A stretch of DNA of 64,000 nucleotides from the NCBI RefSeq assembly GCF_004009905.1, contig NZ_ML136875.1, positions 1 through 64,000 on the forward strand, given 5' to 3'. The notes beneath the pieces are model-generated. The model saw nothing but the letters and a program-made list of their open reading frames with translations, did no database searches and was not told the origin of the DNA. The DNA is from Lactobacillus xujianguonis. Its GTDB lineage: Bacteria; Bacillota; Bacilli; Lactobacillales; Lactobacillaceae. The translations under genes and the position numbers were made by a program. The stretch's first letter is position 1, and each line of letters starts with the position of its first letter. Below are positions 1-64,000 of the stretch, one piece after another.

Positions 1-94
1 CTTTAACTAAATAAGCTAAGGTATCAATGCCTTTTCTCATATCAGTCTTGCCGCAAACAATATATACTTGGCCGAGATCGTAAAGATTAATCAT
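1..94 (-). CDS. tnpB: IS66 family TnpB accessory protein (partial, N-terminus only)
   Basis: The visible 31 residues read MINLYDLGQVYIVCGKTDMR and continue KGIDTLAYLVK. This is the conserved start of IS66 Orf2/TnpB, which is needed with TnpA and TnpC for transposition of many IS66 elements; its molecular role is not settled. The start codon overlaps the stop of the upstream small gene (ATGA), which implies translational coupling. The gene leaves the window at base 1. Confidence 0.8.
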   Translation of the reverse strand, partial: MINLYDLGQVYIVCGKTDMRKGIDTLAYLVK

Positions 95-261
95 GGTAAG
101 ACTTTCTCTAGAATTTTAGTCATCACTTCAGGATCTAGAGAGCTATAAAAATTCAGTTCTAAATCTTTATTTTTAAGATTTAAAAGCAGAGTATTACGAC
201 TATTTCGTTTTGGAAACTTATTTTTATCTGTTAAAGGTACAATATCGTGTTTATCGTTCAT
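91..261 (-). CDS. IS66 TnpA-like small protein
   Basis: A 56-residue basic protein begins at 261 behind a GGAGGC ribosome binding site at 269-275 and ends in an ATGA overlap with tnpB. IS66 elements normally carry a small first ORF (TnpA/Orf1) in this position. At 56 residues it is shorter than most TnpA proteins, and I do not recognise a helix-turn-helix, so the name rests on position and coupling to tnpB. Confidence 0.6.
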   Translation of the reverse strand: MNDKHDIVPLTDKNKFPKRNSRNTLLLNLKNKDLELNFYSSLDPEVMTKILEKVLP

Positions 262-407
262 AAAATTTGCCTCCTCAAAATTGATAAGACAAGTATAGGA
301 CGAAAGAAAAGGAGAAGATAGGTACTTCAGTTTTTGACGCTTACGATAAAACTTTTAGTATAATAAGTTTTAAGTTTAAAATTGATGTAAAAGGGATGAG
401 AACAATT

Positions 408-1223
408 ATGGCAATAAAAATGATTGCGATTGATTTGGATGGAACCTTATTAACTAGTGCCAATACCATTTCAGCTGAAACATTAAAAACACTAGGCCAA
501 GTCCATAACCAAGGTATCAAAATAGTGCTAGCCTCAGGCAGGCCATTATCTGGGATTCTTGATTATACTAAGCAATTAGGCTTAGCTGGTGAGAATGAAT
601 ATGCAGTAGTCTTTAACGGGGCTGTTGTTCAAAACTTAGCCGGAAAAGTTTTGATGAGCCAAGAAATGGATTATCGTGATTTTAATTTAATGTTGCGTTT
701 GCAGCGCTTAAGCCATGTTAATCTGCATTTTGAAACAACTGAATGTTTTTGGACTTTGGACCGTGATTTGTGTGTGCAAATGCAGATTAACGCTGCATTT
801 ACCAATAATGAGATTAAAGTTCGTGATAAAAAAGAAATACCACAAGATTTTGTCTTTAATAAAGTTGGCTTTACCTGTCCAAAAGGCAGTGATCAAATTG
901 CTAAGTTATGGGGAACTTTACCAGATTGGGCGTTTCAGTCATATGATATCGTTAGAAGTTTAGATAATTGTATTGAATTAAATGCGATTGGCGCTTCTAA
1001 AGGCAATGCAGTTATGGATTTGGCTGAACGATTAAAAATCAATCAAAAAGATGTCATGATCTTTGGTGATCAGGGTAATGATGTATCCATGTTTGAAAAT
1101 CCAGAATTTCTAAAAGTGGCCATGGGTAATGCAATTGAAGATATTAAAAAGCGGGCGGATTTTGTGACGGATGATAATGATCATAATGGGGTCGCAAAGG
1201 CATTAAAGAAGTTTGTGCTTTAA
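408..1223 (+). CDS. HAD-superfamily Cof-type phosphatase
   Basis: A 271-residue cytosolic hydrolase of the Cof/YidA type (HAD IIB), which removes phosphate from sugar phosphates or similar metabolites. Motif I DLDGTLL lies near residue 9, motif II is in the ASGRP segment, and motif IV is GDQGNDVSM. The start at 408 is preferred over an in-frame ATG at 396 because AAGGGATGAG lies at a normal distance before 408 but touches 396. Substrate cannot be told from sequence. A second paralogue lies at 3798-4613. Confidence 0.88.
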   Translation: MAIKMIAIDLDGTLLTSANTISAETLKTLGQVHNQGIKIVLASGRPLSGILDYTKQLGLAGENEYAVVFNGAVVQNLAGKVLMSQEMDYRDFNLMLRLQRLSHVNLHFETTECFWTLDRDLCVQMQINAAFTNNEIKVRDKKEIPQDFVFNKVGFTCPKGSDQIAKLWGTLPDWAFQSYDIVRSLDNCIELNAIGASKGNAVMDLAERLKINQKDVMIFGDQGNDVSMFENPEFLKVAMGNAIEDIKKRADFVTDDNDHNGVAKALKKFVL

Positions 1224-1282
1224 AAAGAAAATAGCTTATAATGGAGCCCGTAGCAAGAAATAAATGAGCAAGAGGGCTTGGT
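1224..1282 (+). promoter_or_regulatory. Promoter and leader hairpin before the membrane-protein operon
   Basis: A TATAAT box at 1237-1242 lies 18 bases after TTGTGC. Just downstream AGCCC (1245-1249) can pair with GGGCT (1274-1278), which includes part of the AGAGGG ribosome binding site of the next gene. That could lower translation initiation, but the stem is only five pairs. Confidence 0.4.
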
Positions 1283-2014
1283 ATGAGAAAATGGATTTTA
1301 CTTTTAACAAAAATAATAATGGTTGGTTTAGCAGGCTTTTCGTTATATCTGTTACTGCTTAGTCATGCCTCTGCTAGAGTGGATGATACTCATCAGATGG
1401 TTAAAACCATCATTCATCGCGTAGTCAAAAAGTCTGAAAACCCTGAACTCAAAACTGCCGTGAAAATTGTCGAAGGCTCTGGAATGGAGAACTTTTTGTT
1501 AGCCACTTTACCTAAAAAATATCAAGTCGGCTTTTCGTATGCTGATGTCTATCAGTTGACTACTAACTATGAAGAACATGGTAAAGTGACTGCCAAAGAA
1601 CTTCATTTAAAAAGTAATAATCGGTTAGAAGATGTGGCGATGCAATTCTTAGTTAAGGAAATTAACCATCAATTGCATAAAGAAGCTGATCAAGTCTATC
1701 ATGTTATCAGTGTTTATCGGTTTTCGATTTTTGTGATTATTTTGCTGTACATTTTAGCAGTCATCCAATTTATATTAGGACGCTATGCAGCTTCAATTTC
1801 TTTATTAATTGGCTGTTTTGGCTCATTTGGTGGTTTGTGGTATTTCTGCCAAGAAGCAACCAAGAGTTTGCAAAATCAGGTTTATAGCGGAATTAAGGTT
1901 ACTCTCAATCCTGGTATTTGGTGGGGCTTGATTTTAGGAACTATTGCTGGAATTAGCTGGTTAATTGTGCTTAAATTTTTAAAGAACAAAAAGGATGTAA
2001 CTCAAGATGCATAA
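1283..2014 (+). CDS. Predicted membrane protein of unknown function
   Basis: A 243-residue protein with an N-terminal membrane segment (about 8-28), an extracytoplasmic middle region of about 110 residues, then three more hydrophobic segments (about 149-168, 173-193, 210-230) and a basic tail. I do not recognise a catalytic motif. It begins a tight run with the tyrosine phosphatase: its last 8 bases overlap that gene. Function unknown. Confidence 0.75.
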   Translation: MRKWILLLTKIIMVGLAGFSLYLLLLSHASARVDDTHQMVKTIIHRVVKKSENPELKTAVKIVEGSGMENFLLATLPKKYQVGFSYADVYQLTTNYEEHGKVTAKELHLKSNNRLEDVAMQFLVKEINHQLHKEADQVYHVISVYRFSIFVIILLYILAVIQFILGRYAASISLLIGCFGSFGGLWYFCQEATKSLQNQVYSGIKVTLNPGIWWGLILGTIAGISWLIVLKFLKNKKDVTQDA

Positions 2015-2459
2015 AATTTTATTTGTTTGTCATGGTAATATTTGTCGCTCGCCAATGGCAGAATTTGTGATGAAAGATCTGGTTCATCAGGCTAAAATGG
2101 GAGATCAGTTTGTAATTGATTCTGCAGCGGCAACTAGTGATGCTGTTGGTCAGGGGATGGATCCAAGAACTAAAAGAGAACTAACTAAACAAGGAGTTCC
2201 TTTTACTAACCACTTTGCCCGACAAATGACCAAGGCAGATTACCAAAATTATGATTATCTCATTTGTATGGATGAAGAAAACTTTATGGATATGAATCAA
2301 ATTACAGGTGGTGATCCAGAACAAAAAGAATACAAGTTATTACATTTTGTTGATAGTTTTCAAGATATAGATGATCCATGGTATACAAATGATTTTGACA
2401 CAGCTTTTAAGCAGATTAAACGTGGCTGTGAGGGATTGTTTGCAAAATTAACAAAGTAG
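2007..2459 (+). CDS. Low-molecular-weight protein-tyrosine phosphatase
   Basis: The N-terminus holds the P-loop CHGNICRS (C-X5-R-S) that forms the phosphocysteine intermediate, and a DDP segment near residue 120 supplies the general-acid aspartate. At 150 residues it has the usual family length. Such enzymes dephosphorylate tyrosine or arginine residues on proteins, in firmicutes often linked to polysaccharide or stress regulation. It overlaps the upstream membrane gene by 8 bases, so the two are probably co-translated. Confidence 0.9.
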   Translation: MHKILFVCHGNICRSPMAEFVMKDLVHQAKMGDQFVIDSAAATSDAVGQGMDPRTKRELTKQGVPFTNHFARQMTKADYQNYDYLICMDEENFMDMNQITGGDPEQKEYKLLHFVDSFQDIDDPWYTNDFDTAFKQIKRGCEGLFAKLTK

Positions 2460-2481
2460 TAGTGAAGTTGAAAAGAAAACA

Positions 2482-2754
2482 ATGAAATTTAAACCAGGTT
2501 GTTATCACGCTAAGATTGATAATCCAGCAAAATTACAAGTAGATCTTAAAGTGAATACAGATACAATTCTCGCCGTTAATATTGATACCTGGGACGGCGA
2601 AAAACACATTGAACAAGCAATCAAAGATGTTTTTTGTGGACAAATATTAGAAAAGCAATCAGTCAATATTGATGGAGTTTCATCAGCTAGCATTTTAACT
2701 AAGGGCGTTAAGTCTGTGGTTGGTAGTGCATTAGCTGATGCCATGGTGGAATAA
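2482..2754 (+). CDS. FMN-binding domain protein
   Basis: A 90-residue protein made of one FMN_bind-type domain: GCYHAKI at the start and VDGVSSAS-like residues (IDGVSSASILT) near 63-73, where the usual family motif is SGAT followed by T/S. The typical threonine that carries covalent FMN in membrane relatives is replaced here by serine, so any binding may be non-covalent. No membrane segment is seen. The asparaginase gene begins 3 bases after its stop. Confidence 0.65.
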   Translation: MKFKPGCYHAKIDNPAKLQVDLKVNTDTILAVNIDTWDGEKHIEQAIKDVFCGQILEKQSVNIDGVSSASILTKGVKSVVGSALADAMVE

Positions 2755-2757
2755 ACA

Positions 2758-3750
2758 ATGAAGAAGTTATTACTATTGTCAACCGGGGGCACGATTGCCT
2801 CAGTTGTTTCAGAATCTGGACTAGTACCTAAAGAATCAGGTGAGCAGCTGATAAAAATGTTGGGTAATTTACCCTATGACATTGAAGTAAAGGATATCTT
2901 GCAACTTGATTCTTCTAATATCCAACCTGAAGAATGGAAATATATTGCAGAGCAAATCTACAAATATCGTTTGCAATATGATGGCATTGTACTTTCTCAC
3001 GGAACCGATACGATGGCTTATACAGCCTCAATGCTGTCGTTTATGTTACAAAATATTGAAATTCCAGTAGTTTTAACGGGTAGCCAGGTACCAATTAATG
3101 TGGTTTTAAGTGATGCACCAGATAATTTACGCTTGGCCTTTGCTGCGGCTGCAAGTTGTCATCCAGGAATTTATTTAGCTTTCGATCATAAAATTATGTT
3201 GGGGTGTCGCACAGTTAAAGTTCGAACGACTAACTTTAACGCTTTTGAAAGTGTTAATGTTCCACCGGTTGCCCAAGTAACGTCTGATGGCCTAGTTTTT
3301 AAGCAACATGTAAAAAAGCATAAAGGTGCTTGTGTGCTGAATACCAAGATCAATCCTCATGTTTCCTTAGTTAAATTGTTCCCCGGCTTTGATCCCGATT
3401 TATTATTTGCGATGGCTAACAGTGGTTGTCGTGGGATTGTTATTGAAGCCTATGGGATGGGCGGAATGAATTATATTCGGCGTAATATGGTGGCAGCGGT
3501 TGGTAAATTAATCAAGATGGGTATCCCTGTGATTGCCAGCAGCCAATGCTTATATGAGCGGAGTGATCTAACTAAGTATGAAGTTGGGCGCTTAGCTTTA
3601 CTTGAAGGAGCCATTAGTGCACGTGATATGACATCTGAGAGTGCAATTGCTAAATTGATGTGGGCATTAGGACAAAAAATGAATGTTCATGAAGTAGCAG
3701 ACTTTTTTAACACTGACTTGGTGGGAGAAGTTTCACTTGATGAAGAATAG
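2758..3750 (+). CDS. ansA: L-asparaginase, type I cytosolic
   Basis: It hydrolyses asparagine to aspartate and ammonia. Both catalytic signatures are present: STGGTIAS (residues 8-15) with the nucleophilic threonine, and LSHGTDTM (about 80-87) with the second Thr-Asp-Lys centre. No signal peptide is seen, so it is the cytosolic type. The 330-residue length is usual. It is the last gene of the run starting at 1283, and a strong terminator follows. Confidence 0.9.
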   Translation: MKKLLLLSTGGTIASVVSESGLVPKESGEQLIKMLGNLPYDIEVKDILQLDSSNIQPEEWKYIAEQIYKYRLQYDGIVLSHGTDTMAYTASMLSFMLQNIEIPVVLTGSQVPINVVLSDAPDNLRLAFAAAASCHPGIYLAFDHKIMLGCRTVKVRTTNFNAFESVNVPPVAQVTSDGLVFKQHVKKHKGACVLNTKINPHVSLVKLFPGFDPDLLFAMANSGCRGIVIEAYGMGGMNYIRRNMVAAVGKLIKMGIPVIASSQCLYERSDLTKYEVGRLALLEGAISARDMTSESAIAKLMWALGQKMNVHEVADFFNTDLVGEVSLDEE

Positions 3751-3751
3751 A

Positions 3752-3799
3752 AAAACAGCTGTGACAGTAGTTAAACTACTTGTTCACAGCTGTTTTTTT
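3752..3799. terminator. Bidirectional intrinsic terminator
   Basis: An ACAGCTGTGA...TCACAGCTGT stem has A-runs on the left and a T-run on the right (3793-3799). It can end both the asparaginase transcript and the convergent HAD gene, whose stop codon it touches. Confidence 0.85.
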
Positions 3800-4613
3800 A
3801 GTTTTCAAAATATTTTTCTAAAACTTGCAAGACGCCACTTTCGTTATTACTTGGAGCGGTATATTTCGCTAATTTAATAATTTCAGGATTACCATTAGCC
3901 ACGGCATAACTTAAACCAGCAAGTTCCAGCATTTCTTTATCATTTAAGCCGTCACCAAAGGCAATCAGTTCGCTAGGATCAACTTTGAAATAGCGCAAGA
4001 AATACTTCAAAGCTTGTGCTTTATTGATGCCAAACGGAACAATGTCAATGTCATCAAAGCCGCTTGTCGTGCAATGAATCCGTTCGTTATGATTATGGTT
4101 AAATTTGGCTTCAATTTCATCTGCTAATTCGGCAGAACAGTTCAAGGTTAATTTGATAATGCGCTCACTGGTTGGCATTTCAGTGAAGTCATTAATTGAA
4201 ATTGAGTTTGGATAATAGAAGCGCATGCTCCGTTTAAAAGAATTAGGAGCTGAGTTTTTATAGTAAGATGCGTCTTTTCCGCTCACGCAGATTTGTGCTT
4301 GCGGATAATTAGTTTCAAGAAATTTTATTAAATCTAAACCAGTTGACTGGGTGAGGTAGTGACTAGAAATAATTTGATTATCTTTGACTAAAATTGCACC
4401 ATTATCGGCAATCATATCAATTTCATCTAAATAATCAGCAAAATCTCTTTTTAAACGTGAAAGTGGGCGACCACTGGAAACAATAAAATGAATGTGATGG
4501 GCTTTGATTTGATCAAGTACCTTTCTGAAACGTTCGTGATCATAAGTTAAGTCATCATTCATAAATGTGCCATCCATATCCACGGCAATTGCTTTAAAAG
4601 GAATTTTTGTCAT
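3798..4613 (-). CDS. HAD-superfamily Cof-type phosphatase (second copy)
   Basis: A 271-residue Cof-type hydrolase with DMDGTF near residue 12, SSGRP near 46-50, and GDGLNDKEML near 220. It has the same fold as the protein at 408-1223 but clearly different sequence, so this is a diverged family member and not a recent duplication. Transcribed alone; its promoter region carries an inverted repeat and a catabolite-type site (see 4623-4672). Confidence 0.88.
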   Translation of the reverse strand: MTKIPFKAIAVDMDGTFMNDDLTYDHERFRKVLDQIKAHHIHFIVSSGRPLSRLKRDFADYLDEIDMIADNGAILVKDNQIISSHYLTQSTGLDLIKFLETNYPQAQICVSGKDASYYKNSAPNSFKRSMRFYYPNSISINDFTEMPTSERIIKLTLNCSAELADEIEAKFNHNHNERIHCTTSGFDDIDIVPFGINKAQALKYFLRYFKVDPSELIAFGDGLNDKEMLELAGLSYAVANGNPEIIKLAKYTAPSNNESGVLQVLEKYFEN

Positions 4614-4622
4614 TTTTATCTC

Positions 4623-4672
4623 CTATAGTTTCTTTTTTCTCAATTATAACGTAAGCGTTTTAGAAACTATAG
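4623..4672 (-). promoter_or_regulatory. Promoter with flanking inverted repeat and partial cre-like site
   Basis: On the minus strand a TATAAT (4643-4648) follows CGCTTACG. The surrounding 4650-4663 matches 11 of 14 positions of the CcpA cre consensus. CTATAGTTTC (4623-4632) and GAAACTATAG (4663-4672) form a perfect 10-bp inverted repeat that brackets the promoter, suggesting a repressor pair or DNA loop. Regulation is inferred. Confidence 0.45.
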
Positions 4673-4682
4673 TTTTTTAATT

Positions 4683-4724
4683 GCAAAAAAAGTGAGTGAG
4701 AAAAATACTTTTCTCACTCACACT
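4683..4724 (-). terminator. Intrinsic terminator of the permease gene
   Basis: GTGAGTGAGAAAA and TTTTCTCACTCAC (4692-4723) form a long stem. On the minus strand it is followed by a T-run (4685-4691), just past the permease stop codon. Confidence 0.85.
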
Positions 4725-4738
4725 TTTTCAATCAATGA

Positions 4739-6400
4739 TTAATCAGTAACATCTTCTTCGCCTTTAAAGGCATTATTCAAATTAGGCTTGCGCCGACCGA
4801 TGAGCCACACAATAATTAAAGCGATAATTCCTTCAATTAAAATGTAAAGACCACGTAATGGTACAGTCTTTAGGCCACCAATTATTAATCCTAAGATCAC
4901 TGCAATGACGATTAAGGCAATCATTGAGATCCATTGTGGTTTATCAAAAGCAACACCATATTCGGTTTCACGCCGTCTGATCCCTGGCAAAATTGCTCCC
5001 AAACCAATTAAGACAATGACAGCAACAATATTGATAACTAATTCATACCACCAAGTACCGCTGCCTTGAGGCACATCTTGAGGGGTGATTCCCATAATGG
5101 TTGCAATTGCAGTAACGAGCAGTAAGAACAATCCGACACCGTAAGCTACTTTGTCATTTTTAATGAAGACATATTTAGCTGGGAATTTCTTGGAGTTCTT
5201 TCTAATTCGCATAAAGGAATAGAAGATCCAGCAAGTAACTCCTGGTGAAACGATGGAGTTAAGGTTTAAGAGCCAATTGAAAATGTCATTCATGTCAGGT
5301 AAGAAAATACCCAGCAACATGATAAAGGCTGATAAAGAAACAGTTAGGATATAACCGTTGATTGGTAAGCCGTTCTTATCTTTTTTGCGCAAGAATTTAG
5401 GCATGTACTTTTTACCAGTATCCGAAATTAACATTCTTGTCATCGCATCAAGCAGCACTGCTAATAAAGCACAGTTGAAGAAAACAGAAGTCCATGACCA
5501 GAAGTAAAGTAAACCTTTACCCATGCCAAATTGTTGACCAACCATGTCAAAGACGTAGTAAGCACCGTTCATCTTCAAGTCATTAGGAATATGATGAGCA
5601 TTGAAGTAGATTCCTAAAGCAAAAGAACCAAGCACAGTTAAGAAACCAGTCCAGGCAGCTAAGGCAACCATTGCCTTAGGGAAGTCATATTTAGGCTTCT
5701 TCATTTGGGTTACGTAAGGTGCGACCAATTCAGCGCCGTTCATGGCGTAAATCAACATTGCGATCGTTGAGAAGTAATGCCAATCAAATTTAGGAATCAT
5801 GGTCCGCCAAGTAAATGGTTGTGTAGCCATGTGACCACCAGATTTGGCCAAGCCGATGAAGGCTAAGATAACGAAAATCACTGCCATTAAAACCATTAGG
5901 CCTCCACCAATGGTAGATAAAACTTCCATTGAACGAGAAAAATGGTGTTCAACAATGATAAAGATGATGAACATTACGAAAGTCAAGATGGCAAACATGC
6001 TGTTAGAAATTTTATCTTGGAAGTGACTTGATCCAGTTAAAGCCCAACCTAAGTCAACGATGATTTCGTTAGCGGAGTCAACAGCATAAGGAATTGAAGC
6101 TGCCCAGTAGGTCCAAGCAGTAAAGTAACCTAAAAATTCACCGTCGGTCCCACGTACCCAGGAGGATAAACCGCCACCTTCTTTATTAAAGACAGATCCT
6201 AATTGACCTACCATTAATGAATAAGGAATAACGTAAAACAGAACCATCACAATCCAAGAAAAGATGACTGACATTCCTTGGTTTTGGAAGTTGTACATGA
6301 TGTCATCGATCCCGATAACGGTTACCAAAGCCATCAAGAATAGCACTTGCCAAGAAATGTATTTCTTTTGTGGATTTAAATCTTTAATTTCTTCTTCCAC
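4739..6400 (-). CDS. APC-family amino acid permease
   Basis: A 553-residue integral membrane transporter with about 12 to 14 hydrophobic segments. Glycine-rich regions near the start, VTVIGIDDIMYN and NKEGGGLSSWV, fit the APC superfamily, in the glutamate/GABA antiporter and YjeM-like branch. The long C-terminus ends in a charged tail. Substrate cannot be assigned. The start is GTG at 6400, with GAGAGGG about 13 bases upstream, a rather long spacing. A near-perfect cre site lies upstream at 6565-6578. Confidence 0.8.
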   Translation of the reverse strand: MEEEIKDLNPQKKYISWQVLFLMALVTVIGIDDIMYNFQNQGMSVIFSWIVMVLFYVIPYSLMVGQLGSVFNKEGGGLSSWVRGTDGEFLGYFTAWTYWAASIPYAVDSANEIIVDLGWALTGSSHFQDKISNSMFAILTFVMFIIFIIVEHHFSRSMEVLSTIGGGLMVLMAVIFVILAFIGLAKSGGHMATQPFTWRTMIPKFDWHYFSTIAMLIYAMNGAELVAPYVTQMKKPKYDFPKAMVALAAWTGFLTVLGSFALGIYFNAHHIPNDLKMNGAYYVFDMVGQQFGMGKGLLYFWSWTSVFFNCALLAVLLDAMTRMLISDTGKKYMPKFLRKKDKNGLPINGYILTVSLSAFIMLLGIFLPDMNDIFNWLLNLNSIVSPGVTCWIFYSFMRIRKNSKKFPAKYVFIKNDKVAYGVGLFLLLVTAIATIMGITPQDVPQGSGTWWYELVINIVAVIVLIGLGAILPGIRRRETEYGVAFDKPQWISMIALIVIAVILGLIIGGLKTVPLRGLYILIEGIIALIIVWLIGRRKPNLNNAFKGEEDVTD

Positions 6401-6564
6401 TTTTTATTTTCGTCCCTCTCTATTTAAAACTAATCCCTATTTGTTTTAAATAGAATTTACCAGGGGACTTATTTTTAAACTTTTCCTTCAAAATAAAACG
6501 TCCTTTCCCTAAAAATGAGGGTATTCTTCAATATTTTACCTAGATCTGGCAAGTGCTGCTAGTC

Positions 6565-6578
6565 TAAAAGCGCTTACT
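6565..6578. promoter_or_regulatory. cre site (CcpA catabolite repression)
   Basis: TAAAAGCGCTTACT matches 13 of 14 positions of the consensus TGWAARCGYTWNCW. It lies in the 279-base divergent space between the permease and the VanZ-like gene, so it may act on either. No other gene is seen in that space. Confidence 0.55.
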
Positions 6579-6598
6579 GATTAATAAAAATTGCAATT

Positions 6599-6628
6599 TT
6601 GATAAAGATTTGGATTTTTGCTTATAAT
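6599..6628 (+). promoter_or_regulatory. Promoter of the VanZ-like gene
   Basis: TTGATA (6599-6604) and TATAAT (6623-6628) are separated by 18 bases, about 50 bases before the start codon at 6680. Confidence 0.6.
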
Positions 6629-6679
6629 TTCAACTATTTTTGGGTAAATTTTAGTTAAGGTAAATGAAAGGAAAGAGGC

Positions 6680-7198
6680 ATGCAAAAATTTAAATTTCGT
6701 AAAAAAGAAAAGATTTATCTTCTAATCGCTTTACTAGTATTATTAGTCTTATTTATTTCTAGTTCCATGACATATCATCAACAACAAATGCGTCCTGGCT
6801 TTATCCATCGCCACTTACGCTTCATTGAGCAAATTGTTGGAAACTGGAATATTTATTATGGTGGAGAGTGGCATAATGCTCAAGGCAGTGGTGGAGTTGC
6901 CGGAATGACTGAATTTGTGGTGCGTAAATTAGCGCACTTTGGTTCATACTTTTTATTGGGCTTATTTGGCTATTTAGGACTAAAGCGAATTTTTAAGTTG
7001 CCTTGGATTGCACCTATTTTAACTTGGTTAAGTGTGCTTGGGCTAGCAGCACTAGATGAATATCATCAATATTTGACCGGTGACCGCACGCCGAGTGTTT
7101 TTGATGTGATGCTTGACGGCACTGGGGCTATAGTAGCAATTCTATTTTGTATAATTATTAATTGGCTGCTTAAAAAATTTAGGAAAAATCAAGTTTAA
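6680..7198 (+). CDS. VanZ-like family membrane protein
   Basis: A 172-residue protein with four hydrophobic segments. It shows the VanZ family landmarks: RKLAHFGSYFLLG in the middle and DEYHQ...GDRTPSVFDVMLDGTGA toward the end. VanZ gives low teicoplanin resistance in one enterococcal setting, but most homologues are of unknown envelope function. No resistance genes are nearby, so only the family name is supported. RBS GAAAGG precedes the ATG. Confidence 0.8.
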   Translation: MQKFKFRKKEKIYLLIALLVLLVLFISSSMTYHQQQMRPGFIHRHLRFIEQIVGNWNIYYGGEWHNAQGSGGVAGMTEFVVRKLAHFGSYFLLGLFGYLGLKRIFKLPWIAPILTWLSVLGLAALDEYHQYLTGDRTPSVFDVMLDGTGAIVAILFCIIINWLLKKFRKNQV

Positions 7199-7283
7199 AT
7201 CCTCGCCAATATTGAATTTTAACTACACGTGAGTTAAGATAATAAACGTTAATAAAGATTAAAGTATAGAAAGAAGGATTCTT

Positions 7284-8015
7284 ATGTCAGGACATTCAAA
7301 ATGGCACAATATTCAAGGCCGCAAGAATGCACAAGACGCTAAGAGAGGTAAAGTATTCCAAAAATTATCTCGTGAAATTTATATGGCTGCAAAGAGTGGT
7401 GGTCCTGACCCTTCAGGGAATCCTACTTTGCGGATGGTAATCGATAAGGCTCGTTCAAACAACATGCCTAAGGACAATATCCAACGTGCCATCAAGAAGG
7501 CTGAAGGTAACTCAGATGAACACTACGACGAAATCACTTATGAAGGTTACGCTCCAGGTGGTGTAGCAGTCTTTGTTGAAGCCTTAACTGATAACAAGAA
7601 CCGGACTGCTTCAGCTGTTCGTGTTGCATTCACCCGTAATGGTGGTTCTCTTGGTGCTACTGGTTCAGTTGCATACATGTTCGACCGTAAGGGTTACATT
7701 GTAATTGATCGTTCAACTACTGATGCTGATGAAGATCAAGTTTTACTTGATGTGATGGATGCTGGTGGTGACGATTTACAGACAAGTGATGATGCTTTTG
7801 AAATCTACACTGATCCTAAGCAATTCACTCAAGTTCGTGATGCCCTTGAAAAAGATGGCTACAAGCTTGCTGCTGCTGAATTAACAATGGTACCTCAAAA
7901 TACCACTCCAGTTCCTGCTGACAAGAAGGAACAATTCCAACATCTTGTTGACCAATTGGAAGACGATGATGATGTTCAAAACGTTTATACTGCAGCTGCA
8001 GATGACGATGAATAA
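7284..8015 (+). CDS. yebC: YebC/PmpR-family regulatory or translation factor
   Basis: A 243-residue protein with the diagnostic start [20 protein letters not shown] and the family-wide [12 protein letters not shown] segment. YebC family members act as DNA-binding regulators, and one branch has been reported to help ribosomes pass proline stretches; this sequence does not separate these roles. Codon use is biased (AAG, GGT, GAC), which suggests high expression. It stands alone, with its own terminator. Confidence 0.92.
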
Positions 8016-8033
8016 TTGATTAAAAAATAATAA

Positions 8034-8068
8034 AATCACTCAGTTTTTAAACTGGGTGATTTTTTTTG
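8034..8068 (+). terminator. Intrinsic terminator after yebC
   Basis: AATCACTCAGTTT...AACTGGGTGATT stem (8034-8060) followed by a run of eight T. Confidence 0.88.
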
Positions 8069-8135
8069 CACTTTTTTCGGAGAAATCGCATTTTTTGCGT
8101 ATGTAAATAATAGGGGCTAAAAAAGGAGGCTTTTA

Positions 8136-9116
8136 ATGGAAGCTAAAGAAATCGTAAAAAAATTAGTTAGTACAGCCATTGAAGTGCATACGAGTGATAT
8201 TTTTTTGCTGCCGAAAAGAGATAAGTATCAAGTATCGTTTCGACATCATAATGAGGTTGTCGCTTATCAAGAGTTAAAAATTGACGATGGTCGTGAACTA
8301 ATTAACTTTTTTAAATATGCAGCGCAAATGGATATTTCAGAACACCGGCGTCCTCAAGTGGGGGCAATGACTTTCGAAGAAGATGAGCAGGAGTATTACT
8401 TACGCTTGTCAAGTATTGGCGATTTTAATGATCGTGAGTCGTTAGTTGTCCGAATCATTTACCAAATTAAGCAAAGCAGTTACTTTCTTCCGGATCAATT
8501 GACCCAATTAGCGGCATTGACGGTAAAGAGAGGCTTAATTGTGACTAGTGGCCCTACTGGTTCTGGTAAAACTACGACCATGTATGAATTGGCAAAGAGA
8601 TGTGGCAAAAATCGCATTGTAATGACGATTGAGGATCCAGTAGAAGTTTATGAGAAGAGTTTTTTACAAGCTCAGGTTAATCATGAAGCCGGTATCGACT
8701 ATCAGAGCTTACTGAAGGCAGCGCTGCGACATCGGCCAGATATTTTAATTGTTGGTGAAATCCGTGACGAGGGAACTGCACGTCTAGCAATTGATGCTGC
8801 TCTAAGTGGGCACCTTGTTTTGGCAACGGTCCACGCCAAGAGTACTTTACAGACCATTTCGCGTTTGGAAGGGTTAGGAATTAGCTCTGACGAACTTGAA
8901 AACAGTTTAACTGCCGTATCTTATCAGCGCCTAATTCCAGTTGCCCAAGAAGAGCAAGTAGCCTGTTTATTAGATTTGGCTAGTGGCAATCTACTCAAAG
9001 AAAACATTCGTCAAAAGGTTCGTGGTGAGTTTGTTACTTGGCAAGATAATTTGGCGCTACTAGAAAAGGAGGGACGAATTAGTGCAACTAGCAGTGAATT
9101 TTACCAAGAAGGATAA
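8136..9116 (+). CDS. comGA: ComGA competence pilus assembly ATPase
   Basis: A 326-residue PilB-type secretion ATPase that powers assembly of the competence pseudopilus for DNA uptake, working on the inner membrane face with ComGB. Walker A SGPTGSGKTTTM starts near residue 135, an Asp-box MTIEDPVEV near 168, Walker B ILIVGEIRD near 205, and the His-box ATVHA near 230. It is shorter than PilB because the N-terminal MshEN domain is absent, as usual for ComGA. First gene of the comG operon, with RBS AAAGGAGGC. Confidence 0.95.
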   Translation: MEAKEIVKKLVSTAIEVHTSDIFLLPKRDKYQVSFRHHNEVVAYQELKIDDGRELINFFKYAAQMDISEHRRPQVGAMTFEEDEQEYYLRLSSIGDFNDRESLVVRIIYQIKQSSYFLPDQLTQLAALTVKRGLIVTSGPTGSGKTTTMYELAKRCGKNRIVMTIEDPVEVYEKSFLQAQVNHEAGIDYQSLLKAALRHRPDILIVGEIRDEGTARLAIDAALSGHLVLATVHAKSTLQTISRLEGLGISSDELENSLTAVSYQRLIPVAQEEQVACLLDLASGNLLKENIRQKVRGEFVTWQDNLALLEKEGRISATSSEFYQEG

Positions 9117-10086
9117 ATTAACAAGTAGTGAAAAATTAGAGTTCCTAGATTACCTCAAGCATAGCTTAGAGAATGGCTTTTCTTTGAGTAATAGTATTGC
9201 TCTAATGCCAGCTTTATGGCCGAAAAAGCAAGCACTGATGCAAAAGCTGGATCAAACTATGCAAACTGGTGGTGATTTCGCCAATGGATTATTAAAGCTG
9301 GGCTTTTCCAAAACGACAGTGACACAAATTAAGATGGCTCTGCAGCAGGGAAACTTGATTGAATGTTTGACTCAGATCGCAACGCTAACCAGATTGAAAA
9401 ATGATCAACTGAAAAAATTGCGAGCAGAGTTATCATATCCCTTTGTTTTGGCTGGGATGATGGTTATTTTACTTGTTTTTATGCAGACTTTTGTTTCTAG
9501 CCAATTTACGCAAAGCCAAGACCACACCGGAGATTACTTACTGATTGGCTTAATTATTTTTGCTATCATTGCGACATATTACGGGTATCAGATCTTAAAA
9601 CTACTGAGCCGGCAAGATTATCAATCATTGAAAAAACTCGCTTCCTATCCTGCCATTGGGCCAGTAATTAAGACATATGTAAATTACTTGTTAGTTTATG
9701 ATATTGGCCTTTTACTTGCTAGTGGCTTTTCACTGCAAAAAATGTGTGAGTATGCCAGCAAGCAAGAAAAAGGTTCTTTGCAACAATATCTTGGTCAAAG
9801 TATTGGTGAACAATTGGCAAAAGGAAAGAATTTGACCACGATTGTTAAACAAGAAGTATTTTTGCCAGATACATTGTTAATCTTTTTGCAAACTGGAGCC
9901 GAAAGAAGCAGTTTGAGCAAAAGTTGTTTAGTTTTGGGAAGAAGTTTATTTAATGAACTAACTACTAAAATTGAAAAATTAGTAGTGAATGTTCAGCCAC
10001 TTTGTTTTGTCTTAATTGGTTTTTGCATCATTGGCATGTACTTAAAACTGTTGTTACCAATGTATGCCATGATGCAAGGAATTTAA
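9082..10086 (+). CDS. comGB: ComGB competence pilus polytopic membrane protein
   Basis: A 334-residue PilC/GspF-type platform protein: two cytosolic GspF domains (about 10-120 and 200-310) and three membrane segments (about 113-133, 150-172, 308-330). It anchors the ATPase ComGA and recruits prepilins. The start is GTG at 9082 with a strong AAAGGAGGG (9066-9073), and the gene overlaps comGA by 35 bases, which points to coupled translation. Confidence 0.92.
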   Translation: MQLAVNFTKKDKLTSSEKLEFLDYLKHSLENGFSLSNSIALMPALWPKKQALMQKLDQTMQTGGDFANGLLKLGFSKTTVTQIKMALQQGNLIECLTQIATLTRLKNDQLKKLRAELSYPFVLAGMMVILLVFMQTFVSSQFTQSQDHTGDYLLIGLIIFAIIATYYGYQILKLLSRQDYQSLKKLASYPAIGPVIKTYVNYLLVYDIGLLLASGFSLQKMCEYASKQEKGSLQQYLGQSIGEQLAKGKNLTTIVKQEVFLPDTLLIFLQTGAERSSLSKSCLVLGRSLFNELTTKIEKLVVNVQPLCFVLIGFCIIGMYLKLLLPMYAMMQGI

Positions 10087-10097
10087 AGGAGAAAAGT

Positions 10098-10427
10098 ATG
10101 AAGAAGTATTTGTTAAATTTATTGAAGAAGCACCGCAATCAAAAAGGTTTTACTTTGATTGAAATGGTAGTCGTTATTGCCATTATTGTCTTATTGTTGA
10201 TAATTATTGCGCCGAACTTAACGAAGCAGAAAAAGAATGCTGCTAATCGGACTGATGAAGCTTTTAAGACAACTTTACAAACTCAAGTGGAATTGTATGA
10301 AAATGAAAATCATGGTCATGTACCGTCCTTTGATGATTTGCGCAAAGGTAACTACCTCACTGATGATCAATTCAATAAGAGTAAGGATTATGTAATCAAT
10401 GAAGATGGCGAAGTTAAGAAAAAGTAG
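10098..10427 (+). CDS. comGC: ComGC major competence pseudopilin
   Basis: A 109-residue type IV prepilin. After a basic leader, the peptidase site is QKG|FTLIEMVVV near residue 18, followed by a hydrophobic helix of about 20 residues. It is the main subunit of the DNA-uptake pseudopilus and is processed by ComC. The ATG at 10098 follows AAAGGAGAAAAG; an in-frame ATG much further upstream lies inside comGB and is rejected. Confidence 0.94.
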   Translation: MKKYLLNLLKKHRNQKGFTLIEMVVVIAIIVLLLIIIAPNLTKQKKNAANRTDEAFKTTLQTQVELYENENHGHVPSFDDLRKGNYLTDDQFNKSKDYVINEDGEVKKK

Positions 10428-10824
10428 TGGTTTCACAATCCTTGAAACTCTGATCACCTTAATTATTGCCTGTGGTTTAGCTTTAATTGGAACTTTACAT
10501 CTGAAAGAATATCAGCTCGACCTTTTGCTTAATAATTCAGTCAAGGAAACCGTCACAGCAATTGAGCAAGCGAGTCGAATTAGTACAATTAATCGTGAAC
10601 AAACTAGTGTATCTTACTTGCCAGCCAGTTCTTATCTAGTATTAAATGGAATCCACTTTCATCGGCAAATTGAATTGGATCCGCGGATTAAAATTAAGAA
10701 CTTACAGGATTTTAGTATTTCACGTAATGGGACAATTTCACCGCGGACCATTGAATTCACAAATGGACGCAAAGTTAAAAAGATCAAAATTCAAATGACA
10801 TGGGGGCGAGCAATTGAACAATAA
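10399..10824 (+). CDS. comGD: ComGD minor competence pseudopilin
   Basis: A 141-residue prepilin with the cleavage site SSG|FTILETLI near residue 11 and a membrane helix behind it. It overlaps the end of comGC by 29 bases. Minor pseudopilins of this type prime pilus assembly. Start 10399 was chosen because AAGGATT lies 10 bases upstream; 10405 is the alternative. Confidence 0.9.
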   Translation: MKMAKLRKSSGFTILETLITLIIACGLALIGTLHLKEYQLDLLLNNSVKETVTAIEQASRISTINREQTSVSYLPASSYLVLNGIHFHRQIELDPRIKIKNLQDFSISRNGTISPRTIEFTNGRKVKKIKIQMTWGRAIEQ

Positions 10825-11047
10825 ATGTCGAGGTTTTCTATTGTTAGAAAGCATTGTGGCAATTACGTTAACTTTTTTAGGAGTTATGCTCTTAGCCTTA
10901 GTTGTTGCTGATGGACAAAAATTTGAACGCAAGATGGAAGAAAAAACTGATCAGGCAGTGGCAACGCATATTATGAGGAAGAATGATTTAACTAAAATCA
11001 CGATTCATAGTCGGACTTATCGTTTAGGTGATCACGATGAAAAGTAA
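10814..11047 (+). CDS. comGE: ComGE-like minor pseudopilin
   Basis: A 77-residue protein with a prepilin start CRG|FLLLESIVAI and one hydrophobic helix. It begins with TTG at 10814 inside the end of comGD, after GGGGGCGAG. Position between comGD and comGF gives the name; sequence conservation in this subunit is low across firmicutes. Confidence 0.8.
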   Translation: MNNKCRGFLLLESIVAITLTFLGVMLLALVVADGQKFERKMEEKTDQAVATHIMRKNDLTKITIHSRTYRLGDHDEK

Positions 11048-11501
11048 GGGCTTTTTGTTGGCAGAAGCTGTTTTTTCGCTTTTTATTACGATGATTGTCT
11101 TATTGATGTTGCAAAACCTCCTAAAGAGTTTGCAAACTGCTAATAAGAGCAGCCATCATGCTGATGAAGTGGCTTATAGTTATGTGCAATTGAACCGCTT
11201 TTTACATCAATCAGAATATCAAAGGATTTATGTTGATCCTGATCTTAGTAATGAAAATAAAGTCATCATTTGTAAGGTTAAACGGCAGGGTGGTCGCAAT
11301 GTTATCGATCGTTATGCAATTGAACAATATGAGGACATGATTCGGGCACGCGGTTGGGCTTCAGGGCATATGCCGCTATTATTGCATGTTAAAAAAAGCC
11401 GCTTTACTGCCAAAAATGGTCAATTCAAAATTTGGCTGCAAGAAGAAGATAAGCGAGTTTCAGAATTAGTGTTTAAAGTTGATCCTAAACCTAAGAGGTG
11501 A
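11037..11501 (+). CDS. comGF: ComGF minor pseudopilin
   Basis: A 154-residue protein with SKG|FLLAEAVFSL at the N-terminus, a hydrophobic helix, and a C-terminal globular part containing RQGGRNVIDRY, which resembles the ComGF family. ATG at 11037 is preferred over GTG at 11028 because AGGTG lies 6 bases before it. It overlaps comGE by 11 bases. Confidence 0.87.
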   Translation: MKSKGFLLAEAVFSLFITMIVLLMLQNLLKSLQTANKSSHHADEVAYSYVQLNRFLHQSEYQRIYVDPDLSNENKVIICKVKRQGGRNVIDRYAIEQYEDMIRARGWASGHMPLLLHVKKSRFTAKNGQFKIWLQEEDKRVSELVFKVDPKPKR

Positions 11502-11504
11502 AAA

Positions 11505-11648
11505 ATGAGAAAAACAAAAGGAAGTGCACTCTTGAGTAGTGTCTTTGTCTTATTAACTTGTTTGTTATTTATCAAGCTGTATCAGCAAATTTATCATGAT
11601 AGCATGGAAAATAACCAAATGATCATTCAATATTTGAACCACGATTAA
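11505..11648 (+). CDS. comGG: Short ComGG-like protein at the end of the comG operon
   Basis: A 47-residue product: basic start MRKTKGSALLSSVFVL, one membrane helix, and a short polar tail. It has an AAGAGGTGA ribosome binding site and follows comGF by 3 bases. Position and the KGSALLSSVF prepilin-like start suggest ComGG, but it is less than half the usual ComGG length, so it may be a minimal or degenerate version. No frameshift extension was found. Confidence 0.65.
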   Translation: MRKTKGSALLSSVFVLLTCLLFIKLYQQIYHDSMENNQMIIQYLNHD

Positions 11649-11714
11649 CATTGCTTGCACCAGCTTTGCGCTTTCTTTAAAATGAAAAGGATAGCAAAAA
11701 GAAGGGTGAGAGTA

Positions 11715-12716
11715 ATGGATAAATTCGAACAAATATTTAATCATTTTTTGACATGTGTAACTACTTTGCAAGAGGCTTTAAATGTTTCTTTTGGTGAAGC
11801 TTTGACTGAAACCTTTGACAATTTAGAAACTGGAAAAATTAAAGTTGAAATGGGAGCCCCTGATCAGGCTACGGTTGCCAAATTGAGTAAATTATATGCT
11901 GGACTTGATTATGATAATTTAAGTCATAAAATGAAAGTCCAAGTCTTTACTTATTTGACTTTGAAGGCAATTAACGATGATGGTCGAGACGCAAATCAAA
12001 TGCCGACTCCGCCAATTATTTCTACTGTTGTCGCATTATTGATGCAAAAGCTATTACCTAATAAGAAATTAGAGGTAGTAGATCCAGCCTTAGGTACTGG
12101 TAACTTGCTCTACTCAGTGATCAATCAACTTAAAGCAGAAAATCATTCAAGGGACAATTATCAACTAGTAGGAATTGATAATGATGAAGAGATGCTTAAT
12201 TTAGCTGACATTGCTGCTCATTTGAATAATTTAAAGATTGACCTCTATTGTCAAGATGCTTTAACGCCGTGGATGGTAGAAGCAGCCGATGCAGTGGTTA
12301 GTGATCTGCCAATTGGTTATTACCCAGTTGATGAAAATGCGAAGAACTTTGCGACTAAGTCACTTAAGGGGCATTCTCTTGCACACTTATTGTTTGTTGA
12401 ACAAATCATCAAAAATTTAAAACCAGGTGGCTGGAGCTTTTTAATTGTGCCTAAATCGATCTTAGCTGGTAAAGGCGGAGCAGATTTTATGCCGTGGTTA
12501 TCAGAAAAAGTTTACTTAAAAGCAATTGTCGAATTACCGGATAATTTGTTTAAAAATAAATTCAATGAAAAATCAATTTTAGTATTTCAAAATCATGGTG
12601 AAAACGCTGTCAGCAGTGAGGTTTTGCTCACAAAGTTGGACTCTTTGAAGCAGCAAGAAGCGTTAATTAAGTTTAATGTTAAGCTAAACGAGTGGTATAC
12701 TAAAATCAATCATTAG
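11715..12716 (+). CDS. ytxK: YtxK-like class I SAM-dependent methyltransferase
   Basis: A 333-residue protein of the N6-adenine DNA methylase fold. Motif I is DPALGTGNLL, and the catalytic loop, normally NPPY, reads DLPIGYYP, so activity on DNA adenine is doubtful. In Bacillus the homologous ytxK also lies directly before ackA, supporting the assignment by synteny. ATG at 11715 follows AAGGGTGAGAG; a longer reading from 11655 lacks a ribosome binding site. Confidence 0.85.
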   Translation: MDKFEQIFNHFLTCVTTLQEALNVSFGEALTETFDNLETGKIKVEMGAPDQATVAKLSKLYAGLDYDNLSHKMKVQVFTYLTLKAINDDGRDANQMPTPPIISTVVALLMQKLLPNKKLEVVDPALGTGNLLYSVINQLKAENHSRDNYQLVGIDNDEEMLNLADIAAHLNNLKIDLYCQDALTPWMVEAADAVVSDLPIGYYPVDENAKNFATKSLKGHSLAHLLFVEQIIKNLKPGGWSFLIVPKSILAGKGGADFMPWLSEKVYLKAIVELPDNLFKNKFNEKSILVFQNHGENAVSSEVLLTKLDSLKQQEALIKFNVKLNEWYTKINH

Positions 12717-12757
12717 TTTGTGAAATTTTGAAAACTTAATTTTGGAGGAATTTTCAT

Positions 12758-13942
12758 ATGAAGAAAGTATTAGCAATTAATTCAGGTAGTTCTTCATTCA
12801 AATATAAACTTTTTTCTTTGCCAGATGAAAAAGTAATCGCTGAAGGAATGGCTGATCGAGTAGGTCTTGATGGCTCAACTTTTGAAATTAAACTTGAAAA
12901 TGGCGAAAAACATGTTGATGAAGTAGCAATTCCTGATCAAGAAACTGCTGTTAAGCTTTTGCTTGATGATTTGAAGAAATATGATGTCGTTGAAGACTTA
13001 GATGAAATTGCTGGTGTTGGTCACCGAATCGTAGCTGGTGGGGAAGACTTTACAGATTCTGCCATTATTGATAAAGATAATTTACAAAATATCTTTGACT
13101 TAAAAGAATACGCTCCTTTGCATAATCCTGCAGAAGGAGAAGGAATTAAGGCCTTCATGAAGTTGTTACCAAATGTGCCAGAAGTTGGCGTCTTTGATAC
13201 TTCATTCCACCAAACTTTGGATCCAGTTCAATACTTATATCCTGTTCCTTATGAATATTATGAAAAGTATAAGGCTCGTAAGTACGGTGCTCATGGTACC
13301 TCTGTTCGTTACGCATCAGCACGAATGGCAGAAATGATGCACAAGGATGTTAAAGACTTAAAGATGATCGTTTGTCACCTAGGGTCAGGTGCTTCAATTA
13401 CTGCCGTCAAAGATGGTAAATCATTTGATACTTCAATGGGCTTTAGTCCTTTAGCCGGAATTATGATGGCTACTCGTTCAGGCGATGTTGATCCTTCACT
13501 TTTGCAATTTGTGATGGAAAAAGAAAACCTGAATATGGATCAAATGATTGACATTTTGAACCACAAGTCAGGTTTGCTAGGTGTTTCTGGTATTTCTCCA
13601 GATATGCGTGACTTGAAACATAATAAAGATCCTCGTGCACAACTTGCTCGTAAGATGTTTATTAACCGCATCGTTCGTTATATTGGTGAATACATCGCTG
13701 AACTTGGTGGTGTGGATGCAATTGCCTTTACTGCCGGCATTGGTGAACATGATAAGCGCGTTCGTCGTGGTGTCATGGAAGCCTTTGAATTTATGGGACT
13801 TGATCCGGACTTTGATGCTAATGAAACTAATGGCGAAAAGTTCATTTCTAAACCTGATTCAAAGATTACTGTTGCAATTGTTCCAACTGATGAGGAATTA
13901 ATGATTGAGCGTGATGTTGTTCGTTTGGCTAAGTTAGATTAA
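12758..13942 (+). CDS. ackA: Acetate kinase
   Basis: A 394-residue enzyme that converts acetyl phosphate and ADP to acetate and ATP, the ATP-yielding end of heterofermentative or pyruvate metabolism. The N-terminal signature LAINSGSSSFKYKLF, the HRIVAGG segment and the second signature (FDTSFHQT) are present, and length is typical. RBS TGGAGG. It is downstream of ytxK with a 41-base gap. Confidence 0.96.
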   Translation: MKKVLAINSGSSSFKYKLFSLPDEKVIAEGMADRVGLDGSTFEIKLENGEKHVDEVAIPDQETAVKLLLDDLKKYDVVEDLDEIAGVGHRIVAGGEDFTDSAIIDKDNLQNIFDLKEYAPLHNPAEGEGIKAFMKLLPNVPEVGVFDTSFHQTLDPVQYLYPVPYEYYEKYKARKYGAHGTSVRYASARMAEMMHKDVKDLKMIVCHLGSGASITAVKDGKSFDTSMGFSPLAGIMMATRSGDVDPSLLQFVMEKENLNMDQMIDILNHKSGLLGVSGISPDMRDLKHNKDPRAQLARKMFINRIVRYIGEYIAELGGVDAIAFTAGIGEHDKRVRRGVMEAFEFMGLDPDFDANETNGEKFISKPDSKITVAIVPTDEELMIERDVVRLAKLD

Positions 13943-13954
13943 TTTAGCTTTTCA

Positions 13955-13984
13955 TTCGCAAGTTTGTGAAGTCTATGCTAGAAT
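13955..13984 (+). promoter_or_regulatory. Promoter of ssrA
   Basis: TTCGCA (13955-13960) and TAGAAT (13979-13984) are 18 bases apart, placing transcription start a few bases before the mature tmRNA 5' end at 13998. Confidence 0.5.
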
Positions 13985-13997
13985 AAAAGAGTCTCAA

Positions 13998-14360
13998 GGG
14001 GATGTTTTGGGATTCGACAGGCGTAGACTTGCATTGACTGCGATTCGTAGGTCACGTCTACGTAAAAACGTCACTTAAATTTAACTGCAAAAAACAGTAA
14101 TTCTTACGCATTAGCTGCTTAATTTAGCGCATGTGTTGCTCTTTGTCGGCTTACTCGTGGCAGACACTGAGTATCAACTTTAGCGAGTTACGTTTAACTA
14201 CCTCACCTGAATAGTTAGAAAGAGTCTTAGCAGGTTAGCTAGTTCATTCTGGCCCTGTTATATGGCGTTTTGGACTAGTGAAGTTCAAGTAATATAACTA
14301 TGATCGTAGAGGTCAGTGATGAGCTACGTTTGGACAGGGGTTCAATTCCCCTCATCTCCA
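13998..14360 (+). ncRNA. ssrA: tmRNA (trans-translation RNA)
   Basis: A 363-base RNA that rescues stalled ribosomes. The 5' end GGGGATG pairs with CATCTCC at the 3' end to make the tRNA-like acceptor stem, and GGTTCAATTCCC gives the T arm. The tag reading frame runs from GCA at 14087 to TAA at 14122 and encodes AKNSNSYALAA. The terminal CCA is not encoded after the discriminator A at 14360, where the sequence changes to TTTGAT. This fits a site-specific insertion at the 3' end. Confidence 0.95.
14341..14360. other. Likely left attachment site (attL) of the ICE in the tmRNA 3' end
   Basis: Tyrosine integrases often use the 3' end of ssrA. Here the host gene ends at 14360 and everything rightward belongs to the mobile element, with the integrase at 19758. 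The matching right copy is not present in this window, so the exact core is unknown. Confidence 0.6.
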
Positions 14361-14368
14361 TTTGATAT

Positions 14369-14402
14369 AGTCTGTAAGTACTATTCTTACAGGCTTTTTT
14401 AT
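14369..14402 (+). terminator. Terminator after the tmRNA
   Basis: TCTGTAAG and CTTACAGG form a stem with a seven-base loop, followed by CTTTTTT. It lies just past the tmRNA, inside element DNA. Confidence 0.75.
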
Positions 14403-14409
14403 TTGCTAA

Positions 14410-14442
14410 GGTATCCAAAAGGTATCTGAAGGGTATATAGAT
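14410..14442. repeat. Three GGTAT repeats spaced 11 bases: possible integrase arm sites
   Basis: GGTATCCAAAA, GGTATCTGAAG and GGTATATAGAT begin at 14410, 14421 and 14432, exactly one helical turn apart and 50 to 80 bases from the tmRNA end. Arm-type sites for the N-terminal domain of tyrosine integrases have this layout. The role is inferred. Confidence 0.45.
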
Positions 14443-14486
14443 AGAATTTTTAACTGATAGTGTTACGAATAAAAATTATGTAAGAT

Positions 14487-14512
14487 AAAAAAGACTAGTC
14501 TCTAGTCTTTTT
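14487..14512. terminator. Bidirectional hairpin terminator
   Basis: AAAGACTAG-TCT-CTAGTCTTT is a perfect stem with A-run and T-run on either side. Confidence 0.7.
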
Positions 14513-14580
14513 TGGTACCAATATATAGTAAAGTCTTACTGGATCAAACTATTAATTATACTGAGGTGAGGAGATTTATC

Positions 14581-14785
14581 TTGTCAAAATCGATTGAAGA
14601 AAAAGTAGAAGATTATTATAAAAATTTATTTGATGAATTAGGTATACCTCGTTATACCAAGACACAGGCACATCAAGATAATGATCGTGCGGTAATGGAA
14701 GCATATGGCTCCAGTTAAAGGAACAACTGAGAGTGATGTTGTAGCGCATTTATTCAAGATGTATGAAAATTTAACTAATAAATAG
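14581..14785 (+). pseudogene. Remnant of an N6-DNA methylase, fused ends with frameshift
   Basis: A TTG-started ORF (14581-14718, RBS GAGGTGAGGAG) reads SIEEKVEDYYKNLFDELGI and ends NDRAVMEAYGSS. A second short frame overlapping it (14705-14785) reads MAPVKGTTESDVVAHLFKMY and continues ENLTNK. To my reading the first part resembles the N-terminus, and NDRAVMEAYG plus ESDVVAHLFKMY the C-terminus, of large type II/IIL methylase proteins. The middle (many hundred residues) is gone and a one-base shift separates the pieces. This is from memory of family ends and could be wrong; the alternative is a real 45-residue gene. Confidence 0.4.
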
Positions 14786-14789
14786 TAAA

Positions 14790-14826
14790 GAAAAAGCTTA
14801 CTACCTATGAAGGTAATAAGCTTATT
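14790..14826. terminator. Bidirectional terminator
   Basis: AAGCTTACTACCT and AGGTAATAAGCTT pair around ATGA, with an A-run before and a T-run after, between the methylase remnant and the minus-strand ORF that ends at 14822. Confidence 0.75.
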
Positions 14827-15049
14827 TTTTATCTTCAAATTTCTTTGATAGTTCCAACTCGCTTTTTAAGAAATCATACAAACTACTAAGTTGCTTTATT
14901 GCAGTATGGGTTACATCAACCATGGCGCTATAAGGCTGAACCCCGTTTTTATAGTCTGAGACAGTTGATTTTGTATATTTAGCTATATTTTCTGTCGAGT
15001 CAAGTAAAGCCTGAGCAGTCGAGTTCAGAGAAAAAGAAAGACGACTCAA
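14822..15049 (-). CDS. Hypothetical small protein, probably a fragment
   Basis: A 75-residue reading frame starting at TTG with no ribosome binding site; its start lies inside the hairpin that terminates the restriction gene. It contains a helical, Ser/Thr-rich middle and a charged tail (LELSKKFEDKK). I do not recognise it. The absence of a start signal suggests the 3' remnant of a larger gene. Confidence 0.3.
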   Translation of the reverse strand: MSRLSFSLNSTAQALLDSTENIAKYTKSTVSDYKNGVQPYSAMVDVTHTAIKQLSSLYDFLKSELELSKKFEDKK

Positions 15050-15063
15050 AAACTGAGTCGTCT
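15032..15063 (-). terminator. Terminator of the restriction-modification operon
   Basis: GACGACTC (15040-15047) and GAGTCGTC (15055-15062) pair. Read on the minus strand the stem is followed by TTTCTTTTT, 40 bases past the endonuclease stop. Confidence 0.75.
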
Positions 15064-15101
15064 AAAAATCACTGGTGGCAACGTATTAACAGACATTTTA
15101 A

Positions 15102-16838
15102 TTAAGAATTGATTTCTTCTTGAACAATATTATTGATAGCTTGTTTCCATTCTGAAGCATATTTCCCATCTTTAGCACGGAGACATTCTTTAAATAGTTG
15201 AACGACTTGTTCTGGAGTGGCCTTATTATTTTCAAACATGTATTTAAAGTATTCAGCGAATTGCGTTAGGGTAAATGGAACTATTTTTAAAGTTAACCGT
15301 TTATCATTTTTAGCATACCAGATGCCAACTCTAAAGGTTTCAGCAGTATTAGAATCAATTTTATTGGCAATAAAGATCCCAATAACTGGCTTGTCAGAAT
15401 ATTTTTCAACATAATCCGCTACATGTCGACGTACAGGTTCGCCTTCCATGGCTTCCTGACGGGAATTAGTACTCATTGTAACTTCAATAACTATTGCAAA
15501 GTTTTTAAATTCAAAGAATAAGTCTGGTCCATTCCCCGGTGCTGTCCCCACTGGTAGGTAATCCTGATCAATTTTAAATCCACGAGCTTCATATGGTTGA
15601 TTCAATATATGATCAATTGCTAAGAATGACCGCCAAGTAGTCCATTCTAGATATGAAGCAGCTTCTGAAGTAGGTACTTGAACATATTTATCATCACCGA
15701 TGATTCTCTTATGGCCGTTGTTCTTGATCAAGCAAAGCATATAATTATAAATTTCAAACCATTCGTCTTTTTGTTTAAGTGCGTACTGGTCCTCATTAAA
15801 TTTACTCAAAGCACTCTTTAATGAGGAAATGATGGTATTAACATTCTTAACCGTATTTAAAGAAAGCGGCGGAATTGAGTATTTAACATTATTGGACTTC
15901 AATGCATTTTGATAGTTCTTCATTAACTTAATTGCAGTTTGCAAGTTGTCTTGAGGTAACTTAGCGCCATTACAATGTTGTACAACAAGGTCCATATAAG
16001 AATCAGTACTGGTTACGCCTTTGATCAGTTCTTTAGCTATATCCTTATACTCTGAAACTATAGTTATACCACGTCCTGCTCGTTTTAGGATTCCAGTACA
16101 TACTAGATAACGAATATTTAAATCACCGTAATCATCAAAATTATGAATCTTTTTATCATAATATTTAGCTACAGTTTCTTTAGTGGTCTTATCGAATTTC
16201 TTTTTATTAACAGCGTTTTTTCTTAAATCTCTAATCGAAAGAATCATGTTTATGATTTTATCGATATCGTAGTTAGGAGAAGTAGTTTGTACGCATGTTA
16301 CGAACTCTATGTAATTAAGATCGCACGAACCCGTGCGCTTTTCTAACGCAAGAAGCACCTTGATTGTCCACAATAAGGGTGAGAAGAAGCTACTGTCGCC
16401 TAGAGTTTCTATAGGTGTAATTAAGCCTCTTAAGTAACATTCCTGTTGTGCATCCAGAGTCTCAGCGGCAAGAAAAGTTTTGCCTAATGGAGTAATAGTG
16501 TCTGCAGGTCCTGGTAACTTGTTTCCTAGTTTCTTATTTTTTTCCGGATATATAAAACCAAATTTTTCAAATACATATCTAAATTTTCTGGCAATAATTG
16601 CTGCTGTAGATATTTTATCCGAGTAGGTTGCTAGACCGTGTAAAGATAGATCATGAGTGAGACGAGCCTGATTTTCTTTACTGTTAGCTAAGTGACCATA
16701 TGACTGTGATTGAGTGTAAATGGAAAAAATACCTGGCAGTCGTAATGGGTTTCGAGCTCCGGTATTACCAATTGTCCAGATATTTATTTGATTTTTTTCA
16801 AAAAGATTTTTAAATCCAGTTTCTAATGTAGTTTCCAT
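15102..16838 (-). CDS. AlwI-family type IIS restriction endonuclease
   Basis: A 578-residue nuclease. The region near residue 440-480, GPDLFFEF...IVIEVTMS followed by SRQEAMEGEPVRRHVADY, matches the conserved catalytic block of AlwI-like enzymes, with the PD..(D/E)xK-type acidic residues in GPD and IVIEV. AlwI cuts outside GGATC, so a related site is expected but not proved. It lies 18 bases downstream of its methyltransferase gene, the usual safe order. RBS TGAGG. Confidence 0.8.
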   Translation of the reverse strand: METTLETGFKNLFEKNQINIWTIGNTGARNPLRLPGIFSIYTQSQSYGHLANSKENQARLTHDLSLHGLATYSDKISTAAIIARKFRYVFEKFGFIYPEKNKKLGNKLPGPADTITPLGKTFLAAETLDAQQECYLRGLITPIETLGDSSFFSPLLWTIKVLLALEKRTGSCDLNYIEFVTCVQTTSPNYDIDKIINMILSIRDLRKNAVNKKKFDKTTKETVAKYYDKKIHNFDDYGDLNIRYLVCTGILKRAGRGITIVSEYKDIAKELIKGVTSTDSYMDLVVQHCNGAKLPQDNLQTAIKLMKNYQNALKSNNVKYSIPPLSLNTVKNVNTIISSLKSALSKFNEDQYALKQKDEWFEIYNYMLCLIKNNGHKRIIGDDKYVQVPTSEAASYLEWTTWRSFLAIDHILNQPYEARGFKIDQDYLPVGTAPGNGPDLFFEFKNFAIVIEVTMSTNSRQEAMEGEPVRRHVADYVEKYSDKPVIGIFIANKIDSNTAETFRVGIWYAKNDKRLTLKIVPFTLTQFAEYFKYMFENNKATPEQVVQLFKECLRAKDGKYASEWKQAINNIVQEEINS

Positions 16839-16856
16839 TTTGCAACCTCATTATGT

Positions 16857-18914
16857 TTAATAAGCTACAAAAAGGTACTCCTTCACTTTATTTCTTGCTG
16901 ATTTAACTTGGTTTCCGAAAGAATAGTGATAATCAATAGGAAGGATTTGAACCGATTTTTTAACATCCTTGAGCATTGATACCATTTGATAACGGGTAGG
17001 AAGGCTATTGGAAGAGTAAGAGACTATCAGAATAGCATCTTTATATTGACTAAATAAGTCCTTAAATGCCTGTGCGGCTTCCTCTTTTTTAGCAAAAGGT
17101 GTTGGATAGTTTTTAAACTTTTTTGTCTTTGTATTCTGCTGAATTTCAACACCTTCCCAATTACGTGCCAATCCCTCTACGAAGTGATACCTTCTGACAT
17201 ATTCGTTATCAGATTTTGGGGTGTAGTACGGAGGATCAATATATACTAAATCAGGAGAATTTAATTTAAGTTTTAGAGCATCGCGATTGTAGCATTTATT
17301 ATCTTTATGATTATTATATACTGCACTGTTAACAGCTTCTACATTTTCTAGGAACTGTTCCTCGAAACTCTTCTTTAAATCTTTTCTTCCGTCATCATAT
17401 CTATGGCCAACGTAGGTAAAAATACCGCGTGGCCTTTTTTTCATACATGCTCTAATAAGAGCAGTCATAGCAATGTATTGTTTATATTCATCTTTCATGA
17501 ACATGATATTAGTTCGAATGTAATCTATTAATTGATTATCATGATCTGAAAAATATAAATCCTTAAAGGTTTTTTGTACGAAATTATCATTATGGACAGG
17601 TTGCATTAACTTTTTGGCTTCCCGTTTACTAAGCAATACATCATTATTTTCAATCATTGCTTTTGCAAAGCAATAAGACATACGCATGTAATCATTAGAT
17701 AATACAGTTTTATTGTTAGCTTTAAACAAGTAACTAACTATACCTGATCCTGAAAATAAATCTAGTACCGTATCATAGTTAAACTGTGACGCCGCATTCC
17801 AAATATTAGATAATAACTTTCGCTTAGAACCCATAAATCTAGTTGGAGGGAACATATTCACCTGATTAGAATAATTAAGAGTCATATGTGTGGAATAATT
17901 TGTAATAATAGCATCTTCACCTTTTCGGGTAGAGCTTTTACTAGAAATATGACGTTTAGTACTTAATACTCTCATATTAAAGTCATCATATAATTCATGA
18001 ACTAGTGGTGTATTAGAGTTAGTTAGAATACTGTAGACTTTATTTTGTGTTAATTTTTTATATTCTTCTGCTAATTCTCTATGATCTTCTTCATAGAACT
18101 GTTCCTTGGTGTACCGCTTAAAATCACTATATTTACCGACAGGGAAATAAGGAGGGTCTAGGAATACGAAATCGTTAGGTTGAACATATTTATTCAATAC
18201 TTCTTTATAATCAGCGCATACTATAGTTGTGTTTTTTAGTAATGTAGAAGCGGCTATTAAGGCTTCAGTATCAACTATCTTAGGATTTTTATAATGTCCA
18301 AATGGTACGTTGAATTCACCTTTACGATTAACACGATAAAGCCCATTGAAACAGGTTTTATTTAAGTAAATAAATCTAGCAGCTGCCTCTATGGGACTTA
18401 AATTTTTTGGATTTAAACTTCTAACTTGGTAAAATTCTTTTTCATCATTCTTAAACTTACGTAGTTTTTCTATAACCTGATCGACATGCTTGGCAATTTG
18501 CTTATATGTGTTGATAAGTTCAGGGTTACTATCAGCAATAACAGCATTTTTTGGCTGTAACGCAAAGAAAAGTGCTCCTCCTCCTACAAATGGTTCAATA
18601 TATTTACCAGTATAATTAGGAATTAATGGAATCAGATCATTTAGTAATTGAGTCTTTCCGCCAGCCCATTTTAAAATAGGTTTTAATCGTGTCTTATTTA
18701 TCTCAATATTTGTAGATTTATCATATTCCATAATATCTTCTATATTACAATTGAGATTTTTACAAATCTTATTAATGATCTGAGTATTTATAGTTTTATT
18801 TTTGGATAATTTGGCTACAGTCTGGTGTCCAATATGGGCTATAGTTATTAAATCTTTTTTCTTTAAATCTCGTTTTTCTAACAAGTCCCAAAGCTTATCA
18901 TAAGTGATTGACAT
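16857..18914 (-). CDS. Fused HTH and double adenine-DNA methyltransferase (type IIS modification)
   Basis: A 685-residue three-part protein. Residues 1-65 form an XRE-type helix-turn-helix (HIGHQTVAKLSKNKTIN). Residues about 75-350 are a Dam/DpnII-like D12 methylase with KWAGGKTQLL, FVGGGALF, NKTCFNGLYRVNRKGEFNVP and the catalytic FLDPPY. Residues about 355-685 form a second D12-type methylase with FMGSKRKLL, DLFSGSG and VYIDPPYY. Two methylases fit an asymmetric type IIS site, one per strand. The HTH suggests self-regulation of the operon. RBS AGGAGGC. Confidence 0.85.
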   Translation of the reverse strand: MSITYDKLWDLLEKRDLKKKDLITIAHIGHQTVAKLSKNKTINTQIINKICKNLNCNIEDIMEYDKSTNIEINKTRLKPILKWAGGKTQLLNDLIPLIPNYTGKYIEPFVGGGALFFALQPKNAVIADSNPELINTYKQIAKHVDQVIEKLRKFKNDEKEFYQVRSLNPKNLSPIEAAARFIYLNKTCFNGLYRVNRKGEFNVPFGHYKNPKIVDTEALIAASTLLKNTTIVCADYKEVLNKYVQPNDFVFLDPPYFPVGKYSDFKRYTKEQFYEEDHRELAEEYKKLTQNKVYSILTNSNTPLVHELYDDFNMRVLSTKRHISSKSSTRKGEDAIITNYSTHMTLNYSNQVNMFPPTRFMGSKRKLLSNIWNAASQFNYDTVLDLFSGSGIVSYLFKANNKTVLSNDYMRMSYCFAKAMIENNDVLLSKREAKKLMQPVHNDNFVQKTFKDLYFSDHDNQLIDYIRTNIMFMKDEYKQYIAMTALIRACMKKRPRGIFTYVGHRYDDGRKDLKKSFEEQFLENVEAVNSAVYNNHKDNKCYNRDALKLKLNSPDLVYIDPPYYTPKSDNEYVRRYHFVEGLARNWEGVEIQQNTKTKKFKNYPTPFAKKEEAAQAFKDLFSQYKDAILIVSYSSNSLPTRYQMVSMLKDVKKSVQILPIDYHYSFGNQVKSARNKVKEYLFVAY

Positions 18915-18939
18915 AAATTTAAAAGCCTCCTAAGTTAAT

Positions 18940-18998
18940 AATAACAGTATACCTTTTTTTGGTAGTGATGTTTCGAAAATCCGTGAACGCGGATTTAA
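18940..18998. promoter_or_regulatory. Divergent control region with palindromic operator candidate
   Basis: AAATCCG (18977-18983) and CGGATTT (18990-18996) form a 7-bp inverted repeat with a six-base spacer. It lies between the methyltransferase gene (minus-strand TATACT at 18946-18951) and the plus-strand ORF at 19018. It is not followed by T, so it is not a terminator. It is the best candidate site for the methyltransferase's own HTH domain. Confidence 0.45.
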
Positions 18999-19017
18999 AA
19001 CAAAAGAGGAGAAAAAT

Positions 19018-19257
19018 ATGAATGCCGAAAAAGAATTAAAAGAGATCGAAGAAAAACTGTCATCATACTTAAAATCTGACCGCCGTAATTGGGCTCAGAT
19101 GTATCTATTAATGAAAGAAGTAAGGAATAAGGAGCTATATGCGCACGATTATGCATCTTTTACCCAATGGGTGAACAATCTTGCTGATCGTAATCATTAC
19201 CATCAATCAACGCTGTGGAGCCGATTCAAAGCGGGTAATGTTTTGATAAATTTGTGA
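19018..19257 (+). CDS. Hypothetical protein, likely truncated
   Basis: A 79-residue protein with a good start (AGAGGAG before ATG), charged and helical, containing ASFTQWVNNLADRNHYHQST. It stops soon after LWSRFKAG, where such a sequence would be expected to continue. Its 3' end overlaps the restored reading frame of the convergent XRE gene, so one of the two is chimeric. I read it as the preserved 5' end of a larger element gene cut by recombination. Function unknown. Confidence 0.45.
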   Translation: MNAEKELKEIEEKLSSYLKSDRRNWAQMYLLMKEVRNKELYAHDYASFTQWVNNLADRNHYHQSTLWSRFKAGNVLINL

Positions 19258-19510
19258 TAAATCAGTGTCTACCAAGAAGTAGTCAGTACTAATTCTAAAT
19301 ATGTGGGATAATTTTTGCAATGTTGGTGATGTTGGTGTGCTTAATTGTGCTTAATTGTGCTTCATATCTGGCTAAGGAAGTTCGTGATATTTTTAAACCT
19401 TTAGAATTTAGATAATTAACAAACTGGTCTTGAGTTAAGTCTCTATCTAATCTTAATTTTTTAATTCTTTTAGCAAAAAGCTGATTATAAGCCTTGTCTG
19501 AATTAACCAT
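19207..19510 (-). pseudogene. XRE-family regulator frameshifted by a 10-bp duplication
   Basis: The open frame (19295-19510) encodes a normal HTH with DLTQDQFVNYLNSKGLKIS and SLARYEA, then becomes nonsense. The sequence TTAATTGTGC occurs twice in tandem at 19341-19360. Removing one copy restores the expected ending RYEAQLSTPTSPTLQKLSHI followed by FRISTDYFLVDTD, a typical XRE C-terminus, and the frame then runs to 19207. The gene is therefore disrupted, or switchable by loss of one repeat. Confidence 0.75.
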
Positions 19511-19691
19511 TTCAGCACCTCATTTCTTTTGTAATTATATCACAGCTCTTATGTGGAACGTTTTATTCCGACAACTAGTGAAGTAGTCAATAACACTGAC
19601 ACTGCAAAATGATATTCACAGTTGCTTTACCAGTAATGCATAAGTTATTTAGACGTTAAATATAAATTATGTATGAAGTAAATAATGCAAA

Positions 19692-19731
19692 GACACTCAT
19701 TGAATAAATCCGTTCAATGGGTGCTTTTTTC
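19692..19731 (+). terminator. Intrinsic terminator
   Basis: CACTCATTGAA and TTCAATGGGTG pair with an eight-base loop, followed by CTTTTTT. It sits in the 247-base space before the integrase; nothing else is recognised there. Confidence 0.7.
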
Positions 19732-19737
19732 TAATTA

Positions 19738-19769
19738 TAAAAAAAGACGAAATTTGTTTAAATTTCGTC
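19738..19769 (-). terminator. Integrase terminator overlapping the stop codon
   Basis: GACGAAATTT and AAATTTCGTC form a ten-pair stem around GTTT. On the minus strand it is followed by TTTTTTTATAA, and the integrase TAA lies inside the stem. Confidence 0.75.
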
Positions 19770-20870
19770 CAGAATATCAACTATTTGTTGATCAGATTGT
19801 TGTTTTAATTCATCAAGCATGTAGGCGTAAGTATTAGCTGTAATGCTCATATTAGAGTGCCCTAAGCGCTTGCTAATTGAATAGAGGTCAACCCCCTTAA
19901 ATAGCAACATAGCCACGTGAGTATGCCTTAAACTGTGAAAATGAAAGTTAGCTTTGTCTAGGTTTAATTTCTTTAATTGTTTTCGTAAAACTTTGTTGAC
20001 AGCGGTGGAGGTAGGAATGGTTCCATCCGTTGCAACAAAAAGACGTTCATGATGATTGATTTTTAATTGATTCAGGATATCTAGTAGATGATCGTCTACT
20101 TTAATAACTCTAGTTGAAGAATGATTTTTAGGATCCTTATTGATCTCATCAGAATCATAGTTGACAATTTTATCGTTGTCATAGTCCCAAGATTTAGAAA
20201 TATTAATGGTGTGATTTTGGTAATCAATATCATGCCAGGTTAAAACTCTGATTTCACCAGGACGCATACCTGTGTAAATTATAGTTAGCAGCATATATCT
20301 ACTAACAAAGGAGGGCTTAATACCATCTAAAAGTGAGTTTTTAAGTTGTTGCACTTGGTTAAAATTAAGATATTCAACTTTTCTACTTCGCTCGTCATTC
20401 CACGATAAGTTGATTCTTTCAGTAAAGTTAGTTCTAACTAAACCATCAGCTAGAGCGTCTTTAATACTCGTTCTAATGCTACCATTAGTTTTGTATACCG
20501 TGGATTTAACGTGATTTTTACCATAATCATTCATAAATTCTTGATATTGATGCCTGGTTACTTTTGATAATTTTGTCTTGCCAAAATACTTAGTTAAAAG
20601 GCGATAAATGGTGTCATATCTATTTTTAGTGTTGTTAGATGTTCCAGGTGCTTTATAAGTTTGGTACCAATCTTTAAAATATTCGGCAAAAATAGGGTCT
20701 TGATTAGAAATTTGATTTGCGTCTTTAGCAACTTCCATTTCATTAGCCCATTTTCTAGCTGCTGACTTAGTTAAAAATCCTTGTTTAGTTTTAAATTTAC
20801 GATTGCCATGAATATCATACCAAGATATTTGAGCGCGCCACTTGGTACCGCGTTTTTCAAAGTGTGCCAT
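19758..20870 (-). CDS. int: Tyrosine site-specific integrase of the ICE
   Basis: A 370-residue recombinase with an AP2-like arm-binding N-terminus (FEKRGTKWRAQISWYDIHGN), a SAM-like core-binding domain (about 60-150), and a catalytic domain. Active-site residues are visible: Arg in TGMRPGEIR, HSLRHTH (His-x-x-Arg-His), LGHSNM, and the nucleophilic Tyr in TANTYAYM. It would integrate and excise the element at the tmRNA. It is separated from attL by 5.4 kb of cargo, an unusual distance. Confidence 0.93.
   Translation of the reverse strand: MAHFEKRGTKWRAQISWYDIHGNRKFKTKQGFLTKSAARKWANEMEVAKDANQISNQDPIFAEYFKDWYQTYKAPGTSNNTKNRYDTIYRLLTKYFGKTKLSKVTRHQYQEFMNDYGKNHVKSTVYKTNGSIRTSIKDALADGLVRTNFTERINLSWNDERSRKVEYLNFNQVQQLKNSLLDGIKPSFVSRYMLLTIIYTGMRPGEIRVLTWHDIDYQNHTINISKSWDYDNDKIVNYDSDEINKDPKNHSSTRVIKVDDHLLDILNQLKINHHERLFVATDGTIPTSTAVNKVLRKQLKKLNLDKANFHFHSLRHTHVAMLLFKGVDLYSISKRLGHSNMSITANTYAYMLDELKQQSDQQIVDILDEI
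20815..20846. repeat. 32-bp direct repeat, copy A (inside integrase 5' end)
   Basis: This segment matches 22379-22410 at 30 of 32 positions. Here it encodes part of the integrase N-terminus; the other copy is non-coding and lies on the far side of the two-gene cargo. Confidence 0.8.
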
Positions 20871-20895
20871 AACAGATATACCACCTTATAAAGAT

Positions 20896-20927
20896 AAAAA
20901 CCTATCTACCGAATCAAAGTAGATAGG
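20896..20927 (-). terminator. Terminator of the DUF1828/DUF6978-like pair
   Basis: CCTATCTAC and GTAGATAGG pair with a nine-base loop; on the minus strand the stem is followed by TTTTTATC. Confidence 0.75.
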
Positions 20928-21049
20928 CTTGTTATTACTAAAATTCAAGCAGGCTTTTCAAAAAAATTAATTATATTCTTCATCAGAAAGATTGAATCTT
21001 AAATTATTTGAATGCTACATGCAATAGAATAAACTGCAATTTGCAAATT

Positions 21050-21853
21050 TTATGCAGCTTTAAAAGAAAAATTGTTTTTTATTATCTCTTTATTATCAAA
21101 TGGAGAAACGATTATATTATGAGACTTTAAATTGTTAGCAAACTCTTTTTGCCTTTCATCTGAAAGAGAAGGGATTATAATATCAAATTCCATGTTTTCT
21201 CCATTAGAGTTTCTAATAGATTCAGTATCAAACCAGATTCCTAATAATTGTTCTACTGTATTTTTCGCTAACCCATCATAAATTTTTGTAACCTTACTTT
21301 TTGGATTTTGCGACATAAAAAGATAATCAATGTTATATGAAAGACCAGTTTTTCCTTGAAGTTGCAATCCTTTTAAAAAATGGAATTGATCCTTATTAGT
21401 TTCAAAAAAGCCAGTAACATCATCTAAAAACATACCTCTCACAGAATTAAAGTTAGAGAAACCTAAATTTCCAATTTTTATAACGGCTTGAATTACATTG
21501 AAAATCATTTGAGCGATTTCGTGTTTTTTACCAATCAAGTAAATATCGTTGTTGGAAGAAAGTTTGACATTTTCAGATTTTATAATTGACATTACATTTT
21601 TTTGTCGATTACTATTTTTCTTCATTACATTGATACCACGAGACTCTAGATTCCAAATAGTATAGCCCTGATCAGAAACCATATAATCACCAGAGTCAAT
21701 AAGCGAAATCATAACAGTTATTCCATCATCAAAAGCATCAGTAATAGGAGTGGTAAGAACAATATGATTTTGATCAATCAGTTTAAGATTGTATTGATCC
21801 TTTAAGAAACTTAGCCAATCTTTGGCGATTGTAGCTACATCATTCTCAAGCAT
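21050..21853 (-). CDS. DUF1828/DUF1829-domain protein
   Basis: A 267-residue protein. The N-terminal half (DDGITVMISLIDSGDYMVSDQG) fits DUF1828 and the C-terminal half (SYNIDYLF...VTKIY) fits DUF1829; both are uncharacterised domains seen in mobile elements and suspected to take part in conflict systems. It follows the gene at 21880 by 26 bases with RBS AGGAGG and shares its terminator, so the two act as a pair. No active site can be named with confidence. Confidence 0.6.
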   Translation of the reverse strand: MLENDVATIAKDWLSFLKDQYNLKLIDQNHIVLTTPITDAFDDGITVMISLIDSGDYMVSDQGYTIWNLESRGINVMKKNSNRQKNVMSIIKSENVKLSSNNDIYLIGKKHEIAQMIFNVIQAVIKIGNLGFSNFNSVRGMFLDDVTGFFETNKDQFHFLKGLQLQGKTGLSYNIDYLFMSQNPKSKVTKIYDGLAKNTVEQLLGIWFDTESIRNSNGENMEFDIIIPSLSDERQKEFANNLKSHNIIVSPFDNKEIIKNNFSFKAA

Positions 21854-21879
21854 AATTAAGCACCTCCTAATAAAATTTA

Positions 21880-22347
21880 CTAATATGCAGATAAACTGGT
21901 ATTTATAAAAAGCATACCATTTTTCTGCGTGTGAGTATATTCTAATAAGTTTTCGAAAATGGTAAAAAAATCATTAGTATTTTCGATTTTTTCAAATGGA
22001 AGAGAATAGGCTTTATAACTAGTTCTTCCATCTCCTTTAGCTTTAAATTCATCTTCTGAAAAAATTTCGATTCGATTTCCTCTAATAATTCCATCACTAT
22101 TTTTATGAAATTTTTCGTCAATATTTATTCTTACAAGGGTCAAATAAGTTTTTGAGTCTGCAAATTTTAGATGAGTTTCACCATTTCTAAAGAAATAATA
22201 AAGAGTAAATTCTCTATTAATTGATTTTGCTTTGATTGATAAGGATCCTTTTGATTTTTTTGAAATATCAATTTTATATTTTTTGATAAATTCTTTAGTA
22301 ATCTTTATAAACCTTTTGGCTTCATCGTCAGTTAATTGTAATTCCAT
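21880..22347 (-). CDS. DUF6978-like small protein, partner of the DUF1828 gene
   Basis: A 155-residue protein with a charged helical start (DDEAKRFIKITKEFIKKYKI) and a beta-rich middle (NREFTLYYFFRNGETHLKF). It resembles proteins labelled DUF6978 that lie beside DUF1828 genes; this comes from memory of the family. Upstream gene of the pair, RBS GAGGTGA. Function unknown; a toxin-antitoxin or defence role is only a guess from context. Confidence 0.5.
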   Translation of the reverse strand: MELQLTDDEAKRFIKITKEFIKKYKIDISKKSKGSLSIKAKSINREFTLYYFFRNGETHLKFADSKTYLTLVRINIDEKFHKNSDGIIRGNRIEIFSEDEFKAKGDGRTSYKAYSLPFEKIENTNDFFTIFENLLEYTHTQKNGMLFINTSLSAY

Positions 22348-22378
22348 AAAAATAACATCACCTCATAAAAATAAGTAA

Positions 22379-22410
22379 TCATACCAAGATATTTGAGCAC
22401 GTCACTTGGT
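22379..22410. repeat. 32-bp direct repeat, copy B (integrase remnant)
   Basis: A non-coding near-copy (30 of 32) of the integrase 5' coding sequence at 20815-20846, just upstream of the DUF pair. It marks the original position of an integrase gene end before cargo insertion or a partial duplication. Confidence 0.8.
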
Positions 22411-22493
22411 CTTCCTTTTTTCAGTATAATATATATTTGCCTTATAACCTATGTATATTTAATGTGTAAATAAACTATAAATAATGTTAAATA

Positions 22494-22895
22494 TCAATCT
22501 ATGCGATATTTAGATAATTCTTCTCGTACAAGGTAATAGTTATCAGTACCAATGTAATCAGCTAAGTTAAGCCAATTAGCAGTTTGAAGATCATTGCCTA
22601 GGGCAAAGTATTCTTTGACTCTTTCACGTATTAAGTAGGAATTTGCCCCGTGTTCACAATAAGTATGAGCACAATCATCATTTACGTAATCTCCTTGAAC
22701 ATCTTTGTCATGTTTCATATGTCCTAGTTCATGTAGGATTACATTTTTAGCTTGTTCCTCATTATAACTTGAGTTAACAATCATGACGTTAGGTTTACCA
22801 TCTTTGCCATGTACAAGCAGACCTGGACAATGTAGAGGTGCAAATTCCAATTTAATGTTTAAATCCTTAATTAAGGTTTTAAGTTCAGTGTCCAT
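22494..22895 (-). CDS. ImmA/IrrE-type metallopeptidase
   Basis: A 133-residue protein with the zinc motif ILHELGHMKH (HExxH) near residue 54 and a downstream acidic/His segment that likely supplies the third ligand. ImmA proteases of ICEBs1 and related phages cleave the partner repressor to induce excision, and this gene directly follows an ImmR-like repressor gene, as in those elements. ATG at 22895 is favoured over GTG at 22904 because AAAAAGGTG precedes it. Confidence 0.85.
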   Translation of the reverse strand: MDTELKTLIKDLNIKLEFAPLHCPGLLVHGKDGKPNVMIVNSSYNEEQAKNVILHELGHMKHDKDVQGDYVNDDCAHTYCEHGANSYLIRERVKEYFALGNDLQTANWLNLADYIGTDNYYLVREELSKYRID

Positions 22896-22910
22896 AATGC
22901 ACACCTTTTT

Positions 22911-23258
22911 CTATTTTTCACTATAAATTCTTTTTAAAATTCCTCTAACCAGATCTTTATCATGATCGTCTATGGGTTTACCATCAAAAAATCTTGCGTT
23001 ATCAATCATTTCATCTAAGTCCGATTCACTTACAGAAGCAGATACTTTTCTTCCAAGCAATTCGTCAGTACTTACTTGAAAGTAATCAGCCAGTATATTT
23101 AATGTGTCAGACCCTGGAATTGCTCTACCAGTTTCCCAAGAACCAACAGTTTGTTGAGAAACATGTAAAATTTTACCTAGTTCAGCTTGATTTAAATTCC
23201 TTTGCTTTCTTAGTATCTTAATATTATTTGCTAATATCGTTCTATTGTAATTTTTCAT
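22911..23258 (-). CDS. XRE-family repressor, ImmR-like master regulator
   Basis: A 115-residue regulator: HTH at residues 8-60 (LNQAELGKILHVSQQTVGSW) and a short C-terminal part that is probably the protease-sensitive and dimerising region. It is divergent from the Cro-like gene at 23413 and co-transcribed with the ImmA-like protease 15 bases downstream. It likely holds the ICE silent by binding the operators at 23300-23368. ATG 23258 has AAGGAGATT upstream; the longer frame to 23279 does not. Confidence 0.85.
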   Translation of the reverse strand: MKNYNRTILANNIKILRKQRNLNQAELGKILHVSQQTVGSWETGRAIPGSDTLNILADYFQVSTDELLGRKVSASVSESDLDEMIDNARFFDGKPIDDHDKDLVRGILKRIYSEK

Positions 23259-23299
23259 TTTAATCTCCTTAACTAGCAATTTACACTCATATTACCGCA

Positions 23300-23384
23300 A
23301 ATACTAATATAATTAGTTTAATACTAATAATTGTAGTAAAAATATAAAATAATTCTTGAAATACTAATTTAAATGGTATATTAT
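23300..23384. promoter_or_regulatory. Three-operator switch region between repressor and Cro-like gene
   Basis: AATACTAAT occurs at 23300, 23320 and 23360, spaced 20 and 40 bases. Each continues into a 15-bp dyad: ACTAAT-ATA-ATTAGT (perfect), ACTAAT-AAT-TGTAGT and ACTAAT-TTA-AATGGT (imperfect). The plus-strand promoter TTGAAA (23356-23361), 17 bases, TATTAT (23379-23384) has the third operator filling its spacer. This is the layout of a lysogeny-type switch. Confidence 0.8.
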
Positions 23385-23412
23385 ATAGATGTAGTTGAGA
23401 GGAGGCTAACAA

Positions 23413-23619
23413 ATGCTAACTAAGCTTAAGATTTTAAGAATAAAAAAAGGTATGAGCCAAGCTGACCTTGCACGAATTTTAGGAACAACACAAGTAACAG
23501 TGTCAGCATGGGAGACAGGTAGATCTACACCTAGACCACCTATGATGCAGAAGATTGCTGATTATTTTGGCGTAAGTAAAGATGATCTTTTTTTTACCGC
23601 TTTTAACTATTTAAAATAG
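23413..23619 (+). CDS. Cro-like XRE regulator
   Basis: A 68-residue protein that is almost only an HTH (MSQADLARILGTTQVTVSAW). It is divergent from the repressor and first in the early rightward operon, as a Cro/excision-side regulator would be. RBS GAGGAGG. It would compete for the ACTAAT operators; this is inferred from layout. Confidence 0.85.
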   Translation: MLTKLKILRIKKGMSQADLARILGTTQVTVSAWETGRSTPRPPMMQKIADYFGVSKDDLFFTAFNYLK

Positions 23620-23677
23620 TAATAAGTGGTAATATCTAAAAATACACCATTTTCAATAGTTAAAATGAGGTAGATAA

Positions 23678-24436
23678 ATGAAGAGTGAGTTTAAAGGTGC
23701 TAGAGCTTTCCTTATGATACCGCCGTCAATTTCTAGAGATAAAGATTTATTAAAAAAGCCAAAATCAATAATTTTAATGGGCGAAATCATTTCGATGCTT
23801 AATGTCACAGGTGACTTTCACATGAGTAATAGAAAAATTGCCGAAATTCTGGATTGTACGCCCCAAGCAGTAGCTAAATATTTAAATTTACTTGAAGATA
23901 AAGGGCTAATAGTAAGGGAACAAATAACTGTTCCTGCTAAAAATCCTAAAAGCGAAAAGTCAAAAAGAATTTTGGGGAGAACAATATCAGCTGGACCTAC
24001 CCTAATCAACGCAAGTTTACTAGGGTGGTCAACTGACGTTGATAGGGCTAATAAACACGAATTTAGTAGGGTAGTAAACACGAGTTTACATAAATATAAC
24101 AGTATTAATAGATCATCTAATATAACAGTTAATAATTCTTCTTCTGCGAAGAAAGAAGAAGATCCAGAAAGAGAAAAAATATATCAAGATTTTTTCTTTA
24201 TTGTTAGAGCAAGCGATAAAGCAAAAAATCAATCAACTAGACCATCACTTGATGAAATTAAACAAATGCGTAGTTTGTTGTATAAATGTAGCATAAGCAC
24301 CTTGCAAGCTACAAAAGACAAATTCAAAGCGCAGATGGAGTGGGATATGGTCGGTAAGCCATTTGCCTATTTATTAAAGCTGCTAAGAGATGGTTTATCA
24401 ACTGAAAGAGATTATGAAAGTGAAAGCTGGGGATAA
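23678..24436 (+). CDS. Winged-helix replication-type protein
   Basis: A 252-residue protein. Residues 30-85 form a winged HTH (MSNRKIAEILDCTPQAVAKY). A polar linker follows, with a C-terminal helical part (about 165-245) rich in basic residues. Proteins of this design early in phage or ICE operons are often replication initiators or organisers, but no initiator motif is visible. Gene order with the next four small genes suggests an early operon. Confidence 0.55.
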   Translation: MKSEFKGARAFLMIPPSISRDKDLLKKPKSIILMGEIISMLNVTGDFHMSNRKIAEILDCTPQAVAKYLNLLEDKGLIVREQITVPAKNPKSEKSKRILGRTISAGPTLINASLLGWSTDVDRANKHEFSRVVNTSLHKYNSINRSSNITVNNSSSAKKEEDPEREKIYQDFFFIVRASDKAKNQSTRPSLDEIKQMRSLLYKCSISTLQATKDKFKAQMEWDMVGKPFAYLLKLLRDGLSTERDYESESWG

Positions 24437-24438
24437 AG

Positions 24439-24783
24439 ATGCAAGAAAACATGCCTAAAAATTTAATCGATATTCCAAGTCTTACTAGCTTTGTAAAGGA
24501 TATTGTGAACGAAGTTGTTAAAGAAGATAAAGATGATTTAACTGGTAAAACTTGGAACATCAACCAGTTTAGAAAGAGTTGTTGTAGAGGTAAAGGTGAC
24601 AACTGGGTTAGGACTTTTATTTTTGATGAGTTCCCTGAAGTTGACTATAAAAATGGTGGGTTCGTGGTAAATCCAAGAAAAACACCTGAAGGTAAAACTA
24701 CAATCATTTTTGCCAAAGAAGCTTGTGATTGGATGCAAAAACATCAACATCAAATTGATTGGAATGCAAAAATCACTAACTAA
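24439..24783 (+). CDS. DUF771-like DNA-binding-type protein
   Basis: A 114-residue protein whose layout (ending with NPRKTPEGKTTIIFAKEACDWM) resembles the DUF771 family common in Lactobacillus phages, where the fold suggests an HTH-like excisionase-type domain. It begins 2 bases after the preceding gene. It could serve as the directionality factor for the integrase, but nothing in the sequence proves that. Confidence 0.55.
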   Translation: MQENMPKNLIDIPSLTSFVKDIVNEVVKEDKDDLTGKTWNINQFRKSCCRGKGDNWVRTFIFDEFPEVDYKNGGFVVNPRKTPEGKTTIIFAKEACDWMQKHQHQIDWNAKITN

Positions 24784-24796
24784 TACGAGGTAAAAC

Positions 24797-25204
24797 ATGA
24801 AAAACTTAAAAATTAGAAAATTGAAGACAATCATGATGTCTGCTGATATAACAATCACTAGCAAAGTTTTGGAAGATAGTGATGGTATTTGGACTGAGGG
24901 AGAAGAATGGAGTATTCATGGTAATTTGTATGAACCCAAAGTTGCCGAAATTAGGATTAATTGCACTAATTTGAATCATGTTTCTTATCCGATTTATCCT
25001 GCTGTAGTTCATGAATTAGGACACGCTATAGGTATTCTTAGCCACTCACATAATTCTAAATCTGCTATGTATAAGAATCTCACAGGCAAGAATAAATCAG
25101 GTAAGATATTAAATTCTGATAAACAAATTTTGCACGCAATTTATAGTCCTGCGCATATTCAATTTGTTAAAGCATACACTACTCTAAATGGATTTGGATT
25201 TTAA
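24797..25204 (+). CDS. Small metzincin-like zinc protein without signal peptide
   Basis: A 135-residue protein with HELGHAIGILSHSH at residues 70-83 and a possible Met-turn (SAMY) shortly after. It looks like a matrixin-type protease, but canonical metzincins read HExxHxxGxxH and here the third histidine is one residue late. No export signal is visible, so it would act in the cytosol. Role unknown; with a second protease (ImmA-like) nearby, cleavage of a regulator is possible. Confidence 0.55.
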   Translation: MKNLKIRKLKTIMMSADITITSKVLEDSDGIWTEGEEWSIHGNLYEPKVAEIRINCTNLNHVSYPIYPAVVHELGHAIGILSHSHNSKSAMYKNLTGKNKSGKILNSDKQILHAIYSPAHIQFVKAYTTLNGFGF

Positions 25205-25221
25205 AAATAAAGGATAAAAAC

Positions 25222-25602
25222 ATGAAATTGATTGGAAATAAGAATAATTTTGAAAAATTTTTGGCAAAAGTCAATGAAATGGGCTACCTAATGGATGATA
25301 TGTTGCCTTCAGATTGGGGACTTAATTTAACTAGAACGTCTGTTAAATTAAATGATTTATTGGCAGAATATCACTTCAAAATGAACCAAGTGACAGTAAC
25401 CAAAACTGATAATGATGTCATTAAAATCCAGACAACTTTACTAGATACAGATTTAAATGTATCAGCTAAAACAACTACGATATTAGAAGCAAATAACCAA
25501 ATTGATTACATCGATCACTTTATTAATTGGTGGCAATGGCAATTTAATTGTAAGTTGGCATTAATTGCGTCATGTATCAATCTATTTGAAGACTATATTT
25601 AA
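25222..25602 (+). CDS. Hypothetical protein
   Basis: A 126-residue, mixed alpha/beta protein with a hydrophobic, Trp-rich C-terminal region (FINWWQWQFNCKLALIASCI). It is the last gene of the early rightward operon; its stop lies 2 bases before the end of the convergent regulator. I do not recognise a family. Confidence 0.6.
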   Translation: MKLIGNKNNFEKFLAKVNEMGYLMDDMLPSDWGLNLTRTSVKLNDLLAEYHFKMNQVTVTKTDNDVIKIQTTLLDTDLNVSAKTTTILEANNQIDYIDHFINWWQWQFNCKLALIASCINLFEDYI

Positions 25603-25604
25603 TA

Positions 25605-26204
25605 TTAATTAGTATTGTCTAAGACAGATTTGATTAGAGAAATGATTAAAGTTACTTGTTGATTGGTTAAATCTTTAGGTAAAGCTTTTAAGATTTGGGT
25701 TTGTTGCGGAGTTAAATCAGATATGGTTGATGAATCGGTTAAATAATCAACGCTGATATTAAATAAAGCGGCTAATTTAGCCGTATTATCCTTGTTAGGT
25801 GAAGATACACCTGTAAGCCATTTATACACTGTAACAGCCTTTAAATCGAGTTTATCGGCAATCTCGTGAATAGACAAGTGGCTATTTTGAATTAATTGTT
25901 TAAGATAATCAGCTCTAAAGTTCAATTGAGGATCATCAGATTTTTCGGACAAGGTAGCTAAAAAATCGCTAGTAGATTGGTATGAAGGATCAATTTCATC
26001 AGGCTCAACATTCAGTACTTTAGCAATTTTTACTAAATTTTTAGATGTTATTGCCCCATTACCTAAAAAGTAGCGGCTGATTGTTGGAACAGGAATATTA
26101 GCTTTTAGAGCAAGTTCACGTTGGCTCATTTGGCGAGCATATAGGATTCTTTTTAAGTTAGCACTCGTGATTGCAACAATGGACTGCTTGAGTTTATCTT
26201 TCAT
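25605..26204 (-). CDS. Regulator with two tandem XRE helix-turn-helix domains
   Basis: A 199-residue protein. HTH 1 at residues 15-68 (MSQRELALKANIPVPTISRY) and HTH 2 at about 95-155 (LSIHEIADKLDLKAVTVYKW), then a helical C-terminus. Two complete XRE domains in one chain would let a monomer bind a dyad or two distinct sites. It is transcribed alone against the early operon, so it may control the transfer region to its right. Confidence 0.75.
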   Translation of the reverse strand: MKDKLKQSIVAITSANLKRILYARQMSQRELALKANIPVPTISRYFLGNGAITSKNLVKIAKVLNVEPDEIDPSYQSTSDFLATLSEKSDDPQLNFRADYLKQLIQNSHLSIHEIADKLDLKAVTVYKWLTGVSSPNKDNTAKLAALFNISVDYLTDSSTISDLTPQQTQILKALPKDLTNQQVTLIISLIKSVLDNTN

Positions 26205-26314
26205 AACTTGACCTCTAAAATCAAAAAAGGATTAATCAATTACCATTCTAACAATAATTTGTTCTAGAAAAAATATATTTTTAAAAAGTAAGATTAAAAA
26301 AATGGAGTAGAAAA

Positions 26315-26458
26315 ATGAAAATTATTAAAAGAGATCGTAGAAATTACACAAATACAAGTAACTTAGTGATTCGTGATAGTCGTCTTAGCTGGAAAGCAAG
26401 AGGGATCTTTAATTATCTCTGGAGTCAAGCTGAGCAAGGATGGGTTCAACAGCGATAA
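26315..26458 (+). pseudogene. 5' fragment of a plasmid/phage replication protein gene
   Basis: A 47-residue frame reads MKIIKRDRRNYTNTSNLVIR and then DSRLSWKARGIFNYLWSQ, the usual N-terminus of HTH replication proteins of Gram-positive elements (LSWKAKGILxYLLS), then stops after QGWVQQR. A start signal is present but the winged-helix and rest are missing. It is a truncated remnant. Confidence 0.65.
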
Positions 26459-26487
26459 AATCGCAGGCAGAGGGGAGGTAACTGCTT

Positions 26488-26883
26488 ATGATTAAAACAG
26501 CTTTGATAATCTATGTGACCTGGTTTGTGGCTTGTGTATGCATACTTGAAATCCTGATTTATCGCACTGAGAAAGCAGATAAATACGTGAAGCGGATAAC
26601 TAAACCAGGCAAACAGGTTGTCGAGTATAGATTTGTTTTGGGTAAAGTACTAGACCTAGACCGAGGGGTAATTAGCCTAGAGTTGCTTACTAACAAGCAG
26701 CACCCATTTGACCCTGAAGCTATGCTAAACCCGATTAAGGTTCAAGCTACTGCAGATCAGATAAAGGCTATTAAATCAAGGCAAAGTCATCAAATTTTAG
26801 CTGACTTAGAGGTGATTATTGATACTGGTCATGATAAACTCCAAGTCAAAACAGAATTAAAACAGATCACTAAGTACATTTGA
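26488..26883 (+). CDS. Single-pass membrane protein of unknown function
   Basis: A 131-residue protein with one N-terminal hydrophobic helix (about 4-23) and a soluble domain rich in beta strands. RBS GGGGAGGTAA. First of two small membrane proteins before ssb. No family recognised. Confidence 0.6.
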   Translation: MIKTALIIYVTWFVACVCILEILIYRTEKADKYVKRITKPGKQVVEYRFVLGKVLDLDRGVISLELLTNKQHPFDPEAMLNPIKVQATADQIKAIKSRQSHQILADLEVIIDTGHDKLQVKTELKQITKYI

Positions 26884-26894
26884 GGAGGAGCACA

Positions 26895-27194
26895 ATGTTT
26901 TTAGCAATTTCACAAAATGATTGGTTCTGGATAAGTTTTTGGGTAATTATTTTAGCTACAGCATTTCACTGGTGGAAATGGGTCTGGTTAGCCATAGTTC
27001 TGTACATAGCTGCTCCAGCTTTATTAACCCTTCTGGATGGCTTATGGAGAATTGCGTTAGTAATTGCGATTGCAATTGGCATAATTTCAGTGATTTCGTA
27101 TTCATCGTTTAATTTGGCGGTTTGGATTTATGATTTCATCAAGAAAAAAATTGATCAACATAAGGCAGCAAACAATACACTGTCAAATGATTAG
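26895..27194 (+). CDS. Small three-helix membrane protein
   Basis: A 99-residue protein with about three hydrophobic helices (9-27, 32-48, 52-82) and a basic C-terminus (KKKIDQHK). ATG at 26895 follows GAGGAGGAGCAC and is clearly better than the TTG inside that ribosome binding site. Function unknown; probably membrane support for transfer. Confidence 0.6.
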   Translation: MFLAISQNDWFWISFWVIILATAFHWWKWVWLAIVLYIAAPALLTLLDGLWRIALVIAIAIGIISVISYSSFNLAVWIYDFIKKKIDQHKAANNTLSND

Positions 27195-27252
27195 CTACTT
27201 GTAGCTTTGAAACTGGTTTGAATTAATTTTTTGAAGTGATTTGTAATTACAC

Positions 27253-27283
27253 TTGCCATATCGTAAAAACGATATATAATATA
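27253..27283 (+). promoter_or_regulatory. ssb promoter with palindromic operator, copy 1
   Basis: TTGCCA (27253-27258), 16 bases, TATAAT (27275-27280). The spacer is filled by the palindrome ATATCGT-AAAA-ACGATAT (27258-27275). A 26-base stretch identical through TATAATATA recurs at 62566-62591. Confidence 0.8.
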
Positions 27284-27324
27284 CTTAACAGTTAAAATTC
27301 AAGTTTGAAGAGGAGGAGCAAAAT

Positions 27325-27789
27325 ATGATTAATCAAGTTGTGATTGATGGTTACATCGGCAAAGACCTAGAACTAAAGACAACGCAAAGCTTGAAGAAAT
27401 ACGCGGTTTTCAACCTTTGTCAGAATCGCTATAACAAAATCAACGACGACTATGCCGGAGAATGGCATCATGCGATTGCATGGAATAAGACAGCTGAAAA
27501 CTTAATTGCTAAAGCTCACAAAGGTTCAAAAGTTGTTCTAGCTGGAGAACAGCGAAGTAGAATTTTTCTTGATAAGCACAACAACAAAGTGACATACGAC
27601 TATATTCTAGTTGATTCATTTGATGTTTTAACTAATCAAAACAAGGACTTAGAAGATCAATCTCTACAGAATGCGGAACGGGCAGAAGCAGTTCCAGCAG
27701 AAACCTCTGTAACAGAAAATGCTGTAGAAAAAGCTGATATTGATGAACTTCCAGAAGATCCATTTACGGATGAGGACATGCCATTTTAG
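27325..27789 (+). CDS. ssb: Single-stranded DNA-binding protein
   Basis: A 154-residue OB-fold protein: NQVVIDGYIGKDLELK start, GEWHHAIAWNKTAENL core, and an acidic tail ending DEDMPF that recruits replication partners. It would coat the transferred single strand. It is diverged from chromosomal Ssb, as element-borne copies usually are. RBS GAGGAGGAG, under the palindromic promoter. Confidence 0.9.
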   Translation: MINQVVIDGYIGKDLELKTTQSLKKYAVFNLCQNRYNKINDDYAGEWHHAIAWNKTAENLIAKAHKGSKVVLAGEQRSRIFLDKHNNKVTYDYILVDSFDVLTNQNKDLEDQSLQNAERAEAVPAETSVTENAVEKADIDELPEDPFTDEDMPF

Positions 27790-27816
27790 TCAGGGATAGT
27801 AGTTGGTGAGTGTTGG

Positions 27817-28164
27817 ATGGGCAAAAAGGTAATCAAAAATCGCCGTTTTAGCGTATTTAGAGTTTCTAAAGAAGTATACGAAATTCTAACGTTAGATGGG
27901 TACCATTACTGGAATGTAGATGGACTTTTTATAAAAGATCCACGATATTTTTTACTCAGCAAATATCATAAAAACGATATAAAATATAAAGCGATAACTT
28001 TTTATCACGCTAGAGAAATTTATGATCAGATTTATTTGGGTTTTGGTTTTGAGGTAAATCCTCAGCTGGGACATCGTAAGTTGCTTTGCAAAAGAAAATA
28101 TCCTGATAATGGCAGGAAGAAGCCATTAATTGATGTTAGTGGGCAAGGTACAGCTTATGATTAG
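27817..28164 (+). CDS. Hypothetical basic protein
   Basis: A 115-residue, lysine- and tyrosine-rich protein with no recognised motif. It contains at 27963-27988 a near-copy (24 of 26) of the ssb operator/promoter sequence, so a regulatory site may be embedded in the coding sequence. The start has GGTGAG upstream. Confidence 0.55.
   Translation: MGKKVIKNRRFSVFRVSKEVYEILTLDGYHYWNVDGLFIKDPRYFLLSKYHKNDIKYKAITFYHAREIYDQIYLGFGFEVNPQLGHRKLLCKRKYPDNGRKKPLIDVSGQGTAYD
27963..27988 (+). promoter_or_regulatory. Imperfect third copy of the palindromic operator, inside a gene
   Basis: ATATCATAAAAACGATATAA and the following AATATA differ from the ssb copy at two positions. It may drive or repress the two small genes that follow, or be a decoy. 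Function inferred from likeness only. Confidence 0.45.
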
Positions 28165-28393
28165 TGCATTTATATTAGATCATTTGAAAGAACTACTAAT
28201 TATTTTTTTAGCAGGAAATTTAGTTGTTGTCATGTTAATAGTTATATCAGGATTGCCTTGGTTAGCTGAAACAGGATTTGATAGATTTTTTAGAAAATTA
28301 GACGAAGCTGTGACAGCACTAATACCAATTTTAGCTATTATCCTATGGATCATGATCTTGTTTGTTGGGTACTATTGGAGTTATTTAATCTAA
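28157..28393 (+). CDS. Small two-helix membrane protein
   Basis: A 78-residue protein with two long hydrophobic helices (about 12-32 and 52-75). ATG at 28157 follows GGGCAAGG; earlier in-frame starts lie within the upstream gene. Unknown function. Confidence 0.5.
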   Translation: MISAFILDHLKELLIIFLAGNLVVVMLIVISGLPWLAETGFDRFFRKLDEAVTALIPILAIILWIMILFVGYYWSYLI

Positions 28394-28678
28394 TACTAGA
28401 GCGTAATTTAATTGGTTAAAATGCAGGAAAAAACATTAGCTTTCAACCTCCATAAGTTGTTTTCAGTAAAATTTTAAATTTATTAATCTTTCTATAAGTT
28501 GACTATGCATAGTTTAGTTTATTTTGAATCAACACAATTTTATAAAAATGCTAATGAAATTTGCTTTGAAGTAAGCAGAACTGCTCCTCTAAAAATTTTA
28601 TATTTTCAGGTTCTGCGAATTTTGAATGACACCTGTAATGTAAGTTCGAATCTTACCGCTCTGATAAAGGACACTTAT

Positions 28679-29062
28679 ATGTATAAATTTCTAACAATTG
28701 CAATATTTATTTATGTCGTGTACTACGTTTGGCGTGAGTATTCAAAAATGAAGAAATTAAAGCAGGACATGGATGATCAGCCTAAAAAAATGTTGGTTAG
28801 CTATGATAAGCAAGTTAGTGATTTGCGAAAGCAATTAGCGGAAGTCGATGAGTCTATTTCTCGAAATCAAGGATTCCCACCAAGTTTTGCTGTAAATCGA
28901 GCGCTTAAACGAGCTAAGAAACGACAAGATAAGCTGATGAAACAGGTCAAACAGAAGGAAGCTGCACGTGCTAATTACTTGAATCTTTTAAGTAGTTATC
29001 GAGCTGGAAAAATTGATAAATCAGCTCTTAAAAGATATATAGATGAACATCAGAGGAAGTGA
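28679..29062 (+). CDS. Membrane-anchored coiled-coil protein
   Basis: A 127-residue protein: N-terminal helix (MYKFLTIAIFIYVVYYVW), then a strongly charged coiled coil (about 22-110). ATG 28679 has AAAGGAC upstream; a longer frame back to 28499 has no start signal and the 285 bases before it seem non-coding. Probably a structural or regulatory membrane protein of the ICE. Confidence 0.6.
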   Translation: MYKFLTIAIFIYVVYYVWREYSKMKKLKQDMDDQPKKMLVSYDKQVSDLRKQLAEVDESISRNQGFPPSFAVNRALKRAKKRQDKLMKQVKQKEAARANYLNLLSSYRAGKIDKSALKRYIDEHQRK

Positions 29063-29067
29063 TTGAG

Positions 29068-29175
29068 TTGTCTAAATTAAAAAAATTAGTTTTGATTGCA
29101 GCAGTAACTGGAATTGCGGTAGCAGCAGTGGTTATCACAAGAGAAGTAAAAGCAACCAAAAATATTGAATGCTAG
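29068..29175 (+). CDS. 35-residue single-helix peptide
   Basis: A short peptide, MSKLKKLVLIAAVTGIAVAA then VVITREVKATKNIEC, with TTG start 5 bases behind the preceding stop and AGAGGAAG as ribosome binding site. One hydrophobic helix flanked by basic residues. It could be a membrane peptide or a small toxin-like product; equally it may only be a leader to the RNA that follows. Confidence 0.45.
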   Translation: MSKLKKLVLIAAVTGIAVAAVVITREVKATKNIEC

Positions 29176-29830
29176 GAAAATCGGTTAATTAGCCGTTCGA
29201 CTCGGCTATTTCCTATAGGACTGATAAAGTCCGTGTACATTGACAATTGAATAAGCGTCAACTCTACTTATCAATGGGTAGAGGACGTGTGCATGACTAC
29301 TAAGCCGACTTAGTAGGACTTGCGAAGCAGAGAATTGAAGGCGTGAAGGGTGGAAGAAGAAAGAATCACACCTGCCGAGATGGAATTGCCGCCCATCAAC
29401 AGGAATACTATTGCTTTTGGCTTGAAGGTAAGTCTTAGTAAACGAAGTAATTTGAAATTTAAAGTAGTAGTATATAGATGTAATAGGCAACTAAGAGATA
29501 AGCATACATTCTTTTTGGCTGTTTCGACATGTGAATACCTTGATGAAAAACTCAAGAGTAAGAGAAAAAGTCGGAGTGTGATCATTTAGTAAGTGAGTCA
29601 ATAAACTTAATAAATTAAGTGTTGTAGTAACTGAAGGGCAAGAAAGAGTCTTGGATTGGGATTGATAAGAGGACAGCTTGCGGAATGCGTGAAGCGAGAG
29701 GTTAAAGATAGGTGATGCTATCTGCTACGTAATGTACAATAACTTACAGTTTGGTGGCTAACTAGTAAACCATCATCGTTATCGGTCATAGCGTAAAACC
29801 GTTGGAAATTAAAGAGATCACAAATATTAA
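29174..29830 (+). ncRNA. Candidate large ornate non-coding RNA
   Basis: Between 29176 and 30013 no supportable gene exists, but stems are dense: AGGAAA/TTTCCT around AGCCG/CGGCT (29174-29214), GGACT/AGTCC (29218-29232), TTGAC/GTCAA (29240-29260), CTCTAC/GTAGAG (29261-29283), CTACTAAG-CCGA-CTTAGTAG (29297-29316), CCTG/CAGG enclosing GATGG/CCATC (29371-29403), and GATAG/CTATC (29707-29722). TGTACATT and AATGTACA (29234, 29731) could pair over 500 bases. Size and a Lactobacillus mobile element fit the GOLLD/ROOL class; I cannot confirm membership. The 3' end is uncertain. Confidence 0.5.
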
Positions 29831-29880
29831 ATTATTAAATTGGGAAATTAAGATAATAAATAAAAATTAGTATTGTAAAA

Positions 29881-29935
29881 TCAAAGTGAAATGTAGCAAT
29901 CTGCTATTGTAATCATTTTGAGCAAGTAGTATAAG
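29881..29935 (+). promoter_or_regulatory. Promoter and hairpin before the SLAP protein gene
   Basis: TTGTAA (29907-29912), 17 bases, TATAAG (29930-29935). The region overlaps a nine-pair stem TCAAAGTGA/TCATTTTGA enclosing AGCAAT/ATTG. Confidence 0.45.
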
Positions 29936-30013
29936 TGTAGGTAGGTGGTAGTAAGAACAAAAGTTGGTAAATATACAGTTTGAGATAGATGAAATAAAAG
30001 AGGAGCTAGGATT

Positions 30014-31201
30014 ATGAAAAAGAGAAATATTTTAGTTAGTTTATCTGTCGCAGCATTATTGTCAGTTGGTGCTGTAAGTGTTAGTGAAGTAAATAGCGCA
30101 AATACAAATGTTGTACAAGCAGCTGTTCGCGTTCAGAGAAAGAAATTAACTCACAATGCATATGTTTATCGTGCCAATGGCAAACGCTTTAACAAAAAGA
30201 AGTTAAAGAAGGGCTTAAAAGTTAAAATCTTTGGTACTAAGACCATTAAGGGCAAAAAGTACTACAAAATTGGTAAGGACAAGTATGTCAAAGTAGCTAA
30301 CTTTAAACGCACTAATGTGAAATCTAGTGTAGTTTCTATTACCAATTATGGAACTTCAACCTCAAAGAAGACTTCTTCAAACTCAGGTTTCCGTGAAAAT
30401 AAAGACTACTACATCACTACTGATAAAAATGGTAATAAAGTAGTTGTAGGTAGAACAGGTTCAAGTAAAGGTGGTAACACCAGCAGTTCAACTGGATCAA
30501 CAAGTTCGGCATCTACATCAAATAAAGGTGCAAGTACTACAACTTCAACTACCACTAACGGTAAGAGATATAACACGAGAAAGAGTTCATGGGACAATTC
30601 TGCTAGTTTTACTGCTGCAGATGAAGCGTGGGCAAGAAAATATATGAACAAGAGTGTTTACTTCACTGATGACGAAGTACAACAAATTGAGGATCGGTTG
30701 TGGCAAGATATTCAAAACTATCGTGTTTCTAAGGGATACCCAGCATTCAAGAAGAATGCGGAATTAACCCAATTAGCTCAACAATCTCAAGTGCCTGGGA
30801 CGGCTGATTTTAATAGATTTAGTGATAAGTTAAGTCAAAATATTGGTGAAATTAAAACTTATCTACCTGGATTAGCTTCTAAAGGCTTAGAACAAGCAAT
30901 TGGGTTAGTTGATTCTACTGCTTATGGCTTTAATCACAAAGGCTTTGTTATGGGTGGGGACTTTACTCACAAAGGTTGGACACCTACGCAAGTAGCAGAT
31001 AATTTGTTTAAAACATACAAAGAAGCTGATGGTTTTCAATCACAACTTATTTATGGTTCACATCAACAATATGCCTTTGGTGCTTTGAGTGTTCACTATT
31101 ATGCAAGTCATTTAGGATATTCAGGTAATTCTGTAGGTATTTCATTCTTTACAGTTGGTGGATATAACCAAGAGTGGATTAACTATTGGAAAAATAATTA
31201 A
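30014..31201 (+). CDS. Secreted protein with N-terminal SLAP domain and CAP-like C-terminus
   Basis: A 395-residue protein. Signal peptide about 1-37 (cleavage after VQAA). Residues 40-100 form an S-layer/SLAP cell-wall binding domain (LTHNAYVYRANGKRFNKKKL). A Ser/Thr/Gly linker (about 112-190) leads to a C-terminal domain (200-395) whose start resembles CAP/SCP proteins (NYRVSKGYPAFKKNAELTQL). It would be held on the envelope next to the adhesins. SLAP domains are typical of Lactobacillus with S-layers. Confidence 0.75.
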   Translation: MKKRNILVSLSVAALLSVGAVSVSEVNSANTNVVQAAVRVQRKKLTHNAYVYRANGKRFNKKKLKKGLKVKIFGTKTIKGKKYYKIGKDKYVKVANFKRTNVKSSVVSITNYGTSTSKKTSSNSGFRENKDYYITTDKNGNKVVVGRTGSSKGGNTSSSTGSTSSASTSNKGASTTTSTTTNGKRYNTRKSSWDNSASFTAADEAWARKYMNKSVYFTDDEVQQIEDRLWQDIQNYRVSKGYPAFKKNAELTQLAQQSQVPGTADFNRFSDKLSQNIGEIKTYLPGLASKGLEQAIGLVDSTAYGFNHKGFVMGGDFTHKGWTPTQVADNLFKTYKEADGFQSQLIYGSHQQYAFGALSVHYYASHLGYSGNSVGISFFTVGGYNQEWINYWKNN

Positions 31202-31218
31202 TCTAGTAAAATAGTGAA

Positions 31219-31255
31219 AAAGGTCAATTGGTCAAAAACCAGTTGGCTTTTTTGA
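31219..31255 (+). terminator. Intrinsic terminator
   Basis: AGGTCAATTGG and CCAGTTGGCTT pair with G-U wobbles around TCAAAAA, followed by TTTTTT, 20 bases past the SLAP gene. Confidence 0.7.
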
Positions 31256-31315
31256 TAGAAAATACTTTGAAACTTAAGAGCTATATTTGAGTTTCAGTAT
31301 CTAATGAGGTTGTTC

Positions 31316-32065
31316 ATGGCTCAATCAAGAGTAACTATCAATCATGATAGAAAGAATTTTGCTAGAAAGCACAAGCTTAAAAACTTTTTGGCATTAGCAG
31401 TAGTTATACTTGCTTGTATTGCCATTTATGTAGCCTGTAATGCAGATAAATTTCAAGGCGAAGCTGCCCACTATGTGGCAACAAAAGATTTTTCCCAGCA
31501 AAGAAAAAATAAACAAAAAAATAAGCCAACTTTTAACATGAAGCAGGTAAAGCCTGTTTCTCCTAAAAGTATAGCTAATGCGTTCCGACATAGACGAGAT
31601 TATCGTGCTGTTGGGCAGATTGCAATTAGAGATCATAATGTTTTGTTAAATATCTATCGTGGAGTTGGTAATGTAGAACTAAATTTAGGTGCTGGAACAA
31701 TGAATCAACATCAAACTATGGGACAAGGAAATTATGCTTTAGCAGGACATAATATGGATGATGGTCGTACGTACTTCAGTCCACTTTATACTGCTAAGGT
31801 AAGAGGAAACTTACCTAATGGAACCTCAATTTTTTTGACCGATTATAAGAAAGTTTATTTCTACAAAATTACTTCCTCGCAGTTTATTTCAGTTTATAAT
31901 CTCAAACTTGCATGGAATAATAAAAAATTTAAAAAGGAACCAGTAATATCTTTGTTTACCTGTGATTGGACAGGAGCAGGGCGATTGTTTATTCGCGGAA
32001 AATATACTGGTTCAGAAAATTACAGTGGAGCTTCTAAATATGTTAGAAGTTCCTTTGATTTTTAG
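31316..32065 (+). CDS. Class A-like sortase encoded by the ICE
   Basis: A 249-residue transpeptidase with an N-terminal membrane anchor (about 24-44). Catalytic His is in YALAGHNM, Cys in SLFTCDWTGAGR (instead of the usual TLxTC), and Arg in RLFIRG. It would join LPxTG proteins to peptidoglycan; the adhesin at 32899 ends in LPKTG and is its likely substrate. ATG 31316 is chosen because GAGG lies just before it. Confidence 0.85.
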   Translation: MAQSRVTINHDRKNFARKHKLKNFLALAVVILACIAIYVACNADKFQGEAAHYVATKDFSQQRKNKQKNKPTFNMKQVKPVSPKSIANAFRHRRDYRAVGQIAIRDHNVLLNIYRGVGNVELNLGAGTMNQHQTMGQGNYALAGHNMDDGRTYFSPLYTAKVRGNLPNGTSIFLTDYKKVYFYKITSSQFISVYNLKLAWNNKKFKKEPVISLFTCDWTGAGRLFIRGKYTGSENYSGASKYVRSSFDF

Positions 32066-32079
32066 AAAGGAAAAACAGT

Positions 32080-32616
32080 ATGGCAAAACAAACTTTTGTT
32101 GATTTTGAATTACCAGAAGCAATGTTAAGTGATACGAATAAAATTATCACGGAAAAATTCCCTTCTTGGCTGGTTCATAAAAAGGATAATCAAGTAGCCG
32201 CAGTTCGAATTTTGTGGGCTGGATGGCTTTTCCTTAAGTACTCTGAGGGATTAGCTGGTAAATATGATGGTCGCTTTCCATATATAGACTATATTCCTTA
32301 TACTGCAGTTGATAGACCATATGCTTTCCAAAGTGTAATGCTAGAAAGTGAATATATCGATGCAATGGAAAGAATGAGCCGTTTATATCCAGAAGTTTTT
32401 GAAGATAAGACTAAGGATAATAATTATTTCTTGGCAGTTCTTGGATATGCTTGTTTAAGAGAGTTGTACGATAACAATATTGAATTACACTATGATGAAG
32501 AATTAGCTTCAAAACTTTCTGATAGTGCAGAAGCACAACTTGATTATGCTTGGTTAGAAGATGGTACGAATAAGCCATTTTCAATCAAAATTAAGCAATT
32601 ATCAACAAGCAAGTAA
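32080..32616 (+). CDS. Hypothetical cytosolic protein
   Basis: A 178-residue acidic protein without membrane segments. It follows the sortase by 14 bases (RBS AGAAAGG) and ends before a terminator, so the two share an operon. No known motif seen. Confidence 0.6.
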   Translation: MAKQTFVDFELPEAMLSDTNKIITEKFPSWLVHKKDNQVAAVRILWAGWLFLKYSEGLAGKYDGRFPYIDYIPYTAVDRPYAFQSVMLESEYIDAMERMSRLYPEVFEDKTKDNNYFLAVLGYACLRELYDNNIELHYDEELASKLSDSAEAQLDYAWLEDGTNKPFSIKIKQLSTSK

Positions 32617-32643
32617 TTGTCATAAATGTAAATATATTAGTAG

Positions 32644-32703
32644 AAACACCTACAGATAAATCAATGTTATTAGTAATGTTGACGAAATGTAGGTGTTTTT
32701 TTA
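32644..32703 (+). terminator. Intrinsic terminator after the sortase operon
   Basis: AACACCTACA and TGTAGGTGTT pair around a long loop and are followed by TTTTTT. Confidence 0.75.
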
Positions 32704-32833
32704 ACTCTATGTGAAAAGAAGTGACCAGGTGCTACTGGTAAATTAAAGGAGGTGGAACACCATACTGTTAATCATTATTCCACAAAAGGGTAGTCCATAA
32801 GAATTCCTCAAGCACGTGAAATATAAGTAGTTT

Positions 32834-32876
32834 AAACTATTGCAACTAACTAAATAGCTGTAATAGTTTTTTTTTA
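32834..32876 (+). terminator. Leader terminator/attenuator before the adhesin gene
   Basis: AACTATTGCA and TGTAATAGTT pair, followed by eight T, and end only about 10 bases before the ribosome binding site of the gene at 32899. Transcription of the transfer operon may need read-through here. Confidence 0.6.
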
Positions 32877-32898
32877 TTGAAAAAAAGGAGAATTAGCT

Positions 32899-35800
32899 GT
32901 GAGAAAGCTAACCAAAAAGCAAACAAGAAAATTGCTTGCTGCAGCAGGAGCAACTGCAACTTTGGGTGCAGTTGGTGTAGGGGCAGCTCTAAATAGTAAC
33001 TTAGCACCAAAAGTTACTCAAGCCGCTGCTACAGGTGATGTTAAATACGTTAATGATGCGATCTTTAAAAAAGGATCTGACATTGCCTTTGATATTTATT
33101 ACCAAGTTCCATACAATACTGATCTTAAAAAATTAGTATTGTTTGATAAATTGGAACCAGTCTTTACTCATAATAAGACAAGAGTTTTTGATGGTAATAC
33201 TGATGTTACTGATCAATTTACAGCAGATTTCGACAAAGGCACTAATACCACCAATATGACGGCTAAAAAGCCCCAAGATTGGGTGGGTAAGAAGCTAAGC
33301 ATGCGAATTGAAACCACGCTACAAAAGAATGCAAATTTGGATAAGTATTTAGACAAAAATACTAACCAATACAACATTCCTAACGTTGGTCAAATGATCT
33401 ATAACGATGATAAGGTTAAAACGCCACCTGTATATGTTCATACGCCAAATGACCAAGATCCTACTGCAATTAAGCAAGTAGAAGATAAGAATGGTCAATA
33501 TGGTGAGTTAGCCAAACATGATCCAGGTGATGAATTCCATTATCGTGTACAATACTCTATTCCAGAAAACGGAACTGACATTACTAATGTTGAGTTTTAC
33601 GATGATTTGGAAAAAGTACTTGATTTAGAAAATGTAAAAATTACTGACGATCAAGGCAATGATGTTACTAAGCAAGGTGATCTTACTCTTGATAAAGATA
33701 AAGAAACCTTCAATTGGCAACCAAGCAAGGATTATCTTGTTAAGATGCCAAAGCATGTCTATACTGCAGACATTACGGCTAAACTTAAGACTGATGCAAA
33801 TCTGAGTGGGTATTTAAATAAGGCTACCAAGACTTATCAAATACCTAACATTGCTCATATGAAGTACAACAATAAGGATATTCCTTCTAATCCAGTTAAG
33901 GTAGAGACTCCACCACCGGCTGAAAACAAAGTTGTAAAGAGTGTCGAAGGTTTATCTGGTGCTTATCATGAAGATAAGGACAATGTAGAAGTTGGTAAGG
34001 ACTATACTTATCAAATTAAATATACTCCTGGCGAAGGGCAACACTTAACTGATGTTGAGTTTACCGATGACTTAGAAGATGTACTTGATCTTGAGAAGGT
34101 AGTTGTTAAGAATGCAGATGGCAAAGACATCACTACTGAACAAGGTACGCTTAAACTTGATCAAAACAATGAAAGCTTTAACTGGCAACCTAACGCTGAT
34201 TTAGTCAAGGTAATGCCTGGCAAGACATATACAGTTGAAGTAACTGCTAAGGTTAAAGATAATGCGGACTTGCAAAAGTATATTAAGAACAATACCATTG
34301 AAATTCCAAATACTGCGCATATGAAAGCCAATGGCAAAGATACACCATCGAATACCCCAATTGTGACTCCTAAAGTTGAACAACCTAAAGTGCACAAGGG
34401 GATTGTCAAGAATCCTAGTGATTGGACTCAATTCTTTGGCAATAAATCTGAAACTGCTGCTGGTCAAAGCTCAGATAATGATGCTGCATTGCCAAAGGAT
34501 CGTCAAAAGGCTCAAGAATATGTTAAAGTTGACCCAGCAACAGGTGTTTGGAGTAAGGCTAATGATAAAGTAACTGATGCACAATATGCAGAAGCTGTTA
34601 AGATCTTGCAGAAGCCATATTCAAACGCCCATGCCGAAAGTGAACAAGGTTCGACAGTTACTACTAAGGCACCAAATGGTCAAAGTGATTTGAAATCAAT
34701 CATTAACTCATCAACAGTAGATAGCAATCAAGCTTCTCGTGGTGATGCCCTAGATTATCTTTTGACTTTTGATATTGGTAACTCTCAAACAATGAAGAGT
34801 TTAGTATTATCAGATGATTTGGAGAATGTTCTGGACTTAAAGAACGTAGTAGTAATTGATTCTGATGGTAACAACATCACTAATGATGGTAAGTTAGTAA
34901 CTTCAGATGAAGATGAAAGCTTCTCTTGGTCTGCTAATGATCCAGCTAAGTACAGTCGCAAGACCATTTATGTTGCGATTGCTGCAAACATTAAGCCAAA
35001 TGCCGATGTTACAAGCTATGATAACAACGGCATTCCAAACACTGGACATATGCAGATTAACGGTCAGGATACCCCAACTAATGTTGTACACACTACATTA
35101 AATGGAGATCCTAAGAATCCAGAAAATCCAAAGAAGGATAATCCTAACAATCCAGGTACTCCTGATGGTAAGACACCAGACCCATATGGTAATTTGGTCA
35201 ACAAGCAAGTCAAGGCTGAGTCAGGTCAATGGGGTGAATCTGATAAAGTTAAAGAAGGGCAAGACTTTAACTACAAGATTGAATACACCGTTGGTGATAA
35301 ACAAGACGTTAAATCAGTTGAGTTTAATGATGACTTAGAAGACGTTCTTGATCTTGAAAAAGTCCAAATTACTGCTCCTGATGGTAAAGATATTACCAAT
35401 GACGGTAAGTTAACTTTAGATAACAATACTGAAAAGTTTGTTTGGACTCCAAATAGCGATTTAGTAGGCAAAATGGGCGGTAAGAAATATACTGCTACAG
35501 TAACTGCTAAATTAAAGAAAGGTTCTAAAGTAAGTGGTGAAATTCCAAATACTGCGCGTATGAAAGTAAACGGTAATGATGTAGCTTCAAATACCGTACA
35601 AGTAATTCCACCACAAGATAAGGAAGCTAAGACGAATCCAAGTAATCTTAACAATCCGAAGAATCCAAACAATCCAAACAATCCAAACAATCCTAATAAT
35701 CCAGATAATCCGAATAGTCCAAAGAATCCAAACAATCCTAATAATCCGAATAGTCCAATTAACAATCCGATTACTGGTAGAAATGGATTCTTACCAAAAA

Positions 35801-35943
35801 CTGGTCATTGGATGATGAAGAACATTGGTTGGGTAATTGGTACATTAATTGCAATCGCTGGTGCTGCAGGAGCTTACTTATACAAGAATAATCCTGAATT
35901 CAAGAATAAGTTAAAAGGTACTGTAGCAAGATTAAAAAAATAA
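32899..35943 (+). CDS. LPxTG-anchored fibrillar adhesin with repeated isopeptide-type domains
   Basis: A 1014-residue surface protein. Signal peptide about 1-43; five repeated domains of about 130-150 residues, each with a (F/L)xDDLExVLDL-like strand, a DGKDIT turn and a closing IPN(T/I)AHM segment, like the antigen I/II C-terminal isopeptide domains; an NPNNP-type Pro/Asn stalk (about 905-950); then LPKTG, a hydrophobic helix and a basic tail. Start is GTG with AAGGAG. At the head of a transfer operon, its role is probably mating-cell contact, as with PrgB-type proteins. Confidence 0.88.
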   Translation: MRKLTKKQTRKLLAAAGATATLGAVGVGAALNSNLAPKVTQAAATGDVKYVNDAIFKKGSDIAFDIYYQVPYNTDLKKLVLFDKLEPVFTHNKTRVFDGNTDVTDQFTADFDKGTNTTNMTAKKPQDWVGKKLSMRIETTLQKNANLDKYLDKNTNQYNIPNVGQMIYNDDKVKTPPVYVHTPNDQDPTAIKQVEDKNGQYGELAKHDPGDEFHYRVQYSIPENGTDITNVEFYDDLEKVLDLENVKITDDQGNDVTKQGDLTLDKDKETFNWQPSKDYLVKMPKHVYTADITAKLKTDANLSGYLNKATKTYQIPNIAHMKYNNKDIPSNPVKVETPPPAENKVVKSVEGLSGAYHEDKDNVEVGKDYTYQIKYTPGEGQHLTDVEFTDDLEDVLDLEKVVVKNADGKDITTEQGTLKLDQNNESFNWQPNADLVKVMPGKTYTVEVTAKVKDNADLQKYIKNNTIEIPNTAHMKANGKDTPSNTPIVTPKVEQPKVHKGIVKNPSDWTQFFGNKSETAAGQSSDNDAALPKDRQKAQEYVKVDPATGVWSKANDKVTDAQYAEAVKILQKPYSNAHAESEQGSTVTTKAPNGQSDLKSIINSSTVDSNQASRGDALDYLLTFDIGNSQTMKSLVLSDDLENVLDLKNVVVIDSDGNNITNDGKLVTSDEDESFSWSANDPAKYSRKTIYVAIAANIKPNADVTSYDNNGIPNTGHMQINGQDTPTNVVHTTLNGDPKNPENPKKDNPNNPGTPDGKTPDPYGNLVNKQVKAESGQWGESDKVKEGQDFNYKIEYTVGDKQDVKSVEFNDDLEDVLDLEKVQITAPDGKDITNDGKLTLDNNTEKFVWTPNSDLVGKMGGKKYTATVTAKLKKGSKVSGEIPNTARMKVNGNDVASNTVQVIPPQDKEAKTNPSNLNNPKNPNNPNNPNNPNNPDNPNSPKNPNNPNNPNSPINNPITGRNGFLPKTGHWMMKNIGWVIGTLIAIAGAAGAYLYKNNPEFKNKLKGTVARLKK

Positions 35944-36000
35944 ATGAGTGAAAGAAGTAGCAAAACAAAATTGCTGCTTTTTTTATGGAAAGGAAAATAA

Positions 36001-38229
36001 ATGACTGCAACTGCATTAACAAAAAATAGAAAAGTCATGAATTTAGCAGGAGCTGCTTTAATTTCAATGTCATTAGGTGCAAGCTTCCTAGCTTATAACG
36101 GTAAAGTTGTTCATGCCGATAATGCCCAAATGGTAGATTTACCAAAAGGACAGAATTCTGTGGGAACTAAGATGGCAGGACAGTATGCCTTTATTCCAAA
36201 AGTTACACAAGGGATTACAAAAGTACATGCCTTTGGTGGACAAGCCCAAAATTGGGCTACCTCAACCACTAACACGGAAGGTATTCACCATGATTGGGAT
36301 ACCTTTGAATTAACTGGTACAAAACAATACGCTGGTAAAGTAGGACTTTATTACTCTAACGTAGGTACTGATCCTGTAAGTGGTAAGGTTATTGACCTGA
36401 AACTTACTTTAAACGATTGGGACGTTGATGCCTACAAGTGGTTAGAAAAGTCTAACGGTTCAAGAGAAAAAGTTAAAATTGCTAATCCAGTTGCCGCATT
36501 TGGTGTCGATGATTTCGAAATTTTTACTCCAGGTACAGGCTCATTGGCATATCGAATTGATTTTTATGATCACGATACTAAAAAGCCTTTGAAATTAAAT
36601 TTAAATCAAAGTGTACGTGATATTGATGGTAATCAATGGGTAGGGTATGATTCCTCATCTTACGGTAAGATTGATCAAGTGATTTGGGGATCCAATGAAT
36701 ACAGTGGTAATACGTGGTTATCCTACAAACAAAAGTTAGGTACAAACTATATCTTTTCTGATGCTCATCAACACAATACAGCTCTACCTGATGGATCTGG
36801 TACGATTAAATCAACAGATTGGAGAGGTGGATTTACTGCCACTATGTCTAATACTGATCACATCAACATGTATTGGGCTTATGGTACTACTACTGGTAAA
36901 CACGCACCAGAAGATCAAGATGCCCTCGAAAATACTGATAGTTATTGGCAATTGAACCAAGGTAAGTATGATGCCGATGCTGGTTTGACTGATTCAGACG
37001 CAATTAAAATTAACAATTCTATTTGGAACGGTAATTTCAACCATGCTTACTTAAAGCTCTTTGATATGCCTATCGTGCGTGACAAGCCAATGGATCCAAA
37101 CAAATTTGTATCAGATAAAGATGAAGGTACGAATGTTCCAAGTGAAATTGGATCTGTTAAGTCTGTAACTCATGATATGTTAGATAATCGTTATGAAAAG
37201 TATCACTACCAAATTACACATTCGGTACCATACGTAGACAAGCGTCTTAAGTACACAGAATACCGTATTACTGATAATTTGGATAATATTTTAAACATTG
37301 ATACAAATTCAATTCGTGTGTACAACACTGCTAATCAAGATGTCACTAACATGTTTACCATCACTTTAAGCTCAGGCAATAATTTATCAGTAATTGCTAG
37401 AAGTGATTTCCTTGGTATGGATGACTTCTACAACAACACTTACAAGATCTCATTTGACGCTAGTGTTAAACCTGGTGTAAGTCTGCATGATCATGCAGAT
37501 CCAAAACATCAAGATCAGGCCGTTATTTATAACGAAGCTAAGATTACTCAAGATGCTGGATCCGCAGACTCTAATAAGGTAACAACTAACATTCCATTTA
37601 CTCATGAAAAGGATGAGAAGTTTGTATCTATGGATGGCTTAGGAGACACTAAGACACTCAAGGATGTTGACTTTGGCAAGCAATACACCTACCGTGTAGA
37701 AGCTACAGTCCCTGATAACGTAGACATTAATTCTTTAGCAATTAAAGATGCAATTGAACCAGAAGTTCAAAATATTAAAGCAGTTAAAGTTTATGATTAC
37801 GATGATAAGGATTCTGCAGGCAAGGCTAAGGACATTACCAATGAAGGTAAGCTAGAAGTTGATAATAAGACAGGCAAGGTATCTTGGACTGCAAATGATC
37901 CAGCTAAGTGGCATGGAAAGCACTTAAAGATGTTTATTGATACAACATTAATTAACACTCCTAAGTTGCTTGATTACTTAAACAAGGATGATGGAGCAAT
38001 CGAGATTCCAAACGAAGCTCACTTCTTGTTTAACGATAAAGACATTCCATCGAATATCACTCACGTATCACCTAAGACACCAGAAGCTTCAGCTGATAAG
38101 AAGATTGAAGTTTCAGGTGATAACACTGGTGAGGATGTAGACCCAACTGGTGAAGGTGGTCAAAATAAGAAAACTGATAAAGATAACAAACGTGAATCTG
38201 AAACTTTACCACAAGATCCTAATAAATAG
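36001..38229 (+). CDS. Secreted adhesin with GbpC/antigen I/II-like head, no wall anchor
   Basis: A 742-residue protein. Signal peptide about 1-40 (AYNGKVVHA|DN). Residues about 80-360 form a globular domain like GbpC/Spa-family adhesins (WGSNEYSGNTWLSYKQKLG). Two isopeptide-type domains follow (about 380-530 and 540-690). The acidic tail ends SETLPQDPNK without a hydrophobic helix: the chain stops exactly where an LPQTG sorting signal would begin. It may be secreted, held by the partner adhesin, or truncated. Confidence 0.8.
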   Translation: MTATALTKNRKVMNLAGAALISMSLGASFLAYNGKVVHADNAQMVDLPKGQNSVGTKMAGQYAFIPKVTQGITKVHAFGGQAQNWATSTTNTEGIHHDWDTFELTGTKQYAGKVGLYYSNVGTDPVSGKVIDLKLTLNDWDVDAYKWLEKSNGSREKVKIANPVAAFGVDDFEIFTPGTGSLAYRIDFYDHDTKKPLKLNLNQSVRDIDGNQWVGYDSSSYGKIDQVIWGSNEYSGNTWLSYKQKLGTNYIFSDAHQHNTALPDGSGTIKSTDWRGGFTATMSNTDHINMYWAYGTTTGKHAPEDQDALENTDSYWQLNQGKYDADAGLTDSDAIKINNSIWNGNFNHAYLKLFDMPIVRDKPMDPNKFVSDKDEGTNVPSEIGSVKSVTHDMLDNRYEKYHYQITHSVPYVDKRLKYTEYRITDNLDNILNIDTNSIRVYNTANQDVTNMFTITLSSGNNLSVIARSDFLGMDDFYNNTYKISFDASVKPGVSLHDHADPKHQDQAVIYNEAKITQDAGSADSNKVTTNIPFTHEKDEKFVSMDGLGDTKTLKDVDFGKQYTYRVEATVPDNVDINSLAIKDAIEPEVQNIKAVKVYDYDDKDSAGKAKDITNEGKLEVDNKTGKVSWTANDPAKWHGKHLKMFIDTTLINTPKLLDYLNKDDGAIEIPNEAHFLFNDKDIPSNITHVSPKTPEASADKKIEVSGDNTGEDVDPTGEGGQNKKTDKDNKRESETLPQDPNK

Positions 38230-38262
38230 GATAAAACAGAAGGATTAGAAATATAGTGGTGT

Positions 38263-38305
38263 GAAAGTCTGCTCCTTCGGTTCTTTCGGGTGAGATGGTG
38301 GGCAA
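38263..38305 (+). promoter_or_regulatory. Intergenic hairpin plus GATGGTGGGCAA element, copy 1
   Basis: A GAAAG/CTTTC hairpin (38263-38287) is followed by GATGGTGGGCAA (38294-38305) and then an AAAAGGAGG ribosome binding site. The same 12 bases recur at 39045. Confidence 0.5.
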
Positions 38306-38324
38306 ATTATAAAAGGAGGAAGAA

Positions 38325-38621
38325 ATGGCTCTTACTAAACAAGATAAAGCTATTTTACGCAAACTGCATACTTCCCAAGGTTTGACAGAAAAAGCTTGGG
38401 AAGAAAAAATTATGTTTGAGTTTGTGAAAGATTTGATTGCAGGTACTAAGAGTGTGTATAAAGATGCGGTCTTAGAAGTTGCAGGGAAAAAAGAATTATC
38501 AGAACAATTGGCAAAGTTACAAATTGTCGAAACTGATGATTCTGTAAATGAGAAGACTACATCAAAATCAAAGGAAAATGACAAGTCTTCTAGTTTTAAT
38601 AAGGTAAGTACAAGCGTTTAG
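38325..38621 (+). CDS. Small hypothetical protein of the transfer operon
   Basis: A 98-residue charged, helical protein without membrane helix; the Ser/Lys-rich tail looks disordered. It has a strong AAAAGGAGGAAG. Position between adhesin and pilin genes suggests a transfer role; no family recognised. Confidence 0.6.
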   Translation: MALTKQDKAILRKLHTSQGLTEKAWEEKIMFEFVKDLIAGTKSVYKDAVLEVAGKKELSEQLAKLQIVETDDSVNEKTTSKSKENDKSSSFNKVSTSV

Positions 38622-38666
38622 TTGTTATTGGCTAAATGCTTTTTTTATATAAATGGAGGAATAACT

Positions 38667-38999
38667 ATGTTTTTAGCAGCATACACTAAATTGAGTTACT
38701 TGTTTTGGAGTGGGTTAATTGGTACTCAAGCATTTTTGAATGAACACCCAGTTTTACTTGATGTTTGGAGTAACATCAACAAAGCTACTGGTAGTACTGA
38801 GAAGAACTTAAAAAATATTGCCAAGGGGTTGTTCATCGTTGTCATTATTTTAGCAGGTATTCTGTTTGCTTTTGGTAACAGAATGTCGCAAAACGCAAAA
38901 CAATTACTCATGTATGCGTTAGTCGGTGTTGCCATTGTTGCTTTGGCAGCAAGTTTGGTACCGTCATTCGCAAACATGTTTGGCTGGAATGCTAAATAA
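38667..38999 (+). CDS. VirB2/CagC-like pilin-type membrane protein
   Basis: A 110-residue protein with two hydrophobic helices (about 50-70 and 78-100) separated by a short basic loop (NRMSQNAKQ) and an upstream amphipathic part, the pattern of Gram-positive VirB2-like (CagC/TrsA-type) proteins. Start ATG 38667 follows ATGGAGGAATAAC; a longer TTG frame back to 38622 lacks a signal. Confidence 0.6.
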   Translation: MFLAAYTKLSYLFWSGLIGTQAFLNEHPVLLDVWSNINKATGSTEKNLKNIAKGLFIVVIILAGILFAFGNRMSQNAKQLLMYALVGVAIVALAASLVPSFANMFGWNAK

Positions 39000-39023
39000 T
39001 AAGTAATTTATAAGCAAGGTGAA

Positions 39024-39056
39024 GTAAGTAAAACTTACTGGGTTGATGGTGGGCAA
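39024..39056 (+). promoter_or_regulatory. Intergenic hairpin plus GATGGTGGGCAA element, copy 2
   Basis: AGTAAGT-AAA-ACTTACT hairpin (39023-39039), then GATGGTGGGCAA (39045-39056), then AGAAGGAG. Same order as the copy at 38263; the two hairpins differ in sequence but not in place. Confidence 0.5.
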
Positions 39057-39076
39057 TAAAAGAAGGAGAGAAAAAT

Positions 39077-41401
39077 ATGTTATTAGTCACCTTTGAGAAA
39101 GTTCCAAAAGGGGCAAAAAAATATTTCCAATTTAAGCATAAATTTAGTAGAAAATCACCTGAATTGGAAATTAAAGACGCTGATGATGCAGTTAAAAGCT
39201 ATGCCAAAGCTTTAAAAGAAGCAGATACTAATGTAGCTTTTACAATCACTGATGATGAAGATGAAGATCGAGAAGAGAGCACCTTTGAAGCTGCTATCAT
39301 GCCTGAAGATCAAGATGGCGGAATTTTAAACTTGATTGATCGAGATTTGGAAAATGAAAATTTGACGCGAGACGAAGAAGAAACCGTTACAAATTTAAAA
39401 GATCAAATTTTTAATGAACTTGAACCCGCTCTATCTGATGAAGACAGCGACGCAGACAATTTAATGATGCCGAATAATGCTGATGTCTACCCAGAAACAG
39501 AACCAGGAGATCAAAGCAATTCAGACGTTGAAGCAGGCGAAAAAATCCCCCCTGAAAATGATGTTCCGGCTATCAATAGTGCTGTATCTGAAACGCCATC
39601 TATTAATAATAATAATGTTCCAGCACAACCAACCATTGTTCCTAATATGCCCGATTCTCCAGCGACGGTATCAAGCGTTGAAGTAAAACGTAATGATGTA
39701 ATTAGTTATGGTAAATATATCGATGCAAATGATATTTTAGATCGCTTACCAAAAGGGTATGATAAGAATCAATTTGCACTAAGTAGTATTAGACACGATT
39801 TGGGATACTTGGACACTCCTAGAGATCAATATGATCAAAAATTAAATGATAAAATTGATCAATTTTTAAGAGAATACTCAATGCAAGATATTCAGCGCGA
39901 ATATGATGAGGGTTTGGCTAAGTCAAAAGTTGCAATTATTGATCGATTAAAGGAAGCATACAATAGGATTAATAAAGAACCGCTCGATAAAATTATTGAA
40001 AATAAAACTGCATCGAAGGTTCTGGATTTAAAAGCTAAGGCTAATCAAAAGAAACAAAATAATTCGATTGATCTTAAAAAGCTAAAGGAAACCAAGGCAT
40101 TAGAACTAAAAAATAATGATGAAGCAGCACTAGCTGAGTTTAAAAAGCAATTAGAAGAAAAGCGAAATTTAGCTTTAAAGAACTTTAATGATCAAGAAGA
40201 GTTAAGAACTCGGAATGCTAATGAACGAATTGACGAACAGCTGAAATCTGATCAAGCTAAGGTCAAGAGTATAGCTCGTGACGAAGAAGTACTAAAACGT
40301 AATTCTGCATTAGATGATGATCGCACAACAATAAGTAATAATTTTGATCATGCAGTTAGATTAAACTATGACAACCACAATGATTTATTTGAGCAAAATA
40401 TAAAAAAGGTTCAAGAAAAAGTCCAAATTGCAAAAGAAGAAATTAACAAGCAAAGACAACTTGATCTTGAAAAAGCGGAAGAGAAACGTCAACGTGAAGC
40501 AGAAGCTGCACGTAAAGAACGCGAACTTGATTTGAAGCAGAAAGCAATTGAACAGAATGAATCCTTAGCGAAATTACAACAAGAGAATATGGCAAAATTG
40601 CCTGAACAATTTGCTAAAGCAATTGCAGAAGCGATTACTCAAAATAATTTAGAAAATCCTAATGTAAAAATTACATTAAATGGTGAAGGTAAGGATATTA
40701 ATTTACCCGTACCACATGTGCAAGGGCAAATTGTAGATTTAGATGATAAAGGCAATAGAATTAAAACTCCTAGTCAGCCTGAAACACCAGAAGATAGTGA
40801 TTTAGAAGGAGCAAATGATAATTCTAAAATCAGAAAGAAGAATTACAAAGTTGGAATTATCTCATTAGTTGGTCTTGCAGCTCTGAGCGGTTTAGGAACA
40901 TGGGCTTATATAAGTTATAGTCCAAAAAACGGAAATAAAGTAGTTGTTGAACAATCAAAACTTCATGTAAAGGAAGATACTAAGTCTGACAATAAGAAAG
41001 CCAATGATAAGGCTAGTCAAAGGGCTAGTCAAAGCAAAATCTATCCTAGAAATAAAGGTAAAAATAATTTGACTGTAACACATTTAACTAGAACTCAAGC
41101 TGTTTTAAAGCAATATCGTGAAGCCAATACTTGGGCACAAAAGAGAGATGTGTTGGATGGATTATTAGGACAAGGTGATGCAAGGAACTTGAAAAAGATT
41201 GCTACAACTTATCCAAGTACAATTGCTAATTTATATAGTGCGATTGCCAGTGATGATAAAGCTCAAACAAGGAATATTTGGTTGAGTATGTCTGATGAGC
41301 ACCGCACTGAAATATCTAATGCTGCTAAACGGGCTGTATCTTTGGCTTTCTATGATGTTGCTGATTGGCAAGATGGATGGATGGCTAGATATGCGTACTA
41401 A
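39077..41401 (+). CDS. Large coiled-coil transfer protein with one membrane segment
   Basis: A 774-residue protein. Basic N-terminus (1-30), acidic and Pro/Asn-rich linker (50-210), long coiled coil (about 250-510, rich in KAEEKRQREAEAARKERE), one membrane helix (about 592-613) and a C-terminal domain of about 110 residues outside. Unlike any named transfer protein I know; its place before VirD4 suggests a scaffold or coupling role. It overlaps the VirD4 gene by 11 bases. Confidence 0.65.
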   Translation: MLLVTFEKVPKGAKKYFQFKHKFSRKSPELEIKDADDAVKSYAKALKEADTNVAFTITDDEDEDREESTFEAAIMPEDQDGGILNLIDRDLENENLTRDEEETVTNLKDQIFNELEPALSDEDSDADNLMMPNNADVYPETEPGDQSNSDVEAGEKIPPENDVPAINSAVSETPSINNNNVPAQPTIVPNMPDSPATVSSVEVKRNDVISYGKYIDANDILDRLPKGYDKNQFALSSIRHDLGYLDTPRDQYDQKLNDKIDQFLREYSMQDIQREYDEGLAKSKVAIIDRLKEAYNRINKEPLDKIIENKTASKVLDLKAKANQKKQNNSIDLKKLKETKALELKNNDEAALAEFKKQLEEKRNLALKNFNDQEELRTRNANERIDEQLKSDQAKVKSIARDEEVLKRNSALDDDRTTISNNFDHAVRLNYDNHNDLFEQNIKKVQEKVQIAKEEINKQRQLDLEKAEEKRQREAEAARKERELDLKQKAIEQNESLAKLQQENMAKLPEQFAKAIAEAITQNNLENPNVKITLNGEGKDINLPVPHVQGQIVDLDDKGNRIKTPSQPETPEDSDLEGANDNSKIRKKNYKVGIISLVGLAALSGLGTWAYISYSPKNGNKVVVEQSKLHVKEDTKSDNKKANDKASQRASQSKIYPRNKGKNNLTVTHLTRTQAVLKQYREANTWAQKRDVLDGLLGQGDARNLKKIATTYPSTIANLYSAIASDDKAQTRNIWLSMSDEHRTEISNAAKRAVSLAFYDVADWQDGWMARYAY

Positions 41402-44249
41402 AGTTAGGAAAAAACAAAAATTAAATTTAGAAGATATTAGATCTAAAAGTAGAAGCGTAATTAAAAAAGGATGGTATCAAGTTGAAAGACAATTGCATCG
41501 TCCTAGAAATGAAAATAAACAATCTAGTAATTTCAACTTTAATTATGCGAAGCTGATTACACCAGTTGTTATAGGAGTGTTCATTTTTCTGGTAATCATG
41601 TGGTTACTAGGTGCAATGCATAGTGTTACGTTGCAGGCACAAACTAAAAACTATAACTTACTCACGAATGGTTTCGATTTCGATAAGGCAGGTTTAGCTG
41701 GATTAAATATTTTAAAGACAGTAAAAACACAGTTAAAACCTTTTGAAGTCTTTGAAGTGTTTGTTGCTAGTGTAATTATTGGCGGATTGCTAAGTCAGAA
41801 ATTTAACTTTGAAAGTCAAAAAGTAGCTCATGGGCAGAAGGGTAATGCACGATTTACTACGATTAAGGAATTAGAAGACACTTATGTTAAAGTTCCAGAT
41901 CATAGTCAACGAGGATTAGACCCTAAAAAGCCGAGCTTTAAAGGATATGGTGGGTTCCCAATTGCCCATATTAGTCCGTTGTTAACAAAACATGGTTATT
42001 ATTTCATTGATACAAGTACAGTCCATAATTTAATTGTAGGTACTTCACGCTCTGGTAAAGGGGAAACTACTATATTAGAACAGATTGACCTAGTTAGTAG
42101 AGCAGAAAAGCAATCGTCACTAGTCGTGAATGACCCTAAAGGGGAACTGTATGTAGCTTCTGTAGAAACTTTAAAAAAGAGGGGATATGATGTTTATGAG
42201 TTAAACTTAGATGATCCAAATAAAGGTATTGCATTTAACCCACTACAGTTAATTATTCGAAGTTGGGAGCAGGGTGATGTTGAAGGAGCTATGCAGTTAG
42301 TTAATTCAATTACCTACTCGTTGTACTTTGATAAACAAGCAGGACAGAATAAATGGGTTAATGATGGTGCACAGTCAGCTGTTAACGGTATGATCATTGC
42401 GCTCATTGAGTATTGTATGAATCCTAAAAATTTTGACGATCATAAAACTCATCCTGAATACATTACTTTTGTAAATATATCCGACATGGTTAATCAGTTG
42501 GGACAAATTGATTATATAAATCCAGCAGATCCTTATACCCAGCATAATGTATTGAGTGAGTACTTTAAGCATTTAAAGCAAGGATCTATTGCTAAAAAGG
42601 AATTTGGGTCAACAAATTTCTCAGGTGATAAAGCAAGAGGTTCAATTTTCTCAACTGTTGTACAAAAACTTGATATTTTTACCTTACCGAAAAATTCACG
42701 TATGACGAGCATGAATACTTTAGAGATGAAATCAATAGGATTTCCAAAATATTTAGAATTTCAGCTATTGGATCAACGTTTGTACGGTAATTTAATCAAA
42801 ATTATTTTCAGAGATGAACATCATAAAAAGCTAAAGACAAACGAGATTCGTGTAAGTCAAAAAGGCTTTGTTGAAAATAACTTTGATGTCAATTTAAAGT
42901 CAGGTAGTTATGTAGAGATACAGGCTAATGTTGGTAAGCAACGTTTATCAAATACATACAAATTAAAGATTGATTCAAATGTTAAAGATGTTGAAGTAAG
43001 TCAGGTAAGTAAGCAAGGTATCAGAATGGAAAACTTCAAGATGCATTATAGTGATAAACCAATTGCAGTCTTTATGAAAATCCCAGATTCTGATGCTTCT
43101 AACAATTTACTAGCAACAATTTTTGTAAATCAACTATATACAGAGTTATCAAGGCAATGCCGCTTGGTTCAAGGTGGTAAAACGGTTAGACGAGTACAAT
43201 GTATTTTTGATGAGTTTGGTTCTATGATTCCATTGCAAAATATGGATCAAATTATGACAGTTTCCGCAGGTAGAAATATTCTATTTACTTTAGTAGTTCA
43301 ATCCTATTCTCAACTGTACAGTAAGTATGGTAAAGAAGATGGTCAAGTTATTAAAGAAAATTGTCAAAATAAGTGTTTGATCATGTCCACTGATTCAGCA
43401 ACTAATAAAGAATTTTCTGAAGCCTGTGGTAATCGTACGATTGAAGTAAATAATATTTCGAAAGATAAGAATGGACTTGCCAAAAATATAAGTGTCAGTC
43501 TTGATAAAGTACCGTTAATTTTACCTGAACGATTAGAACATTTAGCTGGCGGTGAACGGCTAGTTCTGCGTCCATTGACAAGAATGAATAAGTGGGGTTG
43601 GGCAGTGACTTCCCACCCGATTTTTAATACAGGTAAAACATTAATGCCTTTTGCCCATACATTCTTGAGTGATGACTTTAATCCTAAAACTAATCCAGAT
43701 TTAGTAGAAAAGATTGATGCCCACGCTAGTCTTGACCTTAAATCACTAGAAATTGATTGGGGAAAATGGCTTAATTGGACAGATCAAGTTCCTGTGCAAC
43801 AAGATGATGGCACCACACGTATAGAGGAACAGAACTTGGCACTACAAGCATATAATCAATATCGTCAAAGTAATCCAAGTGCTGAATCAAGCAACGAACC
43901 CTCTAAGGAAGAAAATGAGAGTACAAATGTTGATAACGCTTCACAAGCTGCTGAATCTGAAATTGAATCAGAATTGGCAGCAAGCTTAAATGCTGCAACG
44001 CAAGATAATGAAGATGAGGACAAAGTTCCATCCTACATTTTGACTTGGGTTAAGAAGCATGAAGCGGAACTAACTTATGATACAATCGCTGATATGCTGA
44101 CTAAAGCCAAGAATTTAGATACTGCTAACTCAGTCGATTTTACAAACTTAATCTATAAAGATGAGAAGTTAAAGGATCAGCAAGCTAAAGCAAATGAGTT
44201 AGTTCAAGATTTTAGCAAAATTTTTAATGATAACTATCAGGATAAGTAG
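41391..44249 (+). CDS. VirD4/TraG-type conjugative coupling ATPase
   Basis: A 952-residue membrane ATPase that brings the relaxase-DNA complex to the secretion channel. Two N-terminal membrane helices (about 45-70 and 120-140), Walker A VGTSRSGKGETT near residue 215, Walker B CIFDEFG near 605, and a long acidic C-terminal extension (about 800-952). A roughly 100-residue insertion lies before Walker B. ATG 41391 is chosen; the longer frame lies inside the preceding gene. Confidence 0.93.
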   Translation: MRTKVRKKQKLNLEDIRSKSRSVIKKGWYQVERQLHRPRNENKQSSNFNFNYAKLITPVVIGVFIFLVIMWLLGAMHSVTLQAQTKNYNLLTNGFDFDKAGLAGLNILKTVKTQLKPFEVFEVFVASVIIGGLLSQKFNFESQKVAHGQKGNARFTTIKELEDTYVKVPDHSQRGLDPKKPSFKGYGGFPIAHISPLLTKHGYYFIDTSTVHNLIVGTSRSGKGETTILEQIDLVSRAEKQSSLVVNDPKGELYVASVETLKKRGYDVYELNLDDPNKGIAFNPLQLIIRSWEQGDVEGAMQLVNSITYSLYFDKQAGQNKWVNDGAQSAVNGMIIALIEYCMNPKNFDDHKTHPEYITFVNISDMVNQLGQIDYINPADPYTQHNVLSEYFKHLKQGSIAKKEFGSTNFSGDKARGSIFSTVVQKLDIFTLPKNSRMTSMNTLEMKSIGFPKYLEFQLLDQRLYGNLIKIIFRDEHHKKLKTNEIRVSQKGFVENNFDVNLKSGSYVEIQANVGKQRLSNTYKLKIDSNVKDVEVSQVSKQGIRMENFKMHYSDKPIAVFMKIPDSDASNNLLATIFVNQLYTELSRQCRLVQGGKTVRRVQCIFDEFGSMIPLQNMDQIMTVSAGRNILFTLVVQSYSQLYSKYGKEDGQVIKENCQNKCLIMSTDSATNKEFSEACGNRTIEVNNISKDKNGLAKNISVSLDKVPLILPERLEHLAGGERLVLRPLTRMNKWGWAVTSHPIFNTGKTLMPFAHTFLSDDFNPKTNPDLVEKIDAHASLDLKSLEIDWGKWLNWTDQVPVQQDDGTTRIEEQNLALQAYNQYRQSNPSAESSNEPSKEENESTNVDNASQAAESEIESELAASLNAATQDNEDEDKVPSYILTWVKKHEAELTYDTIADMLTKAKNLDTANSVDFTNLIYKDEKLKDQQAKANELVQDFSKIFNDNYQDK

Positions 44250-44272
44250 GACAAACTGCTTATCTTTTTTGT
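44241..44272 (+). terminator. Partial terminator at the end of the VirD4 gene
   Basis: GATAAG, overlapping the stop codon, pairs with CTTATC and is followed by TTTTTT, 20 bases before the next gene's start. It probably lowers expression of the following genes. Confidence 0.55.
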
Positions 44273-44291
44273 TTATAGAAAGGAAAAATTG

Positions 44292-46985
44292 ATGGCAAAT
44301 TGGTTAGTATTAACTAGTTTCATTAATCCTAGATATTTAGATATTTTTAGCGGATTGGTGGATTGGTGGCAGAAATCAACCAATTCAGGTGATTATGACC
44401 CAAGCAAACTCAAAAAAGTGACTGAAGCTCTGCAGAATGCAGCTCCATATTTACACTATGACGATTTTATGGGCAGACTCTTAAATCAATTTAAGTGGGG
44501 CGTAGTTAAGTTTTTCTATGGTTTAGCTAATTGGGCAAGTGAATTAGCAACAGATAGTTTAAATTTCTCAGGGATACTTAAATCTTCTGGGTTAAATAAT
44601 AATTTAATTAACGGAGTAATGGGAATTGCTGCAGGTTTGATGATTTTGACTTTAACCTGGGTAGGTATCAAAATTGGTACTTCAAGTAAAGCTCCTCAAC
44701 TTAAAAATGTTGTTTGGCAATTAGCAATTTCCGCTTTTTTGATTGGGAATATCCAGCCAATTACTAATTGGGTAGTAGATCAGTCAACTGGTGTATATAA
44801 AGGATTTGTAGAAGCTGATAACTCCAAGGGGACATCAAGCTTGCCTTATCAAATCGTACAAGCCAATTCCAATGACCTACTAGCTATTGTGGCTAATAAC
44901 TTTAGTGGCTTCAAGATCAATAATGGCGATACCAATACGAAGTGGGAAGGTGTTTCTAAAGACAAGAATGGTGAAATTAAAGATCAGCGCCAAAAAGATG
45001 TCCACTATGGATCATTTGAGATGAATAAATCAGATTTTGATACGGCAACATCAGGTGATTTATCGACTACTATTTCTGCAGATCTAGCTAAAAAATTAAG
45101 TAATAAAGCCAATAAATCTAAGGAAAAACCAGCATGGGATCCCGATAATTTACGCTATAAATTAGCCCCTACGGGAGTGGGTACAAAATCAAATGACCAA
45201 GGTAAAGCCTACTCAGGATATTTTGCAACCAAAGTTGATCAAAATAATACTGCCTTTTTCAAAATTTTTAATGGTGGATATGAACGATATTCAGTTCAAT
45301 TTCTTCCAGTTATAATTGCTTTAATTTCAATGACAATTGCATTCTTACTGGTTACTTTTGTTTCAGTTAGAGCATTTCTGGAATTAGCAATTATGCAAGT
45401 ATTATCAATCATTATCTTCTCAACAGATTTAGAGACTGGTAAACGTACTAAAGCTGCAGTTCAAGATATTTTTAGTTCAGCATTACTAATTGCATTTCAA
45501 GGATTCGAATTGGCTTTCTACCGAATTGCGGCAATTTGGATGAGTTCATCTGATGCTGGACAAATACATGATAATGCTTACTTATATGCTGTCGGAATGA
45601 TTGCGTTAACTTGGGCACTATGGGAAGGATCAAGCAAAGTACAAAAATTCTTCGGTCTTGACACAGGTCTTAAGCAAGGTTGGACTAAAGTTGCAGGTGG
45701 AATTGCCGCAGCTGAATATATTGCTCACAATGGCAAAAATACGGCTAAAGGAGCAATTAATGTTGCTCGTGGTACTGGTAAAGCAGCAGGAGCAATTGCT
45801 GGCGAAGCTCAAGCTTGGGAAGCTGGTAATAGCACTAAAGCTACAGCCAAGGAAAATGGTGCAAGTAATAGTGAAGCTCGGCAAGCTGGAAGTTATGCAA
45901 GAAGAGCATATCGTTCAGCACATAGAGACTTTATTCAAAATGGCGGTAATGCTATGGATTGGAATAGAGCAGTCAATTCAGGTGCAGTTGCTGAAACTGT
46001 TCAGGATGAAGCTGCAAGAATGTCTAGAAATGGTGGCTTAACTGATAATCAGTACAATTCATTACACCACAATCCATATATGCAGAATCGTGTTGAAAAG
46101 AATGGTGGTAGCGCAGCTCCAACAGGTGTAGGTAGTGATACATCATTTGTAGGGAATCCAAATTACAGAGGTAAGAAGGATACAGCTTCAACAGTAACCT
46201 CTGCTGGTAAAGACTCTGGTACTACTAAAGATAATTCAGTTAAAACTGAAAATATTCAAAACCAAGGTCTTAAGACTGAAGATAATCAACCTAAAGCAAA
46301 TGTTGCTAAGGAAAGTACTTCTGCTAACGGTGTTAAATCAACTGATGGTACTAAGACTTCAAATGATGGCAAAGTTCCAGACACTACAGTTAGTGAAGCA
46401 ACGAACTCTCTTAAGTCTGATAAGAAAGAAACGGCTAATGAACCAAAGGCTAACAGTACTTCTCCAGAAGGATCAAGATATGGACAAACAACTGCTGCGT
46501 CTTCAATTAACGATGAATTACCAAGTTTAAGTGAAGTACAACACTCTACTAATGAGGTGGCAAGTCAACAGCATAAGACTGACTCAACTCAAGCACCTAA
46601 ACCAGTTGGGGAAAGTGGTCGTCACTTGTCTGATATTGTTGGTCAAGATAGTAGCAGTACGGTAACTGAAACTGCTGGTACTAACCACATTAATGTTGAA
46701 AGAAAACCAGGTAGAACAGAAATTTCTACTCATGATACAAGTAATCAAGGTATGAGTAGTGTGAGTGATGCAATGAAGAGTGATTCAACTTCACCAATCA
46801 GTACTCATAGAGTTATTGAAAGCCAAGGTAGCAATAACACGGTAGATGAAATCAGACATAATAAGACTACAATTAATCATCGTGTTGAAAATCAAAATGT
46901 TACTACTGAAACTAATCCAACATCAACAGGATCTACTAATGCAGGCACTTTAGCTCATGGTGATAGTAAAAGAAAGGATGATTAA
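44292..46985 (+). CDS. VirB6/TrsL-like polytopic channel protein
   Basis: An 897-residue protein. Residues 1-450 contain about seven to eight hydrophobic helices with a polar loop (200-340), as in VirB6-like inner-membrane channel proteins. Residues about 490-897 are low-complexity, Ser/Thr/Asn/Lys-rich and probably disordered. ATG 44292 follows GAAAGGAAAAATTG. Such long hydrophilic tails occur in Gram-positive VirB6 homologues. Confidence 0.75.
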   Translation: MANWLVLTSFINPRYLDIFSGLVDWWQKSTNSGDYDPSKLKKVTEALQNAAPYLHYDDFMGRLLNQFKWGVVKFFYGLANWASELATDSLNFSGILKSSGLNNNLINGVMGIAAGLMILTLTWVGIKIGTSSKAPQLKNVVWQLAISAFLIGNIQPITNWVVDQSTGVYKGFVEADNSKGTSSLPYQIVQANSNDLLAIVANNFSGFKINNGDTNTKWEGVSKDKNGEIKDQRQKDVHYGSFEMNKSDFDTATSGDLSTTISADLAKKLSNKANKSKEKPAWDPDNLRYKLAPTGVGTKSNDQGKAYSGYFATKVDQNNTAFFKIFNGGYERYSVQFLPVIIALISMTIAFLLVTFVSVRAFLELAIMQVLSIIIFSTDLETGKRTKAAVQDIFSSALLIAFQGFELAFYRIAAIWMSSSDAGQIHDNAYLYAVGMIALTWALWEGSSKVQKFFGLDTGLKQGWTKVAGGIAAAEYIAHNGKNTAKGAINVARGTGKAAGAIAGEAQAWEAGNSTKATAKENGASNSEARQAGSYARRAYRSAHRDFIQNGGNAMDWNRAVNSGAVAETVQDEAARMSRNGGLTDNQYNSLHHNPYMQNRVEKNGGSAAPTGVGSDTSFVGNPNYRGKKDTASTVTSAGKDSGTTKDNSVKTENIQNQGLKTEDNQPKANVAKESTSANGVKSTDGTKTSNDGKVPDTTVSEATNSLKSDKKETANEPKANSTSPEGSRYGQTTAASSINDELPSLSEVQHSTNEVASQQHKTDSTQAPKPVGESGRHLSDIVGQDSSSTVTETAGTNHINVERKPGRTEISTHDTSNQGMSSVSDAMKSDSTSPISTHRVIESQGSNNTVDEIRHNKTTINHRVENQNVTTETNPTSTGSTNAGTLAHGDSKRKDD

Positions 46986-46987
46986 TA

Positions 46988-47314
46988 ATGGATAAATATC
47001 AAAAAATTATGATTCCAAAATCAACCAATGTTTCAATCAAAATTTTTTTCTTAGATATGTTCGATGTTTTCGCGTTATTCATCGGTGGCATGGCTGGTCA
47101 ACAAGTTTCTTTTCTGTTTAATTTACAGCCAACCTGGCAATTAGTTTTGACAGGCTTTGGCGTAATTGTGGGGATCCTGTTAGTAATGCGTACTCCACTA
47201 GCACCAAAAATTAGAAATTATCGTGTACTTCTAAGTATCATGCGACAAGATCAAAGTAGATATTATCCATTATTTTTAGAAGGAGAAAATAATGAAAACA
47301 AAAAGAAGAAATAA
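46988..47314 (+). CDS. PrgI-family protein (VirB3-like)
   Basis: A 108-residue protein with the PrgI layout: IMIPKSTNVSIKIFF start, two adjacent hydrophobic helices (about 25-70) and a basic end. VirB3-like proteins pair with the VirB4 ATPase. Starts 2 bases after the VirB6 gene and overlaps the next gene by 23 bases. Confidence 0.8.
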   Translation: MDKYQKIMIPKSTNVSIKIFFLDMFDVFALFIGGMAGQQVSFLFNLQPTWQLVLTGFGVIVGILLVMRTPLAPKIRNYRVLLSIMRQDQSRYYPLFLEGENNENKKKK

Positions 47315-47921
47315 AAGTAGGGAAAGAGGAAGAAAAGCACCTAGCTTGTTAAGAGCGTTTGGCTTAGATAAAGGATCAAAGCAAGATGCTAGAGATCAAT
47401 CAATTATTGAGTATCTAGGTTATAGCTCCTGTTCCCAAGATGGGATTTTGGATTTAAAGGATGGCACCAAGGCGCGATTCCTACGTGTGCACTCTACGGA
47501 TCTATATTCACTTGACGGTGAGACTAGAAGTAAGTACTTAGACTCTTTTACAGCTTTTAATCGAGTTTATAGCAATGATTATAAGATTGTAGTCATGTCA
47601 ACAAGGATTGATACTAGTGAACAGCAACAGTACTTTAGGCACCTAAAAAATGGCATTAGGTTACCTAAGACAAGATATGAAAAAATGCGGTTGCGTTTAG
47701 TTAATGAAATGTTGCTACAAGCAGTTATGTTATCAAGAGACACTGAAGATTATTCTGATGTGCGATTTTACATTATGATCTTTGGCGAAGATAATCATGA
47801 TATTAAAGTCAACACAAGGACAGCGCAATTTGCAGATCAAGGACTAATGGGCTTGCAACCATTAAACTACGATGAAACGGTAAAAGTGCTTTTTCGAGAA
47901 AATAACTTAAATAGTAAATAA
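47292..47921 (+). CDS. TrsD-like transfer protein
   Basis: A 209-residue soluble protein with a very basic N-terminus (MKTKRRNKSRERGRK). The body resembles the N-terminal part of VirB4-type proteins. Many Gram-positive systems keep such a TrsD gene just before VirB4/TrsE. Overlaps the PrgI gene; the VirB4 gene follows after 10 bases. Confidence 0.7.
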   Translation: MKTKRRNKSRERGRKAPSLLRAFGLDKGSKQDARDQSIIEYLGYSSCSQDGILDLKDGTKARFLRVHSTDLYSLDGETRSKYLDSFTAFNRVYSNDYKIVVMSTRIDTSEQQQYFRHLKNGIRLPKTRYEKMRLRLVNEMLLQAVMLSRDTEDYSDVRFYIMIFGEDNHDIKVNTRTAQFADQGLMGLQPLNYDETVKVLFRENNLNSK

Positions 47922-47931
47922 GGGGAAATAT

Positions 47932-49941
47932 ATGAGACTTTCTACTTTAGTAAATGCTAGAAAACATAAGACAAAAAAAGTAAATGTTAAGCTAAATCCA
48001 CGTCAAGTCACTAGTTTAAAAAAGCAACGTGAATTATCCAAAAAAGGGTTCAATACTAGATTTTTAGCAGATGTACAACCTCAAGGTGGGATCACGTTTG
48101 CGGATAACTACGCAATTGCTAGTGATGGATATGCGGCTTGTTTGTCCGTAATTCATTATCCTAATGATCCATTGCTACTGTGGCTGACTCAAGTAGCCTT
48201 GAACGATTCAACTTTAACTACAATTGATGTTAAAACTGACTCAGGTTATGAAATTAAACGGCAGTTAAACAGATCAATTGAGGAATTGGCAGATAGACAA
48301 GTTAATGCAAGAAAAGCTACAGATGCTTTAAACGCGCAAAAAGATATGCAATCACTAGAAAAGTATGCATTGGAATTAAGTCAAGGTGGCGAAATTCCTA
48401 AGTTAATGTTAACTAGAATTTTTGTTTATGCTTCAACAATAGAAGCATTAGATCAATCTGTGTCTAATCTACGTGGCAAACTTCGCGGAGAAGGGTATAA
48501 TGTTGCAGTTTATATGTTTATGCAAGACAAGCAATTTAAATCAATGGCTTTGCCTCTCTCTTATCAAGAAAAAGACTTGGCTGCTCTACCAGAACAACCA
48601 ATTCCAGCATTAACGGTTGGTGCTGGTGATCCATTTTCAGCTCAAAGCCTAAAGGATCCAAGAGGAGTGTGGTTAGGTCGTACTAGTACTGGAGGAGCTT
48701 TTTATTTTGATCAATTCAGATCAACTAACGTCCGCAGATCATTTAACATGATGATCTTGGGAAAGATGGGTGCTGGTAAATCTACTTTAATGAAAATGTT
48801 GGTTGAAGGCGCAATCGCAAGGGACATGTATTTCCGTGGGATTGATAAAACAAAGGAATATATTCCTTTAATTAAACATTATGGTGGTACAGTAGTTAGT
48901 CTAGATGGTTCTGAAGGTATGATTAATCCATTAGAGGTAATGGCAACTATAGTTGATGAAAATACTGGTAAGGTTGATGAACTAGCCAGTTTTTATCAAC
49001 ATATTTCTAAAGTGGATATTCTGTTTCAAATGATCAACAAGGGATCATTTCAAAATATTGAAATGCAAGAATTTGACTCTTTACTACGTGGATTTTACGT
49101 AGATATGGGTCTATTACCTAGAAATTTTCAGCAGAATAAAGGAAGCATTAAAATTACTAATTTAGATAGTAAGAAATACCCAACTTTCAGCCAGTTTTTG
49201 AAATGGCTACAACAATTAGCTACACCAATTTATTATCAAGAACATCAATTTACGGCAGAAAGAATTAGAACGTATGAAAAAATCAAAGTAGCCCTAGAAT
49301 CAATGATTGAGAATTATGGTCAATTATTCGATGGTTATTCAACGATGAGAGACTTAACTGATACTAAACTCTTGTTATTTGATTCATCCGCTATTTCAAC
49401 GATGACTCAAAATGTTTATCAGGCACAGTTGTATATGGCTTTAAATTTAATCTGGAGTCAAGCGTTAATTAATGGTCGAAAACAAAATGCTTTATTAAAA
49501 GCAGGAAAAATAACGCGTCAAGATGTGCAATATTTTGATGTGTTCCTAGATGAATGTCATAACATCATCAACTATAAAAATATTTTTGCTGTAGATTACG
49601 TTAAAAACTTTGAACGTGAAATGAGAAAGTTCTGGGGTGGAATTATTTTTGCAACGCAGTCACCTGAAGAAATGGTTCCTGATTCAGTTGAATCAGCTCA
49701 GTTGTCAAGTTTGAAAGTGGTATTTGAACTTTGTCAATATAAGTGGTTGATGAGTATGGATCCATCACAACGTAAGAAAATAAAAAGTTTACTAGGTGAA
49801 GCATTAAATAGTTCAGATTATAGTAATATTCCTGACTTGCAGACAGGACAAGTAATTGTCACGATGGGAGGGCGAGAAAGATACCAAGTCAAGATTAAAC
49901 CATCTGAACGACAACTTGAAATTTTTGCAGGTGGTCAATAA
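47932..49941 (+). CDS. VirB4/TrsE-type conjugation ATPase
   Basis: A 669-residue ATPase that powers the secretion channel. Walker A LGKMGAGKSTLMK near residue 276, Walker B VFLDECHNI near 540, and ATQSPEEM with the expected sensor residues near 570. No membrane helix. Ends sharing one base with the next gene. The best-conserved transfer gene in the window. Confidence 0.93.
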   Translation: MRLSTLVNARKHKTKKVNVKLNPRQVTSLKKQRELSKKGFNTRFLADVQPQGGITFADNYAIASDGYAACLSVIHYPNDPLLLWLTQVALNDSTLTTIDVKTDSGYEIKRQLNRSIEELADRQVNARKATDALNAQKDMQSLEKYALELSQGGEIPKLMLTRIFVYASTIEALDQSVSNLRGKLRGEGYNVAVYMFMQDKQFKSMALPLSYQEKDLAALPEQPIPALTVGAGDPFSAQSLKDPRGVWLGRTSTGGAFYFDQFRSTNVRRSFNMMILGKMGAGKSTLMKMLVEGAIARDMYFRGIDKTKEYIPLIKHYGGTVVSLDGSEGMINPLEVMATIVDENTGKVDELASFYQHISKVDILFQMINKGSFQNIEMQEFDSLLRGFYVDMGLLPRNFQQNKGSIKITNLDSKKYPTFSQFLKWLQQLATPIYYQEHQFTAERIRTYEKIKVALESMIENYGQLFDGYSTMRDLTDTKLLLFDSSAISTMTQNVYQAQLYMALNLIWSQALINGRKQNALLKAGKITRQDVQYFDVFLDECHNIINYKNIFAVDYVKNFEREMRKFWGGIIFATQSPEEMVPDSVESAQLSSLKVVFELCQYKWLMSMDPSQRKKIKSLLGEALNSSDYSNIPDLQTGQVIVTMGGRERYQVKIKPSERQLEIFAGGQ

Positions 49942-51401
49942 TGATTAAAAATCTTAGACGGTTAAGACAGACAAAGAGATGGGCTGGATTAGCCGTTTTT
50001 TTATTAGGCATTCTAAGTCTGGTAGCGGTGTTGTATTTCATTGTACTTTTGATTGCTGCAATGGGTGGAGCTTCAGATGATGATTGTGATACAGGTGGTA
50101 ATCAGGGAGGAGTAATAGAAGGCAGAATTAGTGTTATTGAAACTCCTAAATATGGTGAAACTGCTATGATGCATATCGCGGATGCCGTGAGTGAGAAGAC
50201 AGGGATTAGTGCTAGATTGCTTTTTGCTCAAATGGGCGAAGAGACAGGTAATGGTGATAGTTCTGTTGCAAGACATGATCATAATTTTGGTGGTATGACT
50301 TACTCACCAGGTTCTACGATTGGCACAAAAGGTGAAAGTCGTGGTGGCGAAGGAGGCAACTATGTACACTATGCTAGTCTAAGTGACTTTGCGACAGAAT
50401 GGGCTGTCACGGTTCAAAATAACTTCAAAAAAGCAGGATTAGGTAAGGATGCGACCGTTGCGGATTATGCTCACGCAATGAAAAAAGCAGGATACTACAC
50501 TGCAGATGAAAGTGCATATAGAGCAGGTATGGAGGCTCAAGCTAAAAAATATGATGCTCTAAAAGGTAATAAATCACTAGCAAAGGGTGATGGTTCTAGT
50601 GGATCAGACAATTCTGCAGAAGAAGATTGTAAGACTATTAGCGGAAAATGGGGCTGGCCATTCAAGTCAATTCCAAAAAGTGGACCAGGTAATACAGTTT
50701 CAGGTGAGCAATTATTTGGTAAATCGTCCACAAGAACGGGAGGATTTCACGATGGGGTTGACTTTGGTACAGTACCTTATGGAGGTCAAGATATTTTGGC
50801 AATTCATGGTGGCACCGTTAAAAAGATTGCCTTTCAAGGTCATACTCAAGACAACTTAGGTATGTATGTTTGGGTAGAAGGTTCTGACGGATGGAATACT
50901 ATCTATCAAGAATTTGGCTTTGACGAAGGAGATTTGAAATATGTAAGCGTCGAAGTAGGTGACAAAGTTTCAGTAGGAGACAAGATAGGACATTTAGCAA
51001 ATAATTCAGGTAGCATTAACCACGTGCACATTGGGGCAACGAAGAAAGACTTCAATACTGCGGAAAAATCTGCATATAAAGATGATGGAACTTGGCATGA
51101 TCCAATTAAATTAATCAAAGAAGGGTTGAATAACGATGCAGAATCTGAAGCAGACGATGGTCTATCAAAAACAGAATCTGAAGCTCGTGATTGGATTGTC
51201 CAACATGAATCAAGTGGTCGTTGGGACGCAACTAATCCAACTAATTCTAGTGTTTATGGTCGTTATCAATTGAAGAAAGAATATCTCCACGGCGACTTTA
51301 GTCATAAAAATCAAACCAGGACTGCCAATCGGTATGTTAAGGGACGTTATGGTTCATGGCGCAATGCACAAAAATTTTGGGAAAAGCACGGATGGTATTA
51401 A
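49941..51401 (+). CDS. Three-domain cell-wall hydrolase of the transfer system
   Basis: A 486-residue membrane-anchored enzyme (helix about 15-42). Domain 1 (about 55-205) is glucosaminidase/GH73-like (GISARLLFAQMGEETGNG). Domain 2 (about 235-390) is an M23 endopeptidase with HDGVDFG and HVHIG metal ligands. Domain 3 (about 410-486) is like the C-terminus of aggregation-promoting factor (VYGRYQLKKEYL, ending KHGWY). It would open peptidoglycan locally for the channel, as VirB1/TrsG proteins do. Confidence 0.87.
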   Translation: MIKNLRRLRQTKRWAGLAVFLLGILSLVAVLYFIVLLIAAMGGASDDDCDTGGNQGGVIEGRISVIETPKYGETAMMHIADAVSEKTGISARLLFAQMGEETGNGDSSVARHDHNFGGMTYSPGSTIGTKGESRGGEGGNYVHYASLSDFATEWAVTVQNNFKKAGLGKDATVADYAHAMKKAGYYTADESAYRAGMEAQAKKYDALKGNKSLAKGDGSSGSDNSAEEDCKTISGKWGWPFKSIPKSGPGNTVSGEQLFGKSSTRTGGFHDGVDFGTVPYGGQDILAIHGGTVKKIAFQGHTQDNLGMYVWVEGSDGWNTIYQEFGFDEGDLKYVSVEVGDKVSVGDKIGHLANNSGSINHVHIGATKKDFNTAEKSAYKDDGTWHDPIKLIKEGLNNDAESEADDGLSKTESEARDWIVQHESSGRWDATNPTNSSVYGRYQLKKEYLHGDFSHKNQTRTANRYVKGRYGSWRNAQKFWEKHGWY

Positions 51402-51432
51402 TACCTATTAATACCGAGAAAGAAGGATACAA

Positions 51433-52005
51433 ATGAAGCAGCAGAAAAAAGAACGTGAGTCTAATTTAAAAATATGGGCAATGACGGCTGCAACATTATT
51501 TGGTGTTCTAGGAATTTTTGCTTTAGCGAGAATTCCTAAAAACAATGAATTAAATGACATTAAAGCAGAAATTCAGACAGTTAATAAAGAAATCGCAGCC
51601 GCAAAAACTAATCAAATGAAAAACTCGGCTTATCAACAAAAGTTTGATGTAGTTAAAGCCGAGAAGGACGCACGTGATAGATTTTTAAAGGTTGTCCCTG
51701 AAATTTATACTGAAAGGAAATTATCTAATCAAGCAAAAGAGTTTGCAAGATGGGAAAAATTTTTACCAGGCAAACAAGGAAAAAGCTTTATCAAAGATTA
51801 TGGTGATTCCTACGGTTATTTAAAAAACAAAAGTACGGCAGTCTATTTTGGCAATTTAACTAATGTAAACCATACAAAAATCACAGTCGTTGATGTTACT
51901 GTAAGCCAAAATAAGAAAGACGTTACTTACGCTTGGCAGTTTGACTATGATTTGAAGCTACAAAAAATTAACAGCTTTAAAGAAATAGCAATAAATAATC
52001 AATAG
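51433..52005 (+). CDS. Bitopic membrane protein of the transfer operon
   Basis: A 190-residue protein: one N-terminal helix (about 14-33), a short coiled coil (40-75) and an extracellular domain of about 110 residues. Size and layout are like VirB8-type transfer proteins, but the sequence does not prove it. RBS AGAAGGA. Confidence 0.55.
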   Translation: MKQQKKERESNLKIWAMTAATLFGVLGIFALARIPKNNELNDIKAEIQTVNKEIAAAKTNQMKNSAYQQKFDVVKAEKDARDRFLKVVPEIYTERKLSNQAKEFARWEKFLPGKQGKSFIKDYGDSYGYLKNKSTAVYFGNLTNVNHTKITVVDVTVSQNKKDVTYAWQFDYDLKLQKINSFKEIAINNQ

Positions 52006-52019
52006 GAAGGAAAATAGAG

Positions 52020-52661
52020 ATGAAGAAAAAATATCTTTTAGTGTTTGCGACATTGGGAATCCTAGTTGAGCTTGGTATTATTGGATTTGAAACAAACGAA
52101 CAACAAGCTATTGATTATCGTACTGACCAAGCAAGAACTGAACTTTCCAATAAACAAGCAAAATTAAAAAATATGGCAACTACTGTAGACAATTCAGAGC
52201 GGCAAGCTGCACTAAAGCAGGGAGGGAATGAAGAAGAGTTAGCCAAACAGGAGGTGGCACAAAACAAAGCTAAAAAGCAGGTACGAAAACTTTTAACGAT
52301 GCTATACACATATGATAGTGGTGATGAAAAACTAAAAATTCCAGACAAAATTAAGGAATCTAATCTAGTAAGTAGGCAACTTCTACAAACCAAGTCTATG
52401 TTTCAAAATAATAAACAATTGAAGTTACAGTATAGTGGTGCAGATATGACTGGGCAAATAGACGAACTTAATTTAACAACAGGAATTTTAGATAACGATG
52501 AAGTACCTGTGTATGCCTCAGTTTATTTTGAAATGACTAAAGATAGTAGAACATTAGGTACACCTACTGATGCCTATCACTTAGTTTATGATATGAAGAC
52601 AAATGAAATTACTGCTATCGATTACCTAGGACGCTATCAAATTGATCGCGAGGATGATTAA
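52020..52661 (+). CDS. Bitopic membrane protein with coiled coil
   Basis: A 213-residue protein with an N-terminal helix (about 4-22), coiled coil (30-90), and a beta-rich outer domain. It follows the similarly built 51433 gene by 14 bases; the pair could assemble together in the wall. Ends one base before the thioredoxin-like gene. Confidence 0.55.
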   Translation: MKKKYLLVFATLGILVELGIIGFETNEQQAIDYRTDQARTELSNKQAKLKNMATTVDNSERQAALKQGGNEEELAKQEVAQNKAKKQVRKLLTMLYTYDSGDEKLKIPDKIKESNLVSRQLLQTKSMFQNNKQLKLQYSGADMTGQIDELNLTTGILDNDEVPVYASVYFEMTKDSRTLGTPTDAYHLVYDMKTNEITAIDYLGRYQIDREDD

Positions 52662-52662
52662 G

Positions 52663-53064
52663 ATGCAAATAAAAAAATCAAATAGAACCAAAATCATTGC
52701 AACTATTTTAGCAATGATTTTTTTCTTGCTAATGGGAATTTTAGCCTTTAATCAACATGTTAATCATGAATTAAATCAAAAGCCCGTTATCCAAATTAAA
52801 AACAATACTGAAGAAACAGTATTGTTTTATCGAAATGATTGTCCAGCTTGTCGTTCGATTTTTTCATATGTTGTTACGCAAAAAGATTTATTTAGGAAAA
52901 ATATTCAGTTGATTAACACCAATCAACCTAAAAATCGGCATTACATTTCTGAATATAAATTAACTCAAGTTCCAACTATTTTACATTTAAAGTATGGAAA
53001 ATGTGTAGAGCAGTATTCAGGTACGAACATAGAAAGAATTAATCAGGTTATAAAGGGGGAGTAA
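52663..53064 (+). CDS. Membrane-anchored thioredoxin-like protein
   Basis: A 133-residue protein with an N-terminal helix (about 11-31) and a thioredoxin fold outside the membrane: VLFYRNDCPACRSIF holds the CPAC redox pair, and QVPTILHL has the cis-proline. It probably shapes disulphides in exported transfer proteins. ATG 52663 follows GAGG. Confidence 0.78.
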   Translation: MQIKKSNRTKIIATILAMIFFLLMGILAFNQHVNHELNQKPVIQIKNNTEETVLFYRNDCPACRSIFSYVVTQKDLFRKNIQLINTNQPKNRHYISEYKLTQVPTILHLKYGKCVEQYSGTNIERINQVIKGE

Positions 53065-53066
53065 AA

Positions 53067-53312
53067 ATGTCTAGTCGTATTGTTTATCAATCAGAAAAGA
53101 CGAGACTACAAAAGTCGAGTCATAGATGGAAAATAATTTCACTGATTTTATTTCTGTTATCAGCAGCGCAACTAATGGCAACTGTTTATTTTAATCGTGA
53201 TGATTATAATTCTGAAAATCAAAGACAAATTCGAGATCAACAAGAACAGATAACAGAATTAAAACAAGAATTAAACGATAGTAAAAACTATCGCATAGAT
53301 TCAGATAATTAG
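53067..53312 (+). CDS. Small membrane coiled-coil protein
   Basis: An 81-residue protein with one hydrophobic helix (about 22-41) and a short charged coiled coil (50-72). Two bases separate it from the preceding stop; RBS GGGGGAG. The size and pattern are common for small helper proteins in transfer operons. Confidence 0.6.
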   Translation: MSSRIVYQSEKTRLQKSSHRWKIISLILFLLSAAQLMATVYFNRDDYNSENQRQIRDQQEQITELKQELNDSKNYRIDSDN

Positions 53313-53344
53313 TCTGATGCAGATGAAAATTAGAAAGGTAAAAA

Positions 53345-54214
53345 ATGTTTAAGAGAAAAAATAAAAATGAATTGAAGCGACACCAAAAACATAAGTATCG
53401 CAAGATTTATTTATCAGTGATTGCAGTAGTTGCGGCAGTTTTTGTGATAATTGTTGCCAGTCCATATTGGACAGGTAAATCAATTGATACTGAACAAACA
53501 CAAAATGTAGTGACAGGTAATTCTTCATTCCACTTAGCCAGTGCTGTTTACAATAAGCAAAGTGGAAACATGTTACTAGAATATTATCTCGGAGATTCAA
53601 CTGACATAACATCAACAAGTGATGATCCAGACTTGAGCAATTTAAAATTTGCGACCAGAGTAGTTGACATGTCACATGGTGGTGAAGACGGACAGAAACT
53701 TGCAATTAAATCTCGCAAAATAAATAATCACTTTTTAGTAATTGAAGTTAGTGGAATCAAAAATGGATTTGGAGATTTAAAGGTGGATATTCTACCAGAG
53801 AAAGTTAACAAGAGAGTTAACATGCAAGATTTCTCTAAAGATAATTACATTGAGTTCTTTGTTAAGGAAAGTAAAGTTGATCTAGCATCTGGGCAAGTAA
53901 TTAAGACCAATCAAAATTATTTGTTAGATTACCGTCAGTATTTAATAAATTGGAATAAAAAGAAAATTGCCAAAGAACAAAATTCAATCAAGGATGCCCA
54001 AGCAACCATTCAAAATGATCAAAATAATTTGAATGCTGCAAAAGAAAAAATGGAAAAGGTTGACGCGAGCCAAAAAGAAAATTATCAGAATCAAATTAGT
54101 AGTTTGGAAACAGATATTTCAGAAAACAAATCTGAAGTTAAACAAAGTCAAATTGCAATTGCAAAATATGAGAACACAATCAACGATATTAAGGACGGAG
54201 ATTTTGATAGTTAA
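53345..54214 (+). CDS. Bitopic transfer protein with C-terminal coiled coil
   Basis: A 289-residue protein: basic cytosolic start, membrane helix (about 22-41), an extracellular beta-rich domain (50-185), and a long C-terminal coiled coil (200-285; NQISSLETDISENKSEVKQ). Last gene of the secretion operon, directly before the oriT candidate. No family recognised. Confidence 0.6.
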   Translation: MFKRKNKNELKRHQKHKYRKIYLSVIAVVAAVFVIIVASPYWTGKSIDTEQTQNVVTGNSSFHLASAVYNKQSGNMLLEYYLGDSTDITSTSDDPDLSNLKFATRVVDMSHGGEDGQKLAIKSRKINNHFLVIEVSGIKNGFGDLKVDILPEKVNKRVNMQDFSKDNYIEFFVKESKVDLASGQVIKTNQNYLLDYRQYLINWNKKKIAKEQNSIKDAQATIQNDQNNLNAAKEKMEKVDASQKENYQNQISSLETDISENKSEVKQSQIAIAKYENTINDIKDGDFDS

Positions 54215-54244
54215 CACAAAAACACAAAAATTGATTCAAAAATC

Positions 54245-54520
54245 TGCTAAAAAAGTGCGACACAAAGAGTGTAAAGTGTGACGCAAAGAGTGTAATTGTA
54301 GACACAGGGCGTGTTTAGTTCGTACTTTACTCAAAAGTGTAAACACAGATCGTGTCAAAAGTATTAAAATCCGAACAAAAGTAGATACAAAATGTGTCAC
54401 ATTTCTAAAAAGTGGGGACACTTCTAAAAACAGGAAATCGCTTGGTACAACCAAGCCCAGCACACCTTGAAAAACGGTGTGGGGTCAGAATTCCCTTATG
54501 CTCTTTACTAGAGGAAACTA
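54245..54520. other. Origin of transfer (oriT) candidate with iterons
   Basis: The 387-base gap before the DNA-binding genes is full of GTGT/ACAC repeats. Two 20-base iterons (about 54256 and 54276: GTGnGACnCAAAGAGTGTAA); dyads GACAC/GTGT, ACAC/GTGTC, AAATGTG-T-CACATTT (54389-54403) and AAGTG-GGGA-CACTT; then GCTTGG/CCAAGC (54440-54456) and CACACC-TTGAAAAAC-GGTGTG (54461-54482). The last hairpin is followed by GGGTCAGAATTCCCTTATGC, where a nick could lie. Position before relaxosome genes and the relaxase supports oriT; the nick is not established. Confidence 0.65.
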
Positions 54521-54601
54521 AAAACAGCAGATTTCACCAAAATTTGAGGGTCAAAATCAACAGTAGAATTAGAAGTTAAAAACTAAAGGAGAAAAATTAT
54601 C

Positions 54602-54934
54602 ATGATAACAATTAAAGTTCGCGGAATTAGCGAACAAAATTTAGCAAGGATTGATCGAATTGTTGATCAATTAAATAAAAATTCGAGTAAAAAAATTTCC
54701 AGAAATATGTTTTTGCGAGAAGAAATTGAGAAAATTCCCCTCAATTTTCAAAAGCAAGATGAAATTTCAGAAACTAGTTTGTTGATTCAAAAACAAAATA
54801 GACTGTTGCAAGAATATTTAAGAGCGTTAAACATTCTTGTTAAATACTTTATGAGTGGTGAACGTGAAGACACGGAAAAGGGAATGAATTTATTAGATGA
54901 TTTAGCAAATCTTTCCGATGAGGAAGATAAATAA
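54602..54934 (+). CDS. Small DNA-binding (relaxosome accessory) protein
   Basis: A 110-residue protein with a ribbon-helix-helix-like N-terminus (ITIKVRGISEQNLARIDRIV...ISRNMFLREEI) and a helical tail (60-110). Its site next to the oriT repeats suggests binding there. RBS AAAGGAG. Confidence 0.65.
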   Translation: MITIKVRGISEQNLARIDRIVDQLNKNSSKKISRNMFLREEIEKIPLNFQKQDEISETSLLIQKQNRLLQEYLRALNILVKYFMSGEREDTEKGMNLLDDLANLSDEEDK

Positions 54935-54953
54935 ATTAGAAAGAAGGTAAATA

Positions 54954-55181
54954 ATGAAACAACACATGCTTCAGTTTCGTCTGAATGACAAACAATGGCA
55001 AGCAATTAATGGCATTCGTAATAAACATCACTTTGATAACAATGGTGAACTTTTTAAGTTTTTATTTTTTAATGCATTGATTGGAATGCAAAAAAATAAA
55101 GAACTAACAGAATTGAGAAAGCTAAATCAAAAGATAGATAAGATGGTACAAAAGCAAGAAAGGAAAAATAAAAATGAGTAG
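54954..55181 (+). CDS. Second small relaxosome-type protein
   Basis: A 75-residue protein beginning with a strand-like MLQFRLNDKQWQAINGI and ending in a basic helix. Ribbon-helix-helix-like by pattern. RBS AGAAGG. The next gene starts inside its stop region (ATGAGTAG). Confidence 0.55.
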   Translation: MKQHMLQFRLNDKQWQAINGIRNKHHFDNNGELFKFLFFNALIGMQKNKELTELRKLNQKIDKMVQKQERKNKNE

Positions 55182-55538
55182 AACAACTTTTAGGGTAACG
55201 ATAGAAGATCAAGATTTCGATTGGATTCAGGAGTATAAAGAAAAAATTCTATACCAAACAATATTTCTTTTTTTCGTCATGCAAAAGAAGTGTTAGAAAA
55301 AGAAGACGAACTAAATCAAGAATTAAAAAATTTATCGAGTTTAAAAGATTTAACGAAGCAAGTAAGGTTTGCCAAAGAACAGATTGCCATTCAAAACGAA
55401 ATGACAAGTGAATACTTAATGACGCAAGGAATGGAAATTGTCGGTAATGGAATTGATGCAGAAATTTATAAATCTGCAAAAAGAAAAGTTAAAGAACGAA
55501 TTAATAATAAGATGGAAGATAATGGCGGACAAAGGTAA
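55174..55538 (+). CDS. MobC-like protein split by a -1 frameshift at an A-run
   Basis: Frame 1 from ATG 55174 reads MSRTTFRVTIEDQDFDWIQE then YKEK and stops at 55293. Frame -1 continues NSIPNNISFFRHAKEVLEK and runs coiled-coil-like to 55538. The switch is at GAAAAAATTCT (55240-55250): one added A, or ribosomes slipping back one base on AAA, joins them into one protein of about 121 residues like the two upstream relaxosome proteins. Either a real mutation, or programmed slippage; not decidable here. Confidence 0.6.
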
Positions 55539-55625
55539 TAAATCTTGATGCTGAGATCGCAATTCTACAGCTTTTAAAATTTATTTAGTTTAACATCTGA
55601 TCATTTTATTTGTAGGAGGTAAATT

Positions 55626-57239
55626 TTGAATCGACCAGCCATAATTTTGACTTCAAAATTTTCTGCACCAAGTGCACAAAAAACTTTTGGGCGTTACGTT
55701 GGATATATGGCTAGAAAGGAAGCATTAGAGAAAAAAGAATATTTATCAGATAAAGAAAAATCTGAATTAGACCGAGTTGAAACTCAAGCGAAAAAATTAG
55801 ATCAAAAATATAATTTTAGTGTGATAAAAAGTGAAGAGCATTCTAAAAGAGAAAAAGAAGCAAAAGAATTAATTAAGAAAAAAAGTATTTTTGATTTAAA
55901 CGATAAGGAATTTGATAAGTACCTTGGGTATATGGTTAGAATTGATGCATTAAATCATAAAAAAGAAAATTCAAAGTTAACAGCAAAGGAACAAAGTGAA
56001 TTAGAAAAGATTGGAGCTGCTGCTAACCGACTAAGTGAACTCCATGCAACAAAAGAAAAAGTTTTGGATGGAGTTTTTAGTTCAGACAAAAATGTTGTTC
56101 AATTAAAAGATTTAAATTATATTCGCGAGCAGTTAAATGAAGGACAAAAAAATAATTCCGTATTGTGGCAAGATGTAGTTAGTTTTGATAATAGCTTTTT
56201 AAAAAAGAAAGGAATCTTATCTAGTACAGGAATTTTAAACGAGGAAGAGTTACTAAAAGCAACTAAAAAAATGCAAAGTGTTTTTCAAAATGAAATGGAT
56301 CCTCCTTTAAATAATATGTACTGGGTAGCTTCTATTCATCGCAATACTGATAATGTGCATATACATATTGCGACTGTAGAACGAGATCCACGTAGAAAAC
56401 TAATTAATCGAGATGGGATTAGTCAACCTAAAGGTAGACGGCCGCAAAAAATAATTGATCATATGAAGAGTAGCTTTGCCAATGAATTAATTGGCTCATC
56501 AGAATTAACTAAAGAATTATCTCAAAAACGTCAAACGATTAGAGAAGCTATACAAATTAACTTGACTGCTCAAGTTGAACAACCAACTTTTCAGGCAGAG
56601 CTTAATGAATTTGTTAAAATCTTGCCTGAATCAAGACGGAAATGGTTTTACAATAAATTGAATGAACCACAAAAAAAGATGTCGAATCACTTAGTTGATG
56701 AACTGCTAAAAGACAATTCTGATTTCAAAAAATATAAAGACTTAGTTTGGGAATTACAAAATGACCGACAAAGTTTATATGGTAAAAGTAAACGTAACAA
56801 TAAAAATTATGCAATTAATCAGTTATATGGTAAAGAAGGGATATACGCCAGAAATGGGAATGCACTACTTGCTGATTTAAGAAAAATTGATAAGCAGGCA
56901 AACCATAATCAAAGACATAGAGTTAGTTTTAAAGAAAAAGTAGATCCAAATAAGTATATTCAATCGGCATTAGAAGAAATCTATAAGCAAAAATCCAAAA
57001 AAGAAAATGTGAAATCTTCATTTGATGAAAGTTATGCTCCTCATCCACATGGTAAAAGTAAAACAAGAAATATAAAAGGGCATTATCTAAAGAAACCCTT
57101 TATAACTCAAAGTCAAATACGCAAAATAAAATCAAATCAAGAAAAAGTATTTGAAAAAACCAATGCGGATAGAGAAAGCAGAAAGAACTTACGTGAATTC
57201 GAAAAATTGCAGAATGAAGTTGAAAAAGAACTAGAATAA
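55626..57239 (+). CDS. Relaxase, MobP-type (MobP2/MobP3-like)
   Basis: A 537-residue DNA-nicking enzyme that starts transfer. FGRYVGYMARKEAL near residue 21 carries a candidate catalytic Tyr, and ASIHRNTDNVHIHIATVE near 237-254 is the HxH metal-binding motif. A helical C-terminal half rich in Lys follows. TTG start with TAGGAGGTAAATT. It lies just after oriT and the relaxosome genes, the classic order. Confidence 0.87.
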   Translation: MNRPAIILTSKFSAPSAQKTFGRYVGYMARKEALEKKEYLSDKEKSELDRVETQAKKLDQKYNFSVIKSEEHSKREKEAKELIKKKSIFDLNDKEFDKYLGYMVRIDALNHKKENSKLTAKEQSELEKIGAAANRLSELHATKEKVLDGVFSSDKNVVQLKDLNYIREQLNEGQKNNSVLWQDVVSFDNSFLKKKGILSSTGILNEEELLKATKKMQSVFQNEMDPPLNNMYWVASIHRNTDNVHIHIATVERDPRRKLINRDGISQPKGRRPQKIIDHMKSSFANELIGSSELTKELSQKRQTIREAIQINLTAQVEQPTFQAELNEFVKILPESRRKWFYNKLNEPQKKMSNHLVDELLKDNSDFKKYKDLVWELQNDRQSLYGKSKRNNKNYAINQLYGKEGIYARNGNALLADLRKIDKQANHNQRHRVSFKEKVDPNKYIQSALEEIYKQKSKKENVKSSFDESYAPHPHGKSKTRNIKGHYLKKPFITQSQIRKIKSNQEKVFEKTNADRESRKNLREFEKLQNEVEKELE

Positions 57240-57344
57240 AATATCTTATCTTAATTTAATGACTAATGTATTAGTCGGGCATAGTGGGTTTTACATTGCT
57301 TTGCTAAGAAATAGAGGAAACAAAAGGTAAACTTAATATTATAG

Positions 57345-57379
57345 AAAAAAAGCAAGTAGTCATTGACTACTTGTTTTTT
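57345..57379. terminator. Terminator of the relaxase operon
   Basis: CAAGTAGTC and GACTACTTG pair around ATT, with an A-run before and TTTTTT after. Confidence 0.8.
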
Positions 57380-57402
57380 CGTTATAGATAAGTGAAAGCA
57401 AT

Positions 57403-57610
57403 AAAAAAGCCGTGTATAAGCACGACTTAAAATCAATCTTCGAGGGTTTTGATAAAGCTGACGCACTTGCTATTATGCAGTTCCACGATAAACAGCTCAC
57501 GAGTAGGACGTTTTTTATTTTTGGTAGTGTACTAAGTAATTATTTCAACCGTTCGGCTACAGGGATCCTTGACTACTATTTAAACCTCCCCCTCTTCAAA
57601 GGTAATTATA
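57403..57610 (-). ncRNA. Candidate minus-strand small RNA
   Basis: The 398-base gap before the primase gene contains no supportable protein. On the minus strand a TATAAT lies at 57605-57610, and a terminator ends the unit at 57403-57427: AGTCGTG and CACGGCT pair only on the minus strand (a G-U pair there is a C-A mismatch on plus), followed by TTTTTT. A short antisense or regulatory RNA of about 190 bases is the simplest reading. Its target is unknown; it runs toward the relaxase terminator. Confidence 0.4.
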
Positions 57611-57637
57611 ACATATTAGAACAGAAAGGAAAATATA

Positions 57638-59317
57638 ATGAAAAAACAATATCAACCATATCCAATTATTGTGAGATTTCCAAAGGAAATGTATGATGAC
57701 AAAGGTAAATTAACTATGAACGATCATGAGGTTAAGGAAGCAATGATGAAACCCAGTCGTCCATATATGCCATTAATGGGACAACTCATTTCAGATTCTA
57801 CACATACTTACTTTGTACCATTTAGAAGCCATATTCCTGCAAACAACTTAGCGAGGTTTCCTGAAACATATCTAGTTTTGAAATCAAGTGAAATCGAAAA
57901 AGGATCCAATAGTTATACAAACTATTCAGGTATGGATTTGAATAAAATGATTTTAGTAGATAACAACATAGATTTGAAACTTGCTCAAAGTGGTATTAGC
58001 CCAGAAGAATATCATGTTTTATTTCAAAAACAAGATGAACTTTATGATAAAACTAGTGATTATGTGACTCACTATATGGAACAAGTGAAACAAGGTCGTC
58101 CCCTCGATGATAAATATAGGTTTTCAACGTTACCTAACTTTAATAAAGAATTAGGTTTAGAGAAAGAAAGAGTTAAGGATCAACAAAGGCATAAGGCTAC
58201 TCAAAATCATGATGGTAAAAACGGTAGAGCTTTTACTTCTGAACAGATTAAAGCTGCAAATCAAGCAAGTATAGTAGAGTATGCTAATGTTGCTGGAATA
58301 GAACTGGAACAGACAGGAGCAGATGAATTTAAAGGAGTAGAGCATGATTCACTTGTGATAACACCTTCTAAAAATTCCTTCTATTGGAATTCACGACAAG
58401 TTCATGGCAAAGGCGCTTTGAGTTTTGTTGAACAATATGAAATGGCAGATAGTAATTTAAATAACAAGGACAAATTTATTTTTGCAACTAAAAAAGTTTT
58501 AGAAAGTGGTGTTAGTGCAGGTCAAACATATCAAGTAAAAAAAGAACCTTTTAAATTTAATAAGGATCAGCTAGATAAAGATAATAAAATCAATCGAGTA
58601 TGGGGATATTTACATAATGAGAGAGGAATATCTAGCCAAACTATCGACCAGCTCCATAACAGTAAAGTGCTTTTCCAAGATAAATATGGAAATGCACTTT
58701 TTTTATGGCGAGATCCAAAAACTAAAGAAATTAAAGGTACGTCAAAACAAGGAACTAAAGTTGATCATCAAAAATATGGCAAAAGAGGTACATTGAAAGT
58801 TATTGAAAAGAATTCTACTACAGGCTATGGATTTACTTTTGACTCCTCCAACATGAATGGCAAAACTCCTGAAAATATAAAATTTTTCGAATCACCAATT
58901 GATGCAATTAGTTTTTATGATTTATCTAAAGCAAAAATTAAAGGAGGGCTGAAAAATACTAGATTTGTATCAATGGATGGCTTAAAAAAGGAAGTGTTCA
59001 ATTCATACATTAAACAAACTTCTGAACAACTCCAAAAAGAAGGACGAACTCTTAAAACCGTTGCTTTAGGGGTAGATAATGATGAAGCTGGGAAAAAGTT
59101 TGTTAAAGATATTCAATCTAAATTTTCAAAAGTAAAATATATTAAACCAAGTGAAAAATTTGGAAAAGACTGGAACGACACCCTAAAAGTTTATAGAAAA
59201 ATTGAAAGTAAAGAAAAAGACAAAACACCTGAAAAAAAGCCAGTGTGTAAGCCAGCGGTAGATCCAAAAATAGCGGAAATGATGAAACATAGAAAGGATA
59301 GGGGATTAGAGAGATAA
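57638..59317 (+). CDS. Toprim-domain primase-like protein (DUF3991/TraC-LtrC type)
   Basis: A 559-residue protein. N-terminal part (1-190) unknown; 205-330 resembles zinc-less CHC2/DUF3991 regions (EYANVAGIELEQT); 395-510 is a Toprim domain with FFESPIDAISFYDLSK and GVDNDEAG, the Glu and DxD-like residues expected for metal binding. Similar proteins prime the incoming strand in the recipient. The C-terminus AVDPKIAEMMKHRKDRGLER is nearly that of the ArdC-like protein at 60146. Confidence 0.75.
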   Translation: MKKQYQPYPIIVRFPKEMYDDKGKLTMNDHEVKEAMMKPSRPYMPLMGQLISDSTHTYFVPFRSHIPANNLARFPETYLVLKSSEIEKGSNSYTNYSGMDLNKMILVDNNIDLKLAQSGISPEEYHVLFQKQDELYDKTSDYVTHYMEQVKQGRPLDDKYRFSTLPNFNKELGLEKERVKDQQRHKATQNHDGKNGRAFTSEQIKAANQASIVEYANVAGIELEQTGADEFKGVEHDSLVITPSKNSFYWNSRQVHGKGALSFVEQYEMADSNLNNKDKFIFATKKVLESGVSAGQTYQVKKEPFKFNKDQLDKDNKINRVWGYLHNERGISSQTIDQLHNSKVLFQDKYGNALFLWRDPKTKEIKGTSKQGTKVDHQKYGKRGTLKVIEKNSTTGYGFTFDSSNMNGKTPENIKFFESPIDAISFYDLSKAKIKGGLKNTRFVSMDGLKKEVFNSYIKQTSEQLQKEGRTLKTVALGVDNDEAGKKFVKDIQSKFSKVKYIKPSEKFGKDWNDTLKVYRKIESKEKDKTPEKKPVCKPAVDPKIAEMMKHRKDRGLER

Positions 59318-59333
59318 GCAAAGAAAAAATAAA

Positions 59334-59460
59334 CAAAAAAAGAAGCACATACCGCTTTCCGTATGTGCCGTTCTTTAAAGATTCTCACTGATCTAGTCCT
59401 CGCCTTCTTTAAGCTAGCATGTCGCTAAGGCAGTAGGCAACCTAGTTGAAAAACAACTCT
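59334..59460 (-). ncRNA. Candidate minus-strand small RNA with terminator
   Basis: A perfect stem GCACATAC/GTATGTGC (59345-59368) is followed on the minus strand by TTCTTTTTTT. The 90 bases upstream of it (minus sense) hold no gene. A TAAAGAT box near 59470 could start a short RNA. Evidence is the terminator plus an empty gene space. Confidence 0.35.
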
Positions 59461-59554
59461 TTAATTTGCACCGTGATCTTTACACAAATTGTACAACGAA
59501 AAGATAAAAAGGGTGACATCTTATGGAGATAGAAAATATAAGGATGGGATACAA

Positions 59555-59977
59555 ATGAAAAAAGCAATTATAGTTGCTCCTAGTTATTTAGGTAAGTATC
59601 TTTTATTCAAAATTGAAAGTAATGGAAAAATTCGGTATGAATTTTCTAAAGGTTTGCAAAAAAATAATGAAAGTTTATTTGTTACTGCTCTTAAAACTCT
59701 TAAAGAACAAACAAATTTAAAACCGAATATTTCAATTCAACTGAAAGAAATTATGTTTCCAGCAACGTTAGATATGAAAGTTTTAGGCTATTTAACAGAA
59801 GTTGAAGATGCTTCTGAATTACATATAAAAGGAAATAGAAAATATAAGTGGGTTACTTTTCAAGAGTTAAAAGAGTTAGTAGCAAATGGACAAATTATCG
59901 ATAGTTTAACTCTCAGTGTGATATGTAAAATCTTTTGCACTAGGAGTTATAAAAAAATAAAGAAATTGAGGTTATAA
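59555..59977 (+). CDS. Degenerate Nudix-fold protein
   Basis: A 140-residue protein. Residues 34-56 align to the Nudix box (GX5EX7REUXEEXGU) with G and first E kept (GLQKNNE), but RE is KT, and EEXG is EQTN. The end KWVTFQELKELVANGQIIDS is the usual Nudix closing strand and helix. Key metal-binding glutamates are lost, so hydrolysis is doubtful and a ligand-sensing role is possible. RBS AAGGATGGG; longer frame to 59489 rejected. Confidence 0.6.
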   Translation: MKKAIIVAPSYLGKYLLFKIESNGKIRYEFSKGLQKNNESLFVTALKTLKEQTNLKPNISIQLKEIMFPATLDMKVLGYLTEVEDASELHIKGNRKYKWVTFQELKELVANGQIIDSLTLSVICKIFCTRSYKKIKKLRL

Positions 59978-60017
59978 ATAATAATGAAGAATATTAGAGC
60001 ACCACCTTACCTACAAA

Positions 60018-60082
60018 CTGAAAGTTTACTAAAAGGCTGTATCATGTGAATTTTAACGTGATATGGCTTTTTTCTTTCAGTT
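60018..60082 (+). terminator. Nested intrinsic terminator
   Basis: AGGCTGTATCATGT and ACGTGATATGGCTT pair, followed by TTTTTT. Outer ACTGAAAG/CTTTCAGT extends the structure. Confidence 0.75.
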
Positions 60083-60103
60083 TTTTAACCAAATTATAGT
60101 TAT

Positions 60104-60126
60104 AACCGAGCATATGCTCGGTTTTT
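60104..60126 (+). terminator. Leader terminator directly before the ArdC-like gene
   Basis: ACCGAGC-ATAT-GCTCGGT followed by TTTTT, ending 20 bases before the start codon. Together with the terminator at 60018 it would isolate this gene unless read-through or a promoter inside the space acts. Confidence 0.65.
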
Positions 60127-60145
60127 GTATTGGAAAGGAAAAAGT

Positions 60146-61990
60146 ATGTCAACACGTTCAGATATTTCGATACTTAAGCCTGATGGTACTGTAACAACAC
60201 AGTACATTCATATGGACGGATATTTAAGTGGAGTGGGTCAAACATTGCTTAATAACTATAAAACAATGGCTGATGCTGAAAAAATCATGCAACTAGGCGA
60301 ATATCATGCTGATTCTATCCTGCCTGAATATCCAAAAGATATTGCTTCAAAGCTGAAGGAATATAAACAAGATAAAACTTATGTTAGCCAAGGCTATCCA
60401 AGTTTAGAATCAATGCAAAACGCATTAAAACAATATACAGAATATCCACGAGATTATGGTCAAGTAGCCAAAACCTTAAATTCTGATATTGAATATCATT
60501 ACTTGTACGCTCCTAATAAAGATGGAAAATATCAGTGGCACACAATTAACAGAGATGGTATTGAGCCTTTAACACAAAAATCAATCAATCTAGAACAGGA
60601 GATTGGAATTACAGAACACTCTCCAAACTGGCAAAAAGCACCTAATGGTCAATGGAATGCACCTTTAAATGATAAAGAATTGTCAGGGTTAAATAAAGGC
60701 ATTCATCAAATGGACCAAAATTTGAAAGATTTTAACAAGCGTGAAAAACAAACTTCAGAAAAATCCAAAGTCCATTCTAAAAAGAAATTGGATCTTGAAG
60801 CTTGGAAAAAGCAGCATACCCAAACTGTTGAAAAGTTGAAAAATGGCTTGTTAGAAGAAATAGAGCATTATACACAATCTCCAGAGAAGGTTGTAGAATT
60901 GTTGGAATTTATCAACAAGTTTCACAACTATTCTGCGAGGAATGCTTTATTAATCCAGCGTCAACGTCCAGGAGCAGTTGCTGTTGGCTCTTTTGCTAAA
61001 TTTAAAGAGCTGGGATATAACGTTAAAAAAGGCGAGAAAGGCAGTAAGATTTTTGTTCCTGCAAAAATTACAGTTTTCTACCGTAAAGATAAAGACGGTA
61101 AGCAATCCAAAACATCTTTAAAACTTGCAACTGAATCAGAAAAAGAAAAGATTAAAAAGGGGCAAATTAAAACTTATGACCGTACAATATACAAATTAGG
61201 AACTGTTTTTGATGCAACACAAACTGATATGCCAAAAGAAAAATATCCTGAATTGTATCCTAATCGACATCAAGATTTTAAAGCAAAAAATCCAGAGCAA
61301 CTAGATCTTTTAGAACAAGGCTTAAGAACTGTAGCTGCAAACATGAACATGCCAGTCATCACGTATGATAGTTCCATGCAAGATGTAAATGATCCTCAAA
61401 CTGCTAAAGGATACTTTAATACTAAAACTAACCAAATTGTTTTAAATCAGTACAATACACCTACAGAGAATGTAACTGTATTGGCTCATGAGCTAGGACA
61501 TGCACAATTGCATAATAATAGCAAGCAGGAAAAGGGATTACCGCGAGAATTAAAAGAAATGCAGGCCGAATTAACTAGTTATTTGTATGCAAGCAACTAT
61601 GGGATCGATTCTAGGAAAGAAACTGTGAACTATATTGCTGGTTGGACGCAGAATGGGAAAAAATTTAATGAACTCCCGACAGGTGTTAAGGGACAAATAA
61701 TTGCTCACTCAACTTCTGCAGCAAAAGTACTTACAAAAGCTACGGATAAAGTGATTCAACAAGAGCAAGCGAGAATTGATGGTGTGAAGAGTCTTGTTTC
61801 AAAAGATGTTGAAGAAAAAATTCAGCAAAATGCTAAACAAGAAACAATTAAGCCTGAAAATGATCACAAAAGTCCTGTTGAAGATATTGCTCAATCAAAA
61901 TCAGACAAAGAACAAGATCATAGACCAGTGGTAGATCCAAAGGTAGCAGCAATGATAAGACGTAGCAAAGATAGAGGACTAGAAAGATAG
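60146..61990 (+). CDS. ArdC-like antirestriction/zincin protein (LtrC type)
   Basis: A 614-residue protein. N-terminal part (1-210) unknown; 225-330 is an ArdC/DUF1738 single-strand-binding domain (NYSARNALLIQRQRPGAVAV, ELGYNVKKGEKGSKIF); 400-500 is a zinc protease fold with LAHELGHAQLH. ArdC of plasmid pSa protects incoming DNA from restriction. The C-terminus VVDPKVAAMIRRSKDRGLER matches the tail of the primase-like protein. ATG 60146 follows GGAAAGGAAAAAG. Confidence 0.82.
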   Translation: MSTRSDISILKPDGTVTTQYIHMDGYLSGVGQTLLNNYKTMADAEKIMQLGEYHADSILPEYPKDIASKLKEYKQDKTYVSQGYPSLESMQNALKQYTEYPRDYGQVAKTLNSDIEYHYLYAPNKDGKYQWHTINRDGIEPLTQKSINLEQEIGITEHSPNWQKAPNGQWNAPLNDKELSGLNKGIHQMDQNLKDFNKREKQTSEKSKVHSKKKLDLEAWKKQHTQTVEKLKNGLLEEIEHYTQSPEKVVELLEFINKFHNYSARNALLIQRQRPGAVAVGSFAKFKELGYNVKKGEKGSKIFVPAKITVFYRKDKDGKQSKTSLKLATESEKEKIKKGQIKTYDRTIYKLGTVFDATQTDMPKEKYPELYPNRHQDFKAKNPEQLDLLEQGLRTVAANMNMPVITYDSSMQDVNDPQTAKGYFNTKTNQIVLNQYNTPTENVTVLAHELGHAQLHNNSKQEKGLPRELKEMQAELTSYLYASNYGIDSRKETVNYIAGWTQNGKKFNELPTGVKGQIIAHSTSAAKVLTKATDKVIQQEQARIDGVKSLVSKDVEEKIQQNAKQETIKPENDHKSPVEDIAQSKSDKEQDHRPVVDPKVAAMIRRSKDRGLER

Positions 61991-62000
61991 TCAAATACTA

Positions 62001-62040
62001 AAAGCCGACACTACATAGCGTGGTGTCGGCTTTTTTAATG
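62001..62040 (+). terminator. Terminator after the ArdC-like gene
   Basis: GCCGACACTAC and GTGGTGTCGGC pair, followed by TTTTTT. Confidence 0.88.
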
Positions 62041-62097
62041 CCTGAGAAACAATGTCTTTTAGTTTGATCTTTCATAATAAACCTTCTAAGGAAAAAA

Positions 62098-62168
62098 GGG
62101 CATAAAAAAAACTAAGAATGTTTGTATCCATCCTTAGATTTACTCCAAGAACTATTATGCCTCATTTT
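62098..62168. other. Two-tier hairpin in non-coding space
   Basis: GGCATAA/TTATGCC (62099 and 62155) encloses CTAAG/CTTAG (62112 and 62133). It is followed by CATTTTT and preceded by A-runs, so it could end transcripts either way. No gene is seen here. Confidence 0.4.
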
Positions 62169-62261
62169 TAGATGAATTGCAACAGTACGTTGAGGACATG
62201 ATGGGACAGGAACATTCTATTTTTAATTAGTTACATATAATCTAAGATTTTTAATTTTTAA

Positions 62262-62289
62262 TTGCAATATCAATAAAAAGATATATAAT
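62262..62289 (+). promoter_or_regulatory. Promoter of the structured RNA
   Basis: TTGCAA (62262-62267), 16 bases, TATAAT (62284-62289). Same spacing as the ssb promoter but without the ACGATAT palindrome. Confidence 0.65.
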
Positions 62290-62295
62290 ATAAAT

Positions 62296-62540
62296 AGATA
62301 AGAAAGCTTTTATTTATTTAGTATTCTTATCTAGGTGGATCTTAAATGGAGATTAATCCACTTCCAACATGGATACCCTAAGGGTATAATATTTATTAAA
62401 AGTGGACAAGCAAGTGCGGAATAATTACCAGCACTTATGAGTTGAGGCGCAACTTTATACTCAACTGCAATTGATAAAACTAAAGTTGCACCAAGTGCCA
62501 TTTTTAAACCGCTAGAATTGCCTAGCGGTTTTTTTGTTTT
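62296..62540 (+). ncRNA. Compact structured non-coding RNA with pseudoknot and terminator
   Basis: A unit with its own promoter and terminator and no protein. Stems: GATAAGAA/TTCTTATC (62297-62330), GTGGAT/ATCCAC (62335-62361), TACCC-TAA-GGGTA (62374-62386), AAGTGC/GCACTT (62412-62436), AGTTGAG/CTCAACT (62440-62466). The loop of the last stem holds GCAACTTTA (62449-62457), which pairs perfectly with TAAAGTTGC (62481-62489), giving a pseudoknot. AACCGCTAG/CTAGCGGTT with T7 ends it (62507-62535). I do not recognise the class. Confidence 0.7.
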
Positions 62541-62560
62541 AAAAATTGGTAATTTTAAGT

Positions 62561-62591
62561 TTTAAATATCGTAAAAACGATATATAATATA
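62561..62591 (+). promoter_or_regulatory. Topoisomerase operon promoter with palindromic operator, copy 2
   Basis: ATATCGT-AAAA-ACGATAT (62566-62583) runs into TATAAT (62583-62588). It is identical over 26 bases to the ssb promoter copy; the -35 here is the weaker TTTAAA (62561-62566). Confidence 0.75.
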
Positions 62592-62672
62592 AGTACCTTC
62601 ATTTTTTTGAATTTCAATAATTTTGTCGAGGATACCGTGAAGTATCCTTTTTGTTTATAGAAAGGTAATTAG

Positions 62673-62936
62673 ATGAAAATTACAGATAGCAATTTTAAAA
62701 ATACATGTTTACTACGTACTAATGGCACGGATTATTGGGTTAACCTAGAAGCAGCCGTGATTAAAAACTTAATGACAAATTGGCAGTTTTTAAAAGTGCC
62801 TACTTTAGAACTAATCAAAAATAATAATGTGTTAAACCTTAAAGAAGATAAATGTTGGATAAAATCATCAGAGATTGAAGCAATCGAGGATTACACAAGT
62901 TTTGCTCCACAATTAAAACAAATGTTTAACTTTTAA
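62673..62936 (+). CDS. Hypothetical protein before topB
   Basis: An 87-residue protein with Trp- and Asn-rich sequence and no membrane segment or known motif. RBS AGAAAGGTAATT. Shares the palindromic promoter with the topoisomerase gene 24 bases downstream. Confidence 0.65.
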   Translation: MKITDSNFKNTCLLRTNGTDYWVNLEAAVIKNLMTNWQFLKVPTLELIKNNNVLNLKEDKCWIKSSEIEAIEDYTSFAPQLKQMFNF

Positions 62937-62960
62937 GAATCCATAAGGAGAAATAAAATT

Positions 62961-64000
62961 ATGAAACTATTAATTTTAAACGAAAAAAAATCTCAAGCAG
63001 AAAAATTTGCGGATTATTTGGGTGGAATGAGTGGTGACTTTGAAGGTAATCAGTATGACATTGTCTATGCAGCAGGTCATCTTTTACAACTTAAATCACC
63101 TAATGAAATGGTAGATAAAAGTTTGGTTGAAAAGTATTCTGATTGGAAAAATTTAGATAATTTTCCCTGGAATGCCACTGACATTAATTGGCAAAAATAC
63201 GTTAGTCCAGGAAAAGAAAAATATATTAAAAATATCAGAAATGCAATACCAGGACATGATGTGATTGTAATTGCAACTGATAATGACCCTTCTGGAGAAG
63301 GCGATGTATTAGGTTGGGAGATAGCTGAATATCTTGGATGGAATAAAGCAATTTGGCGAATACGTTTCAAAGGTGATGATTCTGCAAATTATGTTATTGA
63401 TGCGTTACATAAGCCTGAAAAAGCTAATTTATCAACTCAAGATACGCAAGGTATGCTTGTTAAAGGTAAGTCTAGACAAAAATTTGATTTTTTAACTGGG
63501 TTAGAAGAATCAAGAATTGCTACTAATTTAGCTCGTCAAGAAGGTTTTTATAATAAAGGAAAAGCAATTTCAATTGGACGATTACAAACGTACATTACGT
63601 GTTTGGTAGATAGTCAAAACAAAGCTAGGACTAATTACGTTAAAAAGCCATTTTATGAAGTACGCTATAAAGATGCTAATGGTAATGTGTTTAAACGTAA
63701 TTATCAAGAGGGTGATTCTTGGCGTTTTGATAATGAATTATCTGCTAAAAAAGATTTAAACGATTACTCTACTGATCAAATTGTAATTGATTCTACCGAA
63801 GATAAGCGTAAACAACCACCAAAATTAGTTAACTTGGCTGATTTAGGTAAAATATTCCAATCAAAATACACTACAGATCAAATAACAAGTACATATCAAA
63901 AAATGTATGATGATAAAATTGTGTCATATCCAAGAACAGAAGACAATGCAATTACAATAGATGATTTTAATGAGTTGCTACCATATGCAGATAAAATTGC
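62961..64000 (+). CDS. topB: DNA topoisomerase IA (TopB/TrsI-type), partial
   Basis: The first 346 residues of a type IA topoisomerase. The Toprim domain starts MKLLILNEKKSQAEKFADYL and holds IATDNDPSGEGD (metal-binding Asp/Glu). The active-site Tyr is in SYPRTEDNAI near residue 316. Many conjugative elements carry such an enzyme (TrsI) to resolve plasmid or ICE intermediates. The gene leaves the window at 64000; C-terminal zinc or other domains cannot be seen. Confidence 0.9.
   Translation, partial: MKLLILNEKKSQAEKFADYLGGMSGDFEGNQYDIVYAAGHLLQLKSPNEMVDKSLVEKYSDWKNLDNFPWNATDINWQKYVSPGKEKYIKNIRNAIPGHDVIVIATDNDPSGEGDVLGWEIAEYLGWNKAIWRIRFKGDDSANYVIDALHKPEKANLSTQDTQGMLVKGKSRQKFDFLTGLEESRIATNLARQEGFYNKGKAISIGRLQTYITCLVDSQNKARTNYVKKPFYEVRYKDANGNVFKRNYQEGDSWRFDNELSAKKDLNDYSTDQIVIDSTEDKRKQPPKLVNLADLGKIFQSKYTTDQITSTYQKMYDDKIVSYPRTEDNAITIDDFNELLPYADKI

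Follow-up and report, generated by a model that had tools for sequence, protein, structure and literature searches.

Why should two proteins with unrelated bodies, encoded by the same mobile element, end in nearly the same peptide? The question is raised by a 64,000-nucleotide stretch of Lactobacillus xujianguonis DNA (hereafter the window). The first of the two is a primase-like protein of 559 amino acids (57638..59317, + strand), in which a tentative ToxN-like N-terminal region is followed by DUF3991 (Pfam, 1.4e-11), Toprim_2 (3.8e-11) and the C-terminal tail. DUF3991 followed by Toprim_2 is the arrangement of a mobile-element Toprim primase, and priming activity is predicted from this arrangement. 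The second is an ArdC-like protein of 621 amino acids (60125..61990, + strand), which carries ArdcN (Pfam, 1.8e-10), an M78-type metallopeptidase domain (Peptidase_M78, 1.7e-7) and the tail. The combination of an ArdC N-terminal domain with a zincin-like metallopeptidase places it in the polyvalent/ArdC family. Its ORF is listed from a TTG codon at 60125, and an in-frame ATG (MSTRSD..) 7 codons further in is probably the true start. Copy 1 of the tail, AVDPKIAEMMKHRKDRGLER, is encoded at 59255..59314 and copy 2, VVDPKVAAMIRRSKDRGLER, at 61928..61987 (both + strand), and the pattern common to both C-termini is ..VDPK[IV]A.M....KDRGLER. An earlier note on this DNA had described a common tail on otherwise unrelated proteins; both ORFs end as quoted there, and the domains of the two bodies, both of a cytosolic type, are indeed unrelated.

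On local alignment, the bodies of the two proteins score 45 and the tails 80, a tail score that was reached in 0 of 2000 shuffles (p 0.0005; this and all other single-pair shuffle p values given here carry no correction for the 28 pairs tested). Of the 18,013 pairs that lie within one locus and show no detectable homology between their bodies, the window pair ranks first with a score of 43. Only one other pair scores at least 34, where the expected number is 0.00 under a null of 30,000 between-locus pairs. Weaker tail matches are modestly above this null, with 153 observed against 121 expected at a score of 20 and 34 against 22 at a score of 24. Six Bacilli pairs score at least 30, one of which (L134) is made of two short, doubtful ORFs. 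A chromosomal control pair (L187, ..TWTLADAP) also scores high, at 49, which we take to reflect homology in a known wall-binding domain that escaped detection. In their DNA, the two window copies agree at 47 of the final 60 nucleotides, and the likeness falls off at the stop codon. The KDRGLER codons differ at 4 synonymous and 0 non-synonymous sites, in contrast to 2 synonymous and 7 non-synonymous differences in the 14 preceding codons (exact calculation, P = 15/715 = 0.021). The sharing of the tail by the primase and the ArdC-like protein is real.

Within the family sample, the exact tail was found as an ORF end in this element only. The DNA pattern for KDRGLER occurs in its own genome at these two places only, and DRG[L/M/I/F]ER followed by a stop occurs at 12 places in 397 family genomes, against 3 for the reversed control pattern. 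As the end of an ORF of at least 60 amino acids, DRG-hydrophobic-ER-stop was found nowhere in the 397 genomes beyond the two window proteins. In this family sample, the literal-tail search that the earlier note had proposed thus returns only this element. The exact tail is not common property of Gram-positive ICEs, and other elements carry versions of their own.

The window encodes the parts of a conjugative machine, all on the + strand. These are a MobL relaxase (55626..57239; Pfam MobL, 1.1e-61), a VirD4-type coupling protein (41295..44249; T4SS-DNA_transf, 4.5e-35, and TraG-D_C, 7e-25), a TrbC/VirB2-like pilin (38622..38999; TrbC, 3.2e-8), a cell-wall hydrolase with glucosaminidase and M23 domains found by domain search (49941..51401) and a VirB4-like ATPase (47932..49941). 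The last was assigned from weak AAA_10 and P-loop_TraG matches below the cut-off and from relatives, found with a profile seeded with it, that carry a VirB4 annotation. With this set of genes, the element is a MobL/MobP2 conjugative element with a type IV secretion system (T4SS).

The best reading of the tails is that they are lineage-specific C-terminal substrate tags of Gram-positive conjugative type IV secretion. For the window itself, the tail is probably an element-specific substrate tag for the element's own T4SS, as far as sequence comparison can tell. A flexible tail that is hydrophobic at -3 and ends in Arg (-1) would be recognised by the presumed receptor, the VirD4 coupling protein, or by an adaptor, and the primase and ArdC would pass through the channel along with the DNA. 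In the recipient, the primase would prime the second strand and ArdC would shield single-stranded DNA from restriction, while toxin-type proteins with such tails would act as injected early effectors. A passage of PMC5512222 names ArdC of pSa and TraC1 of RP4 among the proteins transferred to the recipient in Gram-negative systems, as the earlier note had stated. Other proteins of the element count against the tag. The relaxase is the surest substrate of the window's element, yet it ends without the tail (..KLQNEVEKELE), and its C-terminus has no significant match to the two window tails (p 0.38 and 0.86). The Fic protein of the same element likewise has no significant match to them (p 0.46 and 0.49).

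A related element (G272), with clear homologues of both bodies, allows the tail to be followed apart from the protein family. The window and G272 primases align at 1136 in their bodies and only at 17 in their tails (shuffle p 0.25), and the two ArdC proteins align at 714 and 12 (p 0.62), respectively. In contrast, the primase and ArdC tails inside one element match each other, at 80 in the window and at 28 in G272 (p 0.004). Some likeness also exists across the elements, between the window ArdC tail and the G272 primase tail (24, p 0.017), so the separation of their tails is incomplete. From this one case, the tail seems to track the element and not the protein family. Further elements show the same kind of sharing. 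In G089, ArdC, the primase and two AbiEii toxins all end in ..KG[LM]ER, and in NZ_CP113923 one tail is common to an ArdC-Toprim fusion and three Fic proteins. In two others, the relaxase is included: it ends in ..ERGYER beside an ArdC ending in ..EVELER (L221), and in ..HDIER, by annotation, beside a primase ending in ..QALER (L225).

Element-wise co-variation of tails was set aside as evidence. The primase-ArdC permutation gave p 0.006-0.019 (n 11), but controls were also positive (primase-VirB4, 0.0004-0.037; upstream segment of relaxase-primase, 0.005). In the conservative nearest-neighbour version, the cargo pairs were not significant (relaxase-primase, 0.27; relaxase-ArdC, 0.087; primase-ArdC, 0.11, with 10/15 positive), and two VirB4 control pairs reached 0.02. 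These matching tests are therefore confounded by phylogeny. In viral contigs, pattern-based scans for the ArdC protein and for the N-terminal part of the primase turned up no relatives.

Two other accounts of the shared ends are affected by these relatives. The peptide might only dock proteins at the coupling protein, the relaxosome or the transferred DNA within the donor, without export. This is unlikely, even if DNA-processing proteins with a common tail, an occasional tail on a relaxase and lineage specificity all fit it, given that, for the tailed Fic, AbiEii, ART and amidoligase proteins, no role in processing DNA within the donor is obvious. It is quite unlikely that the tails are shared by descent, either from a duplicated LtrC-like ArdC-Toprim fusion of which each copy lost one half or by gene conversion that copied the 3' end. 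Relatives frequently encode proteins with both domains (19 found), and the nucleotide identity of the two window copies is what such an origin would leave. Copying may account for the arrival of the tail, but not for solely synonymous differences in the last seven codons, and descent leaves unexplained both the joint difference of the two G272 tails and the presence of such tails on Fic and AbiEii genes; NZ_CP113923 already speaks against it.

The substrate-tag reading is also supported by a C-terminal signature in Bacilli, where the cargo class was defined as relaxase, primase, ArdC and Fic. Family labels came from profiles built with seeds of this analysis, and genes were simple longest-ORF calls, so that the class of other proteins includes some false ORFs. 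Terminal Arg was found on 58/151 cargo proteins (93/151 lack it) compared with 111/1470 other proteins, and a hydrophobic-x-Arg end on 34/151 compared with 42/1470. At position -1, Arg has a frequency of 0.38 and Lys 0.04 in cargo, against 0.08 and 0.15 in other genes. Among cargo representatives, 61/139 are hydrophobic at position -3, while the mean over positions -4 to -12 is 19% (p 1.5e-11). Counted by element cluster, a cargo protein ends in Arg in 41/76 and a machine protein in 6/64; on chromosomal proteins, terminal Arg is uncommon (14/313). These features were selected after inspection of the discovery loci, and the held-out data are a 28-locus set and 15 plasmid loci only. In the 15 plasmid loci, hand-picked from 120 listed hits and fetched once the features were fixed, terminal Arg was replicated at 17/35 against 22/251, and at 16/28 against 17/202 once 3 loci with kin in the discovery set were removed. 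The view that the tail is a basic secretion signal is upheld in part. The two window tails have net charges of +2 and +3 over 20 residues, but the enrichment in Bacilli concerns hydrophobicity at -3 and, at -1, Arg rather than Lys. Similar tails do occur on several unrelated families with work expected in the recipient and, in some other elements, on the relaxase, but are rare among machine and chromosomal proteins. This supports a secretion signal indirectly, although the exact tail is not general.

In the held-out set of 28 loci, most of them from outside Bacilli, the Bacilli motif failed to replicate: terminal Arg was found on 10/45 cargo, 10/54 machine and 42/451 other proteins and hydrophobic-x-Arg on 3/45, 0/54 and 39/451, respectively. 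A single universal signal was therefore dropped. This set has a different tail, G[ML][ST]M[ST]M, which follows an acidic stretch and ends amidoligase and DUF6103-type proteins and, once, a relaxase (the MobL frame of G972, ..TPGMTMTM). The pattern G-hydrophobic-[ST]M[ST]M occurs at 19 places in 84 genomes. Thirteen of these are ends of ORFs of more than 100 amino acids, all with a MobL gene no more than about 13 kb away, and the remaining 6 end ORFs of 47-55 amino acids or none. The case for this presumed clostridial tail rests on the pattern search and the pair scan, because the per-position test for an [ST]M[ST]-hydrophobic end left 15 labelled cargo proteins after 60% redundancy removal, 0/15 with the ending against 5/242 others, among which the amidoligase and DUF6103 proteins were counted. 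The labels Lactobacillaceae and clostridial for the G-numbered genomes are presumptive, from kinship labels and named relatives. It is conceivable, at somewhat less than an even chance, that Gram-positive MobL-type elements mark a whole range of proteins for delivery to the recipient, toxin-type enzymes (Fic, AbiEii, ART, MazF-like) among them. The marks would be C-terminal peptides peculiar to each lineage, with hydrophobic-x-Arg used in Bacilli and G-hydrophobic-[ST]M[ST]M in presumed clostridial elements, and a change of the element's receptor would be accompanied by a parallel change of the peptide on unrelated proteins.

This variation also bears on a degradation or stability signal that sets the level of establishment proteins. 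Such signals are typically short, disordered and strictly C-terminal peptides, a form that the tails share. This account is improbable, as the tail changes its form between elements and lineages while host proteases are conserved, and terminal Arg is uncommon on chromosomal proteins. Chance or compositional likeness of charged, disordered tails would suit the modest excess of weaker matches but is extremely unlikely, since the enriched residue is Arg rather than Lys, and for the window pair it is ruled out by a score far outside the between-locus null.

Substrate tags of this kind would have counterparts in Gram-negative bacteria. The spacing R-x7-R-x-R-x-R, which we take to be that of VirF-type C-terminal Arg residues, is absent from the C-termini of the window's two proteins. 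BID is a folded domain, and no match to it was found in either tail-bearing protein (Pfam, E 0.001). Terminal signals that contain charged or hydrophobic residues likewise occur on unrelated T4SS substrates such as Agrobacterium VirF and the Legionella Dot/Icm effectors, according to passages of PMC10025392 and PMC11288057. In contrast to these, both window proteins carry nearly the same tail, and the form of the tail differs between elements. The Bartonella Fic toxin VbhT has a C-terminal BID signal in common with a conjugative relaxase and is delivered by a T4SS during conjugation, as described in part of PMC5675462, whereas the candidate signal here is a peptide of roughly 5-20 residues on several protein families of Gram-positive elements. 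The polyvalent proteins (Iyer 2017, PMC5512222) have the same ArdC-N, zincin metallopeptidase and Toprim domains and were proposed to be transferred with DNA. In its relevant passages, ArdC-N itself is the proposed delivery header and a shared C-terminal tail is not described; the words Fic, ToxN and AbiQ are absent from its main text. LtrC-like ArdC-DUF3991-Toprim fusions hold the same two domains in one protein and adjoin relaxase and topoisomerase genes in relatives, unlike the window, where two genes have one tail copy apiece.

Little is known of how Gram-positive conjugation systems choose protein cargo, and experimental evidence on relaxosome recruitment in these systems is called limited in a passage of PMC12857230. 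With a readable tail, conjugation effectors could be catalogued from sequence data, among them proteins without a known function, and a single peptide fusion is enough to test the prediction. Such a tail would also extend to Gram-positive bacteria the delivery of toxins of toxin-antitoxin modules during conjugation, of which further cases are expected in PMC5675462, where short signals are termed "notoriously difficult" to predict.

The N-terminal region of the primase may add a toxin-type part to one of the tailed proteins. It gave no sequence match in the PDB up to E 10, and a single-sequence fold was uninformative (pLDDT 42.5) and was discarded. For a type III toxin such as ToxN, antitoxin RNA repeats are expected upstream. 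The tentative ToxN-like assignment covers residues 29-150 (57722..58087, + strand) and comes from a match to PF13958 with an E value of 7.4e-5 and 23.4 bits, below the cut-off of 25.

From ~30 kb onward, the window is occupied by a conjugative element. It contains sortase and adhesin-type genes and encodes a primase-like protein (57638-59317), an ArdC-like protein (60125-61990), a MobL relaxase, a topoisomerase, a VirD4 coupling protein, a VirB4-like ATPase, a TrbC/VirB2-like pilin, and a wall hydrolase. The primase-like and ArdC-like proteins end in AVDPKIAEMMKHRKDRGLER and VVDPKVAAMIRRSKDRGLER, respectively. The earlier note had described this as a common tail on two otherwise unrelated proteins, which was borne out: their Pfam domains are unrelated, and their bodies align with a score of 45, which is the background level. 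The N-terminal region of the primase (57722-58087) resembles the ToxN type III toxin (PF13958, E 7.4e-5, below the cut-off); it is missing from the shorter primases of loci L018 and L052 and has weak matches (E 7e-3 to 2e-5) to plasmid-encoded hypothetical proteins from Listeria, Escherichia, Salmonella, and Vibrio. Two small proteins located between the primase, ArdC, and topoisomerase genes (59489-59977 and 62673-62936) lack the tail and have no Pfam match at E 0.001.

The likeness of the two tails exceeds chance. The window pair ranked first (score 43) among 18,013 non-homologous within-locus pairs in Bacilli conjugation loci. Expectation was derived from 30,000 between-locus pairs; six pairs scored at least 30 (1.8 expected) and two at least 34 (0.00 expected), with only a modest excess at score 20 (153 observed, 121 expected). 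The exact KDRGLER pattern is confined to the two window tails in their own genome. At the DNA level, 47 of 60 nucleotides are identical, and the likeness falls off at the stop codon. Over the final seven codons, there are four synonymous and no non-synonymous differences, and the preceding 14 codons carry two synonymous and seven non-synonymous ones. Thus, the tails either have a common origin or were copied, and they have diverged since; selection appears to act on the final seven residues (exact P 0.021, the author's own calculation).

One clear case suggests that the tail goes with the element and not with the protein family. Another genome of this genus, G272, has orthologues of both proteins, and its primase is 65% identical to the window primase across the aligned domains. 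The primase tails of the two elements are unlike (score 17, shuffle p 0.25), as are the ArdC tails (score 12, shuffle p 0.62), whereas the primase and ArdC tails within G272 are alike (score 28, p 0.004). The relaxase C-termini of the two elements are still similar (score 58). The window ArdC tail also has some likeness to the G272 primase tail (score 24, p 0.017), so the tails of the two elements are incompletely separated. The coupling proteins are 57% identical and the VirB4-like ATPases 73%; a receptor that changes faster would fit these values, but they are no proof of one. The G272 coupling-protein gene (G272:C3:14984-17593, locus L252) has one in-frame stop within the match.

Similar tails occur on other proteins. 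Genome G089 has the ending [KR]G[LM]ER on its ArdC, its primase, and two AbiEii-type nucleotidyltransferases; between these three kinds of protein, the tail scores are 24-35 (shuffle p 0.0005-0.032, uncorrected). Plasmid NZ_CP113923 of Lactobacillus sp. ESL0731 has one tail common to an ArdC-Toprim fusion and three Fic proteins, and in genome G246 the primase and a Fic protein both end in Arg, as do an ART-PolyVal protein and a protein of 416 aa. Among the later-fetched plasmids, Priestia p3 encodes an ArdC ending ..KKKKSEYELER and a 454-aa protein ending ..KKKRAEYELER; Staphylococcus pTDC04C encodes an ArdC (..NQIER), a 224-aa protein (..NELER), and a 449-aa protein (..NYER); and an Enterococcus faecium plasmid encodes an AbiEii protein ending ..NQEMER.

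Terminal Arg and hydrophobic-x-Arg were picked as features after inspection of a discovery set of 64 element clusters (86 loci). In this set, terminal Arg was found in 39/113 relaxase, primase, ArdC, and fusion proteins versus 5/78 machine proteins, 76/992 other genes, and 14/313 chromosomal genes. In 15 held-out Bacilli plasmid loci, hand-picked from 120 listed matches, the counts were 17/35 versus 22/251 (p 5e-8), and 16/28 versus 17/202 (p 8e-9) once three loci with relatives in the discovery set had been removed. In a second held-out set of 28 loci, mostly from outside Bacilli and including eight named ones, terminal Arg was found in 10/45 cargo, 10/54 machine, and 42/451 other proteins, and hydrophobic-x-Arg in 3/45, 0/54, and 39/451, respectively; thus, the Bacilli features were not replicated there. 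When the Bacilli data were pooled and reduced at 60% identity, with Fic counted as cargo, Arg occupied the last position in 58/151 cargo proteins versus 111/1470, and Lys was depleted; the majority of cargo (93/151) has no terminal Arg. A hydrophobic island at -3 lies within the polar tail in 61 of 139 cargo representatives, whereas positions -4 to -12 average 19%. Matched-pair tail tests are confounded by phylogeny. Primase tails were more like the VirB4 C-termini of the same element than expected (permutation p 0.0004-0.037, nearest-neighbour p 0.019), and this likeness in the control is probably due to shared phylogeny.

The short terminal peptide has the properties expected of a tag by which the coupling protein would recognise its substrates: within one element it recurs on proteins that are otherwise unrelated, it is carried by proteins required immediately in the recipient, it occurs on the relaxase in some elements, it is rare on machine proteins, and it differs between elements. 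The tailed proteins would then be transferred into the recipient. Against this reading, the relaxase of the window does not carry the tail, and the Fic protein of the same element (L179:15296-16123, on the window's contig past the window end) ends ..NNGMDLE, with no significant likeness to it. The absence of terminal Arg from the majority of cargo and the confounding of the matched-pair tests also weaken it. This Fic protein contains HPFDDGNGR and an N-terminal inhibitory-type motif, SNAIEGN, and matches the PADLOC models PDC-S04 and SoFic. Small proteins directly before Fic genes in two other loci (L017:13122-13544 and L018:13117-13359) have ..LEGW.P...DI.YL..KAYNPD.. in common and no Pfam match; they are perhaps Fic antitoxins.

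The earlier note had stated that the TraC primase of RP4 and ArdC of pSa are delivered during conjugation, and PMC5512222 says so, listing ArdC of pSa and TraC1 of RP4 as transferred proteins; it also proposes that polyvalent proteins are transferred, ArdC-N being the header. Charged or hydrophobic C-terminal signals are described for Gram-negative systems (PMC10025392, PMC11288057), and composition biases for the C-termini of T4SS effectors (PMC3915618). A conjugative T4SS is shown to deliver a Fic toxin via a BID domain (PMC5675462). The literature search was of limited coverage, with subscription journals mostly outside it; therefore, its yielding no paper recognised by title or abstract as describing C-terminal tails common to several proteins of Gram-positive conjugative elements is weak evidence of novelty.

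The MobL elements of presumed clostridial genomes have a tail of another kind, also revealed by the pair scan: an acidic stretch followed by G[ML][ST]M[ST][ML], which is common to an Amidoligase_2 protein and DUF6103 proteins. The primase endings ..NFSMTM and ..MKLSM look like variants of it. A search of 84 genomes (4 + 80) found the pattern in 19 places, versus four for the reversed control pattern. Thirteen of these are the ends of ORFs >100 aa, all within ~13 kb of a MobL gene: seven DUF6103-type proteins, five amidoligases, and one relaxase, assigned by Pfam or by eye (three of the 12 DUF6103-type and amidoligase assignments were scanned with Pfam). The relaxase is the MobL frame of genome G972, ending ..TPGMTMTM. 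The other six places comprise three ends of ORFs of 47-55 aa and three that end no ORF of at least 40 aa. Among 12 genomes with a large MobL relaxase (>100 bits, window aside), the pattern was present in eight and absent in four. In presumed clostridial elements, the Fic proteins of L203, L204, and L208 end ..RKGLSDF[TNI]QSM and the relaxases of L198, L199, L200, and L204 end ..[RH]QSY, possibly another tail class.
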